Shown one piece after another: positions 1 to 64,000 of a stretch of DNA of 64,000 bases (positions within the stretch are counted from its first letter, which is position 1; the number at the start of each line of letters is the position of its first letter). A model generated the notes under the pieces. The model searched no databases. It was given only the letters and a program-made list of their open reading frames with translations, and was not told the origin of the DNA. Position numbers and translations under genes: made by a program. Location of the stretch: assembly GCA_017429525.1 (NCBI GenBank), contig JAFROT010000010.1:1-64000 (forward strand). The letters are read 5' to 3'. Source of the DNA: Bacteroidaceae bacterium. GTDB taxonomy: Bacteria > Bacteroidota > Bacteroidia > Bacteroidales > Bacteroidaceae.

Positions 1-2171
1 AGCTTGATGAGGATGTTGAGCGAGGGGCCGCTGGTGTCCTTGAACTGGTCGCCTACGGTGTCGCCCACGATGGTAGCTTTATGCGCGAACGAGCCCTTAC
101 CGCCGAAGTTGCCTTCCTCGACCATCTTCTTCGCGTTGTCCCAGGCACCGCCTGCGTTAGCCATGAAAACGGCCAGCGTGAAGCCGCATGCCAGGCCGCC
201 GACCAACAGGCCGAGCACGCCTGCCACGCCGAGCACCAGGCCCACGACGATGGGGATGGCGATGGCCAAGAGCGACGGGAAGATCATCTCGTGCTGGGCG
301 GCACGCGTGGATATTTCTACGCACGAGCCGTAGTCGGGCGTAGCCTTGCCCTCGAGGATGCCCGCTATCTCGCGGAACTGACGGCGCACCTCCTCCACCA
401 TCTTCTGCGCAGCACGCCCGACGGCCTCCATCGTCAGGCCGCAGAACAGGAAGGCGGCCATCGCGCCGATGAAAGCGCCCACGAGCACACGCGGGTTCAT
501 CAGGTTGACCTGGAAGTAGTTCATGAAATCGGGAATGGTGGCCTCGGCAGCGCTGATGGCCTCGCCGCGGAGGTTGGTCAGCGTCATGCCCGCACGCTCC
601 ATCGCAATCTTGATTTCCTCGATATACGAGGCCAGGAGAGCCAGCGCGGTGAGTGCTGCCGAGCCGATGGCGAAGCCCTTGCCCGTGGCAGCGGTGGTAT
701 TGCCCAGGGCATCGAGGGCGTCGGTGCGATGGCGCACTTCCTCGCCCAGTTCGCTCATCTCAGCGTTGCCGCCTGCGTTGTCGGCGATGGGACCGTAGGC
801 GTCGGTGGCCAACGTGATGCCAAGCGTGGAGAGCATACCTACGGCGGCGATGCCGATGCCGTACAGACCCTTGGACAGCGCCTCGGCCGACATGGCCATA
901 TCGAAGCCGTTGGCGCACAGGTAGCTGAGCATGATGGCCACGCCGATGGTGACGACGGGGATGCACGTCGAGATCATACCTGTGCCTATACCTTTAATAA
1001 TAACGGTGGCCGAACCGGTCAAGCCAGCCTCCGAGATCTTCTGCGTAGGTTTGTAGGAGTGGCTGGTGTAGTACTCCGTCGCCTGCCCGATGATGACGCC
1101 GGCGGCCAGACCTGTGATGACGGAGAACGAGAGGCCGAGCCAGCCCTCGATGCCCAAGAGGTAGAGGATGGCGAAGGTAGCCACGGCGATGAGCAGGGCC
1201 GAGACATTCGTGCCTACGGACAGCGAGCGCAGCAGGTCCTTCATCGTCGCGCCCTCCTTCGTGCGAACCAAGTAGATGCCGAAGATGCTGAGGAACACGC
1301 CCACGGCTGCAATCAGCATCGGCGCGATGACGGCGCGCATCTGCATCTCGCCACTCATGGCGAAGGCCGTGGCACCGAGAGCTGCCGTCGAGAGGATGGA
1401 GCCGCAATAGCTCTCGTAGAGGTCGGCGCCCATACCCGCTACATCGCCTACGTTGTCGCCTACGTTGTCGGCAATCGTCGCCGGGTTGCGCGGGTCGTCC
1501 TCGGGGATGTCGGCCTCAACCTTGCCTACGATGTCGGCGCCCACGTCGGCAGCCTTCGTGTAGATGCCGCCACCGACGCGTGCAAACAGCGCCTGCGTCG
1601 AGGCGCCCATGCCGAAGGTGAGCATCGTGGTGGTGATGATAATGAGAGACCCACCCCCGGCCCCTCCCGTGAGGGAGGGGAGCGGCTGCGCGTCGTAAAC
1701 GGCAGTCAGTATGATGAACCACAGGGCGATGTCCAAGAGTCCGAGACCTACCACGGTCAGTCCCATGACAGCTCCCGAGCGGAAGGCGATGCGCAGCCCG
1801 CCGTCCAGGCTCTTGCGTGCGGCGTTGGCCGTGCGAGCCGAGGCGTAGGTGGCCGTCTTCATGCCGAAGAAGCCTGCCAGGCCCGAGAAGAAACCGCCCG
1901 TAAGGAAGGCAAACGGCACCCACGGGTTCTGCCACTTCAGCACGTAGGCCATGAAGGCGAACAGCACGGCCAGCACGATGAACACGATCGTGACGACCTT
2001 GTACTGCTGCCGCAAGTAGGCCATCGCGCCACGACGGACGTGACCGGCAATCTCACGCATACGAGGCGTGCCCTCGTCCGCACCCATCATCGTGCGGAAG
2101 AAGTAATAAGCCATGCTCAGCGCCACCACCGAAGCGATGGGCACGAGCCAGAATACAATTGGAAGGTTCAT
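1..2171 (-). CDS. hppA: Membrane-bound, K+-dependent-class ion-pumping pyrophosphatase (3' end cut off)
   Basis: Integral membrane enzyme that couples hydrolysis of pyrophosphate to export of H+ and/or Na+ across the inner membrane. The reading frame starts at the ATG at 2171 ([10 protein letters not shown]) and is still open at base 1, giving 723 residues; the family is usually about 730, so only a short C-terminal end is missing. Visible signatures are the substrate loop [20 protein letters not shown], the following [17 protein letters not shown] segment, and [10 protein letters not shown]. The alanine after GNTTA is the residue typical of the K+-dependent class; K+-independent enzymes have lysine there. 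I cannot tell from sequence whether H+ or Na+ is pumped. A short insert, [12 protein letters not shown], lies in a loop around residues 165-176 and is encoded by a GC-rich hairpin repeat. Preceded by its own promoter and a repeated leader. Confidence 0.95.
1646..1683. repeat. GC-rich hairpin repeat, copy inside hppA
   Basis: CCCCTCCC, a 4-nt loop and GGGAGGGG form a perfect hairpin at 1661-1680, followed outward by a run of C or G. Read on the minus strand the element contains GGGAGGGGCCGGGGGTGGG, four G-tracts that fit a G-quadruplex pattern. It is translated in frame as part of hppA. Related copies lie in mtaB, the first chromate transporter gene and the GH2 gene. Confidence 0.75.
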
Positions 2172-2196
2172 AACGGTTAGAAGGTTTTTATTAATT

Positions 2197-2295
2197 AGGT
2201 TTCTTGAACAAGCAGGATATCTACGGAGGTCTTGAAGTTAGAGGTCCTGAACATGCAGGATATGAACGGAGGTTTTTGAAGTCAAGGCTTTTGAA
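2197..2295. repeat. Tandem repeat of about 43-44 bp in the hppA leader
   Basis: Two full copies and the start of a third share TTGAAC, GCAGGATAT, ACGGAGGT and TTGAAGT in the same order (TTGAA at 2204, 2232, 2276 and 2291). The array lies between the hppA promoter and its start codon, so it would be transcribed as part of the 5' leader. The rest of the gene-free stretch 2172-2523 holds the hppA promoter and about 110 GC-rich bases (2410-2523) in which no gene is recognised. Confidence 0.7.
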
Positions 2296-2340
2296 CGAAT
2301 TCGACACGCATGAAGGAGCGTATCTCGTTGTTTTCGCCGA

Positions 2341-2371
2341 CAAATTTAGTCATATTTCGTGAATTGACCAA
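2341..2371 (-). promoter_or_regulatory. Bacteroidota-type promoter of hppA
   Basis: On the minus strand TAAATTTG (2348-2341) matches the -7 consensus TAnnTTTG, and TTGG (2371-2368) lies about 20 nt upstream as the -33 element. The leader to the hppA ATG is about 165 nt. Confidence 0.7.
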
Positions 2372-2523
2372 TAAAAATGAGGAAATAATGTACTTGCACG
2401 CGCAAAATATTACCGACAGGTGATCACAAGCAAAGGCCGTACGCGACTGATGCCCAAGCTGATGCGCCATGTAACGACCGATGCCGTCGAGTTCCAGAAG
2501 AGCGAGGACGGGAAACGGCTCGC

Positions 2524-3084
2524 CTACTCTTCCATTCGGCTGATGCGGCGGGCTTCGGCGCGAGCTTCCTTCCACCGAGGGAAAAAGCGGTCCATGACAG
2601 CGTAGAAGCGAGGACCGTGGTTGGGGACGAGGAGATGGGCAAGTTCGTGAACGACAATATGTTCGATGCACCAATCGGGAAGGAGGAGGAGGTAGAGGCT
2701 GAAGCAGAGGGCCCGGCGGTCGGTATAGCAGCACCCCCAACGCGAGATGGTGGCGCGGTAGAAGATGGTGGCTGGCGCTACACTCATAAGGGGGGCGTAG
2801 TGAGCGACGAGCGGACGTACAATGGCATCAAGACACGTACGGGCCTCGTCCCACTGAGCGCGCGTCTGCAGGGGCAGCTGGGCATAGAACGCCTGGCGCG
2901 TCTGCTGGCGTTCAGCGGTCTTTTTCTGCGCCTGAGCAATCCAATCCCGATGACGGTCGAGAAACTCGCGAACCTCCTCATCTGACGTATGATAGGGCAC
3001 AGAGACGCGCACATCGCCATTTTTGGCGATGCGTAGCGTGAGTCGGGAGGTACGCCGACGTGTGACTTGTATCTTGTAGTCCAT
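2524..3084 (-). CDS. YgjP/DUF45-type zinc metallopeptidase-like protein
   Basis: Predicted cytosolic metal-dependent hydrolase of the YgjP/WLM-related family. The start MDYKIQVTRRRTSRL at 3084 gives 186 residues and fits the family's N-terminal pattern; a TTG 27 nt further upstream also keeps the frame but would add an untypical MSAFQPVRF. The zinc motif HELAH (H146, E147, H150) with a further H156 in LLVPNHGPRF is intact, preceded by the family motif SRWGCC. Substrate unknown; in E. coli the YgjP relative has no settled physiological role. It lies 45 bp downstream of the glycosyltransferase gene in the same direction and is probably cotranscribed with mtaB and that gene. Slightly shorter than the usual 220-240 residues, mostly in the N-terminal half. 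Confidence 0.85.
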   Translation of the reverse strand: MDYKIQVTRRRTSRLTLRIAKNGDVRVSVPYHTSDEEVREFLDRHRDWIAQAQKKTAERQQTRQAFYAQLPLQTRAQWDEARTCLDAIVRPLVAHYAPLMSVAPATIFYRATISRWGCCYTDRRALCFSLYLLLLPDWCIEHIVVHELAHLLVPNHGPRFYAVMDRFFPRWKEARAEARRISRMEE

Positions 3085-3129
3085 GAATCTCACGGGTTGA
3101 AAAGCCGACAAGCAGCGGACTTCAGTCCG

Positions 3130-4164
3130 TTAAGCACCTTGATGGACGAGGTCGGCGTATTTCTTCTTGCGGCGGAAATAATAGGCGGCAAGCAGGCTGC
3201 CTGCATACTGCTCGGGAATGGGGTCAAGGCGCGTGGCGGCAAGGTTGGCTGCACGATCGGAGACGAAGTCGGCTTTCATCCTGCGGAAGGCACGACGGCC
3301 CTGCCAGACGGCACGGAAGCTGCGGCCCTCACCCTTCAGGAGGAATACGAGCGAGGCCAGCGCGTCGAGCCAAAAACGAACGAACATCACGCGCTGCAGA
3401 CGTGAATCGGGCAGATTCTTATACAAAAGGAGGAGGTTGTTGCGGAAGTTGAGGAAGGTCTTGCGAGGGTTTTCCTTAGGGAGCGTGCCGCCACCGACAT
3501 GATAGACCACGGACTGGGGCAAACAGACGATGCGATGGCCACGGGCACGAAGGCGCCAGCAGAGGTCTATCTCCTCTTGATGAGCAAAGAAGCGGCCATC
3601 GAGACCACCTACCTGCCAATAGACATCGGCACGGATGAGCAGGGCCGCCCCCGTGGCCCAGAAGACATCGGCGACGGCGTCGTACTGCCCACGGTCTTCT
3701 TCAACTACGTCAAAGATGCGCCCTCGGCAGAATGGGTACCCAAGGCTGTCGATGTACCCGCCAGCTGCACCTGCGTACTCGAAATGAGTGGGCGTGTGCT
3801 GGGCGCGGAGCTTAGGCTGACAAGCGGCCACGTCGAGGTGGTCGTTCATATACGCGAGCATAGGTTGCAGCCAGCCCTCGGGCGTCTGGACATCGGAGTT
3901 GAGCAGAAGATAATAGTCATAGCCCTCTCCCACCCTGCGAAGGGCTTGGTTGTAGCCTTCGGCAAAGCCGTAGTTGTGGTCGAGCGTCAAAACGCCTACC
4001 TGCGGGAAATCAGAGGCAAGAAGAGCGAGCGACTCGTCGGTGGAACCGTTGTCAGCCACAATGACATCGGCCAGCGCAGCGGGCGTACCGGCAAGGACAG
4101 AAGGCAGGAAGCGACGGAGCATCTGAGCGCCGTTCCAATTGAGAATGACGATGGCTGTTTTCAT
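3130..4164 (-). CDS. Family 2 glycosyltransferase (rhamnosyltransferase-like)
   Basis: GT-A fold glycosyltransferase, 344 residues. The N-terminal strand TAIVILNWNG, the nucleotide-binding stretch VIVADNGSTDESL (about 34-46) and LLLNSDVQTPEGWL (acidic metal-binding region near residue 90) are typical of GT2 enzymes of the WbbL kind that add sugars to cell-surface polysaccharide. EEIDLCWRLRARG near residue 190 is the usual acceptor/catalytic-base region. No transmembrane domain is obvious, so it would act at the cytoplasmic face of the inner membrane. Its ATG overlaps the stop of mtaB by the ATGA arrangement, so translation is coupled. Donor and acceptor cannot be told from sequence. Confidence 0.9.
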   Translation of the reverse strand: MKTAIVILNWNGAQMLRRFLPSVLAGTPAALADVIVADNGSTDESLALLASDFPQVGVLTLDHNYGFAEGYNQALRRVGEGYDYYLLLNSDVQTPEGWLQPMLAYMNDHLDVAACQPKLRAQHTPTHFEYAGAAGGYIDSLGYPFCRGRIFDVVEEDRGQYDAVADVFWATGAALLIRADVYWQVGGLDGRFFAHQEEIDLCWRLRARGHRIVCLPQSVVYHVGGGTLPKENPRKTFLNFRNNLLLLYKNLPDSRLQRVMFVRFWLDALASLVFLLKGEGRSFRAVWQGRRAFRRMKADFVSDRAANLAATRLDPIPEQYAGSLLAAYYFRRKKKYADLVHQGA

Positions 4165-5597
4165 TCTGCTATCAGCGCCGAGGCATCGGCGTTCCAGTGG
4201 GTGAGACGAAGGTGAAGGAGATGATTATCAAGCGAGTGCCGAGAGTGAGAAGAAGCCTCAGCCCGCGCAGAATATTCCACCTTGATATAGTTGTCGGTGA
4301 AGCCGTTATAGAGGCCTGCAGTGCGGCTGTGCTCAAGAAGGACAGGACGCGTCTGCCCGACGAACTGTTCGTAGAAGGCACTGAGCTTGCGCTCACTGAT
4401 GGCGAGGAGACGCTGGCTGCGCTCATGCTTCTGCTCGGGGCGAACGGCATAAGGAATGCGAAGAGCCGCCGTTCCGGGGCGCTCGCTGTAGCTGAACACA
4501 TGGAGTTGGGAGACAGGCAGACTCTCGATGAAGCGCTCAGCCTCATCAAACAGCTCGGGCGTCTCGCCACGCGTGCCCACGATGACATCAACACCGATGA
4601 AAGCATCGGGCATCAGCTCGCGCACGCGCGCGACCTTATTATAGAATAGGGCGGTGTCATAGCGACGATGCATGAGACGGAGCACTTCGTCGGAACCAGA
4701 CTGAAGAGGAATATGGAAATGGGGCATGAAAGCGCGCGACTGCGCACAGAACTGCAGCACCTCGTCGGTGAGCAGATTCGGCTCAATGCTGGAGATGCGG
4801 TAGCGCTCGATACCCTCGACCGCGTCCAGTGCCCGAATCAGTTCCAAGAACGACTCGCCTGTAGAACGGCCGAAGTCGCCAATATTGACGCCGGTGATGA
4901 CGATCTCCTTACCGCCTTCGGCAGCAGCCTGTCGCGCCTGTTCGACCAACGAGGCGATGCTGCCATTGCGACTACGCCCACGCGCGAACGGGATCGTACA
5001 ATAGGTGCAGAAATAATTGCAACCGTCCTGCACCTTCAAGAAATAGCGCGTGCGGTCACCACAGGAGCAGGAGGGAACAAAGGGAACACTCCCAGTCTCT
5101 ACGGCCTCTCCCCCGGCCCCTCCCCTGTTAGGGAGGGGAGATGAGTCAGTAGTGGAGACCTGTATTCCTTCAATAACAGAAGGCAGAGCGGCTCCCCCCT
5201 CCCTAACTGAGGAGGGGTCGGGGGAGAGGCCTTTCATTCTTTCAATCACCTTTTCCACCACCTGCCCCTTCTCACTCTGTCCGAGGACAAGGCTGACACC
5301 CTCGATGGCAGCTACCTCGTCAGGCTTGAGCTGCGCATAACAACCCATGACCACAACGAGAGCACCCGGATGCTGGCGTACCAGCTTGTGAATAGCTTGC
5401 CGGCACTTGTGGTCCGCGACTTCAGTGACGCTGCACGTGTTGACAATGCAGATGTCCGCCAACTCACCCTTGGCGACCTTGCGGACACCAACATCGGCGA
5501 GTTGACGTGCGATTGTGGACGTCTCAGCGAAATTTAGCTTGCAACCTAATGTGAAAAAGGCAGCCCGCTTTCCCTCGAGTACGGAAGTCTGGCTCAT
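4161..5597 (-). CDS. mtaB: tRNA N6-threonylcarbamoyladenosine-37 C2-methylthiotransferase
   Basis: Radical-SAM methylthiotransferase that converts t6A37 to ms2t6A37 in ANN-decoding tRNAs. The N-terminal UPF0004 domain has FFTLGCKLNFAET and cysteines C19, C55 and C86 for the auxiliary cluster; the radical-SAM cluster is CNYFCTYC (C193, C197, C200) followed by PFARGRSRNG. A C-terminal TRAM-like region follows. FTLGCKLN is the MtaB rather than the MiaB or RimO form. At 478 residues it is longer than usual (about 430-445) because residues about 122-170 are an insert made of two inverted copies of a GC-rich repeat. The insert lies between the two domains and keeps the frame. Begins an operon with the GT2 and YgjP-like genes. 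Confidence 0.93.
   Translation of the reverse strand: MSQTSVLEGKRAAFFTLGCKLNFAETSTIARQLADVGVRKVAKGELADICIVNTCSVTEVADHKCRQAIHKLVRQHPGALVVVMGCYAQLKPDEVAAIEGVSLVLGQSEKGQVVEKVIERMKGLSPDPSSVREGGAALPSVIEGIQVSTTDSSPLPNRGGAGGEAVETGSVPFVPSCSCGDRTRYFLKVQDGCNYFCTYCTIPFARGRSRNGSIASLVEQARQAAAEGGKEIVITGVNIGDFGRSTGESFLELIRALDAVEGIERYRISSIEPNLLTDEVLQFCAQSRAFMPHFHIPLQSGSDEVLRLMHRRYDTALFYNKVARVRELMPDAFIGVDVIVGTRGETPELFDEAERFIESLPVSQLHVFSYSERPGTAALRIPYAVRPEQKHERSQRLLAISERKLSAFYEQFVGQTRPVLLEHSRTAGLYNGFTDNYIKVEYSARAEASSHSRHSLDNHLLHLRLTHWNADASALIAE
5103..5236. repeat. Inverted pair of GC-rich hairpin repeats inside mtaB
   Basis: Left arm 5103-5138 and right arm 5190-5236 are inverted copies; the outer 21 bases (GGCCTCTCCCCCGGCCCCTC and onward) match the complement of the right end at 20 of 21 positions. 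Each arm also has its own small CCCCTCCC/GGGAGGGG-like hairpin. About 50 bp of unique sequence lie between the arms. The whole 134-bp unit is read in frame by mtaB. Confidence 0.8.
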
Positions 5598-5619
5598 AAC
5601 GTTGTTCTGTTTTCGGGTG

Positions 5620-5627
5620 CAAAGTTA
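5620..5627 (-). promoter_or_regulatory. -7 box of the mtaB promoter
   Basis: TAACTTTG on the minus strand, 23 nt upstream of the mtaB ATG, matches TAnnTTTG and is followed by GCACC as in many promoters of this window. No convincing -33 element was found. Confidence 0.55.
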
Positions 5628-5778
5628 CAGCTTTTCTTGCGTAACGCCGAGAAGTAAGGTCTTTTTAACATTTCAATACATAATTGATAATGAAACGTTT
5701 GCATTTTCATCGAAAAAAAAGATGAAAAAAAGATGAAAAAAAGTTGGCAAAAAAAGAACAACGTATTCAAAAAGTGCG

Positions 5779-5786
5779 TACCTTTG
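5779..5786 (+). promoter_or_regulatory. -7 box upstream of the small lipoprotein gene
   Basis: TACCTTTG followed by GCACC, 54 nt before the start codon at 5841. The stretch upstream (5700-5760) is very A-rich with a repeated GATGAAAAAAA motif. Confidence 0.55.
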
Positions 5787-5840
5787 CACCGTTTTAAAAA
5801 GCAAATAATTGTTTTACAGATTTAAAAAGCAAAAAAGAAA

Positions 5841-6059
5841 ATGAAAAAGGTTGCATTTATGTTCGTAGCCGCTATGGCTATCTCTTTCGCATCTTGCGGT
5901 GGTCAGGCTACTGCTACTGCTGAGGCAGTTGACACTCTCGCTGAGACTGTTGATAGCGTAGTCGAAGAGGTTGTTGACACCACTGCTGCTGTTGTTGACA
6001 GCGTTGCCGCTGATGCTGCTGAGGTAGTTGACGCTGCTGCTGAGGTTGTTGCTGAATAA
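5841..6059 (+). CDS. Very small Ala/Val/Asp-rich lipoprotein
   Basis: A 72-residue lipoprotein with a clear type II signal: MKKVAFMFVAAMAISFASC, cysteine at residue 19. The mature part is only about 53 residues and almost entirely A, V, D, T and E, built of imperfect repeats of the VDT/VDS and EVVD type (AVDTLAETVDS, VVDTTAAVVDS, EVVDAAAEVVAE). It is strongly acidic, lacks aromatic residues and looks like a continuous amphipathic helix, somewhat like a small Lpp-type protein. It has its own promoter and a strong terminator, so it is a monocistronic and probably abundant transcript. No function is assigned; the length and signal are secure, the role is unknown. Confidence 0.85.
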   Translation: MKKVAFMFVAAMAISFASCGGQATATAEAVDTLAETVDSVVEEVVDTTAAVVDSVAADAAEVVDAAAEVVAE

Positions 6060-6108
6060 GCTTCGAACTTCAACTTCCTGCGAACATTAAACAGGAAACA
6101 AAAGCAAA

Positions 6109-6141
6109 GGAGCCACACGAGAGTGTGGCTCCCCTTTTTTT
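6109..6141 (+). terminator. Intrinsic terminator of the small lipoprotein gene
   Basis: GGAGCCACAC, loop GAGA, GTGTGGCTCC: a perfect 10-bp stem followed by seven T, 50 nt after the stop codon. Confidence 0.9.
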
Positions 6142-6240
6142 GTGGTAGCAGTGGGTGAGCTGAGATAAGGCCCAGAGGCTTTTCACCAACGGCCTAATCA
6201 CTACTACTCCTCCCCCAAAGAAATCACTGCCCCCTAAAGC

Positions 6241-6273
6241 GAAGAGGCTGCGAAACGAAATCGCAGCCTCTTC
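6241..6273. terminator. Hairpin at the end of the rpsF-rpsR-rplI operon
   Basis: GAAGAGGCTGCGA / TCGCAGCCTCTTC form a perfect 13-bp stem with a 7-nt loop, 33 nt beyond the rplI stop codon. No T-run follows on either strand, so it may act as a 3' stabilising structure as much as a terminator. Confidence 0.6.
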
Positions 6274-6305
6274 ATGAATATGATACAAATTGTATTCGGA
6301 CCTTC

Positions 6306-6872
6306 TTATGCCTCAGCGGGAGCGTCGAGGTTCTCGAGCACTTCCTGCTCGTCAGCCAGTTCCTCAGCAGCGGCAACTTCCTCGGGAGTGGCTACGGGAG
6401 CAGCCTCTTCAGCGACGGGAGCCTCAACGGGAGCATCGGGAACAACAGTGACAGGAATCTCAACGCTGACCTCCTTGTGGAGACGGACGGTAGCCGTGTG
6501 CTCACCAACGGTCTTCACGTCCTTGATGGTGATGAGCTTACGGTCGATATCGAAACCGAGCTTGCTGAGTTCATCGGCAATCATCACGCTGTTGACGCTA
6601 CCATAGATGGTACCCGTGTTGCTGACCTTAGCAGCAATCGTGAGGGCAACACCAGCGAGCTTGTCGGCGAAAGCCTGAGCGTCGTTCTTGATCTTCTCAA
6701 GTTTCTTAGCCTTCTGCTTGAGCTCTTCAGCCAGCATCTTCTTGGCGCTCGGAGAAGCGATTACGCCCTTACCCTGGGGAATAAGATAGTTACGGCCATA
6801 GCCGGACTTCACGTTCACGATGTCGTGCTTGTAACCCAAGCCGATCACATCTTCTTTCAGAATTATTTCCAT
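6306..6872 (-). CDS. rplI: 50S ribosomal protein L9 with a C-terminal Ala/Glu-rich extension
   Basis: Ribosomal protein L9, a two-domain 23S rRNA-binding protein. The N-terminal signature is visible (MEIILKEDVIGLGYKHDIVNVK, then GYGRNYLIPQGKGV), followed by the long connecting helix and the C-terminal domain ending in VEIPVTVV near residue 143. A further 45 residues rich in A, E, P and V (PVEAPVAEEAAPVATP and onward) make it 188 residues against the usual 147-150. Last gene of the rpsF-rpsR-rplI operon, 21 bp after rpsR. The tail is acidic and probably disordered; its function is unknown. Confidence 0.95.
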   Translation of the reverse strand: MEIILKEDVIGLGYKHDIVNVKSGYGRNYLIPQGKGVIASPSAKKMLAEELKQKAKKLEKIKNDAQAFADKLAGVALTIAAKVSNTGTIYGSVNSVMIADELSKLGFDIDRKLITIKDVKTVGEHTATVRLHKEVSVEIPVTVVPDAPVEAPVAEEAAPVATPEEVAAAEELADEQEVLENLDAPAEA

Positions 6873-6893
6873 AGTGCTTATTCCTCCTATTAA

Positions 6894-7157
6894 TTATTTC
6901 ATCATATCGGTTACGAAGGGAAGGAGAGCCAGGTGACGAGCACGCTTGACAGCCTGAGCTACGCGGCGCTGGAACTTCAGCGAGGTGCCGGTGATGCGAC
7001 GGGGCAGAATCTTACCCTGCTCGTTGAGGAACTTCTTGAGGAACTCGGGATCCTTGTAGTCGATATACTTAATACCACTCTTCTTGAAGCGGCAATACTT
7101 CTTCTTCTTGACGTCGACGGTTGGGGGTGTCAAATAACGAATTTCTGATTGTGCCAT
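6894..7157 (-). CDS. rpsR: 30S ribosomal protein S18
   Basis: Small basic protein of the 30S platform, 87 residues, binding next to S6. The conserved core [37 protein letters not shown] and [18 protein letters not shown] is intact. Lies only 3 bp downstream of rpsF and 21 bp upstream of rplI, the standard Bacteroidota order. Confidence 0.97.
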
Positions 7158-7160
7158 TGC

Positions 7161-7502
7161 TTAGTCCTCCTTTTTAGCTTGTTTGTTTCTTCTCTTCTCA
7201 GCATACTCTGCTGCATACTTCTCGTTCTTGACGGTCAGGTAACGAAGCACGCGCTCGTCACGACGGTAGTTGACCTCCAACTTGCTGATGAGCGTAGGCT
7301 CAGCCTTGAACTCAATCATCACATAGAAGCCCGAAGACTTTTTGTCGATGGGGTAAGCGAGCTTCTTCAGACCCCACAGCTCTTCGTTCAGGATCTCAGC
7401 CCCACCTTCGGCGAGGATGCCCTTGAACTTTTCGACCGCTTCCTTCATCTGTTCGTCAGACAAAACGGGAGTTAAAATGAAAACGGTTTCGTACTGATTC
7501 AT
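7161..7502 (-). CDS. rpsF: 30S ribosomal protein S6
   Basis: S6 partners S18 on the 30S platform. The 113-residue product starts [18 protein letters not shown] and contains the conserved [18 protein letters not shown] and [13 protein letters not shown] stretches; the C-terminus is lysine-rich. First gene of the operon, with a good promoter 47 nt upstream. Confidence 0.97.
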
Positions 7503-7548
7503 AATACGTTAATGGGTTAATAAATGATGTTTTTGCAAAAATGCTCGG

Positions 7549-7578
7549 CAAAGGTACTGCTTTTTTCTGAAATGACAA
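7549..7578 (-). promoter_or_regulatory. Promoter of rpsF-rpsR-rplI
   Basis: TACCTTTG (7556-7549) with TTG (7578-7576) 19 nt upstream on the minus strand; followed by GCCG near the expected transcript start. Confidence 0.7.
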
Positions 7579-7764
7579 GGCTTTTGGTGCAATTTTCTTC
7601 ACAAGAAAGTGTAAAAAGTAGCTTGGAGTAAGAAAAATCATTGCTCAAACGCACTTTTTTGGCAAAACGTTTCCGTGATTCAAGTTTTTTGCCTTATTTT
7701 GTGCTGTCAATAGGCATCAGACGCCTTCATCCGACCGAAAAACAATATCAAAACAACCACTAAT

Positions 7765-7938
7765 ATGAAACTTTACTCAGGTATCATCACAGCCATCGTT
7801 GGCGCTGTTCTGCTCGTCTTGAGCTATCTGTTCGACTGGGTCGACAACAATCTCGTACAGTTCCTTGCCGTACTGATCATCATCGCCGGCATCGGTCTTC
7901 ACATCTTCGTGAACTACAAGAAGCCCAACTACGACTAA
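7765..7938 (+). CDS. Small two-helix inner-membrane protein (57 residues)
   Basis: ATG at 7765, TAA at 7936-7938. The product MKLYSGIITAIVGAVLLVLS... has two hydrophobic helices (about 5-21 and 31-48) joined by a short acidic turn FDWVDNN, and ends in a polar NYKKPNYD tail, so both ends are probably cytoplasmic. The reading frame is well separated from rpsF on one side and ends just before a strong terminator, as expected for a real gene. It resembles the many short conserved membrane proteins of Bacteroidales, but no family is named with confidence and the role is unknown. Confidence 0.75.
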   Translation: MKLYSGIITAIVGAVLLVLSYLFDWVDNNLVQFLAVLIIIAGIGLHIFVNYKKPNYD

Positions 7939-7971
7939 AGACGAGGCGCCAACTCAAGCGCTCAGCAAAAC

Positions 7972-8008
7972 AAGCCCCGCTGCCAAGAGCAATCTTGCAG
8001 CGGGGCTT
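7972..8008. terminator. Bidirectional terminator between the small membrane protein and rprY
   Basis: AAGCCCCGCTG...CAAGA, loop GCAA, TCTTG CAGCGGGGCTT: a 16-bp stem with one bulged C. T-rich tracts follow on the plus strand (CTTCTTGTT) and on the minus strand (TGTTTTG), so it can serve both converging genes. Confidence 0.8.
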
Positions 8009-8023
8009 CTTGTTGGGGGAGTT

Positions 8024-8071
8024 TCGAGATATCGAGATGTCGGCATTTCGGCATTTCGAGATGACGACATC
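8024..8071. repeat. Tandem array with an 8-bp period
   Basis: Six contiguous 8-mers starting at 8024: TCGAGATA, TCGAGATG, TCGGCATT, TCGGCATT, TCGAGATG, ACGACATC. It lies between the terminator at 7972-8008 and the rprY stop codon. Confidence 0.75.
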
Positions 8072-8076
8072 AGATG

Positions 8077-8787
8077 TTACTCCTCTTCCATCTGGGCGAT
8101 GAGGCGATAGCCTTTGCCATGGACATTATTGATCTCAATGTCAGGATCGTCCTTGAGGTGCTTGCGGAGCTTGGTGATGTAGACATCCATGGAACGAGCA
8201 TTGAAATAGTTGTCGTCGATCCAGATGGTCTTCAGCGCCAGCTCGCGCTGCAGGACCTCGTTGGCATGGGCGCAAAGCAGGATGAGCAGTTCGCTCTCCT
8301 TGGTGGTGAGCTTGGTCTGCTTGTCGCCGAGGCTGAGAATCTGACGCTTGGTATCGAAGATGAACTTGCCGATATGGTAGATAGCGACATTCTTCTGCTG
8401 CTTGCCATGCACGCGACGCAGGATTGCCTCCATGCGAAGCACCAGTTCCTCCATCGAGAAAGGCTTAGTGATGTAGTCGTCGGCACCGATCTTGAAGCCT
8501 TCGAAGATATCCTCCTTCAGGTTCTTTGCCGTCAGGAATATGATAGGAACCTCCTGATTGAGCTGTCGAATCTCCTGTGCAAGCGTGAAGCCGTCCATCT
8601 TAGGCATCATCACGTCAAGCACACACAAGTTATAGTCCACCTTCAGGAATGCTTTGTAGCCAGCATCGCCATCGGGGAAGAGGTCTGCATCAAAGCCCTT
8701 GGCCTGAAGGTACTCACGGAGCAGCATGCCGAGGCTCTCATCGTCCTCGCAAAGCAAGATTTTCAGTTTGGATTCTTCTTGTGACAT
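8077..8787 (-). CDS. rprY: Response regulator RprY (OmpR/PhoB family)
   Basis: DNA-binding response regulator of the RprXY two-component system known from Bacteroides and Porphyromonas. Receiver domain residues about 7-123: acidic pocket E14-D15-D16, phospho-acceptor D58 in CVLDVMMPKMDG, conserved T87 and K108 (ITKPF). The C-terminal winged helix (about 135-232) contains LTTKESELLILL and ARSMDVYITKLRKHL with GKGYRLI at the end. 236 residues is normal. It follows rprX by 67 bp. In related species RprY affects oxidative-stress, sodium-stress and metabolic genes; the regulon here is not visible. Confidence 0.93.
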   Translation of the reverse strand: MSQEESKLKILLCEDDESLGMLLREYLQAKGFDADLFPDGDAGYKAFLKVDYNLCVLDVMMPKMDGFTLAQEIRQLNQEVPIIFLTAKNLKEDIFEGFKIGADDYITKPFSMEELVLRMEAILRRVHGKQQKNVAIYHIGKFIFDTKRQILSLGDKQTKLTTKESELLILLCAHANEVLQRELALKTIWIDDNYFNARSMDVYITKLRKHLKDDPDIEINNVHGKGYRLIAQMEEE

Positions 8788-8854
8788 AGTCGTAGGTTTT
8801 TAGTGTATGAATAATTAATTATGAATTGTCTGCACGCCAAGCGGCGTTTGTCTT

Positions 8855-10381
8855 CTAATCAATGAGCGGAAGCATGATGGTGAACTTCGTGCCCTGCCCG
8901 ATCTCGCTCTCGGCCTTGATGGTGCCGTGCATGAGCTCGACCATGCCCTTGACATAGGCCAGACCGAGACCGAAGCCTTTCACGTCGTGCTTGTTGCCTG
9001 TATGAACGCGATAGAAGCGCTCGAAGATATGCTTCAGGTCCTCATGGCGGATGCCGACGCCATTGTCCTCGACAGTGATGACCAGCTTCATACCCTGGTT
9101 GCGAGTAGAGATAGTCAGTTGCAGGGGCTCATCGTCGCGACGATACTTGACGGCATTATCCATCAGATTGAAGATCAGGTTGGTGAAATGCATCTCGTCG
9201 ACATAAATGGCTGCATCCTCCGCGTCCAACTGAGCATTAAGCGTACCGCCATTCTGCCGGACCTTGAGTTGGAAGGTCTTGACGACATCGTCAATGATGA
9301 CGTTAGCGTCCACCTCGCGCTCGTTGAAACGGATATTACCCTTTTCGTAGAGTGACATCTGCAGGACCTTTTCGACTTGATAGCGCAGACGCTTGGTCTC
9401 ATTGACGATGACGGTGGAGAGGTTATCCAGCATCGCATCGCTCTTGGCTATGCTCTTGTCGCCCAACATCTGTGCAGCCAGCGAGATGCTGGAGATGGGG
9501 GTCTTGAACTCATGCGTCATATTGTTGATAAAGTCGTTCTTCATCTCGGTATCCCGCTTCTGACGGACGATAAGCCAGACGGTGAAGCAGAACGTGACGA
9601 ACAGCAGTACGGTGAAGATGAGCACCGGGATCATCTTGCGCGCAACCCCCAGGATGTAGCTGTCCATCTCAGGGAAATGAACGCGAAGAAGGCCCATCTT
9701 CTGCGATGGATCGTTGCGGAACAAGGTCTGGGTGTAGGAATCGCTTTCGCCCTCCTCCGAGTAGTCGGCACAACGATAGACCTCGCGCCCATCGGTATCG
9801 TAGACGCTGAAATGATAGACCAAATTGATGCCGGCCGACTCTAACTCGTTGCGCAGGTTGCGGTCGAGCAAGCGGAAATCAATCCGCTCACGGAAATCCT
9901 TGTCACTGGCGTTGTAGAGAATGGTATAAATGACCTCATCGAGGACTCCCTTCTGGTAGAGATAGGCATTCTTCACGAAATCCTGAAAGCGCTGGTTGGC
10001 AGCATCCAGCGACGACGTAGGACTCAGCGTCAGCGACTTGGGCATCTGCGAAGGATGCGTGATCTTCGTGTTCAACTTGAAAGGCGTGTCGAGAGCCGTG
10101 GAATCGACCAAGGAGAACGAGAGCCCCAACTGCGCATCCTGCACCCGCTGAAGATTGCTGGCATCAAAGTCCGACTGCCGTGCCATCGACTCCAGGTATC
10201 GGAACGTCTCATTGCGCTCCATATCTCGGCTGGTCTGATCGAGCGCACGGAACACCGTCTCGTTGAACTGCTCCTTCCGCATCTTCACCATCGATTCGAT
10301 AATGCGTCCCTGCAGGAAGAGCAATCCAAAGAAGGAAGCTCCTATGATGAAACTGATGATACCTATGGTAGTTCTTTTCAT
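8855..10381 (-). CDS. rprX: Sensor histidine kinase RprX
   Basis: Membrane sensor kinase partnering RprY, 508 residues. Two transmembrane helices (about 7-24 and 248-272) enclose a periplasmic sensing domain of about 220 residues. The cytoplasmic part has the H box MTHEFKTPISS with phospho-acceptor H290, the N box NLMDNAVKY, the G1 box VEDNGVGI and the G2 box GFGLGLAYVKG. Membrane topology and boxes are complete, so it should be functional. It has its own promoter upstream of 10381 and is transcribed together with rprY. Confidence 0.93.
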   Translation of the reverse strand: MKRTTIGIISFIIGASFFGLLFLQGRIIESMVKMRKEQFNETVFRALDQTSRDMERNETFRYLESMARQSDFDASNLQRVQDAQLGLSFSLVDSTALDTPFKLNTKITHPSQMPKSLTLSPTSSLDAANQRFQDFVKNAYLYQKGVLDEVIYTILYNASDKDFRERIDFRLLDRNLRNELESAGINLVYHFSVYDTDGREVYRCADYSEEGESDSYTQTLFRNDPSQKMGLLRVHFPEMDSYILGVARKMIPVLIFTVLLFVTFCFTVWLIVRQKRDTEMKNDFINNMTHEFKTPISSISLAAQMLGDKSIAKSDAMLDNLSTVIVNETKRLRYQVEKVLQMSLYEKGNIRFNEREVDANVIIDDVVKTFQLKVRQNGGTLNAQLDAEDAAIYVDEMHFTNLIFNLMDNAVKYRRDDEPLQLTISTRNQGMKLVITVEDNGVGIRHEDLKHIFERFYRVHTGNKHDVKGFGLGLAYVKGMVELMHGTIKAESEIGQGTKFTIMLPLID

Positions 10382-10403
10382 GAGTGTTCGTATTTCTCGA
10401 CAA

Positions 10404-10434
10404 CAAAAGTAGAAACTCTTAACGACTTTGGCAA
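10404..10434 (-). promoter_or_regulatory. Promoter of rprX-rprY
   Basis: TACTTTTG (10411-10404) with a TTTG/TTG element (10434-10432) 20 nt upstream on the minus strand, 22 nt before the rprX ATG. Confidence 0.7.
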
Positions 10435-10575
10435 ATTATGCAAACAGGCAATGTAGCTGCGTTTAACAAATTTAATTCAAATTCAAACTTCAATATGCAA
10501 ATATGAACATTACATAAGCTTTCCAACATATAAAAAACGAGAAAATGTAGCGTGAATTTGATTTTTTAGCTTTCC

Positions 10576-10609
10576 TTGAAACTTCTTTCAGAAAAAATCA
10601 TTATTTTTG
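10576..10609 (+). promoter_or_regulatory. Probable promoter of the sialidase pair
   Basis: TATTTTTG at 10602-10609 matches TAnnTTTG; TTG at 10576-10578 is 23 nt upstream, slightly far. Distance to the first sialidase start is 52 nt. Confidence 0.55.
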
Positions 10610-10661
10610 TAGCCAAAGATGTAAAAACCAAGTAAAAACTAAAACTAAAGCATATTCAATC

Positions 10662-12383
10662 ATGTCAATGTCAGAAACCTACCTGCGCATCAGCCATCAA
10701 CTCAAGTATTACGCCCGTACCGCCCTGCTGGCACAGGCCTGGCTGCTCACACTCTTTCTGTTCTGCACAAGCGCTGCTGCTGAAGATGTAACCCTTACCA
10801 TCAACTTCAGCCTCGAAGGCGCCAACCCTCACCCTGCCACAAACTTCCGCCTGGCCGAAGTGACATTGAAGATAGACGATGTTACCCATGTCTCCAACAT
10901 CGAATTGAAGGACCTTGATAGCCCCCGCCAATACACCGTGTCGAGTACGGCACACGTCGAGTTGGCCATCAGCAAGGCCTACCGAGGCTATCGTTTCAAG
11001 GAGTTCACGGGCATTAATGATGCTTCGGCCATCTACCCGAGCAGCAACGTGGGAGTCGTGTTCGAGGCCGAAGAAGCTGATTCCGCCCAGCACCTCTTCT
11101 ATTCCAACGATGAGTACGGAGCCCCTTACCGCATCCCTGCCATCGCCACGACTCGCACTGGGCGCATCATCGCCGTCTGCGACCGCCGCTATGGCGGAAA
11201 CGATATCGGCCGCGGCGGTGGTCATATCGACCTAGCCGCACGCTTCAGCGATGACAACGGCGAGACATGGAGCACCGATCGCGTCCTCTGCGATGGCAAT
11301 GGAATCCGCGGCGACCTGAAATGTGCCTACAGCGATCCTGCACTTGTGGCCGACCACGAGAGTGACGAGGTACTGCTGATGAGCTGCACCGGCGACGTCA
11401 CCTTCACCAGCAGCACGCGCGAGAACCCCATCCGCGTACAGCGCACCTACAGCCACGACGGCGGCGACACCTGGACAGAGCCCGAAGACATCACCGACTT
11501 GATTCTCGACATGATACCGACGACGCGAGGCAGTTTTGTGGCCAGCGGACGAATCCTGCAAAGCCGACTGGTCAAGAAAGACAGGTATTACCGCATCTAC
11601 TGCGCCTTGGCGTCCTGGCCGACAAACTCTGGCAGCTACGTCAACCACGTCATCTACAGCGACGACTTCGGGCAGACATGGGCCGTGCTGGGCAAGACTC
11701 TCCCCACCACCCAAAACGCCAACGAGGCTAAATTGGAAGAACTCCCCAACGGCGACATCGTCATCAGCGTTCGCGCCAGCGGTTCGCGCATCTTCAACGT
11801 TTACAACTTCAGTAACTTCTCATCCGACCAAGAGACTGGAAAATGGGGGACACAATACAAAGGTAACACCATTATCTACGGCAACAATGATTGCAACGGC
11901 GAGATCATGATGGTGCCCGTCAAGTCCAACTCCACGGGGACAAACTACAACCTGCTCCTGCAGACTTCGCCCAACGGCAACGCTCGCGAGAAGGTCACTT
12001 TCTGGTACCGCACCATTCCTCGCACCAAGCAATCGTCAAACGGCATCTCGACCAACTGGAAGCGTTCGCTGCAAGTCAGTCCCACATACTCGGCCTACTC
12101 CACAATGACCTTGCAGGCCGACAAGCGCATCGGTTTCCTCTTTGAAGAGTCGTACAACTCAAACACCTATATGTACGACATCGTCTACATTCCCCTAACC
12201 ATTGAACAAATCACAGGCGGGTCCTACCGGCCACTGACCGATGAGGAACTGAGCGTAGAGGCACTCTCCGATGACAGCCGCACAGGCGATGGCCCCATCT
12301 TTGATATAGCCGGGCGACGTATTGTTCAGCCCCTGCAGCCTGGCATATACATTCAAAACGGAAAGAAATACCTCATCCAATAA
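10662..12383 (+). CDS. Secreted sialidase (GH33-like) with an N-terminal domain and C-terminal tail
   Basis: Exo-alpha-sialidase that would release terminal sialic acids from glycoproteins. 573 residues. After a signal peptide (hydrophobic about 22-38, ending CTSAAAED) comes a beta-rich domain of about 100 residues, then the six-bladed propeller opening with YRIPAI (the Y/FRIP arginine motif) and containing Asp boxes SDDNGETW, SHDGGDTW and SDDFGQTW. The end IFDIAGRRIVQPLQPGIY and NGKKYLIQ is the short Prevotella-type C-terminal tail of secreted proteins. A second methionine two codons in could also be the start. Forms a pair with the next gene, 15 bp downstream. Confidence 0.92.
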   Translation: MSMSETYLRISHQLKYYARTALLAQAWLLTLFLFCTSAAAEDVTLTINFSLEGANPHPATNFRLAEVTLKIDDVTHVSNIELKDLDSPRQYTVSSTAHVELAISKAYRGYRFKEFTGINDASAIYPSSNVGVVFEAEEADSAQHLFYSNDEYGAPYRIPAIATTRTGRIIAVCDRRYGGNDIGRGGGHIDLAARFSDDNGETWSTDRVLCDGNGIRGDLKCAYSDPALVADHESDEVLLMSCTGDVTFTSSTRENPIRVQRTYSHDGGDTWTEPEDITDLILDMIPTTRGSFVASGRILQSRLVKKDRYYRIYCALASWPTNSGSYVNHVIYSDDFGQTWAVLGKTLPTTQNANEAKLEELPNGDIVISVRASGSRIFNVYNFSNFSSDQETGKWGTQYKGNTIIYGNNDCNGEIMMVPVKSNSTGTNYNLLLQTSPNGNAREKVTFWYRTIPRTKQSSNGISTNWKRSLQVSPTYSAYSTMTLQADKRIGFLFEESYNSNTYMYDIVYIPLTIEQITGGSYRPLTDEELSVEALSDDSRTGDGPIFDIAGRRIVQPLQPGIYIQNGKKYLIQ

Positions 12384-12398
12384 GCCCTCTCCCTCTCC

Positions 12399-13658
12399 AT
12401 GAATCATCTGCAGACACTCCTTCTGGCTACAATAGCCGTGCTCTGCCCCTCCGCAGCCCATTCGCAGGGGACGATAGCAGCGCAGCCACAAAACCTGTTT
12501 ACCAACTACGATGCCTACGGCGTCCCCTACCGCATTCCCGCTATCACGACGACCAATAAAGGTCAGTTGATTGCGGTCGCTGACCGTCGCTATTGTGGCT
12601 TCGACATCGGATTTGGCAAGATAGATCTTGTGGCGCGCATGAGCAAGAACAATGGTCGCACCTGGAGCGCCGACACCGTTATCCAACGTGGCACGGGCAC
12701 CAATGGCGCCGACGACTGTGGTTATGGCGATGCCGCTTTGGTTGCCGACCGACAGAGCAAGCGCGTCCTGTGCATGTCGGTCACTGGCAGCACACCATAT
12801 ATTAAAGGTACGCGCGCGCGACCCAACCGCATCGCACGCTGGTACAGCCCCGACGGCGGGCGCTCATGGACAGCAGCCGAGGATGTGACTGAGGCCTTCT
12901 ATGCCCTGCTGCCTAACACGCGGACAATGTTCATCGGCTCGGGACGAATCATGCAAAGTCGCATCGTCAGGAAGGACCGCTACTACCGCCTCTACTGCTC
13001 CGTACTGACGCGCACCCTGATGGACGAGAAGGATATCGCCTGCAACTACGTACTCTACAGCGACGACTTCGGACAGACCTGGAACGTACTGGGCGGCACG
13101 ACGCTCGATGGCAAGGACAGCCCCTGCCTAGACGGCGATGAGCCAAAAACCGAGGAATTGCCCAATGGCGACGTCGTCCTCTCGTCGCGCAAGTGGTACG
13201 GCCGTTTCTTCAACATCTTCCATTTCAACGACTTGAGTCGCAATCAAGAACAAGGCAAATGGGGAACATGCGTCGCCAGTCACGACGTAGAAGGTGGCAT
13301 CCGCGTAGGTGCCAACTCCTGCAATGGCGAGATTATGCTTGTCGATGCGACTGAGGCCAGCAGCAAGCGCCCGGTCAAGCTGATGCTTCAGTCGCTGCCT
13401 TTAGGCGAAGGGCGCCGCGACGTCGGCTTCTGGTACAAGGAGATTATCCCCAACGGAATCTACAGCCCACTTGCCTTCGCACACAACTGGACGCTCGGAC
13501 TGCAGGTCTCCACGACGACTTCGGCCTACTCGACGATGACGCTGCAGCGGGACGGCCGTATCGGTTTCTTCTACGAGGAACGGGAAAAAGACAATGGTTA
13601 CGACATGGTTTACGTCCCACTGACCATTGCCGAGATCACAGGAGGCCGCTACCGTTGA
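12399..13658 (+). CDS. Secreted sialidase (GH33-like), catalytic domain only
   Basis: Paralogue of the preceding gene, 419 residues. Signal peptide about 1-22 (LLLATIAVLCPSAAHSQ), then directly the propeller: YRIPAITTTNKGQLIAVADRRY, and Asp boxes SKNNGRTW, SPDGGRSW and SDDFGQTW. It lacks both the extra N-terminal domain and the C-terminal tail of its neighbour, so it is likely periplasmic or differently exported. It shares the NGEIML and STMTLQ.D.RIGFFYEE stretches with the first copy, showing an old tandem duplication. Cotranscribed with it (15-bp gap); the transcript probably ends at the hairpin 13828-13863. Confidence 0.92.
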   Translation: MNHLQTLLLATIAVLCPSAAHSQGTIAAQPQNLFTNYDAYGVPYRIPAITTTNKGQLIAVADRRYCGFDIGFGKIDLVARMSKNNGRTWSADTVIQRGTGTNGADDCGYGDAALVADRQSKRVLCMSVTGSTPYIKGTRARPNRIARWYSPDGGRSWTAAEDVTEAFYALLPNTRTMFIGSGRIMQSRIVRKDRYYRLYCSVLTRTLMDEKDIACNYVLYSDDFGQTWNVLGGTTLDGKDSPCLDGDEPKTEELPNGDVVLSSRKWYGRFFNIFHFNDLSRNQEQGKWGTCVASHDVEGGIRVGANSCNGEIMLVDATEASSKRPVKLMLQSLPLGEGRRDVGFWYKEIIPNGIYSPLAFAHNWTLGLQVSTTTSAYSTMTLQRDGRIGFFYEEREKDNGYDMVYVPLTIAEITGGRYR

Positions 13659-13703
13659 ACCACTCATAACGACCCATCATCCACAACAAACAATCACCTT
13701 CAA

Positions 13704-13857
13704 CAACTCGACTATTCGACACGGCTCGGTTGACTAGTCAACTTGACCCACTCGAATAGTCGACTCTGCTTATTCGAATGGTCGCATCTCCTTGCGCGTA
13801 TATACATATCGGCTTGCGCGTATATACGTATCGCCCCACACGAATAGTCGTGCGGGG
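13704..13857. repeat. 22-bp-period intergenic array A
   Basis: Seven contiguous 22-bp units starting at 13704, 13726, 13748, 13770, 13792, 13814 and 13836. Each has a 14-nt core at unit positions 4-17 and an 8-nt linker split around it: cores CTCGACTATTCGAC, GTTGACTAGTCAAC, CTCGAATAGTCGAC, TTCGAATGGTCGCA, CGCGTATATACATA, CGCGTATATACGTA, CACGAATAGTCGTG. Several cores are perfect or near palindromes. Same phase and core style as arrays B and C. Confidence 0.8.
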
Positions 13858-13863
13858 CGATAC
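13828..13863. terminator. Hairpin between the sialidases and the DUF5606 gene
   Basis: GTATCGCCCC.CACGA / TCGTG.GGGGCGATAC: 15 of 16 positions pair, loop ATAG. It overlaps the last unit of array A. T-runs are poor, but the position between converging genes suits termination. Confidence 0.65.
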
Positions 13864-13882
13864 ATTTAAAAGTGGGTACTGA

Positions 13883-14323
13883 TTATTCCTCCTTGCGGTC
13901 GTCGATGTTATCGCCTTCGGTTGGCTTCAGCTTTGAGAAGTCGTCGAGCCCATTCTGAATGAGGATGTTGTACCACTGGATGAGCTTCTTCACATCCGAG
14001 GGGAAGACGCGGTCGCGGTCGAAGTTGGGCAGCACTTCAGCAAAGAAGTCGAAGAGCTGGTTCTTAGAAGCCTTCTTGACATCAAGACTGCAGGCAGCGC
14101 CATTCTCCCTCTCTTTCAGACTCGTGAGGACGTCGGCCAGGGGCACTTCCTCATCGTCGGTGTACATGGCGATATCGGCAAGCGAGATGACACGATCGGT
14201 GGAGAAAGCCGGCATACGCTGGTGTTTGTCATCGATACTTTCGACGATGAGGCTGCGATTGCCGCGCGAGACGAGTTTGTACAAACCGGGTTTACCGGCT
14301 ATGGCTAAAATGGTTTCAAGCAT
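13883..14323 (-). CDS. DUF5606 family protein
   Basis: Conserved Bacteroidota protein of 146 residues. The N-terminal module LETILAIAGKPGLYKLVSRGNRSLIVESID with ISLADIAMYT is diagnostic of DUF5606, an SH3/KOW-like small beta domain, followed by a helical segment (NQLFDFFAEVLPNFDRDRV) and a charged tail. No signal peptide, so cytosolic. Function unknown; gene order with coaE, ybbR, yajC and nusB is characteristic of the phylum and suggests a housekeeping role. 57 bp after coaE. Confidence 0.85.
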   Translation of the reverse strand: MLETILAIAGKPGLYKLVSRGNRSLIVESIDDKHQRMPAFSTDRVISLADIAMYTDDEEVPLADVLTSLKERENGAACSLDVKKASKNQLFDFFAEVLPNFDRDRVFPSDVKKLIQWYNILIQNGLDDFSKLKPTEGDNIDDRKEE

Positions 14324-14380
14324 TTTTTCTTGTATTTTAGGGTGAGTGAATCCGGTGTTTTTTCAAAAACGATGGCAAAA

Positions 14381-14971
14381 TTACACATTCTGCGGCAAAC
14401 GCGCAAACAAACTATCTATAAAAATCCTTAACTGAGGCTCCAGGTCGCGCCCATCATTGACGACGACGTAGTCGGCAGCTGCCCTGCGAGCCTCATCTCC
14501 GAGTTGTCGGCGCATACGCGCTGCCGTCTGTTCGGGCGTAGCGCCATCGCGCTGCGTCACCCGCTGCAGACGTACCGCCAGCGGTGCCTCGACGGCTATC
14601 AGCACATCGACAACATCAGTGAAGCCAGCTTCCACAAGAATGGCACTCTCGATGGCAACGATTCCCTCGTGAGCACTGGCCCATCGGCGGAAATCATCCT
14701 TCACCGCAGGATGCACAATAGCGTTGACTGCAGCCTGATGAGCCGCATCGCGAAAGACGTAGTCGGCAAGAAGAGCTTTGTTGAGTCGGCCGTCAGGCAG
14801 ATAGGCGTCCGTGCCGAGCAGATCAACGATAGCCGGGCGAAGGACGTTTGAAGTCATCAGCCGCTTTGCCTCACGGTCACAGTCGTAGACGGGAATGTCG
14901 TACTGACGAGTCAGCCAACGCGCGACATAGGATTTCCCGCTGCCTATGCCGCCAGTGATGCCTATGATCAT
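14381..14971 (-). CDS. coaE: Dephospho-CoA kinase
   Basis: Last step of coenzyme A synthesis: ATP-dependent phosphorylation of the ribose 3'-hydroxyl of dephospho-CoA. 196 residues; P-loop GITGGIGSGKS at 4-14, then YDCDREAKRL, the lid/CoA-binding region and the SAILVEAGFTDVVD stretch. Its ATG overlaps the ybbR stop codon (ATGA). Confidence 0.95.
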   Translation of the reverse strand: MIIGITGGIGSGKSYVARWLTRQYDIPVYDCDREAKRLMTSNVLRPAIVDLLGTDAYLPDGRLNKALLADYVFRDAAHQAAVNAIVHPAVKDDFRRWASAHEGIVAIESAILVEAGFTDVVDVLIAVEAPLAVRLQRVTQRDGATPEQTAARMRRQLGDEARRAAADYVVVNDGRDLEPQLRIFIDSLFARLPQNV

Positions 14972-15966
14972 TCGTCCTCCGTCTGTTCGATCAGGAACTG
15001 TACGACAGCCGGCTTGATCTGCACCTGCGACACACCATCAGGCACGGAACGCAAATGAAGCGTCAGCATGGAATCGGGCAATGAGAGCAGTTCCTCATAA
15101 GTAGCCGTGAGCACAAAGTTGTCAGCCGTGATGCGTTTGTAATCCTTGGCTCCGACCCTGAACGTAATTGTTGCCGAGGCGGGGAATGTTCGCAGCGCGT
15201 AGCCACCGGGGAAGTTCGTCCCTACGATAGGCACCTGCACTCGTTTCTGCGTGTAGACGTCGATCTCCGCCGTCAGTTGCACCACATCAGGCTCGAACTT
15301 GACGCCACGAATAGGAGCCAGCTGGACTTCACGTACCGTCGTCTCAGACAGTCCTGAGAGGTTCGTGACCGCCGTAGGGACCACCGTCAGCGAATCCAGG
15401 AAATGCTGCTCGCCCCAGACGGTAATGGAATCGGGGTCGCATCGCACACCGGCCAGATAATAAAGAGCATCGGGCTGGATGTGACCGCGGAACACGACAG
15501 GTACGCGTTTCTCCACGCCACGCGTGTAATAATACTCTAAGGTATCGGGGCGGATGGCAACAATTCGCGATGACGACTCGATCTTCGGTTGCAACACTTT
15601 CTGCACCTCAGTATGCGAGATAGTGACGTGCCCGAAGTCGCTACCCCTGTCGCGCGCAGCGAAATCCACTGTCATGGTGATAGGCGCACGGCGCGCATAG
15701 TACTTCAGCAACGACGAGCCCTTATCACGAACGGTGACGAGGATTTGATCGGGCAGTTCGGTGGTCAACACGGTTCCTTGCGGCACATTCTCGAGCTTCA
15801 ACGGGACGGTAAGATCCAGGTCATACGTCTCGTTGAGCGTCTGAATGAGCCAAAAGCCCGCTGAGATGAGGACGAAGAAGGCAAACACCAACGCCTCACG
15901 GCTTCTCCGGCTAAGCAGAAAAGTCTTCGCGGCTTCAAGGAAATTGTTGAGCCGATTGCGGTCCAT
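14968..15966 (-). CDS. YbbR-domain (CdaR-like) membrane-anchored protein
   Basis: 332-residue protein with a short cytoplasmic N-terminus, one transmembrane helix (about 24-42, ALVFAFFVLISAGFWLIQTL) and a periplasmic part made of YbbR-like beta repeats (LTVPLKLENVPQGTVLTT, PVVFRGHIQPD, VPIVGTNFPGGY). In Firmicutes YbbR/CdaR controls diadenylate cyclase; in Bacteroidota the family sits between yajC and coaE and its role is unsettled. Stop overlaps the coaE start; 12 bp after yajC. Confidence 0.85.
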   Translation of the reverse strand: MDRNRLNNFLEAAKTFLLSRRSREALVFAFFVLISAGFWLIQTLNETYDLDLTVPLKLENVPQGTVLTTELPDQILVTVRDKGSSLLKYYARRAPITMTVDFAARDRGSDFGHVTISHTEVQKVLQPKIESSSRIVAIRPDTLEYYYTRGVEKRVPVVFRGHIQPDALYYLAGVRCDPDSITVWGEQHFLDSLTVVPTAVTNLSGLSETTVREVQLAPIRGVKFEPDVVQLTAEIDVYTQKRVQVPIVGTNFPGGYALRTFPASATITFRVGAKDYKRITADNFVLTATYEELLSLPDSMLTLHLRSVPDGVSQVQIKPAVVQFLIEQTEDE

Positions 15967-15978
15967 CCGAGCGAGTCT

Positions 15979-16302
15979 TTACTTAGCGTAGGTCTCAGTG
16001 CTGGCAGCCGAAGCAAACACGGAGTTGCGGTCTACGCGAAGGCGAACGCCATTGGCAACCTCCACGATGAGGACATTCTTCACCTCGTCAATATCACGAA
16101 CAACTCCATAGATGCCTCCAGCGGTGATGATCTCCTGTCCCTTTTCAATGCTGTTGCGGAAGTTCTGTATCTCCTTCTGCTTCTTCTGCTGCGGACGAAT
16201 CATGAAGAAATACATGATAGCGAACATCGCCACCAGCATCAGGATCATACCCAGACCACCATCACCTTGGGCAGCCTGCAAGAGAATAATGAGCGTTTTC
16301 AT
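15979..16302 (-). CDS. yajC: Sec translocon accessory subunit YajC
   Basis: Single-pass inner-membrane protein associated with SecDF. 107 residues with one helix (about 17-37), followed by the signature FFMIRPQQKKQKEIQNFRNSIEKGQEIITAGGIYG. Located 76 bp after nusB. Confidence 0.94.
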   Translation of the reverse strand: MKTLIILLQAAQGDGGLGMILMLVAMFAIMYFFMIRPQQKKQKEIQNFRNSIEKGQEIITAGGIYGVVRDIDEVKNVLIVEVANGVRLRVDRNSVFASAASTETYAK

Positions 16303-16378
16303 AATTAATTAATGTTTATTTTGTGAGTAAGATTTCGGTTTCACACATTGATTATTTCACGCGTGCATGGGCATACGC

Positions 16379-17389
16379 TTACGCCTGCTCGTCTTCCGCT
16401 TTATCTGCTTCCGCCTGTTTTTTGTCTGTGTCGGCTTCAGACGCGGTCCGAGGATCGGGCAGGGTCTTGCGGAGCTTACCCTCAGCGATGAGCCGACGGG
16501 CAATGGCATCGAGCATACCATTGATATAGCCACCGCTCTTTGGCGTAGAATAGTATTTGGCGATATCGACGTACTCGTTGATGGTCACGTGCAGGGGAAT
16601 CTGCGAGAATGTGAACATTTCGGCCAACGCCGTCTGCATGATCAGTAAGTCCATGAACGCGACTCGGTCGAGATCCCAGTTGTAGAGCGACTGGGCGACG
16701 AGCGACCGATAGTGCTCGGCTCCCAGGACCGAGGCACGGAACAGGCGACGGGCGAACTCGCGGTCCTCATCATCGCGGTACTCCGGCATCAAGTCTTGGT
16801 TGGCTCCGTTCTTCTTGTCAAAACGCTTGATGGTTTTCAGCACGAAGGTGTCGACGATAAAGCGATCATCGTTCCAGTAGAGGCTCTTGTCCTCAAGCAA
16901 CTGATCCAACTCAGGATCTTCAATGATCACCTTCCGATAGAGCTGACGCCAGAGTTCCTTGTCCTCCTCGTATGTTGGCTCGTCCGTCCTCGACATCCAC
17001 TCTGTGTAGATATCGGAGCTGGCAATACGGCCGTAGATGCGGCGCACGAAGTCTTCCTCGTCAGCCCAAGTCTTCTTCTGGCTTTCGGTGAAATCCTTCA
17101 GTTGCTGGTTCTTGGCCAACTGGGCAATAAATTGGTTGGTGACGAAACGTGCACTGGGAGGCTCTCCTTCGTGCACACGATTGTAGCGGTTTGTCGCCGT
17201 GATGAGCGCCTGCTCGGCTACACGATTGACGTCTACCATCAGTTCAAGCATATACAGGTAGAGGTCGTAAGCCTTCGACAAGCTAAAGAAAAGTTCCTTC
17301 TCAGCAGTATCCAAATTGTTGGTGCCATTCTGGTAGTAGGCATACGTCTGCTGCAATACTTTCAAGCGAATTAGTTCTCGATTTATCAT
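16379..17389 (-). CDS. nusB: Transcription antitermination factor NusB, long Bacteroidota form
   Basis: RNA-binding antitermination factor for rRNA transcription. The canonical NusB fold is in the C-terminal half: RRLFRASVLGAEHYRSLVAQSL, DLDRVAFMDLLIMQTALAEM, PLHVTINEYVDIAKYYSTPKSGGYINGMLDAIA. The N-terminal about 170 residues are a helical extension found in Bacteroidota NusB, giving 336 residues in place of about 140. The tail after residue 315 is Ala/Glu/Asp-rich. First gene of the nusB-yajC-ybbR-coaE-DUF5606 run; promoter about 43 nt upstream. Confidence 0.93.
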   Translation of the reverse strand: MINRELIRLKVLQQTYAYYQNGTNNLDTAEKELFFSLSKAYDLYLYMLELMVDVNRVAEQALITATNRYNRVHEGEPPSARFVTNQFIAQLAKNQQLKDFTESQKKTWADEEDFVRRIYGRIASSDIYTEWMSRTDEPTYEEDKELWRQLYRKVIIEDPELDQLLEDKSLYWNDDRFIVDTFVLKTIKRFDKKNGANQDLMPEYRDDEDREFARRLFRASVLGAEHYRSLVAQSLYNWDLDRVAFMDLLIMQTALAEMFTFSQIPLHVTINEYVDIAKYYSTPKSGGYINGMLDAIARRLIAEGKLRKTLPDPRTASEADTDKKQAEADKAEDEQA

Positions 17390-17431
17390 GATAGCGAACG
17401 AAATCTGCGTTTATTATAGCCTTTGAGCGTG

Positions 17432-17439
17432 CAAAAGTA
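17432..17439 (-). promoter_or_regulatory. -7 box of the nusB promoter
   Basis: TACTTTTG on the minus strand followed by GCACG, 43 nt before the nusB ATG. No well-spaced -33 element. Confidence 0.55.
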
Positions 17440-17489
17440 GTCATTTTAACCCAAAACTCAGCCTTTAGAGTGAAGTTTTTGTTCATTTT

Positions 17490-17521
17490 TTGGGTTGATT
17501 GACAATTTATGCCTAATTTTG
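17490..17521 (+). promoter_or_regulatory. Promoter of the DUF3276 gene
   Basis: TAATTTTG (17514-17521) with TTG (17490-17492) 21 nt upstream. The transcript would begin near 17528, which rules out the in-frame ATG at 17509 and supports the start at 17560. Confidence 0.7.
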
Positions 17522-17559
17522 ACCCGCAAAAATCAAAAAAAACAACTTTTATAACAACG

Positions 17560-17898
17560 ATGAAAGAAAATTTCAACTATGGTAGCAAGGAAAAGGACAT
17601 CCTCTTTTCGAAGGCTATCAAAGCAGGCAAGCGACTGTACTATGTGGATGTGAAGAAGAGCAGCAAGGGCGACCTCTACCTGGCGCTCACCGAGAGCAAG
17701 AAGATTGTCAGCGGCGACCCCGAGATGCCTCAATTCTCGTATGAAAAACATAAACTCTTTGTCTACCCCGAGGATTTCGAGAAATTCACAGGTGCCTTGG
17801 CCGACGCCATGCGCTTTATATATGAGCAGCAAGGGCCCGTCGAGCAGCGTCCCGAGGAACCCCGTAACGAGATTCAGTTGGACGAAATCGAGTTCTAA
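17560..17898 (+). CDS. DUF3276 (PUR-like) nucleic-acid-binding protein
   Basis: 112-residue cytosolic protein starting MKENFNYGSKEKDILFSKAI, the typical start of DUF3276. The family has a Pur-alpha-like fold that binds single-stranded DNA or RNA; visible are KRLYYVDVKKSSKGDLYLALTESKK and the second half YEKHKLFVYPEDFEKF. The C-terminus EQRPEEP...IQLDEIEF is acidic. An upstream ATG at 17509 is excluded because it precedes the transcript start. Own promoter and terminator. The cellular role is not established. Confidence 0.85.
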   Translation: MKENFNYGSKEKDILFSKAIKAGKRLYYVDVKKSSKGDLYLALTESKKIVSGDPEMPQFSYEKHKLFVYPEDFEKFTGALADAMRFIYEQQGPVEQRPEEPRNEIQLDEIEF

Positions 17899-17934
17899 AC
17901 ACTCTATAATATAGGTTCGCGCACGAAAAGAATC

Positions 17935-17966
17935 AGGCTTGCAGAGATTTTGCGAGCCTTTTTCTT
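17935..17966 (+). terminator. Intrinsic terminator of the DUF3276 gene
   Basis: AGGCTTGCA / TGCGAGCCT 9-bp stem (one G-T pair), 7-nt loop, then TTTTTCTTT. The T-run overlaps the -33 element of the purL promoter. Confidence 0.8.
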
Positions 17967-17995
17967 TGTTCTTCGGCGAACTTCAATTATCTTTG
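17966..17995 (+). promoter_or_regulatory. Promoter of purL
   Basis: TATCTTTG (17988-17995) with TTG (17966-17968) 19 nt upstream; GCAGCC follows. Leader of about 25 nt to the purL ATG, leaving no room for a purine riboswitch. Confidence 0.7.
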
Positions 17996-18028
17996 CAGCC
18001 AAATTAAGCAAACTCACACTTTACCACC

Positions 18029-21000
18029 ATGGCCATTTCCTTTTTCCGTACAACGCAGAGCATTATCGCCACACAGGCTGATCATCAACTCTCGCAAGAA
18101 GAAATCCATAAACTCGCCTGGCTCTATGGCGATGCTACACCCGTCGAAGCCAGTTCGCTCGAAGGCTATTTCATCGGTCCCCGCCGCGAGATGATCACGC
18201 CTTGGAGCACAAATGCCGTCGAGATTACGCAGAACATGGCACTCGCTGGCATCTCGCGCATCGAAGAGTACTTCCCCGTCGACAGCGCCGACGCCGACTA
18301 CGACCCTATGCTGCAACGCCTCTACAACGGGCTCGACCAGAGCATCTTCACCGTCGACATTCAGCCAGCGCCCATTCAGGAGATTGACAATCTGGAAACC
18401 TATAACGAGCAGGAAGGGCTCGCCCTCTCGCCCGAGGAAATCGAATATCTACACGACGTTGAGCGTCAGCTCGGGCGCAAGCTCACCGACAGCGAAGTAT
18501 TTGGCTTCGCACAGATCAACAGTGAGCACTGCCGTCACAAGATATTCGGAGGAACTTTCATCATCGACGGCAAAGAGATGCCAAGCAGCCTCTTCCAGAT
18601 GATCAAGCGTACGACGCAGGAAAATCCTCACAAGATCATCTCGGCCTACAAAGATAACGTTGCCTTCGCCGAAGGTCCTGTCGTCGAGCAGTTTGCACCC
18701 GCCGACCACGCTACGAGCGACTATTTCATCATCAAGGACATCGAGAGCGTCATCAGCATCAAGGCCGAGACGCATAATTTCCCGACGACCGTGGAGCCGT
18801 TCAACGGCGCTTCGACGGGTACGGGCGGCGAAATCCGCGACCGCATGGGCGGAGGCACTGGCTCGTGGCCCATTGCCGGAACGGCGGTCTATATGACGAG
18901 CTACCCACGCAACACGGATATTACGTTCGAGCCGACGATGACAGCTCGCCCCTGGCTCTATCAAACGCCCGAGCAGATTCTCATCAAAGCCTCCAATGGT
19001 GCCAGCGACTTCGGCAACAAGTTCGGCCAGCCGCTCATCACGGGTTCTGTTCTCACCTTCGAACATGAGGAGAACGGCGAGCAATACGGCTACGATAAGG
19101 TCATCATGTTGGCAGGCGGCGTCGGCTATGGCACGAAGCGCGACTGCCTGAAGGGTACGCCCGAGAAAGGCAACAAGATTGTCGTCGTGGGTGGTGACAA
19201 CTACCGCATCGGGCTCGGTGGCGGTTCCGTCTCATCGGTCGACACGGGCCGCTACAGCAGCGGCATCGAGCTGAATGCCGTTCAGCGCGCCAATCCCGAG
19301 ATGCAGAAGCGCGCCTACAACCTCGTGCGCTCGCTCTGCGAGGAGGACGTGAACCCCGTCGTCAGCATCCACGACCACGGCTCGGCGGGACATGTCAACT
19401 GCCTCAGCGAGTTGGTAGAGGAATGTGGTGGACTTATCGACATGACTAAACTGCCTATCGGCGACCCAACGCTTTCTGCGAAAGAGATTATCGCCAACGA
19501 GAGTCAGGAGCGCATGGGTCTGCTCATCCAAGAGGAGCACCTCGACCACGTCCGTGCCATCGCCGAACGTGAACGTGCTCCGCTATATGTCGTCGGCGAG
19601 ACTACTGGCGACGCTCATTTCGCCTTCGAACAGGGCGACGGCGTCCGTCCCTTCGACCTTGACGTCGCACAGATGTTCGGCCACTCACCTAAGACGGTGA
19701 TGGTAGATGAGACCGTGGAACGTCACTACACAGACGTGACGACGGACACGAATGTCCATTCACCATTGTCTATTACTCATTCACTTCAGGCAGTATTTCA
19801 GCTCGAAGCCGTTGCCTGCAAGGACTGGCTGACCAACAAGGTCGACCGCTCCGTCACGGGCAAGGTCGCCCGCCAACAGTGTCAGGGCGAACTGCAGTTG
19901 CCGCTCTCTGACTGTGGTGTCGTAGCACTCGACTACCGCGGACGCAAGGGCATAGCCACAGCCCTCGGTCATGCGCCGCAGGCCGGACTGGCCAATCCCG
20001 CTGCCGGCTCTGTCCTCTCTGTAGCAGAGAGCCTGACCAACATCGTCTGGGCGCCGCTTGCTGAAGGACTCGACAGCGTCAGCCTGAGCGCCAACTGGAT
20101 GTGGCCATGCCGCTCGCAGAAGGGCGAGGACGCCCGCCTCTATCAGGCCGTCGAAGCGCTCTCCGACTTCTGCTGCGCCCTTGAGATCAACGTCCCGACG
20201 GGCAAGGACAGCCTGTCCATGACACAGAAATACCCCGATGGCACGAAAATTATCGCCCCAGGCACAGTCATCGTCACATCAGGAGGCGAGGTTAGCGATA
20301 TTCGCAAGGTCGTCAGCCCCGTACTGGCCGACGAACCGAAAAGCGCCCTCTACCACATCGACTTCTCATTCGACGAGTTGCGCCTCGGCGGAAGCGCCTA
20401 CGCACAGTCGCGTGGCTACGTAGGCTCAGACGTCCCCACCTGCACCAATCCCGAGTACTTCCGCGACGCGTTCAACGCCGTACAGGAGTGCGTACGCAAG
20501 GGGCTCATTCTCTCTGGTCACGACATCAGCGCTGGCGGCCTCATCACGACACTCCTCGAGATGTGCTTCGCCAACACCAAAGGCGGCATGAAGATCAATC
20601 TGGTCAACTTCGAGACCGAAGACATCACCAAGATCCTCTTTGCCGAGAATCCAGGCGTCGTCGTACAAGTGAGTACCAAGGACGAAGCCGAGTTCAAGGA
20701 ACTCTTGGATGACGCTGGCGTGGGATACATTTATATAGGAACGCCTGCGCGCGAGCGTATGATGCGCATACGCAAGGGGGACTTCGAGGAGACGCTCGAC
20801 ATCGACGCGCTGCGCGATCTGTGGTACGCTCCCTCTCACCGCCTCGACCGCAAGCAGAGCATGAACGGACAGGCCGACGAGCGCTTCCAGAACTACAAGC
20901 AGCAGCCCATCGACATCCGTCTGCCTCGCCACTTCACGGGCAAACTCTCCCAGTACGGCCTCAACCCCGACCGCTGGAAAGAAAGCGCCACCGCCTCCGA

Positions 21001-21775
21001 TGCGTCAGCATCGGCCAACCGTCCTCACGCCGCTATCATCCGCGAGAAAGGCACCAATGGCGAGCGCGAAATGGCTTACTGCCTCTATCTTGCTGGCTTC
21101 GACGTGAAGGACGTCATGATGACCGACCTCATCACGGGTCGCGAGACGCTCGACGACATCCAGATGATTGTCTTCTGCGGCGGTTTCTCCAACAGCGACG
21201 TCCTCGGTTCGGCCAAGGGATGGGCTGGCGCATTCCTCTTCAACCCGAAAGCTAAGGAAGCGCTCGACCGCTTCTACGCACGCCCCGACACGCTCTCGCT
21301 CGGCATCTGCAACGGTTGTCAGCTGATGGTGGAGCTCGGGCTGCTCTTCCCCGCTGGCGAAGAGAAGAAAGCGCAGATGCTGCACAACACCTCCCACAAG
21401 TTTGAGTCGGCCTACCTCGGCTTGACCATTCCCGAGAACAAGAGTGTCCTCTTCGGTTCGCTCTCGGGCTCTAAGCTGGGTATCTGGGTCGCTCATGGCG
21501 AGGGTAAGTTCCACCTGTCCGAACCTGAGAGCGCATACAACGTTGTCGCCAAGTACAGCTACGACCAATATCCCGCCAACCCCAATGGCTCTGACTACAG
21601 CGTCGCTGGTCTCTGCTCAGCCGACGGCCGTCATCTGGCGATGATGCCTCACCTGGAGCGCGCCATCTTCCCATGGCAGTGCGCCTACTACCCCGCCGAC
21701 CGTCGTATGGACGAGGTCACCCCGTGGATCGAAGCCTTCGTCAACGCAAGAGTCTGGTGCGAAAAGAATCATTGA
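18029..21775 (+). CDS. purL: Phosphoribosylformylglycinamidine synthase, single-chain type
   Basis: Fourth step of purine synthesis: FGAR + glutamine + ATP to FGAM. 1248 residues in one chain, as in Proteobacteria and Bacteroidota. Order: N-terminal PurS-like domain, linker, AIRS-type ATP-binding domains (FAQINSEHCRHKIF, KAETHNFPTTVEPFNGASTGTGGEIRDR with the catalytic-site His, SWPIAGTAV), second AIRS half, and the class I glutaminase (about 990-1248) with nucleophile cysteine in GICNGCQLMVELG and a late His-Glu pair near HLERAIFP. A small hydrophilic insert near residue 575 (NVHSPLSITHSLQ) is encoded by a stretch rich in CCATTGTC/CATTCAC, similar to other low-complexity stretches in this window. 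Confidence 0.97.
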   Translation: MAISFFRTTQSIIATQADHQLSQEEIHKLAWLYGDATPVEASSLEGYFIGPRREMITPWSTNAVEITQNMALAGISRIEEYFPVDSADADYDPMLQRLYNGLDQSIFTVDIQPAPIQEIDNLETYNEQEGLALSPEEIEYLHDVERQLGRKLTDSEVFGFAQINSEHCRHKIFGGTFIIDGKEMPSSLFQMIKRTTQENPHKIISAYKDNVAFAEGPVVEQFAPADHATSDYFIIKDIESVISIKAETHNFPTTVEPFNGASTGTGGEIRDRMGGGTGSWPIAGTAVYMTSYPRNTDITFEPTMTARPWLYQTPEQILIKASNGASDFGNKFGQPLITGSVLTFEHEENGEQYGYDKVIMLAGGVGYGTKRDCLKGTPEKGNKIVVVGGDNYRIGLGGGSVSSVDTGRYSSGIELNAVQRANPEMQKRAYNLVRSLCEEDVNPVVSIHDHGSAGHVNCLSELVEECGGLIDMTKLPIGDPTLSAKEIIANESQERMGLLIQEEHLDHVRAIAERERAPLYVVGETTGDAHFAFEQGDGVRPFDLDVAQMFGHSPKTVMVDETVERHYTDVTTDTNVHSPLSITHSLQAVFQLEAVACKDWLTNKVDRSVTGKVARQQCQGELQLPLSDCGVVALDYRGRKGIATALGHAPQAGLANPAAGSVLSVAESLTNIVWAPLAEGLDSVSLSANWMWPCRSQKGEDARLYQAVEALSDFCCALEINVPTGKDSLSMTQKYPDGTKIIAPGTVIVTSGGEVSDIRKVVSPVLADEPKSALYHIDFSFDELRLGGSAYAQSRGYVGSDVPTCTNPEYFRDAFNAVQECVRKGLILSGHDISAGGLITTLLEMCFANTKGGMKINLVNFETEDITKILFAENPGVVVQVSTKDEAEFKELLDDAGVGYIYIGTPARERMMRIRKGDFEETLDIDALRDLWYAPSHRLDRKQSMNGQADERFQNYKQQPIDIRLPRHFTGKLSQYGLNPDRWKESATASDASASANRPHAAIIREKGTNGEREMAYCLYLAGFDVKDVMMTDLITGRETLDDIQMIVFCGGFSNSDVLGSAKGWAGAFLFNPKAKEALDRFYARPDTLSLGICNGCQLMVELGLLFPAGEEKKAQMLHNTSHKFESAYLGLTIPENKSVLFGSLSGSKLGIWVAHGEGKFHLSEPESAYNVVAKYSYDQYPANPNGSDYSVAGLCSADGRHLAMMPHLERAIFPWQCAYYPADRRMDEVTPWIEAFVNARVWCEKNH

Positions 21776-21820
21776 GCCGCTCTCTTTCGCTTGAGATAAG
21801 CGTGTCTTCGAATAAGATAA

Positions 21821-22498
21821 ATGATGATGACACCAACAGACATTAAACAAGCTACACTGCAACAGCCCCTCCCCCCAAAAACGGGAGGGGCTGCGGGTGG
21901 GTCTTTATTCACAACCTTCTTCCACATTGGCCTCTTCACCATCGGCGGCGGTTATGCGATGATACCGCTCATCGAAGCCAAGGTCGTGGACGAGAAGCAG
22001 TGGATCACCCGTGAGGACCTGCTCGACCTCATGGCTGTGGCGCAGTCCTGCCCAGGCATCTTCGCCGTGAACATCGCCATCTTCATCGGCTACAAACTGC
22101 GAGGCCTTCCGGGTGCGCTACTGTCCACGTTGGGCTGCATTTTGCCTTCATTCCTCATCATTCTTGCCATCGCCCTCTTCTTCCGTCAGTTCCAGGACAA
22201 CCCATGGGTGGCTCGCGCCTTCCGAGGCATACGCCCCTGCGTCGTCGCGCTCATTGCCGCTCCTACGTTCAAGATGGCACAGACGGCCAAAATCGGTTGG
22301 ACGAATGTATGGATTCCCGTCCTCGGCGCGTTCCTCATCTGGATGTTCGGCGTCTCGCCCATCTGGGTGATCGTAGCAGCAGGTTTAGGCGGCTATCTCT
22401 ACGGAAGGTTGATCAGCCTCAACCCCGACCCCTCGCCCGAGGCTAAGGGCAGCAATAACACACAAGATTCCTTTCAAGACAGTAAGCCTCAGCAGTGA
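21821..22498 (+). CDS. Chromate transporter family (CHR) protein, first half of a split pair
   Basis: Short-chain CHR transporter, 225 residues, several helices. Signature FFHIGLFTIGGGYAMIPLIEAKVVDEKQWI and DLMAVAQSCPGIFAVNIAIFIGYKLRG are complete. Short-chain CHR proteins work as pairs of adjacent genes; the partner starts 51 bp downstream. Three ATG codons in a row at 21821-21829 leave the exact start open. Both ends carry repeat-derived residues: PLPPKTGGAAGGS just after the start and NPDPSPEAKGS near the C-terminus. Substrate could be chromate or another anion. Follows purL by 45 bp. Confidence 0.88.
   Translation: MMMTPTDIKQATLQQPLPPKTGGAAGGSLFTTFFHIGLFTIGGGYAMIPLIEAKVVDEKQWITREDLLDLMAVAQSCPGIFAVNIAIFIGYKLRGLPGALLSTLGCILPSFLIILAIALFFRQFQDNPWVARAFRGIRPCVVALIAAPTFKMAQTAKIGWTNVWIPVLGAFLIWMFGVSPIWVIVAAGLGGYLYGRLISLNPDPSPEAKGSNNTQDSFQDSKPQQ
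21867..21905. repeat. GC-rich hairpin repeat at the 5' end of the first CHR gene
   Basis: CCCCTCCC ... GGGAGGGG hairpin (21867-21890), then CTGCGGGTGGG: the plus strand reads GGGAGGGGCTGCGGGTGGG, four G-tracts with short loops. Encodes PLPPKTGGAAGGS in frame. Confidence 0.75.
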
Positions 22499-22540
22499 CC
22501 ACCTTCCTCTCTTCGAGAGAGGGATGAGGGGCGAGGCTAT
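22424..22540. repeat. Degenerate pair of GC-rich repeats between the two CHR genes
   Basis: ACCCCGACCCCTCGCCCGAGG at 22424-22444 and, in the opposite sense, GAGAGAGGGATGAGGGGCGA at 22515-22534 look like diverged inverted copies of the same element. The first is inside the coding region, the second in the 51-bp gap. Confidence 0.45.
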
Positions 22541-22549
22541 GACCTTAGT

Positions 22550-23122
22550 ATGATATACCTTCAGCTCTTTTACACTTTCTTTCTCATCGGCCTCTTCGGC
22601 TTTGGTGGTGGCTATGCGATGATCTCCATGATTCAAGGTGAGGTCGTCACCAACCATCATTGGATGTCGATGGGTGAGTTCACGGATATTGTCGCCGTCT
22701 CGCAGATGACGCCCGGCCCCATCGGCATCAATTCAGCCACGTACGTAGGCTACACGGCAGTCGTCAACACCGGCGGCCCGCATTGGATGGGCATCCTCGG
22801 TTCGGTCACCGCTACCTTCGCCGTCGTCCTGCCGTCGTTCATTCTGATGATCATCATCTCCAAGTTCCTGATGCAGTACAAGCACCATCCCGCCGTAGAG
22901 CATGTTTTCTTGGGACTGCGTCCAGCCGTAGTCGGCCTTCTCGCTGCTGCCAGCTTGCTCCTGATGACACCTGAGAATTTCTCGACACCTTCTGAATCGC
23001 CTTGGCAATTCTGGATCAGTGTAGCCATCTTTGTCGGTACCCTCATCGCCTGCCAAGTCTATAAGCTCAGCCCCATCCGCACCCTCCTCTTCTGCGCCCT
23101 CGTCGGAATCCTGCTGTTCTGA
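22550..23122 (+). CDS. Chromate transporter family (CHR) protein, second half of a split pair
   Basis: 190-residue short-chain CHR protein with signature FFLIGLFGFGGGYAMISMIQGEVV and DIVAVSQMTPGPIGINSATYVGY. About six hydrophobic segments. Pairs with the preceding gene to make one transporter with antiparallel halves. Lacks the repeat-derived ends of its partner. The convergent comEC gene ends 235 bp downstream, with a long inverted repeat in between. Confidence 0.9.
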   Translation: MIYLQLFYTFFLIGLFGFGGGYAMISMIQGEVVTNHHWMSMGEFTDIVAVSQMTPGPIGINSATYVGYTAVVNTGGPHWMGILGSVTATFAVVLPSFILMIIISKFLMQYKHHPAVEHVFLGLRPAVVGLLAAASLLLMTPENFSTPSESPWQFWISVAIFVGTLIACQVYKLSPIRTLLFCALVGILLF

Positions 23123-23153
23123 CAGCAAATGACTTCGGGAATAGAGAAAAAAA

Positions 23154-23348
23154 GGAGAATGAAGAATGGATGAATGATGAATGAAGAATGATGAATGAAG
23201 AATATTTTCTAGCTCCAAAGAGCTAAGGTAATTTGTATTCTTCATTCTTCATTATTCATTATTCTTCATTCTTCACTCTTCATTATTCGTTCTTCATTCT
23301 TCATTATTCGTTCTTCATTCTTCATTCTCCATTCCATCCTTCATCCTT
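23154..23348. repeat. Long imperfect inverted repeat of GAATGA/TCATTC units
   Basis: Left arm (23154-23205) is made of GAATGAAGAATG-type units, right arm (23236-23348) of CATTCTTCATTATTC-type units; the turn contains a small hairpin TAGCTC CAAA GAGCTA at 23210-23225. It fills the space between the converging CHR and comEC genes and would fold into a long stem in RNA from either strand, probably ending both transcripts. Confidence 0.75.
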
Positions 23349-23357
23349 CCCGAAGGC

Positions 23358-25256
23358 CTACTCCCCTAAGCTCACCCTCATCGCACCCTGTTCTGCGACG
23401 TCGTAGATACGCCACCCCACTCTCCGAGCCTCCTCTGTGAGTGCTGCACGCTGCCAACGAGGCAGGCTTGCATCCAGCACCAACAATTTTGGCTTGTACG
23501 CATCCGTCAGCCAGCCCAAACGCCCGCCGCGGAATCCTCTTACCAGCCACAAGACATCCACCTCCTTACATGCCGCAGGTAGCACCGCCCCCTTCAAACG
23601 AGTCTCTACTGCCCCCTTCAAACGAGTCTCTGCTGTCCCCTTCAAGCGAGTCTCTGCTGCCCCCTTCAAGCGAGTCTCTGCCTCCCCCTCTCCCCGGGTT
23701 GTGTAGGCAGCGACTTTGTCGCTGCCATCATCCTGCCATCCTTCATCACCGCTCCCCTCCCCTATCATCACCGCTTGGAAGGCGCTTCCTGCGCCTTTTA
23801 CCGCTACCGCCATCTGCCCGCGCAGCACCACCGGAGCAGCCGTCAGCCTGCGCCGCCAAAAGCTCTCGGCGATTAACTTCATGCCAACCTCCACTGAGTC
23901 CGGCATAGGCGTCAGCAGCCAGCTACGCTCGGGCGCAGCAATCACATGCAACACCGGGCAGCGGCGATTGTGATAGACCACCACCTGCGGCTCAGCCTTA
24001 CGGCTCCAGAAGTCGTCCACGACAGCCCCAGGCCAACTCACCTCCCAACGCATCAGCGCCAACTGCGCCGTCACCACCCACGTCAGCCCCATAGCCAACA
24101 CACCAGACAATGCCGGCAACACAGCGCTCACCAGCAGCAACACCAAAGCGCCGTAGACCAGCACCATCGTCAGCGGTATCAGCACTAAGTTGAACAAGGG
24201 GGCATAAAGCGAAAAGCGGTGGAAATAGAAAGCTACCAGCGGCAGCGTAGCCAGTTGTGCCGCCAACGACACGGAGAGCAGTTCCAAGGGCCACATCAGA
24301 TGATAGCGCGCCAACCAGAAACATTGGAAGCGCCAGCGCCCATACGCCCAGCGCACCCAACGTCCGTGCAAAGTGATGATTCCCACAACAGCCGCAAACG
24401 ACAGCTGCGCGCCAACATCGAAGAGATAGACTGGCCGCACCATCAGCATCACGAACGCCGTCAGCACAACCAGATTCAACGCGCTGCCGTTTCGCTGCAT
24501 CAGCGAGGCAATGACGAAGAGACTCGTCATCAGCGAAGCTCGAACCAACGAGGTCGGCAGCCCCGCCACGAAGGCGTACGTCCAAATAAAGAGGATCACG
24601 AGCACGCCCACCCACACGCGCCAGCGTGAGCACAACAGCCATCCGTTCAACCACGTGAGGAACATGCCGACGATGATACCCAGATGAAGGCCCGAGAGCG
24701 CCAGCAGATGGCTCACTCCTGCAGACGCATAGAGGTCGCGCGTCTCGCACTGCAGTTGGGAACGGTCGCCCAAGGTGATAGCCGTCACGACAGCCAATGC
24801 CTCATCGTCAAGTCCGGCACGGGCATAGCGAGCCGAAAGCCGATCACGCACCTCTAAAGCGCGATGACGCAAATTTGACAGCACCGACGACGAATCTGCC
24901 GACGACTGCGTCAGCCAGCGCCAACGCCGATAATCGAATTCGTCAGGGTTGCCGCGGTTTACGGGTGGGCGCTCCATCTGTTGCCATTGCGTCTGAACTT
25001 CGTCGGCATAAGCCGCATAGCGGACGAATCCGACTACGGCAAAGAAAACTGCCGTCAGCACGATGAACGATCGTCCTTCTGCTTTCCGTGCCGACCGAGG
25101 ATAGACACTCGCTGCCAACAGCGCGACCAACAAACAACATCCCCATGCGGCCAAGTCAAGCCACACGGGGACGGAATAGCTCTCGTAGAATAATGCGTCA
25201 GCTACAATGATGCCCAGAGCGAGGGACAATGTAGCAAGGAGAATCGGACGGCTCAT
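23358..25256 (-). CDS. comEC: ComEC/Rec2-family DNA-uptake channel protein
   Basis: Polytopic inner-membrane protein of the competence family, 632 residues. The signature GVSHLLALSGLHLGIIVGMF is at about 180-200, within a block of helices running to about 400. Between FVRYAAYADE (about 95) and NPDEFDYRRWRW only about 20 residues remain, so the OB-fold DUF4131 region normally found there is largely missing. No metallo-beta-lactamase domain is present. Near the C-terminus four perfect or near-perfect copies of an 8-residue repeat (AETRLKGA) form a charged linker before the last domain (VDVLWLVRGFRGGRLGWLTD). Whether it still moves DNA is uncertain. Follows rpe by 32 bp. Confidence 0.88.
   Translation of the reverse strand: MSRPILLATLSLALGIIVADALFYESYSVPVWLDLAAWGCCLLVALLAASVYPRSARKAEGRSFIVLTAVFFAVVGFVRYAAYADEVQTQWQQMERPPVNRGNPDEFDYRRWRWLTQSSADSSSVLSNLRHRALEVRDRLSARYARAGLDDEALAVVTAITLGDRSQLQCETRDLYASAGVSHLLALSGLHLGIIVGMFLTWLNGWLLCSRWRVWVGVLVILFIWTYAFVAGLPTSLVRASLMTSLFVIASLMQRNGSALNLVVLTAFVMLMVRPVYLFDVGAQLSFAAVVGIITLHGRWVRWAYGRWRFQCFWLARYHLMWPLELLSVSLAAQLATLPLVAFYFHRFSLYAPLFNLVLIPLTMVLVYGALVLLLVSAVLPALSGVLAMGLTWVVTAQLALMRWEVSWPGAVVDDFWSRKAEPQVVVYHNRRCPVLHVIAAPERSWLLTPMPDSVEVGMKLIAESFWRRRLTAAPVVLRGQMAVAVKGAGSAFQAVMIGEGSGDEGWQDDGSDKVAAYTTRGEGEAETRLKGAAETRLKGTAETRLKGAVETRLKGAVLPAACKEVDVLWLVRGFRGGRLGWLTDAYKPKLLVLDASLPRWQRAALTEEARRVGWRIYDVAEQGAMRVSLGE
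23590..23690. repeat. 24-bp tandem repeat in comEC
   Basis: Four copies of a 24-bp unit containing CCCTTCAA(A/G)CGAGTCTC, encoding AETRLKGA on the minus strand. Copies differ at one to three positions. Confidence 0.85.
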
Positions 25257-25288
25257 GCTATTCTATTAAGCAGTGAGCAATAGCGGAC

Positions 25289-25978
25289 TCAGCAGGTCGT
25301 GAGTTGCTTCAGGGCTTCTACCTCCTGGACGGGGTCTGATGAGCCATAGACGGCGCTGCCGGTGACGTAGACGTCAACGCCCGCTTCGCACAGCGCAGGA
25401 GCCGTCTTACGGTTGACGCCGCCATCCACCTCTATAAGTGCCTGCGAACCACTACGCACGATGAGTTCGCGCAGACGGCGCACCTTATCCAAGCTGTGCT
25501 CGATGAATTTCTGGGCGCCGAAACCTGGGTTGACCGTCATCAGCATCACCACATCGACATCGCAGATAATCTCCTCCAACGAAGAAACGGGCGTTGAGGG
25601 ATTCAGCGTCACGGCAGCGCGCATACCCGCTTCGTGAATCTGCTGGACGGTGCGATGCAGATGGATGCAAGCCTCCTGATGCACATTCATGATGGCAGCA
25701 CCAAGGTCACGAACCTGCGAGATAAACTTCTCGGGCTGAACAATCATCAGATGAACGTCCAGCGGCTTCGTCGTCAGACGAGCCACATGCTCCAGCACAG
25801 GAAAACCAAAGGAGATATTGGGCACGAACACGCCGTCCATCACATCCAGATGCAGCCAGTCGGCCTCCGAGCGGTTGAACCACTCCATCTCACTCTGTAG
25901 GTTGGCAAAGTTTGCTGCCAACAAGCTCGGCGCTATCAGATTATGCTGACGAGCGCCCTGAGTACGCAGTTCAATCAT
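25289..25978 (-). CDS. rpe: Ribulose-phosphate 3-epimerase
   Basis: Pentose-phosphate enzyme interconverting ribulose-5-P and xylulose-5-P. 229 residues, TIM barrel; IAPSLLAANFANLQ, WLHLDVMDGVFVPNISFG (metal ligands H and D), LMTVNPGFGAQKFIEH and IEVDGGVN are intact. The N-terminus MIELRTQGARQHN before the usual IAPS is about a dozen residues longer than normal but the ATG overlaps the stop of an upstream small ORF (ATGA), which supports it. Confidence 0.95.
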   Translation of the reverse strand: MIELRTQGARQHNLIAPSLLAANFANLQSEMEWFNRSEADWLHLDVMDGVFVPNISFGFPVLEHVARLTTKPLDVHLMIVQPEKFISQVRDLGAAIMNVHQEACIHLHRTVQQIHEAGMRAAVTLNPSTPVSSLEEIICDVDVVMLMTVNPGFGAQKFIEHSLDKVRRLRELIVRSGSQALIEVDGGVNRKTAPALCEAGVDVYVTGSAVYGSSDPVQEVEALKQLTTC

Positions 25979-26118
25979 AACGGACGAACGGCTCTGGCGC
26001 GAGCACGGATGAGGTTGAGGGTTGAAGCTTTAGGACGTTTCGTCCCGAGTAAAGAAGTGAGCTGGTCGGTAGTGACGATAGATGTCAGCTCCACGGGAAT
26101 GAGTAAAGGCTGCTCCAT
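25975..26118 (-). CDS. 47-residue ORF translationally coupled to rpe
   Basis: ATG at 26118 (MEQPLLIPVELTSIVTTDQL), TGA at 25977-25975 overlapping the rpe ATG by ATGA. The product ends ARARAVRPL, is basic in its second half and has no membrane segment or signal peptide. The coupling and ordinary codon use argue for a translated leader or small protein; no family is recognised. It could also simply set translation of rpe. Confidence 0.5.
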   Translation of the reverse strand: MEQPLLIPVELTSIVTTDQLTSLLGTKRPKASTLNLIRARARAVRPL

Positions 26119-26217
26119 AGGCGAAGTGAATTTGTGCAACTTTCTATCTAATAAACGTACACATATAACCTAATATTGTGCAAAGAGGCCAAAAAATTTA
26201 CACGTTTCCCCTCATCC

Positions 26218-26345
26218 TAACTTTTGCAAGCATAAAGGCTTACCCCTCCATTACTTTTGCCAGCCTGTAAGCTTGCCGTCCATCAATCCGCCCTTGTATA
26301 AACTTGCCTCATACAATACTCAGCCACGCATAAGCCTGTCCCCTC
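26218..26345. repeat. Degenerate tandem array of about 32-bp units
   Basis: Four units beginning near 26218, 26251, 26283 and 26314 share a TAA(A/G)(G/C)CTTGCC-like core at 26233, 26268, 26299 and 26331 and often CTTTTGC or TCCA. The units are clearly diverged. It occupies the first part of the gene-free stretch 26119-26690. Confidence 0.5.
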
Positions 26346-26429
26346 TCTCAATTGCTCGTCAGGCCACTCATCACCTTATCCATCCCTCCCACTATCAAAA
26401 CAAATGCTAGAGTTTATCTGGCTCTATCC

Positions 26430-26453
26430 GTTATTCGGTCGCGACCGAATAAC
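26430..26453. repeat. 24-bp perfect palindrome at the left edge of array B
   Basis: The centre ATTCGGTCGCGACCGAAT extends outward by GTT and AAC to 24 perfectly self-complementary bases. A near-identical copy lies at 36250-36275. Confidence 0.9.
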
Positions 26454-26563
26454 CAACACATATAGATGCTCAGCATTACACATATAGATGTTTAGCGCTA
26501 CACATACAGACATAAAGCGCTTCACATATAGTCGCTCAGCCCGCTACGAACGGATGTATAAGG
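26432..26563. repeat. 22-bp-period intergenic array B
   Basis: Six units starting at 26432, 26454, 26476, 26498, 26520 and 26542. The motif CACATA recurs at exactly 26457, 26479, 26501 and 26523. Cores: TCGGTCGCGACCGA (the palindrome), CACATATAGATGCT, CACATATAGATGTT, CACATACAGACATA, CACATATAGTCGCT, TACGAACGGATGTA. Same unit phase as array C. The remaining bases to 26690 are AT-rich with nothing recognised. Confidence 0.85.
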
Positions 26564-26690
26564 CTGAAGATAGGAAGGTATTTAAGAAAAGAATGTGACA
26601 AGTATATAATAATAACAATATAATGATGTATTTTACATCTATTTATCTACATATAACAGTTATATAATTGGTTTTCAGCAAATAGATAGG

Positions 26691-27011
26691 TTGATGAATG
26701 AAACTAATGAAGGTAGATCTTTTTCACAGAATAGACAAATTATGACGCAATTTCATGCATTTTCGACAAACATCTTTGTGCATAAGTGCCGACTGCCGAG
26801 CAGCAATCATGAGGAATATCTGGCGCGATGGAAATCAAAGTTGTTGAAAGGTTGCCAAGAGAAGCCCGTGCCCTCAGCAGGTGTACTTGATCCTGCCTGG
26901 TCATACAGGATTGATAATATCATCGCATTCCCAGCAAGAGCGGAAGCTTTCATAGAGTCATATTCAGGATGGCTCAGAACAGAAAAGGGCGAGATCACAG
27001 ATATGGAATAG
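26691..27011 (+). CDS. Hypothetical protein of doubtful reality
   Basis: Open frame of 106 residues in the AT-rich stretch before susC. The product starts MMNETNEGRSFSQNRQ, is mixed in composition (YLARWKSKLLKGC, DPAWSYRIDNIIAF) and has neither signal peptide nor membrane helix. A second start at the internal MTQFHAFS is possible. Lower GC than its neighbours and no recognisable promoter or family, so it may be a foreign gene, a remnant, or chance. Confidence 0.35.
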   Translation: MMNETNEGRSFSQNRQIMTQFHAFSTNIFVHKCRLPSSNHEEYLARWKSKLLKGCQEKPVPSAGVLDPAWSYRIDNIIAFPARAEAFIESYSGWLRTEKGEITDME

Positions 27012-27012
27012 A

Positions 27013-27068
27013 GAGAATATAATTATAAAAGAGAATATAATTATAAAAAAGAGAATATAATTATAAAT
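27013..27068. repeat. AT-rich tandem repeat followed by alternating purine-pyrimidine DNA
   Basis: GAGAATATAATTATAAA occurs three times at 27013, 27031 and 27051. It is followed directly (27070-27104) by GTACGCGTGTACGTTCGCGC and ATGCGCGCGC, mostly alternating purine and pyrimidine. The stretch 27012-27420 otherwise holds the susC promoter and leader. Confidence 0.75.
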
Positions 27069-27208
27069 ATGTACGCGTGTACGTTCGCGCATGCGCGCGC
27101 GAAGAATCATTTTGCATCAAAAAAGCCACTTTTCCCTTCCAGATTGAAGGACAAAGCGCTTTTTTCGTTAAAAAAAGGGGTTTATTGAATCTTTTTTTAC
27201 ATTTTTTA

Positions 27209-27238
27209 TTGTAGTTAGCTAAATTTGTATTAATTTTG
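27209..27238 (+). promoter_or_regulatory. Promoter of the susC-susD operon
   Basis: TAATTTTG (27231-27238) with TTG (27209-27211) 19 nt upstream, followed by CGCC. A second TAnnTTTG match, TAAATTTG, lies at 27220-27227. The leader to the susC ATG is about 175 nt. Confidence 0.75.
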
Positions 27239-27296
27239 CGCCGTTATACATATATGTGAACGAGAAAGCAAATGAATTCGTCATTAGACACCAGTC

Positions 27297-27344
27297 CTTA
27301 GGCAGGCTCATAGTCGCTCTGGAAGGAGCCTGATTCCTGCTAAG
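27297..27344 (+). promoter_or_regulatory. Structured segment in the susC leader
   Basis: CTTAG/CTAAG and CAGGCTC/GAGCCTG can pair to a stem of 12 bp with an asymmetric bulge; alternatively GCAGG pairs with CCTGC. It lies in the transcribed leader. No known riboswitch class is recognised. Confidence 0.4.
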
Positions 27345-27420
27345 TCCGTATAGAAAGATTGTGGAGAAATGAATTTGTTTAATATCTAATAAGTTTTATG
27401 TTTAATTAAAGAGAGTATTT

Positions 27421-30400
27421 ATGGAAAAAAGACTTTCTATGTTTCTGGCCTCGCTGTTCCTTTGTGTAGGAGCTGCCCTGGCTCAGGTACAAGTGAAGGG
27501 TACTATCATCAGTGCTGATGATGGCGAACCTCTGCCTGGCGCTTCAGTGAAAGTGGTAGGCTCCAAGACTGGTACGGTCACCGACATCAATGGTGATTTC
27601 GTCATCTCTGTACCCGACAACAACACACGCTTGGAGATTAGCCACATCGGTATGCTCCCTCGTGTGATCAAGGCCCGCAACGGTATGCGCATCAGCCTTG
27701 ACACAGACAACAAGATTCTTGACGAGCTGATTGTGACAGCCTACGGCACGCAGACCAAGGCTCAGTTCACGGGTTCGGCCTCGGTGATGAACGCCGAAGA
27801 GCTGGACAAATACCAGGTGACGAACGCGATCGACGCTCTTAAAGGCCGCGCCTCGGGTGTTCAGATCAACAACGCATCGGGCCAGCCCGGTATGTCGAGC
27901 ACGATCCGCATCCGTGGTATCAACTCGCTGAACGCTGCCAGCGATCCTCTGATCGTTGTCGATGGCTCGCCCTACGACGGCGACATCAACCTCATCAACC
28001 CCAACGATATCGAGTCGATGACGGTGCTGAAGGACGCTGCCTCGACGGCCCTCTACGGTGCCCGCGGCGGTAACGGCGTTATCATGATCACGACAAAGAC
28101 AGCCCAGAAGGGCAAGGATGCCACTATCACTGTTGACGCCAAGTGGGGCGTGAACCAGAAGGGCACTCCTCAGTATGACAAGATCAGCGACCCCGCCGGC
28201 TACTACGAGACGTGGTACCGCGGTCTGAACAACTACGCACAGACGGCTTTAGGCATGAACCCCAACGCTGCCTGGCAGTGGTCGAACCAGAATATGTTCG
28301 GTTCCAGCAACATCGGTAACGAGAGCGTTGGCTACAACGTTTATACAGTGCCCAACGGACAGTACCTCATCGGCCAGAACGGCAAGCTGAACCCCAACGC
28401 TACGCTGGGCCGCATGATCAGCTACGGCGGCAAGGAATACTGGCTCACACCCGACGACTGGGAGGACGAGACTTACAACAACGCCCTGCGCCAGGACTAC
28501 ACCGTAAGCGCTTCCGGCGCCAACGACCGCGGCTCGTTCTACCTCTCGTCCAACTACCTGAACATGGACGGTATCACCGCAGCTTCGAACTACGAGCGTT
28601 TCAGCACGCGCTTGAAGGCTGACTACCAGCTGAAGCCTTGGCTGAAGGTGGGCGCCAACATGTCGTACAACCACTACGAGCAGAACTACCTCCGCACCGA
28701 CGAGGAGGGCGAGAGCGGCTCGAGCGGCAACGCCTTCGCTTTCATGAACATCGCTCCTATCTACCCGATGTTCATCCGCGACGCCAACCACAACATCATG
28801 TATGACGAGACTGCCCACATCGAGAACTACGACTACGGCGACGGCACCATCATCGGTCTGCGCCGCGCATTCCTCTCGCAGTCTAACCCCATCTCGTCCA
28901 ACCGCCTGGACACTCGCGAGACCGAGGGCAACAACTTCGCCGGTACCGGAACTATCGAACTGCGCCTGCCTTACGGCTTCACGGTGTCTTCGATCAACTA
29001 TGTATATGTAGATGAGTATCGCTACACGGGCGTAACGAACCCCTTCTTCGGACAGTATGCAAACTCAAAGGGTATCGTGAGCAAGGAGCACGGCCGCACA
29101 TGGGCACGCAACTTCCAGCAGCGTATCGACTGGCGCCAGACCTACGGCAAGAACGACGTCGAGGTGATGGTGGGTCACGAGTACTACAAGCGCAACATTT
29201 ACGGCCTTGACTACTACAAGACGAATATGTTCAGCGTGAACAACAAGGAGCTGGCAGGTGCCATCATCGCCGGTACGGGTAGCTCCTCGAAGTCGGGCTA
29301 CAACACTGAGTCGTGGCTGGGCCGCGCCCTGTACAACTACGACCAGCGCTACTTCGGTGAGCTCTCCGTGGTGCGCGAGGCTTCGTCGCCGCGCTTCGAC
29401 AGCAAGCACTGGTGGGGCACCTTCTGGAGCGCCTCGGCCGGCTGGCTCATCAACAAGGAGAAGTTCCTGGCTGACCAGACTTGGATCGACGAGTTGAAGC
29501 TGAAGGCATCATACGGTGAGAACGGTAACGACCTCATCGGCAACTACCTCTTCACCAACACTTACACCGTGACGAACTCCAACGACCAGGTGTCGCTCGT
29601 ACCTTCGACGACGCAGGGTAACCCCAATATCTCGTGGGAAAAGAACGCCAAATTCAACATCGGCGTTGACTTCAGTTTCTGGAAGCGCCGTCTCGAGGGT
29701 GGTATCGAGTTCTACAACAACAAGACCAACGACATGCTCTTCCGCCTGCCTCTGCCCGTATCGTTCGGCTACACCGGCTTCTACGACAACGTAGGTGACA
29801 TGGTGAACCGCGGCGTTGAGATCGAGGTTCGCGGCGACATCATCCGCAACAACCTCCTCACATGGAGCGCATATGCCAACCTCACGACGAACCACAATGA
29901 GGTGACACGCCTGCCCGAGGAGCGCCGCACACAGCACTACTGGACAGCCGACGGCAAACGCTACGACGGTTTCGCCAGCGGCTCGTACTTCTACGCTGAG
30001 GGTCTCTCATCCTACAGCTACATGACGCACAAATACGCCGGCACGTACAACGGCTCGTACAAGGGCGAAGTGCCCGAGGGCAACAACTTCCAGGACGGCC
30101 AGAGCCTTTGGTACAAGACCAACTACAAGAAGGACGCCGACGGCAATTACATCTACCTCGATGAGGACGAGACAATCCGCGAGTTCGAGAGCCTGACGGT
30201 GACCAACAACTACTCTGAGGCCGACGACTATATCGTAGGCGACATCATGCCTAAGGTTTATGGCGGTTTCGGCAGCTCGCTCGACATCAAGGGCTTCGAC
30301 ATCTCGGCCGACTTCACTTACCAGCTCGGCGGCAAGGTGTATGACAACACTTACGCAAGCCTCATGAGCCTCAACAGCACGGGCGGCGCCCTGCACAAGG

Positions 30401-30732
30401 ATATCCTCAACGCCTGGACGGCTGAGAACCCCAACAACGATATTCCTCGCCTGCAGTACAACGACCGCTATATGGCCGGCGGCTCTGACCGCTTCCTCAC
30501 CAGCGCCCGCTTCCTCAGCCTGCAGAACGTAACGCTCGGTTACACCTTCCCCCGCAAGGCTACTGAAAAGCTGAAGATTCAGAAGCTCCGCCTCTATTTC
30601 GTAGGCGACAACCTCTACGTATGGTCGGCTCGCAAGGGTCTGGATCCCCGCATGGTCCTCGCCGGCGCTGTCAACAACACGTACTACTCAGCTATCCGCA
30701 CATTCTCCGGCGGTATCTCTGTCACATTTTAA
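27421..30732 (+). CDS. SusC/RagA-type TonB-dependent outer-membrane transporter
   Basis: Outer-membrane beta-barrel that imports a ligand delivered by its SusD partner, energised by TonB. 1103 residues: signal peptide ending ALAQ (about 22), carboxypeptidase-like plug-associated domain (VKGTIISADDGEPLPGASVKVVGSKTGTVTDINGDF), the linker LDELIVTAYGTQ, the plug with ALKGRASGVQINNASGQPG and TVLKDAASTALYGARGGNGVI, then about 800 residues of barrel ending SGGISVTF. Gene order susC-susD-lipoprotein-peptidase. The ligand is not predictable from sequence; the peptidase next door suggests a protein or glycoprotein. Confidence 0.96.
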   Translation: MEKRLSMFLASLFLCVGAALAQVQVKGTIISADDGEPLPGASVKVVGSKTGTVTDINGDFVISVPDNNTRLEISHIGMLPRVIKARNGMRISLDTDNKILDELIVTAYGTQTKAQFTGSASVMNAEELDKYQVTNAIDALKGRASGVQINNASGQPGMSSTIRIRGINSLNAASDPLIVVDGSPYDGDINLINPNDIESMTVLKDAASTALYGARGGNGVIMITTKTAQKGKDATITVDAKWGVNQKGTPQYDKISDPAGYYETWYRGLNNYAQTALGMNPNAAWQWSNQNMFGSSNIGNESVGYNVYTVPNGQYLIGQNGKLNPNATLGRMISYGGKEYWLTPDDWEDETYNNALRQDYTVSASGANDRGSFYLSSNYLNMDGITAASNYERFSTRLKADYQLKPWLKVGANMSYNHYEQNYLRTDEEGESGSSGNAFAFMNIAPIYPMFIRDANHNIMYDETAHIENYDYGDGTIIGLRRAFLSQSNPISSNRLDTRETEGNNFAGTGTIELRLPYGFTVSSINYVYVDEYRYTGVTNPFFGQYANSKGIVSKEHGRTWARNFQQRIDWRQTYGKNDVEVMVGHEYYKRNIYGLDYYKTNMFSVNNKELAGAIIAGTGSSSKSGYNTESWLGRALYNYDQRYFGELSVVREASSPRFDSKHWWGTFWSASAGWLINKEKFLADQTWIDELKLKASYGENGNDLIGNYLFTNTYTVTNSNDQVSLVPSTTQGNPNISWEKNAKFNIGVDFSFWKRRLEGGIEFYNNKTNDMLFRLPLPVSFGYTGFYDNVGDMVNRGVEIEVRGDIIRNNLLTWSAYANLTTNHNEVTRLPEERRTQHYWTADGKRYDGFASGSYFYAEGLSSYSYMTHKYAGTYNGSYKGEVPEGNNFQDGQSLWYKTNYKKDADGNYIYLDEDETIREFESLTVTNNYSEADDYIVGDIMPKVYGGFGSSLDIKGFDISADFTYQLGGKVYDNTYASLMSLNSTGGALHKDILNAWTAENPNNDIPRLQYNDRYMAGGSDRFLTSARFLSLQNVTLGYTFPRKATEKLKIQKLRLYFVGDNLYVWSARKGLDPRMVLAGAVNNTYYSAIRTFSGGISVTF

Positions 30733-30762
30733 TAACTGAACACATCCATAAAGACAAAGAAT

Positions 30763-32385
30763 ATGAAAAACATTTCTAATAAAATATTCGGTTTCGGTCT
30801 AGCTGTCCTCTTCGTACCAGCTCTTACTGGGTGTATGGAGGAAATTGAACCGACAACCATCGTGACGGCTGAGCAGGCTGCTGAATCGCCAACCGCTTCG
30901 GAGGCTCTGCAGATGGCTATGCCTGCATACCTCAACCGCTACACCGACGCGAACGGCTGGCACTACAGCTTCGGCTACCCCGCACAGATGATGATACGTA
31001 ACATACTCGGCGGCGACACCGGCTTCAACGTATCGACCTACGCTTCGCACTTCGCTTACTGGGGCATGAACCAGTACCAGGGCGCTGACTACGTCTTCGC
31101 CGGCTATATCTGGAGCTACTACTATGGCTTCCTCCTGGCCGTGAACAACATGGTAGGCGCCGTAGATCCCGAGAACGCCAACGAGGCTCAGCTCGGTGCC
31201 CTCGGCACGGGTCTGGCTTACCGCGCTCTCATCTACCTCGACCTGGCTCGTATGTACGAGTTCCTGCCTAACGACATCTATCCCGACGGTATCAACGCCG
31301 ACGGTAACAACGTAATGGGCCTCACCGTGCCTATCGTGACCGATAAGACGGAGGTGAGCATCGCACGCAACAACCCGCGCGCCTCGCACGAGGATATGTA
31401 CAACTTCATCCTCGAGGACCTCGACAACGCCGAGAAGTATATCGTAAACCAGAAGACAACGTCTGGACAGGTGCTCCCCGACCTCTCATGCGTATATGGC
31501 CTGAAGGCTCGCCTCTACATGTGGAACGAGGACTATGCCAACGCTCAGAAGTATGCTCGCCTGGCCATCGACAACGCCAAAGTAGGCGTAATGTCGAAGG
31601 AACGCGCCCTCGACACCAAGAACGGTATGAACACCGCATCGGACTTCATGTGGGCCGCTCAGACGACATCGGAGGACGACGTCGTACAGACGGGTATCAT
31701 CAACTGGCCCAGCTGGGCTACGAACCAGACGGACTTCGGCTACACCGGTCCCTCTACGGAGATGTTCCTCATCTGCGATGCCAACTTCTACAACCGCATC
31801 AGCAACACCGACTGGCGTAAGCTCTGGTTCCAGGCTCCCGAAGGCTCACCTCTGCGCGACCAAATCCAGTACATGAACGCCGACTATGCCAAGGCGACCG
31901 TGCCTTATGCCGCACTCAAGTTCCACCCCGCACAGGGTAACATCTCGGACTACTCCGTAGGAGCTGCTGCTGCAGTGCCCGTCATGCGCGTAGAAGAGAT
32001 GTACTTCATAGAGGCTGAGGCTGCAGCACAGCAGAACCCCTCGGCAGGTATGGAGCTGCTGAAAAACTTCATGACCGCCTACCGCGATCCTAACTACGCT
32101 TCAAAGGCTGCCGACAAAGCTGCCGCCATCGACGAGATCACCTTCCAGAAGCAGGTTGAGCTCTGGGGCGAAGGACAGCGCTTCTTCGACATCAAGCGTC
32201 TGAACATCCCCGTCAAACGCGGATATAAGGACACTCCCTTCTACTCACAGTTCCGCCTCAACACAACCACACGTCCCGCATGGACCAACCTGGTAATCTC
32301 ACGTAACGAGGTGATGAACAACAACGCACTGCAGGGCTTCAACAACCCCGATCCCTCTGACGCCTACACTCCCTGGACAGAGTGA
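30763..32385 (+). CDS. SusD/RagB-type surface nutrient-binding lipoprotein
   Basis: 540-residue lipoprotein that lids the SusC barrel. Signal ends LTGC with the lipid cysteine near residue 23, followed by MEEIEPTT; the acidic residues after Cys fit surface export. TPR-like helices typical of SusD are seen in GALGTGLAYRALIYLDLARMYEFLPNDIYP and YGLKARLYMWNEDYANAQKYARLAID; the C-terminal region has RVEEMYFIEAEAAAQ and LWGEGQRFFDIKRLNIPVKRG, both diagnostic. 30 bp after susC. Confidence 0.95.
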   Translation: MKNISNKIFGFGLAVLFVPALTGCMEEIEPTTIVTAEQAAESPTASEALQMAMPAYLNRYTDANGWHYSFGYPAQMMIRNILGGDTGFNVSTYASHFAYWGMNQYQGADYVFAGYIWSYYYGFLLAVNNMVGAVDPENANEAQLGALGTGLAYRALIYLDLARMYEFLPNDIYPDGINADGNNVMGLTVPIVTDKTEVSIARNNPRASHEDMYNFILEDLDNAEKYIVNQKTTSGQVLPDLSCVYGLKARLYMWNEDYANAQKYARLAIDNAKVGVMSKERALDTKNGMNTASDFMWAAQTTSEDDVVQTGIINWPSWATNQTDFGYTGPSTEMFLICDANFYNRISNTDWRKLWFQAPEGSPLRDQIQYMNADYAKATVPYAALKFHPAQGNISDYSVGAAAAVPVMRVEEMYFIEAEAAAQQNPSAGMELLKNFMTAYRDPNYASKAADKAAAIDEITFQKQVELWGEGQRFFDIKRLNIPVKRGYKDTPFYSQFRLNTTTRPAWTNLVISRNEVMNNNALQGFNNPDPSDAYTPWTE

Positions 32386-32436
32386 TTCAATGTGAGAAAA
32401 ACGTTTTTCATGCAACAACATTAAATTTCGAAATCT

Positions 32437-34176
32437 ATGAAGAAGATTTTTAAATATAGCTTGATGCTTCTTACTGCGGGACTCGTCCTCACCTCGTGCG
32501 GCGACACCTATGAATACTCTCCCGCAGCGGCACCAGCAGGCGCACAGGTCTATTTCAGCAATGAAGGGGCCTCGACAGTCGAGCTCAGCAAGAGCGCGTC
32601 GTCGTTCAACGTCACTGTGCTGCGTGCCAACACTCAGGGCGACATCGACGTGCCCGTCACGGCCACAATGCCCGACGGTAGCATCTACAACGTGCCCGCC
32701 ACCGTACACTTCGCCGACGGAGAGAGCTCGGCAAACCTCGTGATCACCTACAACCCCGACCAGCTCAACTACGGCGACTACACCGACATCTCGCTGCAGA
32801 TCGGCGATGAGAACTACACCACACCCTACGGCGTATCGACCTACGCCTTCAAAGCCGGTGCTACGGCATGGGTGTCGATGGGCAACGGTCTTATGCGCGA
32901 CGACCTCTTCACCAGCTGGTACAATATAGACAACATGACGTATGAGGTGGAGATCGAGAAGAACGTAGTGGAGGAAGGCCTCTACCGCGTCGTCAACCCC
33001 TACGGAGCTACCTATCCCTATAACGACCCGGGCGACTGGGACGCTTCGCAGAACTACTACATGGTAATCGATGCCACAGACCCCGACTACGTATGGATTC
33101 CCGAATTCCACACCGGAACAGACTGGGGCAAGGGCGAGATGTGGTTCCTCAGCTTCGTACAGTACTACCTCGACCGCGGCTCCAGCCTCGCAGCTCTCAA
33201 GAGCCAGAATCCCGAGTACTTCGGTACGTTTGAAGACGGCATCTTCAGCTTCCCCACCGCGGAGTCAATGCTGGCCGGACGTGGCGAAGAAGGCTACTGG
33301 TATTCTAACCCCAACGGCTTGCTCGCCGTGGCTCTGCCCGGAGCACGCTTCTCCGACTACACCATCGAATATGAGTATGTAGGACGCTTCATCGACACCG
33401 ACAAGCAGTACTACGTAGAAGGCGTACCCACCCTCGGCGAAGATGTCATAACAGCCAAGGCTGCACTCGTAACAGCAGATACCTACGAGGCAGTGCGCGA
33501 ACAGATGATTGCCGGCGAGGCTGGTATTGACATCGCCAACGGCGAAGCATTCCGCCTGCCGTTCGATGAGACCGGCACCTACTACGTGCTCATCCTGGCC
33601 TTCAACGAGGAAGGCGAGGTGGCCAACGAGCTGACATCGAAGGTCAACGCCGTAATCGAGAGCGGTGAGCCCTCAATCACGTGGGAGCCTGCATACGTAG
33701 GCGACTACTACTACTCTCTCCTCAGCGATCCTGATGCAGGCGAAATGGCTATCGACGAGGGCCTCGTGCTCAGCGTAGATGCCGACAACAGCCTACACTT
33801 CCAGATTGCACCCTGGGGCAACAAGCAGACGCTCGAGCTCTACGTCAATGAGGACGGCTCTGTCACCGTGCCCGCCGACCAGCCTTCAGGCATCAGCGGC
33901 GCCAAGGGCGAGCTCTTCGTAGCCGACGTACAGACCTACACCGGCGGCGATGAGAAATATGCAAAATACGTAAGCACCTTCGCCGATAGCAAGTTCACGC
34001 TCTATCTGATTTACTACAACGACGGCGAGTCTTACTTGGGCGCCGACACCTTCACGCTCACCGGCACCGCCGAAGTGAAGAAGGCCGTACGCATCAGCCA
34101 CAAGCGCATCGCTAACCTCAAAAGCGTATCGAACAAGCTGCCGAAGAAGGACCTGAAGTTCTTCGTCGCAAAATAA
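32437..34176 (+). CDS. Surface lipoprotein of the SusCD operon
   Basis: 579-residue lipoprotein, signal ending VLTSC (Cys 22) followed by GDTYEYSP. Residues about 35-130 form a beta domain of the Calx-beta/DUF1735 kind (AQVYFSNEGASTVELSKSASSFNVTVLRA, VPVTATMPDGSIYNVPATVHFADGESSANLVI). The rest is beta-rich with many Tyr, Asp and Trp residues and no recognised catalytic motif. The position directly after susD (51 bp) is that of surface glycan- or protein-binding lipoproteins. The acidic, aromatic-rich body suits ligand binding; a specific ligand cannot be given. Confidence 0.75.
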   Translation: MKKIFKYSLMLLTAGLVLTSCGDTYEYSPAAAPAGAQVYFSNEGASTVELSKSASSFNVTVLRANTQGDIDVPVTATMPDGSIYNVPATVHFADGESSANLVITYNPDQLNYGDYTDISLQIGDENYTTPYGVSTYAFKAGATAWVSMGNGLMRDDLFTSWYNIDNMTYEVEIEKNVVEEGLYRVVNPYGATYPYNDPGDWDASQNYYMVIDATDPDYVWIPEFHTGTDWGKGEMWFLSFVQYYLDRGSSLAALKSQNPEYFGTFEDGIFSFPTAESMLAGRGEEGYWYSNPNGLLAVALPGARFSDYTIEYEYVGRFIDTDKQYYVEGVPTLGEDVITAKAALVTADTYEAVREQMIAGEAGIDIANGEAFRLPFDETGTYYVLILAFNEEGEVANELTSKVNAVIESGEPSITWEPAYVGDYYYSLLSDPDAGEMAIDEGLVLSVDADNSLHFQIAPWGNKQTLELYVNEDGSVTVPADQPSGISGAKGELFVADVQTYTGGDEKYAKYVSTFADSKFTLYLIYYNDGESYLGADTFTLTGTAEVKKAVRISHKRIANLKSVSNKLPKKDLKFFVAK

Positions 34177-34210
34177 GTCGCTCTCCTTCCAGAGTACGAC
34201 CCACTAAGAT

Positions 34211-34246
34211 AATTGTGCCGGGCCTATGCGCCCGGCACAATTTTCC
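34211..34246 (+). terminator. Intrinsic terminator of the SusCD operon
   Basis: AATTGTGCCGGGC, loop CTATGC, GCCCGGCACAATT: 13-bp perfect stem, then TT. The T-run is short and the next gene starts 42 nt on with no visible promoter, so some read-through into the peptidase gene is likely. Confidence 0.8.
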
Positions 34247-34284
34247 GTCAATAACAAATCTACCTAGAAGTCATACATTCTAAT

Positions 34285-36015
34285 ATGAGAAAATTACTAC
34301 TCCTGGGCTTGCTTGCCACTGCCATTACTGCTTCGGCAGAGAAGCGGAGCTTGAGTGAACTGCAACAGATGGCTGACAGCCACTTCGCACAGACGGCCGA
34401 CGTCAAAGGCATGACAGCCAAAGGCGCAGCGCTGACACCACACGCACAGCTGGCATACGAGGATGACGCGCTGGCTGCGTTCGACGACGCCGACCATGGC
34501 GCCTTCGTGCTGCTCTCCAAGAGCGACCGCACCGAGGCCGTCGTAGGTTACGCCGACAGAGCATTCCCAAAAGCGAACATGCCTACAGACCTGCAATGGT
34601 TCATAGCCACCGTAGGGCGAAATATTACCGAGGCTGAGAGGTGCGGCACAGACCTCACCACCACCAGACGCCGCGCTCAAGGGCGCACAGCTGTGGAGCC
34701 CTTCGTAACGACGCTCTGGCATCAGGCCGACCCCTTCAACATGCTCACGCCATACAACCACCCCGCAGGATGCGTCGCTGTGGCCATGGCACAATGCATA
34801 AACTATTGCCGATACCCCAGCAGCGTGAACTTCAGAGGCTACTGCTACGCCGGCGAGACTGCAACAAGCGGGCGCCTCAAGCTCGACTCCCTCGACATAA
34901 AAGGCATCTATTTCTACCCGTTCCTTGATATGTACGGACGCGCTAAAGAGAGCCAGAAAAAGAGCGTGGCCACACTCGTGCGCGACTGCGGATACGCCAC
35001 CTACATGCAATATGCCAAAGACGGCAGCGGCACTTATACGTACCAGGCTGGCATCGCCATGACGACGATCTTCGGCTACCCTGAGGAGAGCATTAAGTAT
35101 GCCGAGCGCTACTGCTTCGGAGGCTCGCAGGACGACTGGAACGACATCATCTACGACGAGATGGAACGGCGCTCGCCCATCATCTACGCCGCACAGGACT
35201 CCACAAGCGGAGGTCATGCCTTCGTATTCTGCGGACTCGATGCCGAAGGCCTTGTCTATGTCAACTGGGGCTGGGGCGGCGACGGCGACGGATTCTATGA
35301 CATCACGCTGCTCGACCCTCCGGGCATGAGCTTCAATTTCGGACATGACATGGTCTATGGCATTCGCTCCAAAGCACTTCCCACCGACAAGCGCCAGCCA
35401 CGAATCTACTCATACGACGGGATGCCCTACACCTTCAATTTCGCCAAGGAGACGGGCGACGACGGCAAAGAGCACGTGGCGCTGCACATTACGTTCAATG
35501 CTGGTATGTACAACCAGTCGCCTGTGACGATGGACGGGGAATTCGGACTCTTCGGCACAGACCTCACCACGGGCAAAGCCTGGCAGATTCGTGAGACCGA
35601 CGCCGACACATGGGCACCTGGCGTAGGCTATTTCCTGCGCGAACCCACAGCGCTCTACTACTACTACGTGGAGAACGACCTTATTCCCGGACATAAGTAC
35701 CGCATCAGCTTCGGCAGCCGCGATAAGATTGAAAACGAGTGGCACAGCATCATTTGTGCCGATGGCGAAGTGGGCTACGAGATTGACTACACCGGCGATG
35801 CCGAGACGACGACGGTGTCTGAACGCATGCAGCCACTCTACGACGGCATAGGCTCTATCAGCACTGAAGACAAAGCCACCACCACCCGCGTCTTCGACAC
35901 CACCGGAAGACTCATCTACTCCTGCCCCACCCCACAGTTCAACTTATGGGACGTTCCCGCTCATGGCATCTTGGTCATAAAAGAAGGCGACAGCGTGCGC
36001 AAAGTGATACACTGA
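34285..36015 (+). CDS. Secreted C10-family cysteine peptidase (streptopain/interpain-like)
   Basis: Papain-fold endopeptidase with a prodomain, 576 residues. Signal peptide 1-18 (LLLLGLLATAITASA); inhibitory prodomain about 20-135; catalytic domain from about 136. Catalytic Cys163 in PAGCVAVAMAQ and His311 in GGHAFVFCG, with NWGWGG (from N327) completing the site as in streptopain and interpain A. After the catalytic domain comes a beta-rich region to about 520 and a C-terminal end RVFDTTGRLIYSCPT of the secretion-tail type. HAFV is followed by F-C-G where interpain-type enzymes usually have D-G; the effect is unknown. Cys/His are intact, so probably active. Placed right behind the SusCD operon. 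Confidence 0.92.
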   Translation: MRKLLLLGLLATAITASAEKRSLSELQQMADSHFAQTADVKGMTAKGAALTPHAQLAYEDDALAAFDDADHGAFVLLSKSDRTEAVVGYADRAFPKANMPTDLQWFIATVGRNITEAERCGTDLTTTRRRAQGRTAVEPFVTTLWHQADPFNMLTPYNHPAGCVAVAMAQCINYCRYPSSVNFRGYCYAGETATSGRLKLDSLDIKGIYFYPFLDMYGRAKESQKKSVATLVRDCGYATYMQYAKDGSGTYTYQAGIAMTTIFGYPEESIKYAERYCFGGSQDDWNDIIYDEMERRSPIIYAAQDSTSGGHAFVFCGLDAEGLVYVNWGWGGDGDGFYDITLLDPPGMSFNFGHDMVYGIRSKALPTDKRQPRIYSYDGMPYTFNFAKETGDDGKEHVALHITFNAGMYNQSPVTMDGEFGLFGTDLTTGKAWQIRETDADTWAPGVGYFLREPTALYYYYVENDLIPGHKYRISFGSRDKIENEWHSIICADGEVGYEIDYTGDAETTTVSERMQPLYDGIGSISTEDKATTTRVFDTTGRLIYSCPTPQFNLWDVPAHGILVIKEGDSVRKVIH

Positions 36016-36040
36016 CAATACAAATACAGCACTTAACAAA

Positions 36041-36081
36041 AAGAATGACGGAAAGGTTTTATCCTTTTCGTCATTCTTTAT
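36041..36081 (+). terminator. Intrinsic terminator of the C10 peptidase gene
   Basis: AAGAATGACGGAAAGG, loop TTTTAT, CCTTTTCGTCATTCTT: 16 pairs including one G-T, then TTATT. Confidence 0.8.
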
Positions 36082-36098
36082 TCATTATTCATTATTCG

Positions 36099-36274
36099 TC
36101 ATTCAAACATTCGCATCACCTTACGCGAATGGTCGTATCGCTTTTCACATATAGACGTAAAGCCAAGAACGACTACTCGTAAAGACCTTAATATACAGAA
36201 GTAAAGCTCTGAACATATAGACGCAAAGCTCCTCACATCTATATGCATTCGTTGTTCGGTCGCGACCGAATAAC
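36099..36274. repeat. 22-bp-period intergenic array C
   Basis: Eight contiguous units starting at 36099, 36121, 36143, 36165, 36187, 36209, 36231 and 36253, with no phase slip. Cores (unit positions 4-17): TTCAAACATTCGCA, CGCGAATGGTCGTA, CACATATAGACGTA, AACGACTACTCGTA, AATATACAGAAGTA, AACATATAGACGCA, CACATCTATATGCA, TCGGTCGCGACCGA. The linker after the core is most often AAGC(C/T). Lies between the converging C10 peptidase and sigma-factor genes in the gene-free stretch 36016-36669. Confidence 0.88.
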
Positions 36275-36275
36275 G
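36250..36275. repeat. Palindrome at the right edge of array C
   Basis: 26 bp with 12 of 13 pairs complementary, sharing TTCGGTCGCGACCGAATAAC exactly with the palindrome at 26430-26453. Confidence 0.9.
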
Positions 36276-36440
36276 AAGTTCTCTATATCAATTCACCATT
36301 TCCTACAGTCAACTTGCCCTGCACGACCAGAGCATTCTCCACGGTCGGCCCGTCGACCGACCTCCGTCCTCTTCCCACGACTTTTTCGATTCCTATACGC
36401 CCTTACGCGCGCACGCGCACGTAAAAATTTTTGCGAGCAC

Positions 36441-36542
36441 CTACACTTTAGCACTCTTTTATGCACATTAGCTTGATTAGCAATGGAATAATCACATCAA
36501 AAACGGTGTAGTTAGGGTGTAGTTTATAGTGCTAAAGTGTAG
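36441..36542. repeat. 14-bp inverted repeat with GTGTAGTT direct repeats
   Basis: CTACACTTTAGCAC at 36441-36454 and its exact complement GTGCTAAAGTGTAG at 36529-36542 are 74 bp apart. GTGTAGTT is present at 36506, 36517 and 36537. Just upstream, 36405-36435, is CG-alternating DNA ending in the palindromic AAAAATTTTT. No coding sequence recognised between here and 36669. Confidence 0.75.
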
Positions 36543-36669
36543 TTTGAGCCTTGAATACGACAAAAATATCATCAAAAACAGGCAAATCTCTTCAAATGTC
36601 GTTCAAAAATCTCTTACTGATTCTATACAACGCGAATTCGTCGTTCACCAATCGAGCATCAGTCATTCC

Positions 36670-37263
36670 TTATGCATCCAAGAGCGTCAGGTCTTTGCCT
36701 ACCGCCATCTTGCGAAGATTGATAACGGCATAACGCATGCGCCCAAGGGCTGTATTAATGCTGCAGTTAGTCGCTTCAGCTATCTCCTTGAACGGACGGT
36801 CATCATAGATGCGCATCTTCACGACTTCCTGTTGCGACTCAGGCAGGAGATCAATCATTCGTTCGAGGTCAGAGATGGTTTGGTTGTTATGCATCTCATG
36901 CTCGATGCTATCTTCTGAAAGCGAAATGGAGTTCATCAGTCGATGGCGCTCTGTCTCGTCGGCAACGTCTATATAAGGACGATTATGGCGCACAGTGTCG
37001 ATAATCTGATTGCGAGCTATACGCATAATCCAAGCCTGAAACTTCCCGTTCTCCGTATAACGATGGGCACGAATGTAAGAGATGACCTTGAAGAAAGTCT
37101 CTTGGAAGATATCATTAGCCATGTCCTCGTCGTGGACGAGGGCCAAGATATAGGAAAATAATGTGTGCTGGTGCCGCTCGAGCAGAACGTCGAACGCCGC
37201 ATCATTGCCATTTTCGTAGAGTTGGATGAGTTGCTCATCAGTCTCCGTTTGCAGGTTGTGCAT
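36670..37263 (-). CDS. ECF-type RNA polymerase sigma factor
   Basis: 197-residue sigma-70 family factor with regions 2 and 4 only. Region 2: AFDVLLERHQHTLFSYILALVHDEDMANDIFQETFFKV and FQAWIMRIARNQIIDTVR; region 4: LERMIDLLPESQQEVVKMRIYDDRPFKEIAEATNCSINTALGRMRYAVINLRK. No anti-sigma gene follows, so it may be a stand-alone ECF. The long linker between regions (YIDVADETERHRLMNSISLSEDSIEHEMH) is as in the Bacteroidota RpoE-like group. It faces the SusCD-peptidase genes convergently; a regulatory link is possible but not shown. Confidence 0.92.
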   Translation of the reverse strand: MHNLQTETDEQLIQLYENGNDAAFDVLLERHQHTLFSYILALVHDEDMANDIFQETFFKVISYIRAHRYTENGKFQAWIMRIARNQIIDTVRHNRPYIDVADETERHRLMNSISLSEDSIEHEMHNNQTISDLERMIDLLPESQQEVVKMRIYDDRPFKEIAEATNCSINTALGRMRYAVINLRKMAVGKDLTLLDA

Positions 37264-37402
37264 TACTATCTAATAGAATGGTTTAGGAGTAATGTTCAGT
37301 CGATAGGCAATGATTTTTTAGAATGAATAAAGAGTTTTGAATAATGAGTCAATAGGGCGTAAAGCAGACTTCAAACATGCGTTTTTTGCCGCTTATCGGG
37401 GA

Positions 37403-37433
37403 CAAAGTAAAGGCTTTTTTACGAAACAGCCAA
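37403..37433 (-). promoter_or_regulatory. Promoter of the ECF sigma gene
   Basis: TTACTTTG (37410-37403; one mismatch to TAnnTTTG) with TTTG/TTG (37433-37431) 20 nt upstream on the minus strand. The -33 element lies in the AGCCAAA/TTTGGCT hairpin (37428-37444) just after the fmt stop codon, which may end the fmt transcript. Confidence 0.5.
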
Positions 37434-37449
37434 ACTTTTTGGCTCTTTT

Positions 37450-38481
37450 TTACTTCTCGACGAGGGTAGCCCCCTCCAAATGGGCTCCTCGAAGGAAGTC
37501 GGAGGCTGACATACGGCGCTTTCCGGCGAGTTGGATATCGGTGAGACGGAGGTTGCCGTCAGGAAGTGAGACGGCTAATGCAGAATGAACAATGGACAAT
37601 GGATAATGAAGTTGTTCTTGAGCATCTAATTGTTCGTTGTCCTTTGTTAATTGTCCATTCTTAAAGTCTTTCTCCGCGAAAAAGACTTTAAGCTGCGTCT
37701 CCTTGCCATCTGCTGTGCGCAGCGTTGTCCACGCGCCAGGATAGGGCGAGAGCCCGCGAATGAAGTCGTAGGCTGACTTGACCGTATGTTGGCTCCATCG
37801 TATCTGAGTGTTCTCCTTGAAGAGTTTAGGGGCAGAACGCAAGGACCCACTTCCGGCCCCTCCATTATCCATTGTCCCTTGTCCATTGTCCACTAATTCC
37901 TTCTGATCGATGGTCTCGATGGTGCCAGCAGCAATATCATTCACCGTCTTGAGCACAAGGTCAGCGCCGAGAACCATCAGGCGGTCGTAGACATCACCTA
38001 CGGTATCGGTGTCGGCAATAGGCGAAGACACACGATGGATGATGCGTCCCGTGTCGATGTCGTGATCGAGGAAGAAGGTGGTGACACCTGTCTCGGTCTC
38101 GCCATTGATAACGGCCCAGTTGATGGGCGCAGCACCGCGATACTGTGGCAGCAAAGCGGCATGAAGGTTAAAGGTTCCCATGGGAGGCATTGCCCATACG
38201 ACCTCCGGCAGCATACGGAAAGCAACGACGATCTGCAGGTCGGCCCGATAGCTGCGCAGCTGCTCGAGGAAAGCCTCGTCCTTCAGGCGTTCGGGCTGCA
38301 AGACAGGTATCCCCTGCTCCACCGCATACTGCTTGACAGGCGATGCCTGCAACGTATCGTGATGACGTCCCACTGGCTTATCGGGCATCGTGACGACAGC
38401 CACCACGTTATAACTGTTTTCTACCAAAGCGCGAAGGGAAGCGACTGCGAAGTCGGGGGTGCCCATGAAGACGATTCTCAT
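37450..38481 (-). CDS. fmt: Methionyl-tRNA formyltransferase
   Basis: Formylates initiator Met-tRNA. 343 residues: N-terminal Rossmann domain MRIVFMGTPDFAVASL, catalytic N105/H107 in FNLHAALLPQYRGAAPINWA and D141 in FFLDHDID; C-terminal OB-like domain starting about 210. Two low-complexity inserts keep the frame: VDNGQGTMDNGGAGSGS at about 203-219 and NGQLTKDNEQLDAQEQLHYPL at about 282-302; the DNA under them is runs of CCATTGTC / GGACAATGG. They make it about 25 residues longer than usual. Downstream of the four-helix-bundle gene. Confidence 0.95.
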   Translation of the reverse strand: MRIVFMGTPDFAVASLRALVENSYNVVAVVTMPDKPVGRHHDTLQASPVKQYAVEQGIPVLQPERLKDEAFLEQLRSYRADLQIVVAFRMLPEVVWAMPPMGTFNLHAALLPQYRGAAPINWAVINGETETGVTTFFLDHDIDTGRIIHRVSSPIADTDTVGDVYDRLMVLGADLVLKTVNDIAAGTIETIDQKELVDNGQGTMDNGGAGSGSLRSAPKLFKENTQIRWSQHTVKSAYDFIRGLSPYPGAWTTLRTADGKETQLKVFFAEKDFKNGQLTKDNEQLDAQEQLHYPLSIVHSALAVSLPDGNLRLTDIQLAGKRRMSASDFLRGAHLEGATLVEK

Positions 38482-38540
38482 TTTTTTAAATATAAAATAT
38501 TGAATATAAAATATAAAAAAACAGATACAAAAAGAAGAGG

Positions 38541-38897
38541 TTATAAGCTATTTTTGGAGCTCTTGATGGTGGCTGCTAAAAGCCGCAAGAGTTCATCACA
38601 ATCATTTTTCAAAGATTGATAGAGTTCTTCACTGATGTAGTCGGAGTGAAAGAGCAGATAAAGCCAATAGCTTGTTTCACCAGCCTCTTTCTGAGCGACT
38701 TGCAGTTTATTGACAAAGTCAGCTTTGCTCTGTGCATAGATGCTTTCATGTACGTTTGCACCTATACTTGTACCAGAACGATATATTTGTTTCGAAATCA
38801 TGTATTCGCGTCTTTTTGATGTCAAGTACTGATGACACTTAACAATACGGACTCCGAAATTCTTTGACTTCTCCGCTAATAAGTTATTACTTATCAT
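38541..38897 (-). CDS. Four-helix-bundle protein (23S rRNA intervening-sequence protein family)
   Basis: 118-residue protein with the family pattern FGVRIVKCHQYLTSKRREYMISKQIYRSGTSIGANVHES, then AQSKADFVNKLQVAQKEAGETSYWLYLL. The family is common in Bacteroidota, was first found in insertions within 23S rRNA genes and has no defined biochemical role. The usual start AxxFxxRIVxLYKYL is matched from residue 13, so the ATG at 38897 gives a plausible full length. It separates clcA from fmt and lies in an AT-rich segment with inverted ends, suggesting insertion. Confidence 0.9.
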   Translation of the reverse strand: MISNNLLAEKSKNFGVRIVKCHQYLTSKRREYMISKQIYRSGTSIGANVHESIYAQSKADFVNKLQVAQKEAGETSYWLYLLFHSDYISEELYQSLKNDCDELLRLLAATIKSSKNSL

Positions 38898-38942
38898 TTA
38901 TGGACATTTTATATTTGGCAATTATATAGCAGTTAAATGACA

Positions 38943-39056
38943 CTACGCTCGTTCCCGCAGTTCTTCAAGCGTGAAGCGTCCCTTCAGACCGAGCGACTGA
39001 ACAAAGACGGTTTCACCGTCCAATCCAGAGCTACCGAAAATTAATACTTCAAGCAT
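38943..39056 (-). CDS. 37-residue ORF containing a dispersed element
   Basis: ATG at 39056, TAG at 38945-38943; product MLEVLIFGSSGLDGETVFVQ then SLGLKGRFTLEELRERA. The second half corresponds to a repeat whose relative is inside the GH2 gene (LGSSGRFTLEE). It may be a remnant or a chance frame. Confidence 0.25.
   Translation of the reverse strand: MLEVLIFGSSGLDGETVFVQSLGLKGRFTLEELRERA
38962..38995. repeat. GRFTLEE-type dispersed element, intergenic copy
   Basis: TTCTTCAAGCGTGAAGCGTC, then CCTTCAGACCGAGCGA. A copy at 44567-44601 inside the GH2 gene shares the first 22 bases and CCGAGCG at the same distance. Confidence 0.65.
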
Positions 39057-39153
39057 TATGTGCCAATTCCTATATTACCGCCTTATATTTTATAGTTTAT
39101 ATTTTTTATATTTTATATTTAGTCTTATAGCGGGAGGGGCAGGGGGGAGGGTC

Positions 39154-40974
39154 TTATTCTTCACTCAAATCATGCACCATCGTCCGATATAGTGCGGTGA
39201 CGTGACTGCGTCGGATGAAACCGACGAAGAGACCATCGGAATCCACGACTGGGAGCGTCCACGCCTTGGTGCGGTCGAAGGTTTGCATGACCAGATCCAT
39301 CGCGTCATTGGTTGTCAGGCGGGCAGCACAATGCGACATCAAGTCGCTAACGTGCAGTTGGTGGTAGAGTTCAGTGCGAAACATAACATGCCGGACTCGG
39401 TCAAGGATGAGCACAGCTAATAGTTTGCCTGCATCATCAACGACGGGAAACACATCACGCTCCGACGAGGATATCTGACGAACGATCTCGCCCAGGTCAT
39501 CACCTGGGTGAAGATGCTCTTCGTAGCGTTCGATGACTGAGTCCATCGACATCAGGGTGAGGATGGCATGATCCTTGTTGTGAGTGACAAGCTCACCCTT
39601 GCGCGCGAGACGCATCGTGTAGATGCTATGAGGTTCGAAGATGATGATGGTCAGATAGGCGGTAACGGCCACGACCATAAGGGGTAGGAACAGGCCGTAA
39701 CCGCCTGTCAGTTCAGCAATAAGGAAGATGCCCGTCAGCGGTGCATGCATGACGCCACTCATTAAGCCTGCCATGCCCAGAAGCGAGAAGTTGTTCTCGG
39801 GCACTGGATTGAAGATGGCCCAATCACCCACCGACAATTGACCATTGTCCATACCGAACAGCAGATTCCACAGCGAGGCAAAGAGGAAACCAGATACGCA
39901 ACCGAGGAACAGGCTCGGTGCGAACGTACCGCCACAGCCGCCACCGCTGTTGGTGGCCGTAGTAGCAAAGACTTTGAAGATAATGATGCCCGCCAGATAG
40001 AGCAGCAACAGATGAGGAGTCACGTAGAAGAACGACCCTTCAAGGACCTGATTCCAATCGGCTTGGCCTTGTCCGTTGAGCAGGATGCGAATCATGTCAT
40101 AGCCCTCTCCATAGAGCGACGGGAACAGGAAGATGAGCACACTCAAGATGGGAGCTGCCACGAGCAAGCGTTTCCACGGCGACCCCAATCGGCGGAACTG
40201 GTCCTCAAGCCAATTCATCACACGCGTGAAATACAAGGAAATGAAGCCGCAGAAGATGCCCAAGAGCATATAGGCTGGGAAGCGCTCGATTGCAAAAGCT
40301 TCTGTCAGATGGAACTCGAAGAGATTGTCGGTCCCCGAGATGGCAAAGGTCACAGCAGCAGCCGTCACACAAGACACAAGCAAAGGCAGCAGACTGCCCA
40401 GCGTGAAATCAAACATCAGCACCTCCAACGTGAACACCAATCCCGCTATCGGAGCCTTGAAGATACCGCTGACAGCGCCCGCAGCACCACATCCTACGAG
40501 CAGCATCACCTTCTTGGCATCAAGATGAAACAGCCTGCCAAGGTTGGAGCCGATGGCAGAACCCGTCAGCACAATAGGAGCCTCAGCGCCCACTGATCCA
40601 CCAAAGCCAATCGTAATGCTGGAGGCGATCACTGACGACCACGTATTATGAGCCTTGATGAAACTCTTCTTACGGGCGATGGCATAGAGGATCTTTGTGA
40701 TGCCATGACCGATGTCGTCGCGCACGACATAGCGGACGAACAAGCCCGTCAGGAATATTCCTATGATAGGATAGACCAAATAGAGCCAGTTGGCACCCGT
40801 GATGGAGAAATGATGGGTCAGCAGGTACTCAATCTGATGAATGAGCCATTTCAGCAACAGCCCCGCCAAAGCCGTGAGGACACCAACCACCAGGGCAAGC
40901 AAGAGCATGAACTGCCGGTCTGTGATGTGGCGGCTGCGCCAGAGGAGAATGTTATCGAAGAAAGTTTTTATCAT
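39154..40974 (-). CDS. clcA: ClC-family chloride channel/antiporter with CBS domains
   Basis: 606 residues, about ten helices followed by two CBS domains (about 445-600: VMSMDSVIERYEEHLHPGDDL, LMSHCAARLTTNDAMDLVMQTF). ClC signatures: GGSVGAEAPIVLTGSAIGS with the gating Glu; an internal Glu in FTLEVLMFDF at the position of the proton glutamate, suggesting an antiporter; and GGGCGGTFAPSLFLG. A short MDNGQLSVGDW stretch near 380 is encoded by the CCATTGTC-type low-complexity DNA also seen in fmt. Its ATG overlaps the sua5 stop (ATGA). A GC-rich repeat (39126-39152) follows its stop codon. Confidence 0.94.
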   Translation of the reverse strand: MIKTFFDNILLWRSRHITDRQFMLLLALVVGVLTALAGLLLKWLIHQIEYLLTHHFSITGANWLYLVYPIIGIFLTGLFVRYVVRDDIGHGITKILYAIARKKSFIKAHNTWSSVIASSITIGFGGSVGAEAPIVLTGSAIGSNLGRLFHLDAKKVMLLVGCGAAGAVSGIFKAPIAGLVFTLEVLMFDFTLGSLLPLLVSCVTAAAVTFAISGTDNLFEFHLTEAFAIERFPAYMLLGIFCGFISLYFTRVMNWLEDQFRRLGSPWKRLLVAAPILSVLIFLFPSLYGEGYDMIRILLNGQGQADWNQVLEGSFFYVTPHLLLLYLAGIIIFKVFATTATNSGGGCGGTFAPSLFLGCVSGFLFASLWNLLFGMDNGQLSVGDWAIFNPVPENNFSLLGMAGLMSGVMHAPLTGIFLIAELTGGYGLFLPLMVVAVTAYLTIIIFEPHSIYTMRLARKGELVTHNKDHAILTLMSMDSVIERYEEHLHPGDDLGEIVRQISSSERDVFPVVDDAGKLLAVLILDRVRHVMFRTELYHQLHVSDLMSHCAARLTTNDAMDLVMQTFDRTKAWTLPVVDSDGLFVGFIRRSHVTALYRTMVHDLSEE

Positions 40975-41564
40975 TTGCGGATGATGGTCACTTCGCCAGA
41001 CGGAGTGAGTTTAATAATGGAGGAGGGTTCGTGACGAGAGGTGTCGCGCTGGCGAGAGAGGCAAACATAGTCAACAGCTGAGAGAATGACTGGATCGATG
41101 TCGTCGAAGGTCTCGGGCGAAGGTTGACCGCTGATGTTGGCCGAGGTGCTGACGAGAGCTTTCTGGAAACGGTAGCAGAGCTGTTGCGAGAAGACTTCGG
41201 AGGTGACGCGCAGACCTACGCTACCATCTTCGGCTAAGAGGTTGGGCGCGAGCCCCGTGGCCCCATTGAGGATGATGGTAGTAGGACGAGTGGCCAAGTC
41301 GATAATGTCCCACGCGACATCGGGGACGCTGCGGACATAGCGCTGCAAACGACCCGGGCTATCAACAAGGCAGATGAGCGCCTTGCTGTCCTCACGCTGC
41401 TTGATCTCGAATACTTTCTTGACAGCCTCCGGGTTCGTGGCATCACAACCAATGCCCCAGATTGTATCGGTGGGATAAAGGATCGTACCGCCCTGACGGA
41501 GGACGTCTATGGCATTGCGGATGTCGTCGTCACGCAGTTCCTTGCTATTCGGCTTTCTTATCAT
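40971..41564 (-). CDS. L-threonylcarbamoyladenylate synthase (Sua5/YciO/YrdC)
   Basis: Makes threonylcarbamoyl-AMP for t6A37 of tRNA. 197 residues, YrdC fold only (no Sua5 C-terminal domain): LRQGGTILYPTDTIWGIGCDATN, KQREDSKALICLVDS, RPTTIILNGATGLAP and STSANISGQPSP. With mtaB it accounts for two steps of the same tRNA modification. 12 bp after the GH2 gene; stop overlaps clcA. Confidence 0.92.
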   Translation of the reverse strand: MIRKPNSKELRDDDIRNAIDVLRQGGTILYPTDTIWGIGCDATNPEAVKKVFEIKQREDSKALICLVDSPGRLQRYVRSVPDVAWDIIDLATRPTTIILNGATGLAPNLLAEDGSVGLRVTSEVFSQQLCYRFQKALVSTSANISGQPSPETFDDIDPVILSAVDYVCLSRQRDTSRHEPSSIIKLTPSGEVTIIRK

Positions 41565-41576
41565 TTTGTGAAAGGG

Positions 41577-44500
41577 TTATCTTCGGCTTTTGTCGTTAAA
41601 CTGAATGAATTCTATCTCTACGATACGCAGCTCGTTCTTGGTCTCTGCACCATTAGCAGCCTTGAACAGATCCAGCTCGCCTGCTGCCGGTTCGGCCACC
41701 TCTACGATTCCGCCAAAAGCATCTTCGTCCTTGCCAGCCCCTTTAAGGCGGATGGTGATTTCATCGGTTTTGACGCGCTTGGTGGGTTTCAGATGGACAT
41801 AGCCGAGGCTACGCTCGGTCTCGCCGCTCCAGATGAGTCGCTTACCGGCAAATATCTCGAGCGGGTAGCTGCGCAAACGCCAACCAGTGAGCTTGAGGCA
41901 GATGTCGTCGATGACAGCTTTCTTCTTGAGACGATAGGTAATCCAGGCTGTCGAGAGGCGGCCATCGTTTTTCCATTCCGAGAGCTCGTTGTCGTCAAAG
42001 CTACGAAGGGCGTGTTCGCTCTCGTAGCCTGCTGTGGCCGACGCGATTTCGATGCCATGGGCAAGCTCGGTATAGGAGGGGTTGAGGGGCGTCTCGCCGC
42101 GGGAGAGACGGAGGGGAAGCTGAGCAGAGGAAACGCTCGACGTGGCTGTGGTGGTCAGTTCGATGCTCGCTGGCTTTACGCCTTCAGCAGAAGCCGTTAG
42201 GCGGATAGTGCCTGCCGTGGTGGTCGTGCGTACGAGGACACGGTTGACACCACATTCTACGGGCAGCGACGTTGCACCTACGTAGTTATCAGAAATATTC
42301 TTGGTGGCAGCGGCATCAAGAAGCCCTTCGGGACGGTTGTCGTCTGGCCGCTGCAACGCCTGATTATTGCGCGAGGCGATGCCGCCAATCCAAGTGGCTT
42401 CGCCCGACAGTTCGAAGTGAATCATGCGGTCATCAAGCGGACAACGGCGTCCCTGCTCATCAACCACTTCGACCTGATAGAGCACCATATCGGCGCCATC
42501 GGCCTTCGTGCCTACAGGATTCTCGATGGCCGTAAGTTTCAGTTGGTAAGGCTCACCAACCGTCTCCAGTTTGTAGCGACTGCCGTCGGAAGCCACTGCT
42601 TCGAGCGTACCAGGTTCGAAAGGCACGTTGTCGAGTGTGAAGAGATAGCGGTACTGCTGCTTGCCCTTGCCCAACGAGCGACCATTGAGAAACAGTTCGA
42701 CGGCGTCGGCTGTAGAGACAACGTAGACGGGAGACCCTCCCCCCGCCCTCCCTTTTAGGGAGGGAGTGGTTACCTTTGATGACCGCCCTTCATCTCCCTC
42801 CCTACGAGCGAGGGCGGGGGCAGGGTCGTTGTAGTTCCAATGTCCAATGATATAGGTCCTTGGTTCCTCGGGCTCCACCCATCCGTTCCACATGACCTGA
42901 TGCACGTAGAAGGCATCCTTAGGGATGCGCATGGCATCGGTGACGCCGCTGGTTCGGTAGTTCGACTCGCCACGATGGTGGGTGTTGGTGTCGGAGAAAA
43001 CAATCTTCACTCCGCCCGACGAGACGCGCGTGCCTGTGCCAGGACGCTCACACCAATAGTCGTACCACCGGCGCACCATCTCGATGGCGAACTGATCCAT
43101 GTTGTGGTTGTACTCAAACGCAGGTTTGCCCCGATAGAGAGGTCCGTCGCCCTCACGATGGAAAGGATAGCTGTACGCGTTCCAGTACTTGCGCAGACCT
43201 TCGTCGCGACAGTACTCCATCGCCCACATGGGATGCTTCTTCGACTTATTGATATAGAGCATCTCGCCACCATATTCCGCCTCATCGACGTCCAGCATCT
43301 CACGACTGCCTATGGCTCGTCCGCCGTGCGGGTCGTACTGGTCGCGAATGGCCTTCATCTCCAGCATGTGTTGGCGGCTGATGCTCTCATTGCCACTCTC
43401 GTAGAAGAGGATGCTCGGATTGTTGCGGTTGTAGATGATTGCGTCGCGCATGAGAGCGGTTCGTTGCTGCCAACGCGCCCCTTCGACATCCTTCTCGGAG
43501 TCGCCGGCAGGCATAGCCTGCGGCAAGCCTACACGGTCGCACGACTCGATGTCCTGCTTCCACGGCGTCACGTGCATCCAGCGTACCATGTTGCCGCCGC
43601 TTTCCACCATGAGATTGTTAGAGTAGTCGCTCAGCCAGGCAGGCACACTAATGCCCACGCCCGGCCATTCGTTTGAGGTGCGCTGAGCGTAGCCATGCAC
43701 CATCATGACGCGGTCGTTCAGCCATATCTTGCCTTCGCCGAAGCGGGTCTTGCGGAAACCGGTGCGGATGACAACCCGGTCATGGGCTGCAGTAGCAGTT
43801 TCCAACTTATCCTTCAAATAGGTCTCGATAGTATAAAGGTAGCCATAGCCCCACGACCAGAAGTGCAGCCCTTGCACTTCTTTCTCTGCTTTTGCAATCA
43901 CACTTTCGCCTGGCTGCAAGGTCAGGATATCATTTCCATCGAAACCAACAATCTTATTCCCCTCAGCATCTTTTACCACCACGGACAGGAAAAACGAACG
44001 CTCCTTAGAGTCCTCGTTCTTCACCTGACTCTCGACATGAATGACTGCTTTGTGCCCTGCGATGTCAAAGTCGGTGGCATAGACGTAAGTCCCCGTAGTG
44101 CCCAGATTAGAATAAAGGGGCAGTGTCTGATAGAGCCTATCGGTGATGTGCAGCCATACGTTCTTGGGCAACCCGCCGTAGTTGGCGTTGAAGTTGCGGT
44201 CGTTCCACTGGTAGCGGCTGTTGAGCACGCGGTCGCGGTAGGTCCAGCTGTTGTCGCAACGGACGGCCAGCACGTTCTCACCTTCTTTGATATAAGGCGT
44301 CAGGTCAAAACCGAAGGCCATGACGCCATTGTCAGAGAAGCCAAGGTGATGCCCATTGAGATAGACATCTGCTCCCTGACGTGCGCCTTCGAATTCAATG
44401 AATACCTTACGCCCCTTCAGTGCCAAACTGCCGGCATCGAAAGTCTTGCGATACCAAACAACGGTATCCGTGAGATCCACGATATCTTTGCGAAAGGCTT

Positions 44501-44804
44501 CGTCGCCATTGAAGGCAAAGGGGAGCGTTACGCGCTTCCAGGACAAATCGGAACCGCCTCCCCCTTCTTCAAGCGTGAAGCGTCCCGATGAGCCGAGCGC
44601 GTTCTCCGAGGGGGGCACGAGACCTTTGCCCTCTATTGTCAATGGTATAGAAGGCCCCTCGGAGGCCGTAGGGGAGGCCACCAAATCACCAATGTGCAGT
44701 TCCCAATCAGCATTGAAGTTCAGCCGCTGCCGCTCTACGGCCTCGGCTGTCAGCATGGTAACCCATGCAAACAATGTGATGAAAAGAATCTTATACAGTT
44801 TCAT
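41577..44804 (-). CDS. Secreted GH2 beta-galactosidase-like glycoside hydrolase
   Basis: 1075 residues from the ATG at 44804 (MKLYKILFITLFAWVTMLTA, signal peptide); a longer frame upstream is antisense overlap of prfC. Domain order: GH2 sugar-binding (about 90-230; VFIEFEGARQGADVYLNGHHLG), immunoglobulin-like (240-345), TIM barrel from about 350 with acid/base E473 in ILFYESGNES and MWAMEYCRDEG at the nucleophile region, DUF4982-like and further beta domains, and a C-terminal F5/8-type segment. Repeat-derived inserts: LGSSGRFTLEEGGGGS (about 70-85) and, near residue 670, ARREGDEGRSSKVTTPSLKG. Both are in frame. Likely periplasmic or surface exposed, cleaving beta-galactosides. Between prfC (16 bp) and sua5 (12 bp). 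Confidence 0.9.
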   Translation of the reverse strand: MKLYKILFITLFAWVTMLTAEAVERQRLNFNADWELHIGDLVASPTASEGPSIPLTIEGKGLVPPSENALGSSGRFTLEEGGGGSDLSWKRVTLPFAFNGDEAFRKDIVDLTDTVVWYRKTFDAGSLALKGRKVFIEFEGARQGADVYLNGHHLGFSDNGVMAFGFDLTPYIKEGENVLAVRCDNSWTYRDRVLNSRYQWNDRNFNANYGGLPKNVWLHITDRLYQTLPLYSNLGTTGTYVYATDFDIAGHKAVIHVESQVKNEDSKERSFFLSVVVKDAEGNKIVGFDGNDILTLQPGESVIAKAEKEVQGLHFWSWGYGYLYTIETYLKDKLETATAAHDRVVIRTGFRKTRFGEGKIWLNDRVMMVHGYAQRTSNEWPGVGISVPAWLSDYSNNLMVESGGNMVRWMHVTPWKQDIESCDRVGLPQAMPAGDSEKDVEGARWQQRTALMRDAIIYNRNNPSILFYESGNESISRQHMLEMKAIRDQYDPHGGRAIGSREMLDVDEAEYGGEMLYINKSKKHPMWAMEYCRDEGLRKYWNAYSYPFHREGDGPLYRGKPAFEYNHNMDQFAIEMVRRWYDYWCERPGTGTRVSSGGVKIVFSDTNTHHRGESNYRTSGVTDAMRIPKDAFYVHQVMWNGWVEPEEPRTYIIGHWNYNDPAPALARREGDEGRSSKVTTPSLKGRAGGGSPVYVVSTADAVELFLNGRSLGKGKQQYRYLFTLDNVPFEPGTLEAVASDGSRYKLETVGEPYQLKLTAIENPVGTKADGADMVLYQVEVVDEQGRRCPLDDRMIHFELSGEATWIGGIASRNNQALQRPDDNRPEGLLDAAATKNISDNYVGATSLPVECGVNRVLVRTTTTAGTIRLTASAEGVKPASIELTTTATSSVSSAQLPLRLSRGETPLNPSYTELAHGIEIASATAGYESEHALRSFDDNELSEWKNDGRLSTAWITYRLKKKAVIDDICLKLTGWRLRSYPLEIFAGKRLIWSGETERSLGYVHLKPTKRVKTDEITIRLKGAGKDEDAFGGIVEVAEPAAGELDLFKAANGAETKNELRIVEIEFIQFNDKSRR
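42732..42828. repeat. Inverted pair of GC-rich repeats inside the GH2 gene
   Basis: Left copy 42732-42768 with the hairpin CCCTCCC TTTTA GGGAGGG; right copy 42792-42828 in opposite sense. The outer 19 bases (AGACCCTCCCCCCGCCCTC) match the complement of the right end at 17 of 19 positions. Same architecture as the unit in mtaB, here 97 bp, again without disturbing the frame. Confidence 0.78.
44567..44601. repeat. GRFTLEE-type dispersed element, copy inside the GH2 gene
   Basis: TTCTTCAAGCGTGAAGCGTC then CCGATGAGCCGAGCG, related to 38962-38995. Encodes LGSSGRFTLEE in the N-terminal region of the GH2 protein. Confidence 0.65.
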
Positions 44805-44820
44805 GGGTTTGGATATTTGA

Positions 44821-46434
44821 TTAGAATTCTGACGTAAAATGGAACTTGATGTGCTCGAAGTCCTGCTGTGCCATCTGCAGGACGTAACCTGAATCGGCGA
44901 GGAAGACATCGCGCCCCTCACGGTCACGGGCCATATACTGATACTTACGTTTCTTGAAGGCTTCGAGCTGTGCGGCATCATCGCTCTCAATCCAGCAAGC
45001 TTTATAAAGCGAGGCGGGCTCCCAGCGGCATTTGGCGCCGTATTCGTTCTCGAGGCGGTACTGTATGACCTCAAACTGCAGCTGACCTACGGTGCCGATG
45101 AGTTTACGCCCATTGAACTGGTTGATGAAGAGCTGCGCCACGCCTTCGTCCATGAGTTGGGCTATTCCTTTCTCCAACTGCTTGGTTTTCATGGGGTCGG
45201 CATTCTCAATATACTTGAACATTTCAGGCGAGAAGGAAGGCAGACCACGGAAGTGGAGTTGCTCGCCCTCGGTGAGGGTGTCGCCGATCTTGAAGATGCC
45301 ATTGTCAGGCAGGCCCACGATGTCGCCCGGCCACGCCTCATCGATCGTGCTTTTGCGCTGTGCCATGAACTGCGTGGGCGAAGAGAAGCGGACGGTCTTG
45401 CCCTGACGGACGTGCAGGTAAGGCGCATTGCGGACGAACTTGCCCGAGCAGACCTTGCAGAAGGCGATGCAAGAGCGGTGGTTGGGGTCGATGTTGGCCG
45501 TTATCTTGAAGATGAAGCCCGTGAACTTCTGCTCTTCGGGCTGCACATCGCGTTCCTCAGCCTTGGTGGGACGAGGCGAGGGAGCAATCTCGACAAAGCA
45601 ATCGAGCAATTCCCTGACGCCGAAGTTGTTCAAAGCAGAACCGAAGAAGACGGGTGCCACCTCAGCACCAAGGTAGGTCTGGCGGTCAAACTCGGGATAG
45701 ACACCCTCGATGATTTCGAGATCCTCACGGAGTTTAGCTGCATCATCCTCACCGACATAGTTATCCAGCTCGACGGAATCGAGTTGCACACTCACCTTCT
45801 CAGTGACGCGCTGTTTGTCGGGAGTGAAGAGGTTAAGGTTCTGTTCGTAGATGTTATAGATGCCTTTGAAGCGGGCACCTTGGTTGATCGGCCATGAGAG
45901 CGGGCGCACCTTGATCTGCAATTCCTCTTCGAGCTCGTCGAGAAGGTCGAAGGGGTCCTTGCCCTCACGGTCCATCTTGTTGACAAAGACGATAACAGGT
46001 GTCTTGCGCATACGGCAGACGGTCATTAGCTTGCGCGTCTGGGCCTCGACGCCCTTGGCACCGTCGACGACAATGATGGCGCTATCGACAGCGGTAAGGG
46101 TGCGGAAGGTATCCTCGGCAAAGTCCTGGTGGCCAGGAGTGTCGAGGATGTTGACCTTGTACTCTGGAGCGACGGTGCCGTCGCTTACGCTAAGCGAGGG
46201 TGAGTCGGGGGTGTAGTCAAACTCCATGACAGAAGTGGTCACGGAGATACCGCGCTGCTTCTCAATCTCCATCCAGTCGGAGGTGGCTGTTTTCTTGATC
46301 TTATTGCTCTTGACCGCTCCGGCCACCTGTATCTGTCCGCCAAAGAGCAGCAGTTTCTCGGTCAGCGTGGTCTTACCAGCATCGGGGTGCGAGATGATAG
46401 CGAATGTTCGCCTGCGTTCTATTTCGGGATTCAC
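44821..46434 (-). CDS. prfC: Peptide chain release factor 3
   Basis: Ribosome-bound GTPase that recycles RF1/RF2. 537 residues: P-loop SHPDAGKTT (about 16-24), switch [14 protein letters not shown], then domain 2 and C-terminal domains ([20 protein letters not shown]). RF3-specific features such as [31 protein letters not shown] separate it from EF-G. Follows rfbD by 128 bp. Confidence 0.96.
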
Positions 46435-46562
46435 CTTGAATATTTACGTTTTAATGATTTACAATTTAAAGATTTGCAATCCGACGATGAGGATAGCCCT
46501 CATCTTTATTCAACTTATCTTTCTTATTTATATTACTTTCATAACTTGTATCTCATTGTATC

Positions 46563-47477
46563 TCACCTTTTCGCCAGCCCCTCAATGCACTCCTTGAGGC
46601 TGTCCTCCCAATAGGGAATCTCAATGCCATAGGTCTGCTTGATCTTGGTCTTGTCGAGCACGCTGTAGTGTGGGCGTGCTGCAGGCGTAGGATACTCTGA
46701 GGTGTGAAGAGGAGAGACGCGGCAAGTGGTGATGCCAGCGATGCGATGGATGGCTTTTGTGAAATCATACCACGAGCAGACGCCCTCGTCGGTGAAGTGA
46801 TAAATGCCCGGAACGATGCCGTGCTGAATAGCAGCCTTGATTGCGACTGCGAGATCGCGCGCGTAGGTAGGCGTACCGATTTGGTCAAAGATAACCCCCA
46901 GTTCCGTCTTCTCACGTCCGAGGCGCAGCATCGTCTTGACGAAATTGTTGCCAAAAGTGCTGTACAACCAAGCCGTTCGGATAATCATCGCTGAAGGATT
47001 AGCAGCAATGACGGCCTGCTCACCCTCAAGCTTCGTGCGACCATAGACAGAATTGGGGCAAGCGGGAAGTTCCTCGGTGTAAGGCACATGTGCCGTGCCA
47101 TCGAAGACATAATCCGTCGAGATTTGTATGAGCTGGCCGCTGCGACGCTCAATGGCAGCTGCCAGATAGCCTGGAGCCACAGCATTGAGCAGATGCGCCT
47201 TCTCAGCATCGCCCTCAGCACGGTCGACAGCCGTATAGGCTGCACAATTGACGATGAGGTCGATGGCATTCTCTTGAACAAAAGCCTCTACGGCAGACTG
47301 GTCGGTGATGTCAAGCGACGTGACAACGCTCCCATCGGCAACAGCTGCAACATCCGTGAACAGCCATCGGCGGTCAGCCATCGAAGCAGCCTGCAACTGC
47401 ATCTCATTTCCCAGCTGACCGCAAGCTCCTGTGACCAAGATGTTTCTGACCTGATGAATATCCTTGTTATTCGTCAT
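46563..47477 (-). CDS. rfbD: dTDP-4-dehydrorhamnose reductase
   Basis: Last step of dTDP-L-rhamnose synthesis. From the ATG at 47477 (MTNNKDIHQVRN) the product has 304 residues; a GTG at 47513 overlapping the previous stop would add 12 residues. Rossmann motif ILVTGACGQLGNEMQ, catalytic STDYVFDGTAHVPYTEELPACPNSVYGRTKLEGE (Tyr and Lys). The three earlier rml genes are not in this window. Could feed the rhamnosyltransferase-like GT2 at 3-4 kb, though not neighbouring. Confidence 0.94.
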   Translation of the reverse strand: MTNNKDIHQVRNILVTGACGQLGNEMQLQAASMADRRWLFTDVAAVADGSVVTSLDITDQSAVEAFVQENAIDLIVNCAAYTAVDRAEGDAEKAHLLNAVAPGYLAAAIERRSGQLIQISTDYVFDGTAHVPYTEELPACPNSVYGRTKLEGEQAVIAANPSAMIIRTAWLYSTFGNNFVKTMLRLGREKTELGVIFDQIGTPTYARDLAVAIKAAIQHGIVPGIYHFTDEGVCSWYDFTKAIHRIAGITTCRVSPLHTSEYPTPAARPHYSVLDKTKIKQTYGIEIPYWEDSLKECIEGLAKR

Positions 47478-47509
47478 AATGTTTTCAATTATTCTATGTT
47501 TCAACCTTC

Positions 47510-48052
47510 TCACATCTCCAGTTCACCTGCTTTCTCCTTGCGCCAAGCATCAGCCAGAAGGGCCAGGAGATGAGAGATATGCGTCATCGCCTCCTGTGTC
47601 TCCTTGGAGAGCGGTTTCTGCTGTAAGCGCAGGAGCATGACGCCATAGAGCGCTTCGAAACAGTTCTCCAACTCGGGCTGATCGGTTCGGCCCGACTTAG
47701 CTCGCAGCTCCACGATGAAGGGTAGCGCCTTGTAGTAAGCCGCCGAGTAAAACGGATGCTTAGGGCTTTGCAACAGTTGCAGATGAAGGTCGGTGAGCAG
47801 CGAAAGCGTGCCACGGTTCATCTGCAAATGTCCGTGCGTCACGACGTCCTCCTCGCGCATCATCTGGCAGAGGTCACTAAGCCACTGCACCTCCTGCTGA
47901 CGCTCGTCGGCAGTGAGTTCGAAACGGCTCACGTACTCGTCGCGGACGCGGTCGGCGTCACAGCCATAGGCGCGCAACGTGTCTTCCAGCTGCCACATAT
48001 ACAGCAGGTATTCAGCAATGTTTGTATCTCTGAGTTGTCGGGCTATCTTCAC
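47510..48052 (-). CDS. DUF4924 family protein
   Basis: 180-residue all-helical cytosolic protein starting MKIARQLRDTNIAEYLLYMWQLEDTLRAY, the DUF4924 signature. Known only from Bacteroidota, function unknown; commonly next to rfbD and prfC as here. Confidence 0.85.
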   Translation of the reverse strand: MKIARQLRDTNIAEYLLYMWQLEDTLRAYGCDADRVRDEYVSRFELTADERQQEVQWLSDLCQMMREEDVVTHGHLQMNRGTLSLLTDLHLQLLQSPKHPFYSAAYYKALPFIVELRAKSGRTDQPELENCFEALYGVMLLRLQQKPLSKETQEAMTHISHLLALLADAWRKEKAGELEM

Positions 48053-48117
48053 GTGTCAGTATTTTGTTCTGGTTATCACTTTTGCTTTCGCTCCTACGTT
48101 CCCTTCATGCCGTTTGG

Positions 48118-48771
48118 TCAATACAGCGTCAGGCCCAACAACGTGGAAAGCAATCCAAGCACCGACACCACCATCACTACCATACCAATCGTTTTGTTGA
48201 TCAATCCGATACGCTCTAGTTCGAATGTAGAGCGTAGTTTATCAATGATATACGTGAGGCCATACCACCACAGCATGGCCCCGAGGAAGATGGAAATATA
48301 ACCTAAGATTTGCTGTCCGAGATGGTCGGGCACGACAAAGGTGAAACGGGCGAAGAGGGCGAGAAAGAGGAAGATGATCAGCGGGTTGCTAAGCGTCACG
48401 AGGAAGCCTGTTACGAAATTGTGCGCCAGCGTTCCCTTGTTTTTCGAGGCCGGACGCAGTTGTGGCTTCGTGCGGAAAGTGAACCATCCAAAGCCGAAGA
48501 GGAGCACACTGCCCACCAGCTGCAAGAAGTACATCGTACGTGGCTGCTCAATGAATTCGATGACAAAGCTCATGCCGACGCCTGTGATGAGGGCATAGAT
48601 GATGTCGCTCAGCGCAGCGCCCAATCCCGTGACGAGTCCATACCAACGTCCCTTGTTCAGCGTACGCTGAATACACAACACACCAACGGGCCCCATCGGA
48701 GCGCTCGCCAGCATGCCAACGATAAGACCTTTAACAGTCAAGTCGAGTATCGTAATATGTTCGAACCACAT
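48118..48771 (-). CDS. LysE/RhtB-type amino-acid exporter-like membrane protein
   Basis: 217 residues from MWFEHITILDLTVKGLIVG at 48771; an ATG-like codon further upstream would add 22 polar residues and lies before a -7-like GAACTTTG (48787-48780). Six hydrophobic segments; ASAPMGPVGVLCIQRTLNKGRWYGLVTGLGAALSD is the LysE signature, and LSNPLIIFLFLALF is the second conserved NP motif. Substrate unknown. Divergent from glk-type gene at 48967. Confidence 0.88.
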   Translation of the reverse strand: MWFEHITILDLTVKGLIVGMLASAPMGPVGVLCIQRTLNKGRWYGLVTGLGAALSDIIYALITGVGMSFVIEFIEQPRTMYFLQLVGSVLLFGFGWFTFRTKPQLRPASKNKGTLAHNFVTGFLVTLSNPLIIFLFLALFARFTFVVPDHLGQQILGYISIFLGAMLWWYGLTYIIDKLRSTFELERIGLINKTIGMVVMVVSVLGLLSTLLGLTLY

Positions 48772-48893
48772 AAGTGGCTGCAAAGTTCGCCTTTTTCTGC
48801 GAGAAAATAAAGAAAATGTACAAGAAAAGGGACTCATTTGGCCAAAAAAGACACTTTTCTACATAAAAAGTTCTTTCGAAAGCAAACTTTTAC

Positions 48894-48901
48894 TATCTTT
48901 G
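48894..48901 (+). promoter_or_regulatory. -7 box upstream of the ROK kinase gene
   Basis: TATCTTTG followed by ACGC, 66 nt before the start codon. No clear -33 element. Confidence 0.5.
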
Positions 48902-48966
48902 ACGCTTGAAATTTCTGTTCACGAACAAAAGAACTTTACAACAAAACCTAAAATAACGAAACAACT

Positions 48967-49926
48967 ATGGAAAAGAAACCTTATGTAATTGGCCTTGACC
49001 TTGGAGGCACGAACTCAGAGTTCGGAATTGTTGATCAGAACGCCAATATCATCGCTTCAACAAGAGTGAAAACCGCCGGACACGGCGATGTCAACCAATA
49101 TGTCGACGACTGCGTGGAAGCTCTGCGCCCCATCATCGAGCAGGTGGGCGGCATCGAGAAAATCCACGCTATGGGTATCGGGGCTCCCAATGGCAACTAC
49201 TACAGCGGGGCCATCGAGTTTGCGCCCAACCTCCCTTGGAAGGGCAAGATACCTCTCGCACAGATGTTCAGCGAGCGCTTAGGCATCCCCGTACGCCTGA
49301 CCAACGACGCCAACGCAGCCGCCATGGGTGAGATGCAATACGGTGCAGCCAAAGGTATGCAGAACTTCATCATGATCACGCTTGGCACAGGCGTAGGTTC
49401 TGGTATTGTAGTTAACGGACAGATGGTACTGGGTTGCGACGGTATGGCAGGCGAACTCGGACATGTCATCGTGGAGAAGGACGGTCGCCAGTGTGGCTGC
49501 GGACGCAAGGGTTGTCTGGAAGCCTACTGCTCAGCAACAGGCGTTGCCCGCACGACACGCGAGATCATCGAGAAGACCGACAAGCCCACCCTCCTGCGTG
49601 AGATTCCCTTGGACAAGATCGAGTCGAAGGACGTCGCCATCGCTGCAGGCAAGGGCGACGAGGTTGCTAAACAGATTTTCGAAGAGACGGGACGCATCCT
49701 GGGCGAGGCTTGCGCTAACTTCGCCGCCTTCTCCAGCCCTGAGGCTTTCGTCTTCTTTGGCGGTCTCACTAAGGCTGGCGACCTCATCATGGATCCCATC
49801 AAGCGCGCCTACGATGCCACTGTGCTACGCGTTTTCAAGGACAAAGCTAAATTCCTCGTCAGCGAACTTGACGGAGCAGGTGCTGCCGTTCTCGGTGCCA
49901 GCGCACTGGGATGGGAGGTAAAATAA
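48967..49926 (+). CDS. ROK-family glucokinase-like sugar kinase
   Basis: ATP-dependent hexose kinase, 319 residues. Phosphate-binding LGGTNSEFGIVD at 12-23, sugar-binding NDANAAAMGE and LGTGVGSGIVVNG, substrate EGLG-type AGELGHVIVE, and zinc motif CGCGRKGCLEAYCS. This is the Bacteroides RokA-like group; it can act on glucose and N-acetylglucosamine in relatives. Would feed sugars released by the glycosidases into glycolysis. pepT follows after 14 bp. Confidence 0.92.
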   Translation: MEKKPYVIGLDLGGTNSEFGIVDQNANIIASTRVKTAGHGDVNQYVDDCVEALRPIIEQVGGIEKIHAMGIGAPNGNYYSGAIEFAPNLPWKGKIPLAQMFSERLGIPVRLTNDANAAAMGEMQYGAAKGMQNFIMITLGTGVGSGIVVNGQMVLGCDGMAGELGHVIVEKDGRQCGCGRKGCLEAYCSATGVARTTREIIEKTDKPTLLREIPLDKIESKDVAIAAGKGDEVAKQIFEETGRILGEACANFAAFSSPEAFVFFGGLTKAGDLIMDPIKRAYDATVLRVFKDKAKFLVSELDGAGAAVLGASALGWEVK

Positions 49927-49940
49927 ATGAAAAGTGAAAA

Positions 49941-51170
49941 ATGGAAAGTGAAAGATTAATAGAAAGATTCCTCGACTACATCTCCTACGACACCCAATCC
50001 TCAGAGGAGGCTGAGGGTTGTCCCAGCACCGCCAAGCAACTCATCTTCGCACGTCATCTGGCCGACACGCTCGAGGAGATGGGGCTTGAAGACGTCGAAA
50101 TGGACGAACAAGGCTACATCTACGCTACGCTCCCCTCCAACGTTCCGGCCGAAGTGCCTACGGTAGGCTTTATCTCGCACTACGACACAAGCCCCGACTG
50201 CTCAGGAGCTGATATCAAGCCCCGCATAGTCAAGAACTATGACGGCGGCGATATCGTCCTCGATGCCGAAGAGAGCATTGTCTCCAGTCCCAGGATGTTC
50301 CCTGAGATGCTCGACCACATTGGCGAGGACCTCATTGTTACCGATGGTCATACCCTTCTCGGTGCCGACGACAAAGCCGGCATAGCAGAGATTGTAGAGG
50401 CCATGGCCTACCTGATGGAACATCCCGAGATTGAGCACGGCAAAGTGCAAATAGCCTTCAACCCCGACGAGGAGATTGGTGCAGGGGCTCATCTGTTCGA
50501 CGTCGAGAAATTCGGTGCCGACTGGGCCTACACCATGGACGGCTCGGAGGTCGGTGAGCTGGAGTACGAAAACTTTAATGCGGCCAGCGCCACCATCCAC
50601 ATCAAGGGCCTCAACGTCCACCCGGGCTATGCCAAGGACAAGATGCGCAATGCCTGCCGCATCGCTGCCGAGTTTGCACAGTCGATGCCCATCACCGAGG
50701 TTCCCGAACGTACTGAGGGTTATGAGGGTTTCTACCACCTCACGGGCATTCGAGCCACTGTGGAGGAGGCAACCCTCAGCTACATCATTCGCGACCATGA
50801 CCGCCAACGCTTTGAACAGCGGAAGGAGTTCGTGGCCGACCTCGTAGCTGTTTTCGAGGAGCGCTACGGCAAGGATACCGTACACGCCGACATTCGCGAC
50901 CAATACTATAATATGAAGCAGCAACTCGAGGGCAAAGAGCACATCATCAGTATCGCTCGCCGGGCCATCGAGGAAGCGGGCATGGAATGTAAGGTCAAGG
51001 CCATCCGCGGCGGCACCGATGGTGCTCAGCTCAGTTTCAAGGGTCTCCCCTGCCCCAACATCTTTGCGGGTGGCCTCAACTTCCATGGCCGCCACGAGTT
51101 CGTGCCCATCCAATCGATGCAGAAAGCCATGATGACCGTGGTCAACATCTGCAAGATAGTAGCTGAATAG
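49941..51170 (+). CDS. pepT: Peptidase T (tripeptide aminopeptidase)
   Basis: Cytosolic M20B zinc aminopeptidase releasing N-terminal residues from tripeptides. 409 residues: metal ligands in [10 protein letters not shown] and [16 protein letters not shown], catalytic Glu in [11 protein letters not shown], and the dimerisation insert (about 205-310), then [12 protein letters not shown] and HGRHEFVP with further ligands. Could use peptides imported via the SusCD/C10 system. Cotranscribed with the ROK kinase; terminator at 51226-51267. Confidence 0.96.
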
Positions 51171-51180
51171 GAAGGAGTAA

Positions 51181-51262
51181 TGAACCTATGTTCGTGAGCC
51201 TACGAACCTATGTTCGATCTATAGATGAACCTATGTTCTCAGCCCGATGAACATAGGTTCAT
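51181..51262. repeat. 22-bp-period intergenic array D
   Basis: GAACCTATGTTC begins at 51182, 51204 and 51227 and its reverse complement GAACATAGGTTC at 51249 (spacings 22, 23, 22). Unlike arrays A-C the core is nearly constant, but the period and dyad-like core are the same. Between converging pepT and the adaptor gene. Confidence 0.8.
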
Positions 51263-51267
51263 TTTTT
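51226..51267 (+). terminator. Terminator of glucokinase-pepT
   Basis: TGAACCTATGTTC / GAACATAGGTTCA 13-bp perfect stem, 10-nt loop, six T. It is made from the last two units of array D. Confidence 0.85.
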
Positions 51268-51313
51268 GGGGACCTTGAGTCTTTGTCGTTTAACGATTTA
51301 AGTTGACTACTTT

Positions 51314-52573
51314 TTACCATTCCACGACTTCCGCATCGCCGAAGCGATCGTAGCCGCTGACAAGGACTTGATCGCCATTGCTCAACCCCTCCAGAACTTC
51401 ATAGAACTCCGTATTCTGCCGTCCCAACTTAATCGGTACGCGCCGTGCACGATGGGAATTGTCCCTATCAACCCGCATGATCCACTGACCACCCGTCTGA
51501 GCGTAGAAATTACCACGTGGAATCATCAGCCGACGCTCGGGCTGCCCCAGCTCAATCTGTAGGCGGAGGGTAAGGCCGGGGCGGAGAGAGGAGGTTGAGG
51601 ATTCTTCATCCTTCATTCTTTCCATTTCTACCCCAAACGTATGTTCCTGCACCTGCGGCGTGATGCGACTGATCTGCAAGGCTATACGCTTACCTTTATT
51701 GAAAGCCTTTACAGACAGCCCACTCTGCACGCGGTCAATATAGTACTCGTTCAGTCGGGCAGTGATCTTGTAGTCAGTGAGTACGCCGATCTCGCCCACC
51801 TGCTCACCCGTCGCTATCTGTCCACCGATCGTGGCGGCGAGGTTACTGATCTGCCCGTCCGTGGGCGCCAGGACGGCGAGCCCCTCGCGGCGGCGGTTAC
51901 TGCTGCTCAGTCTCTGCGCCTCTATCTTCATCTGCTGCTCAATGAGTTGCCTACCAACGACGTTCAGCAGCGAGTCGTGGCGCAGGCTCTCGATGGTCAG
52001 CAGCGTGCGACGACGGTTGTAGTCATACTCGTCGCGCGCCACCTGCAGCTGCGCTTGGCTCTTCACCCCCATGCGCACTTCCTCCTGCTCCAACTCGAAT
52101 GTCTGCTCTATCTTTTTCAATTCGAAGTTAGCCTGTAGGGCCTGACTGCGCAGCGTGATGCTCTTCTGCTGCATCTCGATGAGTTGCTGTCGGTGCTGCA
52201 TCTGTTGCAATTCATAGTTCCGATGCTCTGATTCGATTTCTTCCAGCACCTTTGGATTGGAAAGCACCAGAATCGTGTCGCCGCGCTCCAATACATCGCC
52301 ATTATGGCAGCAGATGCGCTCAACGGTGCCACCCTCCTCTGCATTAACGCGCATCGAAGTCAGCGGACAGACAAGCCCATTGACATCCACGTATTCCAGG
52401 AAGTCGCTGTCACAGGCCACCGCCAATTGCTCCGCTGCAACCTTCACCTTCAATGTCCGCGGACGCAGCTGAAGGACCAAGGCGTAAGCCATCAGACCTG
52501 CAAGAACGATTCCTCCAATCACATACATCCGATACCTCACGTACCAAGGTTTCTTCGGCAACTTTATATCCAT
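51314..52573 (-). CDS. HlyD-type periplasmic adaptor (membrane fusion) protein
   Basis: 419 residues: N-terminal transmembrane anchor (about 13-31, MYVIGGIVLAGLMAYALVLQ), lipoyl/biotinyl half-motifs (EEGGTVERICCHNGDVLERGDTILVLSNP), a long coiled coil (about 115-215), lipoyl return (LAPTDGQISNLAATIGGQIATGEQVGEI) and beta-barrel and membrane-proximal parts. ERMKDEESSTSS near residue 320 is encoded by TTCATCCTTCATTC-type low-complexity DNA. It would bridge an inner-membrane pump to the TolC protein encoded 30 bp upstream, but no pump gene adjoins. Confidence 0.9.
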   Translation of the reverse strand: MDIKLPKKPWYVRYRMYVIGGIVLAGLMAYALVLQLRPRTLKVKVAAEQLAVACDSDFLEYVDVNGLVCPLTSMRVNAEEGGTVERICCHNGDVLERGDTILVLSNPKVLEEIESEHRNYELQQMQHRQQLIEMQQKSITLRSQALQANFELKKIEQTFELEQEEVRMGVKSQAQLQVARDEYDYNRRRTLLTIESLRHDSLLNVVGRQLIEQQMKIEAQRLSSSNRRREGLAVLAPTDGQISNLAATIGGQIATGEQVGEIGVLTDYKITARLNEYYIDRVQSGLSVKAFNKGKRIALQISRITPQVQEHTFGVEMERMKDEESSTSSLRPGLTLRLQIELGQPERRLMIPRGNFYAQTGGQWIMRVDRDNSHRARRVPIKLGRQNTEFYEVLEGLSNGDQVLVSGYDRFGDAEVVEW

Positions 52574-52603
52574 GCTATCCTCTCATTTGGAAAATGTTAA
52601 TCA

Positions 52604-54043
52604 TCAAATCGTAAATAGCGTGAGGCTTCTCACCCCGTAATGCAAGCTCCAGAACGTCCGCAACGCATTGATGAACGACCGCTGTGCGTTGTCCTTCTCG
52701 CTGATGCTGGTGTTGAGTTCCAGCAGGCTTGTGCGCCCCTGCAGGTACAACCATCGCGCCACCTCGTAACGCCGTAAAGCCGTCTGACGAGTGCGGAAGG
52801 CTATGCGCACGCGATAGCCTTGCAGGTTGTACTGCCGCACCATGTGCAGCACGTTCAGTCGGAAATCCTGCATCGCCTGTTCGCTCTGCGTCTGTGTCAG
52901 TTCCAACCGCGAACGCGCCACGCGCACCTGCCCGCGGCCTCGCCCCCAATCCAGCAGAGGCAGCGACACAGACAGGCTCGCATATTGTTGATTGAGCGGT
53001 TCACGGTAAGCCTCATGCAACGTCGTTCCCGTCTGCGAGAGGCCGAACTGCACGTACAGGTCGGCTTTCAGGCCACGGCTGGCCTTGGCCGACGAGAGCG
53101 CACTCTCGCTCTCCAGCACGTTCAGTCGCATTTGTTCAGGGTCAGGATTATTGGCCAAGGCCAGTGCCAAGGTCTGCTCGGCATCCAAGTTGGCTTCGGG
53201 TATGAGGGTGTCGGGCACGACCGTCAGCGCCACATCCTCGTCCAACCTCAAATAGGAGCGCAACGCCAGCATCGCTTCCTCCACCTCCGCCTCGGCATTC
53301 AGGCGATGGGTCTCCTCGGTCAGGCGGTTGACTTCCAGCTGCAGCATCTCGTTCTCCGATATACTGCCGCGCTCATAGCGGCTACGGGCATACTGATGCA
53401 GGGTGTCGCTGACGGCGTAGTTCTGCCGGGCGATGTCCAAATCGGTCTGCGCCGAAGCAAGCGAAAAGAAATAGGTACTCGCGCGCGAGGCCACCAACTC
53501 CATCGCCTCGGCATATCGCTTGCGGGCGATGCGGATGCGCAGCGGTTCCGTACGCCTTGCCCAACGCAGACTGTTATGACCGAACAGGCTCTGCTGGTAA
53601 CCGATAGTGAAGGGCACGCTCGAGTATCCGTGCGTGTGCTGTTCGAACTCATCCTGACGATAGAGATTGCTACGCACAAACAGCGCGCCGCCCGTCAGCG
53701 TCACGTTCTGCGAGATGTTGAGCGAGAGGTCTGTGCTCAGCTGATTCTGCCGCACGAAAACATTGGTACCATCGGGCTGCGTGATGCTGCTCACCTGACG
53801 GTTCAGCGTAGGCGAACTGCTCAGCGACACCGACGGCAGATAGTTCGCACGGAAATAGCGGTAAGTCCACTCCGCTGCTTCCAACTGATGCCGAGCCGCC
53901 AAGGCGTCGCTCGACTGCTGTTGCGCCAAGGCTACTGCCTCGCTGAGCGTCAGCCTCAGCGTGTCAGCAGGCACAGCCGAAGCCGTTCGACCGACGGCGA
54001 GAAAGACTAAAGAAGAAATGATAATCGCTTTCATACCTCTCAA
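52604..54043 (-). CDS. TolC-family outer-membrane efflux protein
   Basis: 479 residues, signal peptide about 1-23 (MKAIIISSLVFLAVGRTASA). Two OEP repeats: LTLSEAVALAQQQSSDALAARHQLEAAEWTYRYFRANYLPSVSLSSS and LDAEQTLALALANNPDPEQMRLNVLESESALSSAKASRGLKADLYV. Trimeric channel-tunnel across the outer membrane. A second ATG three codons downstream (54034) is equally plausible. Pairs with the adaptor. Confidence 0.92.
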   Translation of the reverse strand: MRGMKAIIISSLVFLAVGRTASAVPADTLRLTLSEAVALAQQQSSDALAARHQLEAAEWTYRYFRANYLPSVSLSSSPTLNRQVSSITQPDGTNVFVRQNQLSTDLSLNISQNVTLTGGALFVRSNLYRQDEFEQHTHGYSSVPFTIGYQQSLFGHNSLRWARRTEPLRIRIARKRYAEAMELVASRASTYFFSLASAQTDLDIARQNYAVSDTLHQYARSRYERGSISENEMLQLEVNRLTEETHRLNAEAEVEEAMLALRSYLRLDEDVALTVVPDTLIPEANLDAEQTLALALANNPDPEQMRLNVLESESALSSAKASRGLKADLYVQFGLSQTGTTLHEAYREPLNQQYASLSVSLPLLDWGRGRGQVRVARSRLELTQTQSEQAMQDFRLNVLHMVRQYNLQGYRVRIAFRTRQTALRRYEVARWLYLQGRTSLLELNTSISEKDNAQRSFINALRTFWSLHYGVRSLTLFTI

Positions 54044-54168
54044 CGAGGCAAGAAGCGTGCCAAGACGTTATCTCTTTGATTATCTACTCAGAAGGCGTTT
54101 CTTCTCTTCATAAGACGCGTGCGCTATCGCACACCATTGTGCATTTTCGCACATCCGCTCATCGCCCC

Positions 54169-55857
54169 CTACTGCCCCAAGCGTGCCTGTACCACATTGA
54201 CTACGTAGTCGCCCAACTTCTCGCACTCACCCACGAGGTCGGAGAACATGATGCCGACGACGTAGCTGTACTTCTGGTTGTTCACGTCGGCCATACTCTC
54301 GGCCTTCAGCCTGTGCCTCATCTCGTTGATATCGTTCTCGATACGATACGTTTCACTGATGTCGCGGTCGCGGCCATGCCCCGACATGATGGAGTTCATC
54401 TGCGTCAGGGCGTCGTCAGCAAGTTGCATCATCGTGTGCAACTGCTGCCTCAGCTCGGGCGTGAGCGTGGGCGCGGTATCGTACTCGTTGCGGCGGTTGA
54501 GCGTGCGTGCCATATTATAACAAGCGTCGCCGATGCTTTCAAGCTCGCCTATCTCACGCATGATCTGACGCACTTTCAGCTTCGTGATATCGCTGAGGTG
54601 GTCCTTGCTTACATCCTCGAGGAAACGTCCGATCTCAATCTCCATCTTGTCGGTGATGTCCTCTTGTTGCCCTATCTGCGTGAAGAGCTTCGCAAACTCA
54701 TCGTCGTCATCCTTGTCCACGAGTTGCCTGACGAGCGCGAACATCTGCTGCACGCGTTGAGCGTAGAGCGCAGTCTCCTTCTGAGCTTGAAGGACCGATA
54801 TTTCAGGCGTCTGCACCAGGTTAGCCTGGATATAGCGGAGATGGAACTGCTCGGCCTCAGCCTGCTGGCGTTCGGGCAGCAACTTGCATACGACGCGTTC
54901 CAGCTGGGGGATGAAGCCGATGAGCAGCATCGTGTTCGTGACGTTAAAACAAGTATGGAACATAGCCAGCACCACAGGCAACAGCGTAGCCTGTCCACCC
55001 GCTTCGGGGTCGTAGCCCACCAGTGCACACACGACATTGACGAATGGATAGAAGACGCAGAGCACCCAGCAGACGCCGAACACATTGAACAGCAGATGCG
55101 CTAATGCAGCCCGGCGGGCAGGAATGCCAGCTCCGAGGGCAGCGAGGTTAGCCGTGGCCGTGGTGCCGATGTTCTCGCCCATCACCAGCGCAATACCCAG
55201 GTAGATAGGCAGCACGCCCGTGGAGCAGAGCAGGATGGTGATGGCCATGACGGCAGCCGACGACTGAACGATGCAAGTGATGACGGTGCCGATGGCCAGG
55301 AAAGCGAGAATGGTCCAGTAGGAGCCCGTGTCGAACGAGGCGAAGAAACGGACGACAGCCTCGTTGTGCTCCAGGTCCAGTTCCTTACCTGCCGAACTCA
55401 GCATCACAAGCGAGAGGAACATGAAGGCGATGCCGAAAAGGAAGTCGCCCAAGAAACGATGGCGCTTCTTATAGATCAGCACCATACCCACGATGAAAGC
55501 GGGGAAGACGACAGCCGTCAGGTCTACGTTATATCCCAGCGACATGATCCACGCTGTCAGCGTAGTGCCGATGTTGGCGCCCATGATGACCGAGATGGCC
55601 TGCCCGAGCGTCAGCAGTCCGGCCGAGACGAAGGAGACAGTCATCACCGTAGTGGCCGAGGACGACTGCACGGCGCACGTCACCAGCGTGCCTGTGAGCA
55701 TGCCAGTTACGCGATTAGTGGTCATCTTAGCCAGTATATGTCGCAGTTGCGGACCCGCCATCTTCTGCAGAGCCTCGCTCATCATGCGCATACCATAAAT
55801 CAGCAGGCCCAGGGCGCCGAGCAGTTTCATTCCGATCATCAAGTAGTCTTGTGTCAT
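54169..55857 (-). CDS. Na+/phosphate cotransporter with C-terminal PhoU domain
   Basis: Sodium-driven phosphate transporter of the NptA/YjbB family, 562 residues. Two inverted NaPi repeats carry QSSSATTVMTVSFVSAGLLT (about 65) and VQSSAAVMAITILLCSTGVLP (about 200), both with the QSS(S/A) motif. Residues about 345-560 are a PhoU-like helical domain (MREIGELESIGDACYNMARTLNRR, LVGECEKLGDYVVNVV). Own promoter with a phosphate-box-like array upstream. 125 bp before tolC, so separate transcription is likely. Confidence 0.93.
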   Translation of the reverse strand: MTQDYLMIGMKLLGALGLLIYGMRMMSEALQKMAGPQLRHILAKMTTNRVTGMLTGTLVTCAVQSSSATTVMTVSFVSAGLLTLGQAISVIMGANIGTTLTAWIMSLGYNVDLTAVVFPAFIVGMVLIYKKRHRFLGDFLFGIAFMFLSLVMLSSAGKELDLEHNEAVVRFFASFDTGSYWTILAFLAIGTVITCIVQSSAAVMAITILLCSTGVLPIYLGIALVMGENIGTTATANLAALGAGIPARRAALAHLLFNVFGVCWVLCVFYPFVNVVCALVGYDPEAGGQATLLPVVLAMFHTCFNVTNTMLLIGFIPQLERVVCKLLPERQQAEAEQFHLRYIQANLVQTPEISVLQAQKETALYAQRVQQMFALVRQLVDKDDDDEFAKLFTQIGQQEDITDKMEIEIGRFLEDVSKDHLSDITKLKVRQIMREIGELESIGDACYNMARTLNRRNEYDTAPTLTPELRQQLHTMMQLADDALTQMNSIMSGHGRDRDISETYRIENDINEMRHRLKAESMADVNNQKYSYVVGIMFSDLVGECEKLGDYVVNVVQARLGQ

Positions 55858-55881
55858 AGTCGTAGTTTATGTTTCAGGCCG

Positions 55882-55913
55882 CAAAGGTACTATACAAAGC
55901 AGGAGCCATACAA
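55882..55913 (-). promoter_or_regulatory. Promoter of the Na/Pi cotransporter gene
   Basis: TACCTTTG (55889-55882) with TTTG/TTG (55913-55911) 21 nt upstream on the minus strand. Confidence 0.75.
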
Positions 55914-55920
55914 AGAAATC

Positions 55921-55978
55921 CCGTTACATTTCCGTTACAGCCCTGCTTTGTAACACTCTTGTAACAGACCGTAACGGG
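55921..55978 (-). promoter_or_regulatory. Repeated GTTAC/GTAAC boxes with 11-bp spacing upstream of the Na/Pi promoter
   Basis: On the minus strand TGTTACA occurs twice 11 bp apart (centred near 55964 and 55953) next to CGTTACGG, and GTAACGG occurs twice 11 bp apart (55938 and 55927). The array lies directly upstream of the -33 element, where a PhoB-like activator would bind; pho boxes of other bacteria are also 7-mers repeated every 11 bp. Confidence 0.5.
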
Positions 55979-56026
55979 AACTATGCATCTCCTACGCGAG
56001 GCGATTCCCCAAGAAGCGTCGCAAAC

Positions 56027-56130
56027 GCCGAGCGGACGACTATATTGACGATTAGATTGACGATTAGATTGACGTCGATTTACGTCCAATATAAACAATA
56101 GGTTGATTTTTATTTAGACGTCCGCTCGGC
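56027..56130. repeat. 104-bp element with 12-bp inverted ends and an internal 12-bp tandem repeat
   Basis: GCCGAGCGGACG at 56027-56038 and its exact complement CGTCCGCTCGGC at 56119-56130. Inside, ATTGACGATTAG is repeated at 56044 and 56056 and partly at 56068. No coding sequence was found in 55979-56238. Confidence 0.75.
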
Positions 56131-56238
56131 ATAAATCCAAACATCAATCTTCATCAATTAATTATATACACTATTTTTGTGCTTTTAATTAAATGATGAA
56201 AAGGCTGTGATAGCACAAACTGTTTCACACACTCCCCG

Positions 56239-56640
56239 CTAACAAAGGATGCGCCTCAGCGCGAAGACATAATAGTCGCGCGAGGCAGCCGTCTGGAACG
56301 GAGCCGTCTCCAGCCTTCGCCGTCCATCATGAAGAAAGAATAAGTGTTTGATTCCGGAGCGCCGCACGGCAAGCGACCGTGCCGCATTCTTGCCCGAGCC
56401 GGAACCGTGAGTAGGCAGCAGACGCCCGGGGCGCGTGTTGCAGAGGCGGTAGACACCCCGTGCATCGTTCAGCATCGCCTCGTGGTGTCGGCCAGGCTGC
56501 GGGTCGGTGAGGGCATACGTCCTTCCACAAGATGAAACGACCACGCGCTGCGAAGCCTCAACTTCGGCGTTCATCGCATCGCCTCGGCAGCCTATCAAGG
56601 CCGTCAGGAATACGATCAATATGGGCAACAGTCGTTTCAT
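56239..56640 (-). CDS. Small lipoprotein, member of a duplicated pair
   Basis: 133 residues, signal MKRLLPILIVFLTALIGC with lipid Cys 18. The mature part is basic with SSCGRTYALTDPQPGRHHEAMLNDARGVYRLCNTRP and no known domain. Own promoter (TATCTTTG at 56700-56693). The region from promoter to about codon 30 is repeated at 62438-62645 as a frameshifted copy. The three Cys after the lipobox could form a disulfide. Function unknown. Confidence 0.65.
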   Translation of the reverse strand: MKRLLPILIVFLTALIGCRGDAMNAEVEASQRVVVSSCGRTYALTDPQPGRHHEAMLNDARGVYRLCNTRPGRLLPTHGSGSGKNAARSLAVRRSGIKHLFFLHDGRRRLETAPFQTAASRDYYVFALRRILC

Positions 56641-56692
56641 TCTGCTTCACTAGCGAGGAGCTTTCTCTGCCCCCTCTCGCTATTTTCGGCCG

Positions 56693-56700
56693 CAAAGATA
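56693..56700 (-). promoter_or_regulatory. -7 box of the small lipoprotein gene
   Basis: TATCTTTGCGGCCG on the minus strand, 53 nt before the start codon; the identical sequence is at 62601-62588 in front of the decayed copy. Confidence 0.6.
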
Positions 56701-56743
56701 GTGAAAAATCCTCATTCGCGCTTCGATTTGAGGACAAAAATAT

Positions 56744-56956
56744 TTATATTTCTAATGGCGAATGGCTGATGCCCTGTCGTTCTTGCCCGGATAGGGTGAA
56801 GAGAGGATTGGTCTTCACATAATCCACGATTTTCCAGGCATATTTATTGAGATATAAGGAGCGGTCACTTGTCAACCGACATGGGATGACAAGTTCGCCG
56901 TTCCTGTTGGTGTAGCCCCTCTGGCCGCTCGAATCCTACACCGCTGCCAAGTCCTC
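56744..56956 (-). pseudogene. Remnant of a WG-repeat protein gene
   Basis: The minus-strand frame from 56956 reads EDLAAV-stop-DSSGQRGYTNRNGELVIPCRLTSDRS, closely matching EDLAAVQDSSGKWGYVDKGGSLVISCRWTSARS of the intact gene at 62680-63117; a TAG replaces the CAG codon for Q. Similarity stops after about 35 residues; the frame then continues LYLNKYAWKIVDYVKTN to a TAA at 56746. It stands in the same position relative to the lipoprotein gene as the intact copy does to the decayed lipoprotein copy. Confidence 0.75.
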
Positions 56957-57010
56957 GGGTGTGACAGATGTGCGTCCGAGTCTATCTTGGAGAATTTATA
57001 GGACATACCT

Positions 57011-60000
57011 TCAACGCCTAAGCGTCTTTTTCCCTTTCTGTATGACGATGCCCTTGTAGGTGTCAGCGACACGTTGGCCGCTGAGGTTGAAGGTGCCGTG
57101 AGGGATGTCTTTCGGTTTCTCGGCTGTGACAGTCTTGACTGCTGTCGTGGCGATGAGTCGGTATTGGACTTTCTTGAAGGCAAGCCAACTTACGTTGTTG
57201 TTGTCTGCCACATTGATGTTGAAGCACAACTTGCCGTCATCTGCTACCTCGCCCCTGACAGTGACCGTTGTGATGGCCCAAGCACCGTTGTCTGCGTTAT
57301 AGGCGGTGCCAGTGCCGAGGGAGTATGAACGTCCCTCGTTGATGTCAAAAGTAATGCCTTGGGGCTTGCTGCCCGCGTTGTTCTTGATGCGTGTGCGCAC
57401 TTGCAGGCTCACTTTGTATGTGCCTGGTTCAAGTCCTGTGATGGTGGCTGTCCACACCGCAGATTCTAGGCTGCTATCATCAGAGGTCCAGTTTTCGAAG
57501 AATGGTACTTGGAAAGTAGCGTTCTTGCCTTCGCTTTCGGTAGACCAGGTGTTGATGTAGAGCCGGTTGGCCGCATAGTTGTGTCTGCCGCTCCAGACTT
57601 TGAGGAGCAGGGTGTTGGTGGGGTTTGCCACATGAAAGCCGATGCTGTGGTTGGCAGGATTGGTAAGCGATAGAGCCTCCTTGTCGGTGAGGGTTCGGTT
57701 GTCGTACTTGACTTGTGCTTCGTCGTAGCCGTATGCCAAACGTGCTTCGTCGGTATAAAAGTTTGTGGATGTAAGGACATCTTTCTCTGCCTGCAGCGCA
57801 GCTGCTGCTTGCTCGTAGGCAGCGATGGATGCGTAGGCGGCATCTCTTGCTGCCGTGTAGGCAGCGATGTCGGCGTTTTCAGGGTCGGTTCCAGATTCGA
57901 AGGATGCCTTCAGAGCATCGAGTGCCGTCTCATAGGCAGTCAGCACATCCCTGTTCATGGGCTTGTCTGCTATGTCTGGGGTCTCCTGCAATTGCTTAGC
58001 CATCTGGGTGTAGTACATGTCGTGTACCTCTGCGCCTGTGAGTGGGCGTGCGTAAAGTGCCACGTCGCGCATTGCACCTGCGAATAGGGGGTCAGAGTCA
58101 AACATGGAACGTCCAATCCAGCATAAGCATGGTAGCAAATCATCGGGGCGATACTTGATAGATGTAGATGATGCATTGAGGGTGCCATTAAGGTAAAGGC
58201 AAACACCTTCGTCGCCTATGGTCAACACCACGTGGTTCCATGAGTTGAGAGGAAGTCGCTTCGTGGCGTTGAGCCCTTGCTTCGTGCCGTTTTTACAGAT
58301 TTCGAAACGCATCACAGAGCCATTGTCGGGGGTTAGGAAAAGATAGTTGTCGGTTCCGTTTCCGAAGTCGAAAATACGTTGCCAATCGTTGCCGGAGGTG
58401 GAATATACCCAGGCTGAGAAGCTGAGGCTGTGCAGATGACCCAAGTAATATGGCAAGCTGATGCTGTTGCCTTCGCCAAAGATGGCAGACTGAACGCCTG
58501 CGGTCTGCCCATGTCTGATGCCATTTCCAGCACCATTCAGACAGTTGACAGTAGTGTCGGCAAGGTCGGTCGTGAGTGGCCAATAGCCCACGAGGTCATG
58601 TTCCTCTAATGAGACAGACGCGGTGGCTTCATCCGATGGAAGGCTCTTCATCCATGCGCTGTTGAGGGCTCGGATGCGGTAGCGGTAGATGGTTCCAGGG
58701 ATGGTAAAGTTATCGATGAAAGTAGTGCCTTTCACGTTGCGTCCAATCACCTCCCAGATGCCTGCTATGGCGTTAAATCTATATATGTTATACGAGTATG
58801 CAGCATCGACTGCGTTCCATTCTAACCGTATGCTGTGGCTCTGTGGTGTGGCGGTAACTGCTGTCGGAGCGGTTGGCAAGGTGGTGGTGTAAGTGCCATC
58901 GGAAGGAATGAGCCGCCAAAGCTGGTGATCGCTTTCTGTGCGTTCCCATAGGTTGACAGTACTCAGGTTGGTGTCGTCTCCCTCGCGGTTCTTGGAATTG
59001 CCTTGTAGTGACATGCCTGTGAGGTGGTTAGTCAGCAGGTAGCAGCCGTTGCCCATATAACGGAAGTGCCATATTTCGTTGGCATTGCCGCTGCCGGCAT
59101 ACGTCTGCACCGATGTACCGTTGACGCTTGCGTATGAAGTGGCGTCAAGATATGATGATGTACCATAGGCAACCACCGTACAGTATGCACGGTCACCGCC
59201 ATTGGTCTCTGGCAACTCTTTTACGACCCACTTCTGCTTGTTGCTGCCATTGTCGGCGCTCTGTGTTAGTGCCGAGCCATTGACGGTGAGCAGTTTACCT
59301 GAAGCTTTGTTTACCAACTTGAATGTGCCGTTCAATGGTGCATTCGGCACATCTTCACCGCACGACATCTCAATGACTGTTTCCGAATATCTGCCAACGC
59401 TGCCCGAGGTGAAAGAGTAGGCTGGTCCTCGGCCACCCCAATACACGAGACGATCCTGCGAAAAATAGGTATACGCTTGAGAGGCTCCCTGACGTTCGGA
59501 ACTGGACACGAAGGCCTCAGCATAGTCTTCGTCAAGCCTAAATATAGATGTAGAAGTGAACGAGTTGTTATCCTGTGCATAGGAGATGCGCACGCCGTTC
59601 TTGGCTGCGCGTCCCACCTCTGCCTGTGTATATCCGCTGGCATTGTGGTCAGACCACCATATACCATAGTCCAGCCCCTTCTCCAGGGCCATGAGGGCAT
59701 CGTTGGCTGTGTGCATTTCGTCGGCTAAGGCGGGCTTGCCATCATTATTTACCATTTGGTAAAATTCTTGGTAGCTCCATGCTGTTCCACCGAGTTGGTG
59801 TGAATTGCCCATGGTGAAATGCGTTCTGGCTGAAGACCACCAACTGGAACTGTTGTCGTTGTTGAGGCAACTGGGGCCGGCAATCTTGATGTCGGCTAGC
59901 TGGGGGTCTGCGCTGAGTTTCTTCTGTAGGTTGTCAGCGACCGTGTTGAGCGGATCAACACTCCAAGGTCCTTGATAATCAGGCTCGTTGAATGGAGTAA

Positions 60001-60496
60001 TGGCAATCACCGTGTAGCCCTTTGCTTGCAGGTATCTGGCACCCAGGACGAGGTCTTGTACAAAGGCTGTGGTGAAGCTGTTGTTCCACGCACCTGATAT
60101 GCCTCCGAGCAGAAAGAGGCTCTTCAGGTGGCGATTCGTGGCACCCGAAATCCAAGAGAGCTGTGAGTCCAGCCGTTCTTTTTGATTATTGTTCAGCTCG
60201 GTATGACTGCCTGATGTTCGAGGGTCCATGGTGACGCGGCCAATTTCGGCGTAGTCCTTCATGAAACTTGTGGTGCGCACGTGCCACCAATCCCAAAGCC
60301 ACGCCGTGTCGATGCCCCACATCACAGATTTGAAACTGGTTCCCTTTGCGTTCCACATGAAGGGGGTGAGAAGTCCTTTTCCTTCAGTTTCCAGCGCATC
60401 GGAGGTCGAAGTCTGTGCGGTGACAGTGGACGAGAGTATCGACATAAGGAGCACCGCTGTTGAAACCGCCGTTCTTAGATAATTAAGTGTTTTCAT
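57011..60496 (-). CDS. Multimodular secreted glycoside hydrolase
   Basis: 1161 residues, signal peptide about 1-28 (ending TVTAQ). Catalytic TIM barrel about 40-380 of clan GH-A type: acid/base E171 in ITPFNEPDYQG and probable nucleophile E260 in PALADEMH, resembling GH30-like enzymes; exact family not certain. Then a ricin-type beta-trefoil (about 385-540; NKQKWVVKEL, HQLWRLIP), a fibronectin III-like domain (about 545-630), a LamG/concanavalin domain (about 635-800; LVGYWPLTTDLADTTVNC, LHSLSFSAWVYS), a helical Ala-rich linker (about 810-875), a beta-rich domain (about 880-1115) and the secretion tail TFNLSGQRVADTYKGIVIQK. The esterase gene lies 115 bp upstream in the same direction; together they suggest attack on a decorated polysaccharide or glycoprotein. 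Confidence 0.88.
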   Translation of the reverse strand: MKTLNYLRTAVSTAVLLMSILSSTVTAQTSTSDALETEGKGLLTPFMWNAKGTSFKSVMWGIDTAWLWDWWHVRTTSFMKDYAEIGRVTMDPRTSGSHTELNNNQKERLDSQLSWISGATNRHLKSLFLLGGISGAWNNSFTTAFVQDLVLGARYLQAKGYTVIAITPFNEPDYQGPWSVDPLNTVADNLQKKLSADPQLADIKIAGPSCLNNDNSSSWWSSARTHFTMGNSHQLGGTAWSYQEFYQMVNNDGKPALADEMHTANDALMALEKGLDYGIWWSDHNASGYTQAEVGRAAKNGVRISYAQDNNSFTSTSIFRLDEDYAEAFVSSSERQGASQAYTYFSQDRLVYWGGRGPAYSFTSGSVGRYSETVIEMSCGEDVPNAPLNGTFKLVNKASGKLLTVNGSALTQSADNGSNKQKWVVKELPETNGGDRAYCTVVAYGTSSYLDATSYASVNGTSVQTYAGSGNANEIWHFRYMGNGCYLLTNHLTGMSLQGNSKNREGDDTNLSTVNLWERTESDHQLWRLIPSDGTYTTTLPTAPTAVTATPQSHSIRLEWNAVDAAYSYNIYRFNAIAGIWEVIGRNVKGTTFIDNFTIPGTIYRYRIRALNSAWMKSLPSDEATASVSLEEHDLVGYWPLTTDLADTTVNCLNGAGNGIRHGQTAGVQSAIFGEGNSISLPYYLGHLHSLSFSAWVYSTSGNDWQRIFDFGNGTDNYLFLTPDNGSVMRFEICKNGTKQGLNATKRLPLNSWNHVVLTIGDEGVCLYLNGTLNASSTSIKYRPDDLLPCLCWIGRSMFDSDPLFAGAMRDVALYARPLTGAEVHDMYYTQMAKQLQETPDIADKPMNRDVLTAYETALDALKASFESGTDPENADIAAYTAARDAAYASIAAYEQAAAALQAEKDVLTSTNFYTDEARLAYGYDEAQVKYDNRTLTDKEALSLTNPANHSIGFHVANPTNTLLLKVWSGRHNYAANRLYINTWSTESEGKNATFQVPFFENWTSDDSSLESAVWTATITGLEPGTYKVSLQVRTRIKNNAGSKPQGITFDINEGRSYSLGTGTAYNADNGAWAITTVTVRGEVADDGKLCFNINVADNNNVSWLAFKKVQYRLIATTAVKTVTAEKPKDIPHGTFNLSGQRVADTYKGIVIQKGKKTLRR

Positions 60497-60611
60497 TTTA
60501 TTTATGAGTGGATTCTTTCAGAAATTAAGCAAGAAGTTTGAAATACTCGAGTTTCGCAAGTTCCGCTTTAAGGTTAAGGAGCTAACTCCTTCATAACTCC
60601 ATGGAATTTGG

Positions 60612-61787
<1,176 letters not shown>

Positions 61788-61810
61788 TTACCTTTTACAC
61801 ATTAACGTCG

Positions 61811-61842
61811 CAAAGGTACAAAAAAACTTTTATCGATACCAA
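61811..61842 (-). promoter_or_regulatory. Promoter of the esterase gene
   Basis: TACCTTTG (61818-61811) with TTTGG/TTG (61842-61840) 21 nt upstream on the minus strand. Confidence 0.7.
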
Positions 61843-61882
61843 ACGCGGAAGGTGAAATGCGACAGATGAGGGTAAAAGTCGC

Positions 61883-62395
61883 CTACGAGAATACTTCGCG
61901 GATGATGTCCGCCATCTCGGCTGGGCTTTCCTTGAAGTCGCGGACAATCCACTCCAGCAAGATTCCATAGAGTGAGTAGGCGAAAAAGGAAGCTTTGTAC
62001 GCCTCATGGGGTTCTTCACAATGATGAGCATAGAGGATGGCGGTAAACGACTTGCTGATATCGTCCATCAAACCACGGCGATAGAGCAGGCGTGTCATGT
62101 CGCGAATCTCGTAGTTGTACTGGAAGAATGCATCTGCGTTGTCGAGCCTGAACTCGTCACGTATAGTCACTCCGTGCACCTCGGCCCACACTTGCCACTG
62201 CCGTATCATCTTGTACGTCACCGACTCATGCTTCGATCGGAAAGCACGGAACCACGATGAACGATGGTACCCGCTGACATCACATATCTGCTTCACCTGT
62301 ATCTCATTTAGAGGATATTTCTCCAGCAACCGTATGACAGCATCTGCCATACAGTCCTTCAAGAACTCTGACGGTATATTCTTCTCACTCTTCAT
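61883..62395 (-). CDS. TetR-family transcriptional regulator
   Basis: 170 residues from MKSEKNIPSEFLKDCMADAVIRLL at 62395. The in-frame ATG at 62437 is rejected because a TATCTTTG -7 box lies between it and 62395. N-terminal helix-turn-helix: KYPLNEIQVKQICDVSGYHRSSWFRAFRSKHESV; the remaining helices form the ligand/dimer domain. It lies directly upstream of the esterase-hydrolase genes in the same direction and is the obvious candidate regulator, though its ligand is unknown. Confidence 0.85.
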   Translation of the reverse strand: MKSEKNIPSEFLKDCMADAVIRLLEKYPLNEIQVKQICDVSGYHRSSWFRAFRSKHESVTYKMIRQWQVWAEVHGVTIRDEFRLDNADAFFQYNYEIRDMTRLLYRRGLMDDISKSFTAILYAHHCEEPHEAYKASFFAYSLYGILLEWIVRDFKESPAEMADIIREVFS

Positions 62396-62414
62396 CCACT
62401 TTGATTTTTTATTG

Positions 62415-62422
62415 CAAAGATA
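62415..62422 (-). promoter_or_regulatory. -7 box of the TetR-regulator gene
   Basis: TATCTTTG on the minus strand followed by GCAAT; places the transcript start near 62408 and fixes the ATG at 62395. Confidence 0.6.
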
Positions 62423-62437
62423 CGAGATCCCCATCAT

Positions 62438-62543
62438 GAAACGGCAATGCCCTCCGAAGTCTTCACTTCGGCTTTCATCACATCGCCCCTGCAGCCTATC
62501 AAGGCCGTTAGGAATAGATCAGTATGGGCAATAATCGTTTCAT
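62438..62543 (-). pseudogene. Frameshifted copy of the small lipoprotein gene
   Basis: From the ATG at 62543 it reads MKRLLPILIYS and stops, where the intact copy at 56239-56640 reads MKRLLPILIVFLTALIGC. One G is missing (ATCGTATTCC against ATCTATTCC). Similarity continues past the stop (ACGGCCTTGATAGGCTGC, GCCGAAGT) and ends near 62438 at the TetR promoter. The region upstream to about 62640, with the TATCTTTG box at 62601-62594, is also homologous. Confidence 0.8.
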
Positions 62544-62679
62544 TCTGCTTCCGGAACGAGGGCTTTCTCGAACGTTCTCACTACTTTCGGCCGCAAAGAT
62601 AGTGAAAAATCCGCATTTACGCTTCCCTTTGAGGTCAAAATCTCCAAGAACAACGGAATTTGCGGTTGCTTTTGCCTGA

Positions 62680-63117
62680 TTACCGGGTCGCGTCAGGCCA
62701 GAACCGTCCGAGCAATCGGCGCAGGAAGGAGAGCGACTTTCGGTTGCCTTGCCTGTCGATGTGGCAGAAGATGCCCGGTGCCTCCTCCACGGCCGCTGTG
62801 CCACGGGTGAAGGAGCGGGCACTCGTCCACCGGCAGGAAATGACGAGGCTGCCGCCCTTGTCGACATAGCCCCACTTGCCGCTTGAATCCTGCACCGCCG
62901 CTAAGTCCTCGCTGAACGAATAAGCGCGCTGCCACGTGCAGGGGATGACCAGCGTGCCGGCCTCGTCAATGAAGCCGTACAGCCCCCGTTCGTCCCGCAC
63001 CCATGCACGGCCACAGTGGAAGCCGCGGGCATCGCGCCACTGGCACGGAATGACGATGTTTCCGTCCTTATCGGCAAAGCCGAAAAGGCCTTGTTGCTTG
63101 ATGGGTTGCAGTTTCAT
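62680..63117 (-). CDS. WG-repeat protein
   Basis: 145 residues with no signal peptide. Three to four WG/KWG repeats: QGLFGFADKDGNIVIPCQW, RGLYGFIDEAGTLVIPCTW, SGKWGYVDKGGSLVISCRW and APGIFCHIDRQGN. Such repeats form beta structures of unknown binding role. A decayed paralogue lies at 56744-56956. The C-terminus LSFLRRLLGRFWPDATR is basic. Confidence 0.8.
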   Translation of the reverse strand: MKLQPIKQQGLFGFADKDGNIVIPCQWRDARGFHCGRAWVRDERGLYGFIDEAGTLVIPCTWQRAYSFSEDLAAVQDSSGKWGYVDKGGSLVISCRWTSARSFTRGTAAVEEAPGIFCHIDRQGNRKSLSFLRRLLGRFWPDATR

Positions 63118-63150
63118 TCCTTCGTTATTCAGTCAGACAATAAGATGCCT

Positions 63151-63843
63151 TCAATTGGCGTGTTCGGCTTCGGCGGCCTTCTCCACCAGCCGCTGTCCGA
63201 GTTCGTAGGCGTTCTGCAGGTCCACGGGGAAGTGCTCGTCGCGATAGCGGCGCTTGTCCTCTTCTGAGAAGAGGTTGAAGTCGTAGCGCGAGTAGTCGTT
63301 GAACTGATAGGTGTTGCAGGCATAGAGCGTCTCGGAGTAGCCGAAGATGTCGGCCATCACCTTCGTGTTCTCCTCCAGGATGGGCGGATAGCCGATCTCT
63401 CGCATGTAGGCCTCGGGGCAGTTCATGGTGAAGATCACGGCCGTGGGGACGACCTTCTCGCGCAGGCATACGTGCTTGCCGTTCTCGTAGAGGTAGGTGC
63501 CGACGGGGAAGCACAGGCGCTCCATGAACGAGCGCAGTTCGCCCGTGGGATAGCTGTAGTAGACGGGCGAGCCCAGCACGATGACATCAGCCTCGCGGCA
63601 GCGCTCCAGCACTGGGCGCAGGTCGTCCTTCAGCGCGCACACGCCATTGCACTTCGAGCCCTTCAGCTTGCAGGCGAAGCAGCTCTTGCAACCTCGGAAG
63701 TCGATGTCGTAGAGGTTCACCAGCTCACATTCCGCTCCCTTCGCCTCGGCGCCACGCATGGCGCTCTGGAGCATCAGAGCCGTATTCTTGTTCTTACGCG
63801 GACTGCCATTCACGAAGATGGCCTTGATCTGTTTCTTTTCCAT
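63151..63843 (-). CDS. Flavodoxin-family NAD(P)H-dependent FMN reductase-like protein
   Basis: 230 residues, flavodoxin-like fold: FVNGSPRKNKNTALMLQSAMRGAEAKG (FMN phosphate loop), CKSCFACKLKGSKCNG with a cluster-like set of cysteines, and VIVLGSPVYYSYPTGELRSFMERL (isoalloxazine loop). Cysteines resemble those of iron-sulfur flavoproteins (CxxCxxC...C), so it may carry a [4Fe-4S] cluster. Role probably redox maintenance; exact substrate unknown. Promoter TATCTTTG at 63884-63877. Confidence 0.87.
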   Translation of the reverse strand: MEKKQIKAIFVNGSPRKNKNTALMLQSAMRGAEAKGAECELVNLYDIDFRGCKSCFACKLKGSKCNGVCALKDDLRPVLERCREADVIVLGSPVYYSYPTGELRSFMERLCFPVGTYLYENGKHVCLREKVVPTAVIFTMNCPEAYMREIGYPPILEENTKVMADIFGYSETLYACNTYQFNDYSRYDFNLFSEEDKRRYRDEHFPVDLQNAYELGQRLVEKAAEAEHAN

Positions 63844-63876
63844 AGTCGATCGTATCGTTTTGATGTTTTAGCGGTG

Positions 63877-63884
63877 CAAAGATA
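63877..63884 (-). promoter_or_regulatory. -7 box of the flavodoxin-like gene
   Basis: TATCTTTG followed by GCACC on the minus strand, 34 nt before the ATG. The remaining bases to 64000 hold no recognised gene; a small hairpin GAGAAC/GTTCTC lies near 63950. Confidence 0.55.
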
Positions 63885-64000
63885 AGGAAAAAGACGAAAA
63901 CAATAACGAAAACGAAAACTTTTTTCAACGGGAACACGGAGCATTTCAGAGAACTGAGTGTTCTCGGAAAGCGCACGGGTGCAGTTGCGAACCACTTCTT

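Follow-up and report, generated by a model that had tools for sequence, protein, structure and literature searches.

The window analysed here is a stretch of 64,000 nucleotides (positions 1 to 64,000, forward strand) of contig JAFROT010000010.1 from a Bacteroidaceae bacterium (assembly GCA_017429525.1). Within it, a plus-strand gene at 34285..36015, whose product belongs to the peptidase C10 family and carries a Spi inhibitor domain (Pfam PF01640 and PF13734), converges with a minus-strand gene for an ECF-type sigma factor at 36670..37263 (PF04542 and PF08281). Between them lies array C, which a first-pass annotation described as eight diverged units following each other at exactly 22 bp without a slip. 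The sequence and a register print agree with that description at 36098-36273, and the three core sequences cited as examples, like the AAGC-type linker, are as claimed. The array begins 82 bp beyond the stop codon of the peptidase gene. Array C proper comprises seven diverged, quasi-palindromic 22-bp units (36098..36251, unstranded; n=7 and S=87 in a profile scan, and seen also in the register print), followed by an eighth unit, TTGTTCGGTCGCGACCGAATAA (36252..36273, unstranded), a palindrome standing at phase 0 to the array. Heptamer repeats of the AGAATGA / ATTCTTC / ATTCATT type are found at 23156-23349 and again at 36067-36105, where they adjoin array C.

Two other arrays lie in the window. 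Array A consists of seven units in a 22-bp register with convergent genes on either side (13703..13856, unstranded), as judged from the register print and from the profile scan, which accepts only the last five of the units (13747-13856). Array B has five in-register units (26453..26562, unstranded; S=78 in the profile scan) and ends in a palindrome unit, TTATTCGGTCGCGACCGAATAA, at phase 0 (26431..26452, unstranded). The three arrays give the best lag-22 match scores in 132-bp windows (84 for A, 75 for C, and 73 for B; the next best is 56) against a background of mean 33.0 and standard deviation 6.4. The window also contains a 24-bp repeat, GCCCCCTTCAAACGAGTCTCTGCT, present 4.3 times at 23587-23689 within a gene with the Pfam Competence domain (23361-25256), the period being a multiple of three, and three copies of an AT-rich repeat of 18-20 bp, AGAGAATATAATTATAAAA, at 27012-27067, upstream of a gene encoding a TonB-dependent receptor.

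The lag-22 period was sought in four whole contigs of the source genome (831,733 bp, or 25% of the 3,296,226 bases of G000), using 110-bp windows and a cut-off of at least 54 matches of 110. Lag 22 gave 44 windows at this cut-off and 28 at a cut-off of at least 62, whereas the comparison lags 19, 20, 23, 25, and 26 gave 0, 1, 1, 3, and 2. Lags 21, 24, and 14 are raised as well (33, 28, and 19 windows), the first two because of the codon periodicity of coding DNA and the last because of heptamer repeats. When the scan is confined to the 179 noncoding pieces longer than 160 bp in the same contigs, a lag-22 window is found in 36 of them, compared with 9 for lag 21, 6 for lag 24, and 0-1 for lags 19, 20, 23, 25, and 26. 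Twenty dinucleotide-preserving shuffles of the noncoding pieces produced no lag-22 window at the cut-off (the maximum reached was 52). The distances between cores matching CRWNYRNWYG tell the same story, with 123 pairs at 22 bp, 107 at 44, 78 at 66, and so on down to 4 at 264, against about 1.2 pairs per distance elsewhere (8 at the most). A profile scan of the four contigs delimited 37 array segments of two to eight units each, and its reversed-sequence control gave no segment at the cut-off used (three at the two lowest cut-offs tried). Slips in register do occur, as at C2:90449/90516 of G000 and at locus L218. The excess over shuffled intergenic DNA is thus present, and the first-pass observation is confirmed as real and as larger than stated.

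With genes called on the four contigs by a simple caller of our own, 35 of the 37 array segments overlap no gene and so are intergenic; the two that do overlap called genes may owe this to wrong start codons. The arrays of G000 lie mostly between convergent genes. Among the 36 with both neighbours called, 20 have convergent neighbours, 11 co-directional, and 5 divergent, compared with a background of 66 convergent spacers in 489 (length-weighted binomial p = 4e-6). Three relatives with fewer arrays show no clear tail-to-tail bias, convergent placement accounting for 2 of 7 typed arrays in G052, 3 of 11 in G015, and 1 of 5 in G011. No Pfam family recurs beside arrays among 52 scanned neighbour proteins, drawn from a list of 55 that excluded short genes and genes cut by the border of a stretch. 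A linked partner gene was rejected on these grounds, and the absence of a recurrent family fits a factor acting in trans.

The first-pass annotation was right about the units and register of array C but not in treating the array as an object of 176 bp standing by itself. Array C forms one end of a dispersed composite of about 0.5 kb, whose copy in the window lies on the minus strand and extends to about 36610. The composite occurs in about a dozen copies, with array units on one side of the palindrome ATTCGGTCGCGACCGAAT and similarity continuing on the other side. There, copies aligned on the palindrome share six further units, not repeats of one another but in the 22-bp register (36274..36405, minus strand), followed by an alternating purine-pyrimidine tract, ACGCGCGCACGCGCACGT (36405..36422, unstranded), around which the length of the copies varies. 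Next comes a perfect inverted repeat of 15 bp with a 72-bp spacer, its left arm, CTACACTTTAGCACT, on the plus strand (36441..36455) and its right arm, AGTGCTAAAGTGTAG, on the minus strand (36528..36542). The arms are visible in most of the aligned copies and altered in some; GTGCTAAAGTGTAG, in the region of the right arm, is present in all 11. The outer end (36543..36610, unstranded) was placed by blastn of 36099-36700 against the other copies, which put the boundary anywhere from 36579 to 36610, depending on the copy. The leader-like part of the composite is found at 7 array loci (one of them partial), as against the 37 array segments of the four contigs, and its outer part is matched in 4 of the genus's 139 genomes, weakly so in two.

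The 11 aligned copies, ten from G000 and one from its close relative G130, differ from their own consensus by 297 substitutions and no gaps over the 176 phased columns, compared with 800 substitutions and 27 gaps in noncoding DNA aligned between G000 and G130. Constraint on insertions and deletions was considered as proof of helical phasing but dropped, since the copies compared pairwise show 17 gaps in 2313 substitutions and since 66 bp of the composite outside the phased part likewise keep a constant length, in all 8 copies that have both anchors. Evolution without gaps is therefore not specific evidence for helical phase.

Two unrelated palindromes lie in phase with the arrays. The 18-mer ATTCGGTCGCGACCGAAT has 32 copies in the genome with at most 2 mismatches, 20 of them exact; the copy forming the core of array C's eighth unit, GTTCGGTCGCGACCGAAT (36254-36271), differs from this commonest form by 1. 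A palindrome of 24 bp, GGTGGATCACCATGGTGATCCACC, has 14 copies with at most 3 mismatches (G000:C2:115322, C5:88018, C23:60185, C26:64646, C26:117934, and 9 further places). The reversed control contains no copy of either. Every copy listed for the four contigs, 10 of the first type and 5 of the second, is centred at phase 0 to the adjoining array, and 4 of the 5 copies of GGTGGATCACCATGGTGATCCACC are flanked on both sides by in-phase array segments. Some of these palindromes are copies descended from one ancestral composite, so the 15 cases are not independent events. In the genome G020, of another species, the 18-bp palindrome is itself a tandem 22-bp unit (L195, L198, L201).

The first-pass annotation expected the period to persist in relatives, and it does, both by matches to a model of the unit and by lag-22 arrays in such genomes as G052 and G123. 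The model, R1, captures three units by sequence only. Within the genus, stricter filters leave it with matches in 31 of 139 genomes, in a patchy distribution, and of 295 genomes of the order it matches the source genome alone. A purely sequence-based definition of the family fails, however, as G052 and G011, both negative for R1, carry lag-22 arrays of other sequence. In G052, 8 lag-22 windows were found in 197,640 bp, with TCAACGTGTTGA or CAACACGTTG as the unit. Copies of TCAACGTGTTGA number 138 in G052, 74 in G074, and 56 in G008, three genomes without an R1 match, and 0-3 in the other 136; any copy at all is found in 48 of the 139. A number of the places listed for G074 and G008 are 22 bp apart. 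The arrays of G011 are of several kinds (e.g., CTTAACGTGTTAAGTCGG), and the units are GCATGGTCATGC in G010 and TCACTCGAGTCA in G123.

The pitch stays constant through these changes of word. Pooled sequence from genomes of the genus (510,673 bp, G000 excluded, not chosen for arrays) gave 25 windows at lag 22, a few of them simple repeats or coding, against 0, 1, 1, 1, and 1 at lags 19, 20, 23, 25, and 26 and 9, 12, and 10 at lags 14, 21, and 24. There was no lag-22 window in the 10-40 kb sampled from each of G003, G049, G129, G127, and G083. In two other genera of the family (230 kb), 7 windows were found at lag 22, 4 at lag 21, and 0-1 at lags 23-26; the period of some of the seven is blurred between 21 and 22, so the extension of the pitch to the family is tentative. 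Two loci of another genus of the family, L238 and L239 (G197), have tandem copies of AAAGCCCGCCG with runs of T at 21-22 bp and look like terminators. Ten other families of the order (210,706 bp) gave no window at lag 22 and 5, 5, and 7 at lags 21, 23, and 24; one of the five lag-23 windows reaches 60 matches, and the loci include L140 near 154 (G026). A pattern of two units, searched over genome contigs, was found in six stretches, all in assemblies of uncultured Bacteroidales or Bacteroidaceae. One of these comes, by its title, from the reticulum of a roe deer; the others have RUG names, which we take to denote rumen genomes.

The profile of the unit in G000 is approximately SCTWYRCRWMY/RKWYGYRWAGS, with most of its information in the inverted C..G and the central YR step. 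The profile was built from both strands and so is symmetric by construction. In a one-stranded alignment, though, 61.9% of the cells pair about the centre of the unit, and pairing falls to 23-47% if the partner is shifted by 1-3 columns. The consensus is therefore palindromic and its symmetry real, although individual units do not covary. The commonest half-sites of in-register cores are CGTAT, CATAT, CGTCT, CGAAT, CGAAC, CGTCC, and CGACC. The palindromy of single units and of arrays is modest: the best 7-pair score of the array consensus in G000 is 4.79, compared with 4.05 after shuffling, and just 3 of the 34 arrays reach p<=0.05. Strong palindromes form a minority. A motif-free scan for them found 6 triples at a spacing of 22 and 0-2 at other spacings, but for pairs it found 3 at 22 and 7 at 44. 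The triplets at 22 bp include perfect or near-perfect palindromes such as ATTCCATCATGATGGAAT and GACCCATGCGCATGGGTC. Palindromes of this quality, in about three copies spaced exactly 22 bp apart, lie in L036 near 416 (G000:C2:164416), L043 near 8238 (C5:108238), L068 near 14645 (C26:234645), and L069 near 10359 (C26:250359). What emerges is an arrangement of palindromic half-sites at a helically phased pitch, as in an array of operators bound by dimers.

The first-pass annotation offered either selection on spacing, as for a row of DNA-binding sites on one face of the helix, or copying by unit, and each has support: copying by the resemblance of neighbouring units and their separate homogenisation in a close relative (see below), spacing by the in-phase palindromes and the constant pitch. 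Our tentative first choice, which we hold with not quite even confidence, combines the two. The arrays would be intergenic minisatellites that grow by the copying of units and are kept in phase by a putative dimeric, probably cooperative factor with a specificity peculiar to the species. Each 22-bp unit would be a degenerate palindrome offering two half-sites (in this genome, C-R-W-M-Y facing R-K-W-Y-G) to one dimer of the DNA-binding factor. Dimers on adjacent units may touch, as a pitch of 22 bp, about two helical turns, would place them on one face of the helix. From the species-specific words at a constant pitch, we infer that the specificity of the factor shifts between species and drags the sequences of the sites along. 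The arrays would probably serve as roadblocks or insulators between transcription units. Several observations count against this reading: arrays come and go between species, slips in register occur, the convergent bias is unclear in three relatives, the palindromy is modest, several genomes of the genus gave no lag-22 window in the 10-40 kb sampled from each, and the in-phase palindromes are partly of common descent.

It is also quite possible, on the evidence, that the arrays are selfish or neutral repeats, akin to minisatellites or MITEs, which spread with the help of a transposase and lengthen by slippage or unequal exchange, the pitch being a by-product of the copying of whole units. Local copying does take place, as neighbouring units are more alike (69.7% identity) than units of different arrays (50.8%). 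In G130, five of the six arrays examined, all with alignable neighbours, share a spacer with an array of G000; at the sixth, synteny appears to be broken. These loci were preselected for arrays, and L193 was left out because its flanks match two places. The units in the shared spacers have been homogenised separately, for example to CGAATATACG in G000 and CGTATATACG in G130 at one site. Comparison with four other species gave 31 arrays with a matching neighbour and 4 loci with both neighbours together; each of these 4 syntenic spacers has an array in the other species of the genus, and at none of them does G000 have one by its own profile. The sharing with G130, the separate homogenisation, and the absences relative to other species indicate that arrays are inherited, turned over by copying, and gained and lost. 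The dispersed composite with its inverted repeat would also be at home among selfish elements. Two side observations concern rearrangement and origin. The left flank of L193 (G130:C203) matches G000:C26:143149-144759 and its right flank matches L085 of G000, perhaps through recombination between composite copies or through misassembly. An array in G015 (L129:9800-10330) ends in a core-like sequence that in G000 lies without an array at the 3' end of a conserved gene (C23:20880-21110) and could be an array seed.

An element of just this kind has been described in Porphyromonas gingivalis. BrickBuilt, the closest published system among those compared, is presented in excerpts of its description (PMC4596501) as a MITE/minisatellite of 19 dispersed copies, always intergenic, made of tandem 23-nt units without spacers that are imperfect within and between elements, with a leader, a tail, and IS5-like terminal inverted repeats. 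According to the same excerpts, its BLASTn matches were in P. gingivalis alone, with homologues in P. gulae genomes. To judge from that account, the likeness extends to the order (Bacteroidales), the short, imperfect, spacer-free tandem units, and the intergenic, dispersed location. It does not extend to the length of the unit (lag 23 gives 1 window here, lag 22 gives 44), to the quasi-palindromic form, the abundance (37 segments per quarter genome), or the pitch common to species with unrelated units. As far as the excerpts go, the structure may differ too: BrickBuilt has a leader, a tail, and terminal inverted repeats (GAGACC...), and the composite here has a one-sided leader-like part and the internal inverted repeat of 15 bp. 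Excerpts of the same paper mention tandem direct repeats of 22, 23, and 41 nt in P. gingivalis W83 (PMC4596501), the first sharing order and unit length with the arrays, a likeness by description only.

What selfish spread leaves unexplained on its own is a single pitch for unrelated units across species, and foreign palindromes phased with arrays on both sides; copying of units alone accounts for neither. Nor do transposases of the Y1 type (PF01797) clearly track the arrays. They were found in 10 of 28 genomes, 6 of 12 that are rich in arrays and 4 of 16 without an R1 match, and the source genome itself has only a marginal match. A RAYT partner was set aside for this reason.

A pitch that stays constant while sequence changes, and the runs of near-identical units seen inside arrays, would also be expected if an enzyme advanced in 22-bp steps and copied units irrespective of their sequence, the palindromy being what the enzyme binds. 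We consider this improbable. Arrays A and C and the composite contain strongly diverged units that keep register and bear no visible mark of recent copying, and no such enzyme was found.

Slightly less probable still is that the arrays act at the level of RNA, as strings of hairpins in 3' untranslated regions that would serve as bidirectional terminators or stabilise mRNA. The tail-to-tail placement in G000 and the inverted repeats suit this idea, but the compensatory covariation expected of hairpins is lacking. The share of paired cells, 61.9%, does not exceed that obtained with reshuffled halves (62.4%), and half-versus-half identity is 5.59 of 11 compared with 5.51 (standard deviation 0.26) when halves are exchanged between arrays; by position, the centre and the third agree above expectation and the second below. 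Halves that do not covary argue against a hairpin of RNA or DNA and fit two half-sites on double-stranded DNA. Rfam covariance models gave no match at gathering level in the window and three sub-threshold ones at the locus of array C. Pair counts, the swapping of halves, and Rfam together led us to reject the hairpin reading. As for chance or an artefact of assembly, the absence of any lag-22 piece in 20 shuffles and the recurrence of arrays in the same spacers of the close relative leave next to nothing in its favour.

The first-pass annotation knew of no named family with such a layout, and comparison with REP elements, BrickBuilt, and CRISPR bears this out, as none fits. Nor did the open-licence literature yield, among the matches listed, any description of phased arrays of 22-bp palindromes in the group. 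REP and BIME elements, in the excerpted accounts (PMC3733652, PMC2817692), are palindromic and intergenic, favour convergent or co-directional genes, and form species-specific families. The same excerpts describe stem-loops tagged with GTAG or CGTC, frequently paired head to head or tail to tail across spacers of varying length, and frequent clusters in GTAG families (PMC3733652, PMC2817692); CGTC repeats show no association with transposase genes (PMC3733652, in part). On the strength of these excerpts, the arrays resemble REPs in palindromy, in intergenic placement according to gene orientation, and in being specific to species, but they tile gaplessly at 22 bp, show none of the covariation of hairpins (61.9% vs 62.4%), and have no tag, a one-sided GTAG or CGTC being judged from the printed units only, since the profile is symmetric by construction. 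They may differ from REP/RAYT systems, as excerpted, also in that Y1 transposase genes do not clearly track them. The difference from CRISPR is that the arrays have no unique spacers; the entire 22-bp unit follows the profile.

The preferred reading, a phased row of sites for a dimeric factor, has its nearest parallels elsewhere. Plasmid iterons and centromere arrays such as parC or tubC line up binding sites for a protein at a constant interval of one or two turns of the helix, each at a single locus beside the gene of its own protein. The arrays are like them as rows of putative sites at fixed pitch, and unlike them in being spread over dozens of places on the chromosome, with no family recurring among the neighbours.

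A bolder form of the preferred reading, which we think possible but on the unlikely side, holds that in one bacterial lineage the chromosome carries a fixed ruler of 22 bp on which words can be exchanged. Related dimeric proteins would sit side by side on phased intergenic slots, and the word would switch from species to species at a constant architecture, much as restriction-modification or PRDM9-like systems change what they recognise. Since different words can share one array, several paralogues would have to assemble together.

Sequence is the usual criterion by which short extragenic repeats are defined. In these arrays, it is the spacing that is invariant, and one sequence can replace another from species to species and even inside a single array. 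In the sampled contigs, 36 of the 179 longer noncoding pieces, roughly one in five, contain such arrays. Should the pitch be imposed by a protein, the arrays would represent a chromosome-wide system of phased binding in a little-studied lineage; should it come from a copying mechanism, they would point to a copier of 22-bp units that is indifferent to sequence. The dialects of the sites may offer a genetic handle, as the factor should differ between species with TATA-type sites and those with sites of the TCAACGTGTTGA type.
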